This document shows, piece by piece, positions 1 to 10,026 of a DNA stretch of 10,026 nucleotides; position 1 is the first letter of the stretch, and each line of letters starts with the position of its first letter. Under the pieces are notes generated by a model that had not been told where the DNA came from, did not search any database, and was given only the letters and a program-made list of their open reading frames with translations. The stretch is from the NCBI GenBank assembly GCA_002686955.1, contig NYZA01000023.1:1-10026 (forward strand), read 5' to 3'. A program made the position numbers and the translations under genes. The DNA comes from Gemmatimonadota bacterium (GTDB lineage Bacteria > GCA-2686955).

Positions 1-283
1 CCCTCTCCCCACCCTCGCGCGCCGGCGGGCAGACATCGAGGCAGTCGCCGCAGAAGGTGCATCCCCCGGCCGTGAAGCTGAGTCTCGCGCGCTCGCCGGT
101 GGCGGCCTGGATTATCCGCTCGGGGCAGGCCGTGACGCAGGGCGCATCGCAGTCGATGCACGGGCTGCGTCCCAGCGAATCTCGGGGGAGGCAGGGCGGC
201 GACGGCTTCAGCAGTCGGGTGCCCGGCACCACCGCCGGCGGCCTCTCGAACCAGGAACCGCGCAGAAACGCCCGCCGGTCGAT
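1..283 (-). CDS. napF: NapF-like 4Fe-4S ferredoxin, N-terminal part, cut by window edge
   Basis: Reading the minus strand gives an N-terminus with Asp-Arg-Arg-Ala-Phe-Leu-Arg-Gly-Ser-Trp, close to the SRRxxLxGxW start of NapF. Two 4Fe-4S ligand sets follow: CIDCDAPCVTACP (Cx2Cx3Cx3CP) and CTFCGDCLDVCP (Cx2Cx2Cx3CP), in the NapF order. NapF is a cytoplasmic iron-sulfur accessory protein of periplasmic nitrate reductase maturation; related ferredoxins also occur without nap genes, and no nap partner is visible here. The C-terminal half lies beyond base 1. The start is unresolved: the frame has no ATG, GTG or TTG upstream for over 100 bases. The codon where Met would be expected is ATC (283-281), so I end the feature there. 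An untracked frameshift or a non-standard initiator is possible. Family call is fairly sure; the exact NapF role is inference. Confidence 0.6.
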   Translation of the reverse strand, partial: MDRRAFLRGSWFERPPAVVPGTRLLKPSPPCLPRDSLGRSPCIDCDAPCVTACPERIIQAATGERARLSFTAGGCTFCGDCLDVCPPAREGGER

Positions 284-540
284 CCCTCGCGGGCTCTTGG
301 ACCGATCTCTACTGGCGATAGGTGCTCTCCACGAGCGAAGCGGTATCTTGCTGGCCCGCGTTACACTGTGTGCTGAGGAAGCTCGTGTCGGGATATCGTG
401 GGCTAACTCTTGCCCGGGCGCATGCTGGCACGGGGGGATTGGGAGATATAAGCGCGGATGAACGGGAAATCGGCTTGACGAAGATCCGCCCCCGCACAAC
501 TCTATCAGTGAACCTCTCATCATACGGAGAAACGATTCGA
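284..540. promoter_or_regulatory. Divergent intergenic region between NapF-like gene and arsM
   Basis: About 257 bases lie between the two divergent genes and must hold both promoters. On the plus strand TATAAG (447-452) matches five of six bases of a sigma70 -10 box, but there is no good -35 box 16-18 bases upstream. A TTGACG (475-480) resembles a -35 box but lacks a good -10 partner. Small palindromes are present: GCCCGGGC (412-419), GCATGC (420-425) and ACAC-T-GTGT (363-371). No clear ArsR-type operator could be recognised. The arsM reading frame stays open through this stretch back to an ATG at 322, but that extension has no ArsM-like sequence. Confidence 0.35.
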
Positions 541-1392
541 ATGGGCTGTTGCGACGACAAGAAGAAACGACCCGAGAACGCGGACGAAGTTCGGCGCCTG
601 GTCAGCGAGGGGTACGCGCGCGTGGCCCGTGATTCCGACTCTTCCTGCTGCGGTGGTGGAGCAGCGACGGCCGAAGATGTGAGCCGCCTGATCGGCTACA
701 GCGACGAAGAGCTGGCGGAGCTTCCCGAGGGTGCGAACCTCGGCCTCGGCTGTGGCAATCCGACCGCGATCGACTCACTGGCGCCGGGCGAAACGGTGAT
801 CGACCTCGGCGCGGGCGCCGGAATCGACGCTTTCCTTGCGGCCAAGCAGGTGGGAGCGCGGGGACGCGTCATCGGAATCGACATGACCGACGATATGCTG
901 GAGCGAGCCAGAGCGAACGCCCTCGCCGTCGGCGCCGAAAACGTGGAGTTCCGCAAGGGGCTCATCGAGGAGCTTCCGGTCGACGATGATTGCGCGGATG
1001 TGATCATCTCCAACTGCGTGATCAACCTCTCGCCCGAGAAGCCGAAGGTGTTCGCCGAAGCGTTTCGAGTCCTCCGCCCTGGTGGACGCCTCATGGTTTC
1101 GGATGTGGTGCTCGAACGGCCACTGCCCGAAGCCGTGCTGCAGAGTGTCGATGCATACGTGGGTTGTGTCGGCGGCGCGAGCTTGCGCGCCGACTATCTG
1201 GCGGCCATCGAAAACGCCGGCTTCACCGACGTGCGCGTGCTCACCGAGAGCTCATTCGGCGACAAGGTCTGCGCGAGCGATTCCCCGCTGCAAGACGCGA
1301 TCAAGGAGTTCGGCGCGAACATCGAAGAGGTGCGAGAGTTCCTGCCCCACGTCAGCAGTTTGGGGATCGTGGCTATCAAGCCGGCTGATTAG
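541..1392 (+). CDS. arsM: Arsenite S-adenosylmethionine methyltransferase (ArsM)
   Basis: This 283-residue cytoplasmic enzyme is predicted to transfer methyl groups from S-adenosylmethionine to trivalent arsenic, giving methylated and volatile arsenicals. The SAM-binding glycine motif VIDLGAGAGID is at residues 86-96 and the acidic strand-2 end IGID at 111-114. The thiols expected to hold As(III) are present: Cys36/Cys37, Cys71 in LGLGCGNP, Cys159 in SNCVINLSPEK and Cys209 in YVGCVGGA. The 50-residue gap between the last two equals that of Cys174 and Cys224 in the algal enzyme CmArsM. There is an additional Cys3-Cys4 pair. The ATG at 541 is chosen because GGAGA (526-530) sits ten bases upstream and the family homology begins there; an ATG at 322 is in frame but adds 73 residues that resemble nothing. 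No arsR, arsB or arsC is adjacent, so it looks like a stand-alone detoxification gene. Confidence 0.93.
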   Translation: MGCCDDKKKRPENADEVRRLVSEGYARVARDSDSSCCGGGAATAEDVSRLIGYSDEELAELPEGANLGLGCGNPTAIDSLAPGETVIDLGAGAGIDAFLAAKQVGARGRVIGIDMTDDMLERARANALAVGAENVEFRKGLIEELPVDDDCADVIISNCVINLSPEKPKVFAEAFRVLRPGGRLMVSDVVLERPLPEAVLQSVDAYVGCVGGASLRADYLAAIENAGFTDVRVLTESSFGDKVCASDSPLQDAIKEFGANIEEVREFLPHVSSLGIVAIKPAD

Positions 1393-1410
1393 CTCAGCTT
1401 TCTCAGCCGG
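1381..1410. terminator. Inverted repeat across two convergent stop codons, candidate bidirectional terminator
   Basis: CCGGCTGA (1381-1388) is the exact reverse complement of TCAGCCGG (1403-1410), with a 14-base loop. The left arm ends just before the arsM stop (1390-1392), and the right arm begins with the stop of the minus-strand membrane gene (1403-1405). There is no T-run on either side, so termination or 3'-end protection is an inference from position. Confidence 0.4.
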
Positions 1411-2329
1411 ACAACCCGTACTTCGGCTCGATCTGCTCCAGCCAGGCGAGCGAGTATGCGCGCAAGGTGATGCTCACCGGCAGGAGCAGGACCGCACCGA
1501 TGTACGGCAGCAGCATCAGGATTCCTCCGAGCCCGCAGGTGAGCACCGCGAGTGCGATGACCAGGAAGAGCACGCAGATCAACAAAAAGAGGTAGAAGAG
1601 ACCGTAGAGCAGAAAAGGGATGAAATCCTGAGAGAGCAGTCCCCATAACTCCTCGATCGCGTCCAGAATGCCGATCCGCCTGCGCATCATGATCGGCAGC
1701 ACGAAGCTCTCCACCCATAGGAAGATGTAAGCGATCGGTGTTGCAATCGCCAGCGCGACGGCCGCGAGCATCAGCACACTCAGCAACGACCACTCCCAGC
1801 CGGCCAGCCCGCCGGTGAAGGCCAGACCACCGCCCACCAGCGCGGCGACCGTTATCGAACCGGCGATCCAGCTCAGACGCCACAGGAATAGTGAGTTCCC
1901 CTCGTGCCGATAGCGAATCCACGGCTCTCGAATCCGGGCCGCATCATCCACGACACATTCGAGGAAGACGAATTTCGCGCGCGAGCTGATCCAGAGCACG
2001 AGCAGACCGAGCAGCACCAGTCCCACGAGAAGGGCCGCGATCAGTGCCGCCGAAAGCCCGAGAAGCCCGAGCTCCCGTCCCCACTCCGTGAAGGGGCCCT
2101 CGAGACCGGGAGGCAGGAGACCGACATCGGATGCGCCCCACGCCTCGCGGACAGCGTCGGAAGGGTCCCAACGAGTTGAGGATCCGTTGCCCGCCGTGCC
2201 AAGATTGGCCAACCACGCAGAGAAAGCGATCACCAGCCACTTCTTGGCCGAAAAGGGGTGGAATAGCATGGCACGCATGTGCCCCAAGGCCCGATCGAGC
2301 GGAGCGAAATAGCGGGGGGCTTCGTTCAT
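1403..2329 (-). CDS. Uncharacterised multi-pass membrane protein
   Basis: I do not recognise a named family. The 308-residue product has a cytosolic-looking N-terminus (roughly 1-27), a hydrophobic segment near 28-45, and long hydrophobic stretches near 88-114, 152-176, 180-206 and 236-288. It therefore has about six transmembrane segments. The N-terminal pattern (a basic amphipathic stretch, then HPFSAKKWLVIAFSAWLANLG) and a glycine-rich loop after the first segment resemble widespread uncharacterised bacterial membrane proteins of about 300 residues. No catalytic motif is seen. The ATG at 2329 is preceded five bases upstream by AGGTGA, a good ribosome binding site; the same frame is open far upstream, but that part is antisense to the SGNH gene. 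It is divergent from that gene and converges with arsM. Confidence 0.8.
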   Translation of the reverse strand: MNEAPRYFAPLDRALGHMRAMLFHPFSAKKWLVIAFSAWLANLGTAGNGSSTRWDPSDAVREAWGASDVGLLPPGLEGPFTEWGRELGLLGLSAALIAALLVGLVLLGLLVLWISSRAKFVFLECVVDDAARIREPWIRYRHEGNSLFLWRLSWIAGSITVAALVGGGLAFTGGLAGWEWSLLSVLMLAAVALAIATPIAYIFLWVESFVLPIMMRRRIGILDAIEELWGLLSQDFIPFLLYGLFYLFLLICVLFLVIALAVLTCGLGGILMLLPYIGAVLLLPVSITLRAYSLAWLEQIEPKYGLSG

Positions 2330-2425
2330 CGCGGTCACCTCCGTCTGGATCGTGTCACAATCGTCATACACCAAACACCCCGCACCCATTCGGTCCATCC
2401 GGCCCGCGAGCTCATCCCCCCCGAA
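2330..2425. promoter_or_regulatory. Short divergent promoter region
   Basis: These 96 bases separate the starts of the minus-strand membrane protein and the plus-strand SGNH-like protein, so both promoters should lie here or just inside the genes. The only clear signal is AGGTGA on the minus strand (2340-2335), the ribosome binding site of the membrane gene. No convincing -35/-10 pair or operator was found on either strand. Confidence 0.4.
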
Positions 2426-3745
2426 ATGTCCAAAAACCGAAACGAATGGCCGCTCGTCAAAAAGGCGGTCTTCGCGCTGTTCACGATCCTGCTCGTCTTC
2501 GCGACAGCGGAAGCGGGCTTGCGGGCAGCGAGCCGCATCGTCCGTTCGGGCCACGCGAGCGCGAATCCCTATGCAGGAGCGCCCATCGCGCATGAAGAGC
2601 TCCGGATCCTCTGTCTCGGCGACGGATTCACCGAAGGCGCCGGCACCAATCGCCGACACCTCTCGTACCCCGAGCAGCTTGCTCGGATCCTCGCGACCAC
2701 CGACTCGACATCGACCGTCTTGGACGAGAGCGATCGCCCCTTTGTCGAAGCGCCGAAGGACGGAATCCCGACGACCGAAACCGATTTCGATTTCATCGTC
2801 CGGGCTGCCCGAGGACGAGGTTCGAACGAGCTGCTCAGAGAGCTGCCCCGCCTCCTCGAGACGATCCGACCTTCGCTCGTGCTGGTGCTGACCGGTAGCA
2901 CCAACGAGGGTTACGCGCTCGACTCGACCGATTTCATCAATTTCCGCCTCAGCCGTCTGCGAGTCTATAAGGGGCTGAAAATCGCGTTGAACCGTCTTCG
3001 CGCCCTCGTCCCTCGAGACTCGCTCCCACGCCTTCTCCGAGAACCGGCATCGAGCGGCCGAGCGGGCGATCTCCAGCGCGAAAAGCTGCTGGCCACGGTC
3101 TTCGAAGAGGATCTCCGCGGGATCGCGCGAATCTGTCGGGCCGCCGGAGTTACGCCGGTTCTGCAAAGCTATCCGAACGAGCTGGTGGCGGGCCTTCGCA
3201 AAGGCCACGCCGAGCTCGTGCGTCGGGTGGCCGCCGAAGAGAAGGCAATTGCGGTGGATCACTTCTCTCGCTGGAAGAGCTACAGAGCCAAGTATGGAGA
3301 GGCCGCCATCTTCTCGCTCGACCGCGTTCACCCCAACGGATTCGGTTACGGGCTGATGGCCCGCGATATCGCATTCGCGCTCGACGACGCGGGACTCGTG
3401 CCCCGGGGGATCCCTTCAGGCGGCGAGGTCGACGCCTTGCTCTCGAATCTCAGGAACGAGGCGGTCGCAAGGGCGAACAATCCGCACACACGGGCGCTCC
3501 TATTGTACGAGCGCGGCGAGATCGATGAGGCGCTCGCGCTCCTCGTATCGCTGCACCGAAAACAGCCCGCGAACACCGCGGTCAGCCTGGAGCTCGGAAC
3601 CCTGTACGAGCTGCTCGGTCACAGATCGAGCGTACGCCGAACTTACCGAGCTACACTCGACGCGCTCCCCGGTTCAGAGTCCGGCGGTCTCGTGAAGAGG
3701 CGTCTCGACGAGCTGGACCGTCTCGAGGAGCTTCAGCGAAGGTAG
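2426..3745 (+). CDS. Membrane-anchored SGNH/GDSL hydrolase-like protein with TPR-like tail; nucleophile Ser replaced by Gly
   Basis: This 439-residue protein has an N-terminal signal anchor (basic, then hydrophobic at about 13-30), which would place the rest outside the cytoplasmic membrane. The SGNH fold is seen from block I, LCLGDGFTEGAG (63-73), a Gly-rich block II near 130-132, block III TGSTNEGY (156-163, Asn160) and block V DRVHPN (299-304, Asp299 and His302). SGNH enzymes cleave or transfer esters, often acetyl groups on polysaccharides. Here the block I nucleophile is Gly67 (codon GGA, 2624-2626), so normal Ser chemistry is not possible. Residues 345-435 are helical and TPR-like (a YERGEIDEALALL unit, then ELGTLYELLGHRSSVRRTY). 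The start at 2426 is chosen because it leads straight into the anchor; an in-frame ATG at 2279 would overlap the divergent gene. No clear ribosome binding site precedes 2426. It probably shares an mRNA with the dehydrogenase 25 bases downstream. Confidence 0.8.
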   Translation: MSKNRNEWPLVKKAVFALFTILLVFATAEAGLRAASRIVRSGHASANPYAGAPIAHEELRILCLGDGFTEGAGTNRRHLSYPEQLARILATTDSTSTVLDESDRPFVEAPKDGIPTTETDFDFIVRAARGRGSNELLRELPRLLETIRPSLVLVLTGSTNEGYALDSTDFINFRLSRLRVYKGLKIALNRLRALVPRDSLPRLLREPASSGRAGDLQREKLLATVFEEDLRGIARICRAAGVTPVLQSYPNELVAGLRKGHAELVRRVAAEEKAIAVDHFSRWKSYRAKYGEAAIFSLDRVHPNGFGYGLMARDIAFALDDAGLVPRGIPSGGEVDALLSNLRNEAVARANNPHTRALLLYERGEIDEALALLVSLHRKQPANTAVSLELGTLYELLGHRSSVRRTYRATLDALPGSESGGLVKRRLDELDRLEELQRR

Positions 3746-3770
3746 CTCGAATACGCCAGGAGAAAGCAAC

Positions 3771-4538
3771 ATGGATCTTCAGAAGAGCGTGGCCATCGTG
3801 ACCGGAGCCGCCTCCGGACTCGGAGAGGCGACAGCGAGGCGGCTGGCCCGAAGAGGCGCCCGAATCGCGCTCGTCGATCGCGATGCCGCCAAAGGCGAGG
3901 CGATCGCATCCGAGCTCGGGGGAAGCGCGATCTTCGTCGAAACCGACGTTAGATCCGCGGGCGAGGTCGAAGCCGCGGTGAGCGCTGCGGCGGAAATGGG
4001 TCCGATTCGGGTCGCCGTCAACTGCGCCGGCGTTGGAACCGCCGCACGCATCCTGGGGCGAGACGGCGCTCCCCACGACCTCGAGATGTTCCGAACCCTC
4101 ATCGACATCAATCTGGTCGGATCGTTCAACGTACTGCGCACCGCCGCGGCGGCGATGGCCAAAAACGACCCGCTGGAAAACAACGAGCGCGGGGTTGTGA
4201 TCAACACCGCGTCGGTGGCGGCGTACGAGGGCCAAATCGGCCAGATCGCCTACGCCGCGTCGAAGGGTGGAATCGTCGCCATGACCCTCCCCGCCGCCCG
4301 CGACCTTTCGCAACTGGGCATCCGTGTGCTCGCGATCGCGCCGGGCATCTTCGATACCCCGATGCTGGCGCTTCTCCCCGAGAAGATCCGCGAAGGGCTG
4401 GCCGCCGGCGTGCCCCACCCGAAAACACTCGGGCAACCGGATCAGTACGCGATGCTCGTGGAATCGATTGTCGACAACCCCTACCTGAACGGAGAGTGCG
4501 TGCGCCTCGACGGCGGGCTGCGGATGCAGCCGAAATAG
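3771..4538 (+). CDS. Short-chain dehydrogenase, HSD10 / 3-hydroxyacyl-CoA dehydrogenase type II family
   Basis: This 255-residue classical SDR is predicted to be an NAD-dependent cytoplasmic oxidoreductase. It has the cofactor motif TGAASGLG (11-18), Asp36 at the end of strand 2 (favours NAD over NADP), NCAG (84-87), Asn114, and the catalytic Ser148, Tyr161 and Lys165 (YAASK). The segment NTASVAAYEGQIGQIAY and the C-terminus LNGECVRLDGGLRMQP closely match human HSD10 and bacterial 3-hydroxy-2-methylbutyryl-CoA / 3-hydroxyacyl-CoA dehydrogenases, so a role in fatty acid or isoleucine breakdown is the best guess. The length equals the family norm. AGGAGA (3758-3763) lies seven bases before the ATG. 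The gene follows the SGNH-like gene by 25 bases and ends 3 bases from the convergent glycosyltransferase gene. Substrate is not shown by the sequence. Confidence 0.92.
   Translation: MDLQKSVAIVTGAASGLGEATARRLARRGARIALVDRDAAKGEAIASELGGSAIFVETDVRSAGEVEAAVSAAAEMGPIRVAVNCAGVGTAARILGRDGAPHDLEMFRTLIDINLVGSFNVLRTAAAAMAKNDPLENNERGVVINTASVAAYEGQIGQIAYAASKGGIVAMTLPAARDLSQLGIRVLAIAPGIFDTPMLALLPEKIREGLAAGVPHPKTLGQPDQYAMLVESIVDNPYLNGECVRLDGGLRMQPK
4516..4531. terminator. Perfect 6-bp hairpin at convergent gene ends, candidate terminator
   Basis: GGCTGC-GGAT-GCAGCC forms a GC-rich stem with a four-base loop. It lies inside the last codons of the dehydrogenase, five bases before its stop, and just past the stop of the convergent minus-strand gene. 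It is followed on the plus strand only by a weak T-containing stretch, so intrinsic termination is possible but not proven. Confidence 0.35.
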
Positions 4539-4541
4539 CTT

Positions 4542-6257
4542 CTATCGCCGCCCGAACACGGCCAGAAGATAGTGCCGCCACGGATGTGCGTGCACAAATA
4601 CCCTCTCCGCTCCCAATCCCGCGGCGAGAGTGTCGGTTCCGGACGGCCCGGGTGCGACACTCTCTGGCGGCATGCGCATGTACTGATCTCGAAATCCCGG
4701 ATCTTGGTAGATCCGGCGCGCGTGCGGCAGCAAAGGTGTCAGATCCTCAGCCGAGAGCGCATGCTCATCTCCCCGAATCGGTGCTGTGAAGACAAGAACC
4801 ACGTAGGCCGGAGCGGCATCGACGACGTAGGCCGGATCGTACCATTTATCGAGCGATCCGCCGGGGCTCCGGGCGATCCTCGCATCGGTCAAACCAGCCA
4901 GGTCGAGCAAGCGCAGCTCCATACGCTCATAGCCCACGAGCCCTACATCCATCATGGCAACTGTCTCACCCGATTCGGTCCTCTCGCCCAGCCACTCCGC
5001 GAGCGCGGTATGGCCGGTGGCGTAGCCCCGAGCGCGCACCGAAGCGTACTCGCGCAGACGCTCCCCTTCCGCTCGCTGCGAAAACCACGCCCCACCAACA
5101 ACGATCCCGGCTACGCAATACGAAAGCGCACGCGGCGACACACCCCCGAGGAAGAACCGCGCAATCAAGAGCGCACAGCTCACGCAACCAACCGCCAGCA
5201 CCGCGGACAACAAGGGCAAGTACGGAACGACGAGCCGCGCTCCGGGCATCCAATCGGAGCCCAGTAACAGAGGCAGCAATCCCCCGATGAGGCCGACGAT
5301 CAACGAAGGAGCGACCCTCTTCGCCACGGTCGGCGACAGAATAATTCCAAAGAATCCGACTCCCATTCCCACCACACCGAGCAGAGGCGGGAAGAGCCCG
5401 GAAGAAACGTAGCTCTTTGCGGAGATCCCCCAGAAACCACCAGACTTGGCGTGAAATGTGTTGGGGAACAGCGCGCCCTCATAGAACACATATCGACATA
5501 GTGCGCCGAGGGTCATTGCGGCGGTCACCAGAGCGATGTCGAGCAATAGATATCTCCTCCACCGGCTCGATGGTGGCGGCACTTCTGAATAAACATCCGG
5601 GAGATTCTTGGGGCGATACGCGAGCTCGACGAATCCGGCGCAAATGCACAGGCAAAGCGCCATCGTTCCGCCTTCCGGCCGTAGAAGTGCCGCCGCGGCA
5701 AGCGCAACGCCTGCTCCCGCCCATCGCCCCCGCATCTCTGATCGGAGCAGCAGGAGCGCCCCCGAAGCGAGGCTCAGAGCATAGGGCGCTGTCTCCAGCC
5801 CATTCACACCGTGCATCGCGAATGCGGGAGAAACGACGAGAAGCCCACCTGCCGTCGCGCCGGCTGCCCGGGCGGCGGAGGCTCCCCACTTGGCGAGCAA
5901 GCAGGCGCTTCGAGCGATCCGTGCCGCAACCAGAACGAGCGCGCCCCCCGCGACCAGATCCATGATCTGAGCGAATACCGGCACGAGAGCATGACCGGCG
6001 ATCCGATGCACACCCGCCAAGATCGCCACCCACAATGGGCTCGAATACCCCTCGACCAGCTCTCCCGGATTGAAGACCGGTCCTTCGCCCGATGCCCACA
6101 TGGCCGCGTATCGGAAGAGGATGAACGCGTCGTCGACGCGGTACTCCAGAAAGAGCAGCGCATGAATGAGGAAGGCAAGAGCCAGGCACAGATCGACGGC
6201 TAGTTCGTGGCGCTTCGTGTGGTCGGCCCGCATGTCGTCCGCATCATAGTCGGCCAA
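4542..6257 (-). CDS. Polytopic GT-C-type glycosyltransferase-like membrane protein
   Basis: The 571-residue product has about ten or more hydrophobic segments, then a soluble C-terminal part of roughly 150 residues. After the first membrane segment (about 20-37) comes VDDAFILFRYAAMWASGEG, then GPVFNPGELVEGYSSPLW (59-76). This Asp-Asp first loop and the GxVFNPGExVEGYSSPLW pattern are typical of GT-C enzymes related to arabinofuranosyl- and mannosyltransferases, which use polyprenyl-phosphate sugars outside the membrane. The likely job is adding a sugar to a cell-envelope glycan or lipid; the sugar is unknown. The start is a TTG at 6257, seven bases after the dapF stop; an ATG at 6233 is a good alternative eight residues in. 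Neither has a strong ribosome binding site. It is last in the five-gene operon. Confidence 0.8.
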   Translation of the reverse strand: MADYDADDMRADHTKRHELAVDLCLALAFLIHALLFLEYRVDDAFILFRYAAMWASGEGPVFNPGELVEGYSSPLWVAILAGVHRIAGHALVPVFAQIMDLVAGGALVLVAARIARSACLLAKWGASAARAAGATAGGLLVVSPAFAMHGVNGLETAPYALSLASGALLLLRSEMRGRWAGAGVALAAAALLRPEGGTMALCLCICAGFVELAYRPKNLPDVYSEVPPPSSRWRRYLLLDIALVTAAMTLGALCRYVFYEGALFPNTFHAKSGGFWGISAKSYVSSGLFPPLLGVVGMGVGFFGIILSPTVAKRVAPSLIVGLIGGLLPLLLGSDWMPGARLVVPYLPLLSAVLAVGCVSCALLIARFFLGGVSPRALSYCVAGIVVGGAWFSQRAEGERLREYASVRARGYATGHTALAEWLGERTESGETVAMMDVGLVGYERMELRLLDLAGLTDARIARSPGGSLDKWYDPAYVVDAAPAYVVLVFTAPIRGDEHALSAEDLTPLLPHARRIYQDPGFRDQYMRMPPESVAPGPSGTDTLAAGLGAERVFVHAHPWRHYLLAVFGRR

Positions 6258-6264
6258 ATCGAGT

Positions 6265-7098
6265 TCATCCCCGCGGAATCACAGTAGCCCGATCGACCGC
6301 GATCGACCCCCGGTAGATCTCCTCGACCGAACCGCTGAGGAAGACCCCAAAGAAACCCTTCTCGTTCGACAAGAAGGTCACCTCGACAGTCTCGCCGAGG
6401 GAATTGAGAATCGACACGGGGGACTCGACCCCCCACAGGCGGGCGGCCGCCAGCGCCACCGCGACCGCCCCCGTTCCACAGGAATGTGTTTCCGCCTCGA
6501 CGCCTCGCTCCCACGAGCGCATAACCAGCCGATCACCGGTACGATGCGCCAGATCGACATTCGCCCCCTCCCGCCCCCAGAGTTCGTGGCGTCTCACGAA
6601 TGGAGCCAGCTCTTCGAAACACCATTCCGAGATGGCACCGGCGAGCACCACCGCATGCGGCACTCCGGTATGTAGCCAAAACAGATCGACCGATCCGCTC
6701 GGTGCATCGATGCGGTGCGGAATCGGTCCGCGTGGCTCCGGCATCTCGATGCGAACCCGACCCGCGAGGAGCTCCGCGGCGACAAGGCCGCTGCCGGTCC
6801 GTAGGATCGATCGATCGCCGCTGATCCCAGCGTCGCGCGCAAAGCGGGCCGCGCACCGGGCACCGTTGGCGCAGAGCTCCGCGGGCGAGCCGTCGGCGTT
6901 CCAGTACGCCAGCTCGATCTCCTCCCCTTCCACGGCCCGCAGCAGCAAGAGCCCGTCCGCGCCCACCGAGAAACGCCGCCGGCAGAGCGACACGGCCAGC
7001 TCCGCTCCTTTCGACCACCACCGCCCCCCTGCGTCGTGGATCACGATGAAGTCGTTTCCGGCGGCCGCCATCTTCGCGAACTCGACCCGCCGGCTCAA
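6265..7098 (-). CDS. dapF: Diaminopimelate epimerase
   Basis: DapF interconverts LL- and meso-diaminopimelate in the cytoplasm, supplying lysine and peptidoglycan precursor. The 277-residue product has KMAAAGNDFIVI near the start (Asn14), the first catalytic cysteine Cys76 in NADGSPAELCANGARC, and the second, Cys207, in ERGVEAETHSCGTGA. Both half-sites are intact and the length is close to the E. coli enzyme (274). I choose TTG at 7098: it gives the usual MxxxxFxKM start, has GGAG eight bases upstream, and overlaps the stop of the preceding lipoprotein gene (TTGA). A GTG at 7125 would add nine residues and overlap further. The gene is cotranscribed with an Ig-like lipoprotein and a glycosyltransferase, consistent with cell-envelope work. 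His21 replaces the more usual Asp of GNDFIVID, which is a minor variant. Confidence 0.93.
   Translation of the reverse strand: MSRRVEFAKMAAAGNDFIVIHDAGGRWWSKGAELAVSLCRRRFSVGADGLLLLRAVEGEEIELAYWNADGSPAELCANGARCAARFARDAGISGDRSILRTGSGLVAAELLAGRVRIEMPEPRGPIPHRIDAPSGSVDLFWLHTGVPHAVVLAGAISEWCFEELAPFVRRHELWGREGANVDLAHRTGDRLVMRSWERGVEAETHSCGTGAVAVALAAARLWGVESPVSILNSLGETVEVTFLSNEKGFFGVFLSGSVEEIYRGSIAVDRATVIPRG
6805..6817. repeat. Short GATC tandem run inside dapF
   Basis: GATCGATCGATCG is a three-unit GATC run within the dapF coding sequence. It stands out because the window as a whole is rich in CGATCG words. It is in frame and has no visible effect on the protein. Confidence 0.5.
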
Positions 7099-8710
7099 AA
7101 GCGCAGCTCCAGATCGTCGATCCACTCGCCGGGATTCAGCTCGATCTCGACCATGGCCACCGGCTCTCCTCCCTCACCCGTGCGTGGATCGGCTCCGTCC
7201 CACTCCCCACTCCCGTTTAGATCGATGAACGCCGCGACCGTGAGGGCCCCCGGCGACAGGCGATCGAAGCGAAATCGTTCCTCCGCATCGCCTCGAATCC
7301 GCGCCATCGCGCGCGATTCGCTAGAGACCACGACCCAAACCGCACCGGCGGCCGGAATCGTCCCCCCGATGATCCCGTTGAGATGCGCCGCGTCCTGGAG
7401 CGCGGGCAAGCGGCAGGGCAGGTCCAGTTCCGCGCGGTTTCCCGCCGGATCGACCAGCGAGCTTCCCGCGACGATCGAGCCGTCGAGCGCAAGCGAGTCG
7501 GGCAATGGAAAGGAGAGCGCGAGAATCGCCGGATCGACCCAGCGGGCCGAGGAGGGGAATCGAGGCGCGAGAGTCGAATCGGCCGGCACGAAGCGCGCTA
7601 TGGAGTCGGCCGCCGCCTCCAGAGCCTCCGACCCTACCGGCTCGGTGAAGAGCAAGTAGAGCTCGCCGCCCATAGGAGCGAGACCTCCGGTGCTGTCGAT
7701 CGTCGATGCCTCGAGATCGGGGGGTCGATGATCGCCTCGAGACGAGCCCATCAGCTCGATACTCGGCGGCTCCGTCCGCGACGGAAACCCGTCTTCGAGC
7801 CCTTCGATCCGCACTTCGACGAACTCGGTACCAAGTGAATCCACCTCGACGTAGATCCGATCTCCCGCCGGCACAACCCGCCCGGAGACCAACCCTTCGC
7901 CGATGGTGACCGCCAGATCCGCATCGGCCGGAACCGGTCGATCGATCCTCAACTCGATCAGGCGCGAGTGAACCACCCGACCGTCGATGATCTCGGAGGC
8001 CCACTCGAGCGGTGGAGAAAGAACCAGGAGCAGATCGGTGGTATCACCGGTGGCGACTGCCTGCCAATGGGTTGCGGTCGACTCTCGCCCCGGCTCGATC
8101 CTACCGTTGTCGTTCCCATCGTCGTAAGCCACGATCCGCCAGCGCCCTTCCGGCAGATGATCCAGCTCCCACCGCCCCTCGGAATCCACCCGAACCCGAT
8201 ATGAGGGATCGATCCAGTGGAGGGGCGTCTCGGCCAGCTCGGTATCGTCGAGATCGAAAAGCGCCACGCTCGCCCGGGTCGCCGCGCCGCCATCGGCGAT
8301 CCCCTCGACGACTCTTCCCCGGAGGCGACCGGTCTCGATCCGATCGGATGTGCTGATCGCCCATCGCACCGGCTCGATCAACGAAACCCCGTGCGCATCG
8401 CTCAATACGTCGGAGAAGCCCAGCTCGTAGGTCCGATCAGCGTCCAGCCGGGTCTTCCCCCGCCCCCGCCGCCCACGAGTCTCGACTTCCACCTCGCCGG
8501 GATCAGGCAGAATCTCGAAGGCCGCTTCGACGTTCCGAACCGGTTCGGAGAAAAGCACCTCGATCTCCACCTCGGTCTCCAACCCGGTTGCGCCCTCTTC
8601 CGGGAAAACGGAGACGATCTCAGGTGGAATATCGTCCACCGGACCGCCCGGAGGTGGGGCCATCTCCGCGCATCCGATCCCGAGCAAAGCGGCGAAAGGA
8701 GCTGCCCGTC

Positions 8711-8714
<4 letters not shown>
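7095..8714 (-). CDS. Ig-like-domain lipoprotein
   Basis: The 539-residue product begins with a short signal peptide ending in LLGIGC; Cys15 would be lipidated, although Gly at -3 makes the lipobox imperfect. The mature start APPPGGPVDDIPPEIVSVFP, then EEGATGLETEVEIEVLFSEPV, matches the bacterial Ig-like (SbsA / Big_5) domain found at the N-terminus of outer-membrane lipoproteins in FCB-group bacteria. Further on are beta-rich carboxypeptidase-regulatory-like stretches: a WELDHLPEGRWRIVAYDDGND unit around 190-212 and, near the C-terminus, FRFDRLSPGALTVAAFIDLN followed by GSGEWDGADP. These Asp/Asn-rich turns may bind calcium. It is probably a surface or periplasmic structural or adhesive protein; the function is unknown. 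Its ATG overlaps the stop of the CYTH gene (ATGA), and its stop overlaps the dapF TTG. Confidence 0.82.

Positions 8715-10026
<1,312 letters not shown>

Follow-up and report, generated by a model that had tools for sequence, protein, structure and literature searches.

A probable SGNH pseudoenzyme with glycine in place of the nucleophile serine in an uncultured Gemmatimonadota bacterium

The window analysed here is one whole contig of 10,026 bases from the genome of an uncultured Gemmatimonadota bacterium (G000; 84.5% complete, 270 contigs). One of its genes, P0001, forms an intact frame of 439 codons from ATG to TAG on the forward strand, at the place where it had been predicted (Table 1). 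Its GC content by codon position (0.69/0.47/0.75) resembles that of the surrounding genes, which makes the frame look coding. The neighbours encode an ArsM-like methyltransferase, a DUF7544 membrane protein, an SDR (25 bases downstream), DapF, a CYTH protein and ThiC; they are unrelated, and a clear partner of P0001 is absent among them. No promoter-like site was found near P0001, and terminator-like sites near it are no commoner than in shuffled sequence. The reverse strand of the window (4545-6257) also encodes a hydrophobic protein of 571 aa, to which no Pfam model matched at E 0.01. The start of this protein (VDDAFILFRYA..VFNPGE.VEGYSSPLW) may resemble GT-C type glycosyltransferases.

From N to C terminus, P0001 carries a membrane helix, an SGNH (GDSL_2) domain and a TPR region. 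The Pfam model Lipase_GDSL_2 (PF13472) matches residues 63-309 at 35.0 bits, above its cut-off of 32.9, and blocks I to V occur in order, which places the protein in the SGNH/GDSL fold family. Alignments show a hydrophobic stretch at the same N-terminal position in the paralogue P0002 and in other relatives, and the TPR tail is likewise common to P0001 and P0002. A search of NCBIfam with P0001 gave no significant match, and a sequence search of solved structures returned nothing significant (best E 0.34). AlphaFold models made without an alignment were not interpretable (pLDDT 42 for the whole protein and 37.5 for the SGNH part alone). Support for the original prediction that the fold is kept is therefore limited to the sequence profile match.

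Table 1. Features of P0001 in the window, and its closest paralogue elsewhere in the genome
Feature	Position	Strand	Description
P0001 CDS	2426-3745	+	439 aa, ATG to TAG; from translation, Pfam and codon-position GC
Hydrophobic N-terminal segment	2456-2527	+	VKKAVFALFTILLVFATAEAGLRA; about residues 11-34, read from the sequence; predicted signal anchor or signal peptide
Block I	2618-2638	+	GDGFTEG, residues 65-71; Gly67 (GGA, 2624-2626) replaces the nucleophile Ser
Insertion between blocks I and II	2705-2791	+	About 24 residues (approximately residues 94-122), without counterpart in aligned relatives; edges uncertain
Block III	2894-2905	+	GSTN, residues 157-160; the oxyanion Asn position holds Thr159 and the next N/D position holds Asn160
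Block V	3320-3334	+	DRVHP, residues 299-303; retains Asp299 and His302 of the catalytic pair (alignment)
TPR-like tail	3488-3673	+	About residues 355-416; TPR_19 at 360-416 and TPR_14 at 355-392, both below gathering scores
P0002	G000:C108:11697-13133	-	SGNH-TPR paralogue, nearest to P0001 in the tree

The glycine that had been reported in place of the block I serine, and its GGA codon, were confirmed. Gly67 falls on the nucleophile column without gaps in alignments with relatives, and this column is Ser in 27/27 relatives of the P0001 clade; P0001 lacks the block I Ser of a catalytic SGNH hydrolase. The catalytic pair is present: Asp299 and His302 align with the catalytic Asp and His of the relatives, and block V retains the Asp-x-x-His of active family members. 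Asn160 had been listed with this pair as a kept residue, and here the original prediction did not stand. Block III of the relatives is GxNN or GxND, in which the second residue after the Gly is the oxyanion Asn, and alignment rules out Asn160 as that residue, since it lies one position further on; the oxyanion column in P0001 holds Thr159 (ACC), which follows Gly157-Ser158. Column 159 is Asn in all 27 clade relatives, and P0001 lacks the block III Asn of a catalytic SGNH hydrolase; its oxyanion asparagine has very probably been replaced. In block II, Gly130 aligns to the conserved oxyanion Gly, in a register made uncertain by the adjacent insertion. P0001 resembles the PF13472 family in its profile match, its ordered blocks and its Asp-His pair, but differs from SGNH hydrolases of that family in having neither the Ser nor the oxyanion Asn and in carrying the insertion before block II.

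A further arrangement of block III was seen in loci L025, L037, L043 and L045 (G256) and L073, L080 and L087 (G290), where a TPR-sized insertion splits the SGNH domain between blocks III and V. Block III of these loci reads GGQN or GSAN, the Ser is intact, and the oxyanion Asn seems to be shifted by one position.

The same kind of nucleophile loss has been described in plants. Arabidopsis ERMO3/MVP1/GOLD36 (At1g54030) is a GDSL pseudoenzyme with a Ser-to-Gly change in block I and was reported to be without lipase activity (PMC4757993, PMC3498303), and restoring the Ser by a G59S change left the function of ERMO3/MVP1 unchanged (PMC3498303, PMC4757993). By analogy, this protein is a direct precedent for Gly67 in P0001. 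The likeness between these two GDSL proteins lies in the kind of loss, close kinship not being established, and ERMO3/MVP1 differs from P0001 in being a secreted plant protein of the GDSL lipase-like family. To our knowledge, it has no TPR. In a non-exhaustive search of the open-licence literature, no Ser-to-Gly GDSL pseudoenzyme outside plants was found described.

A search of G000 with the Pfam model identified 24 SGNH places. Block I can be read in 15 paralogues besides P0001, and each of them carries Ser (in GDS, GGS, GNS, GES or GSS); within this genome the double replacement is restricted to the P0001 paralogue. In a tree of 97 domains P0001 groups with P0002 (SH-aLRT 87, not starred). 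The two proteins share the hydrophobic N-terminal helix, the SGNH domain and a TPR tail ending RL.ELD.LE, and are 27-30% identical over their length. P0002 differs in retaining Ser (GDSYTYG) and in reading GLNN and DGSHP, and scores 68 bits against Lipase_GDSL_2 versus 35 for P0001. Since all 15 of these paralogues have Ser and P0001 groups with P0002, the Ser appears to have been lost on the branch of P0001 itself, after the duplication that separated the two. P0002 overlaps the end of a same-strand upstream FG-GAP/UnbV_ASPIC gene (L058:11697-14946 of G000:C108), and it may be cotranscribed with this repeat protein. Another SGNH and TPR paralogue, L014 (G000:C143:42385-42996, reverse strand), keeps Ser (GGSSCFG), but GAVQQS replaces its D..HP and its block III reads AQED; judging from these residues, what it has lost is the other half of the catalytic site, Asp/His.

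On the proposed check of whether homologues across genera share the Gly, no orthologue turned up in G001 or among several hundred further genomes. The phylum of G000 is represented by two genomes in the collection searched, of which G001 is the sole same-family genome; no SGNH gene was recognised on the G001 contig that carries a DUF7544 relative. When 60, 290, 39 and 195 additional genomes (partly overlapping sets) were searched with proteins or profiles, the yield was only distant SGNH proteins or nothing. Peptide-pattern scans of genome and viral contigs gave no relative of P0001, although the patterns avoided the catalytic blocks, so that these blanks weigh little. As no orthologue was found, P0001 could be a duplicate in early decay rather than a protein long conserved in a dead state.

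We consider P0001 most likely to be an SGNH pseudoenzyme specific to its lineage, which arose by duplication and is kept, anchored in the membrane through its N-terminal helix, as an SGNH-TPR binder or scaffold, and give this reading a probability of roughly 0.6. Among 26 alignment columns that are at least 80% conserved in the 27 Ser-bearing clade relatives, P0001 keeps 21, including Gly65, Asp66, Thr69, Gly71, Pro82, Gly157, Tyr249, Asp299, His302, Pro303, Gly307, Tyr308 and Ala312. All core positions occupied by Gly, Pro, Tyr, Leu or Ala are kept. The five departures are all at polar positions, namely Ser67 and four Asn columns (100, 132, 159 and 164), with the register of columns 100 and 132 less certain as they adjoin the insertion.

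This pattern bears on the strongest competing explanation, that P0001 is a decaying duplicate on which constraint has been relaxed, the active-site changes being early steps of loss with no new role. Such a course would fit the failure to find an orthologue in the same-family genome, a domain score weaker than that of the sister, the additional residues ahead of block II, and the existence of a paralogue without Asp/His. Random decay would not, however, be expected to leave every structural position intact, and the losses are confined in a non-random way to polar Ser and Asn positions, although five departures make a small sample. The frame is also unbroken with typical codon-position GC, and the end branch of P0001 (1.19) is no longer than those of many Ser-bearing relatives. 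We regard decay as unlikely, if the most serious of the alternatives.

Less probable still is that P0001 remains an enzyme in which another residue (e.g. Thr69, Ser158, Thr159 or Ser133) or an activated water works with Asp299-His302. The retained pair would allow this, and the oxyanion is arranged differently in the SASA SGNH family (PMC9487903). In some relatives with an intact Ser, block III is GGQN (G256) or GSAN (G290) at the same offset, so a change of Asn159 to Thr alone need not abolish activity. On the other side, Gly67 aligns to the nucleophile without gaps, and Thr69, two positions off, is conserved in the family and occurs in Ser-bearing relatives too. In the SGNH lipase SrL of Streptomyces rimosus, either Ser-to-Ala or block III Asn-to-Ala, singly, abolishes activity (PMC10779480).

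Having lost both the Ser nucleophile and the oxyanion Asn, P0001 would be unable to form the SGNH acyl-enzyme intermediate. It is, on the evidence of its residues, probably catalytically dead. The original prediction of a site that is otherwise kept but has lost its nucleophile is borne out, and inactivity is better supported than it claimed, since the block III Asn is replaced as well.

That an assembly or sequencing error in this metagenome-assembled genome turned Ser into Gly is very improbable even for a single contig of an incomplete, 270-contig assembly, because no Ser codon can be reached from GGA by fewer than two substitutions (the sister P0002 uses TCA), the frame is intact and Asn159 is changed too; the earlier argument against a single sequencing error is upheld, and Gly67 is very probably real.

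Under the pseudoenzyme reading, duplication would have been followed by the loss in P0001 of Ser (to Gly67) and of the oxyanion Asn (to Thr159), with the structural core and the Asp-His pair retained. The protein would then most likely be tethered outside the cytoplasmic membrane as a binder or scaffold. Its emptied pocket could hold an acylated glycan or similar ligand uncleaved, and its TPR could contact a partner. A binding or scaffold role is the most likely one, given that the core and the Asp-His pair are retained and a TPR is present.

We also considered how often the nucleophile is missing elsewhere. The set used comprises 170 distinct SGNH domains, most of which come from a single SGNH-rich phylum and from G000. 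Ser fills the nucleophile column in 166 of them, Gly in 3 (P0001 included) and Ala in 1. The three other non-Ser domains are orthologues and belong to one family in another uncultured phylum, here called WPHP. With two members found later, this family has six (L194-L199), of which one has Ser (G292), two have Gly (G293 and G294) and three have Ala (G291, G181 and G290). Block I reads GD[SGA]W or GGAW, block V is W..WPHP without the catalytic Asp, and the block III Asn is replaced by Thr, Gln or Ala. The WPHP proteins resemble P0001 in having a membrane-anchored SGNH domain, a replaced block III Asn and a mostly non-Ser nucleophile position, but they have lost the Asp too, are without a TPR tail and form a separate, starred clade. 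The tree requires a minimum of two changes between Ser and non-Ser, one in P0001 and one in the WPHP family, which, judged by its residues, is an independent loss and a pseudo-SGNH family. The block III Asn is absent in 4/4 non-Ser domains versus 25/156 Ser-bearing domains with a letter there, and the associated Fisher p of 0.0009 overstates the association because only two independent events are involved. A first look by profile search gave 77-125 SGNH candidate places in each of G181, G290-G294 and G036 (the phylum of G181), a very large expansion.

A possible though doubtful generalisation is that, in bacteria with large SGNH expansions, SGNH enzymes anchored in the membrane repeatedly become subunits that no longer catalyse and serve instead in ligand binding or regulation. 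Two independent instances would be P0001 and the WPHP family, in which Ser and the oxyanion Asn are lost together; they would act either as acylated-glycan receptors or as partners to the active paralogues. The presence of Ser, Gly and Ala among six WPHP orthologues suggests that dead SGNH proteins arise repeatedly in uncultured bacteria and are under-described there, and proteins of a similar kind are already known in plants. SGNH domains without a nucleophile are automatically annotated as esterases or lipases, and P0001 suggests that such calls can err. P0001 and P0002, with the same order of parts in one genome, offer a clean pair in which the loss of catalysis and a gain of binding may be tested.
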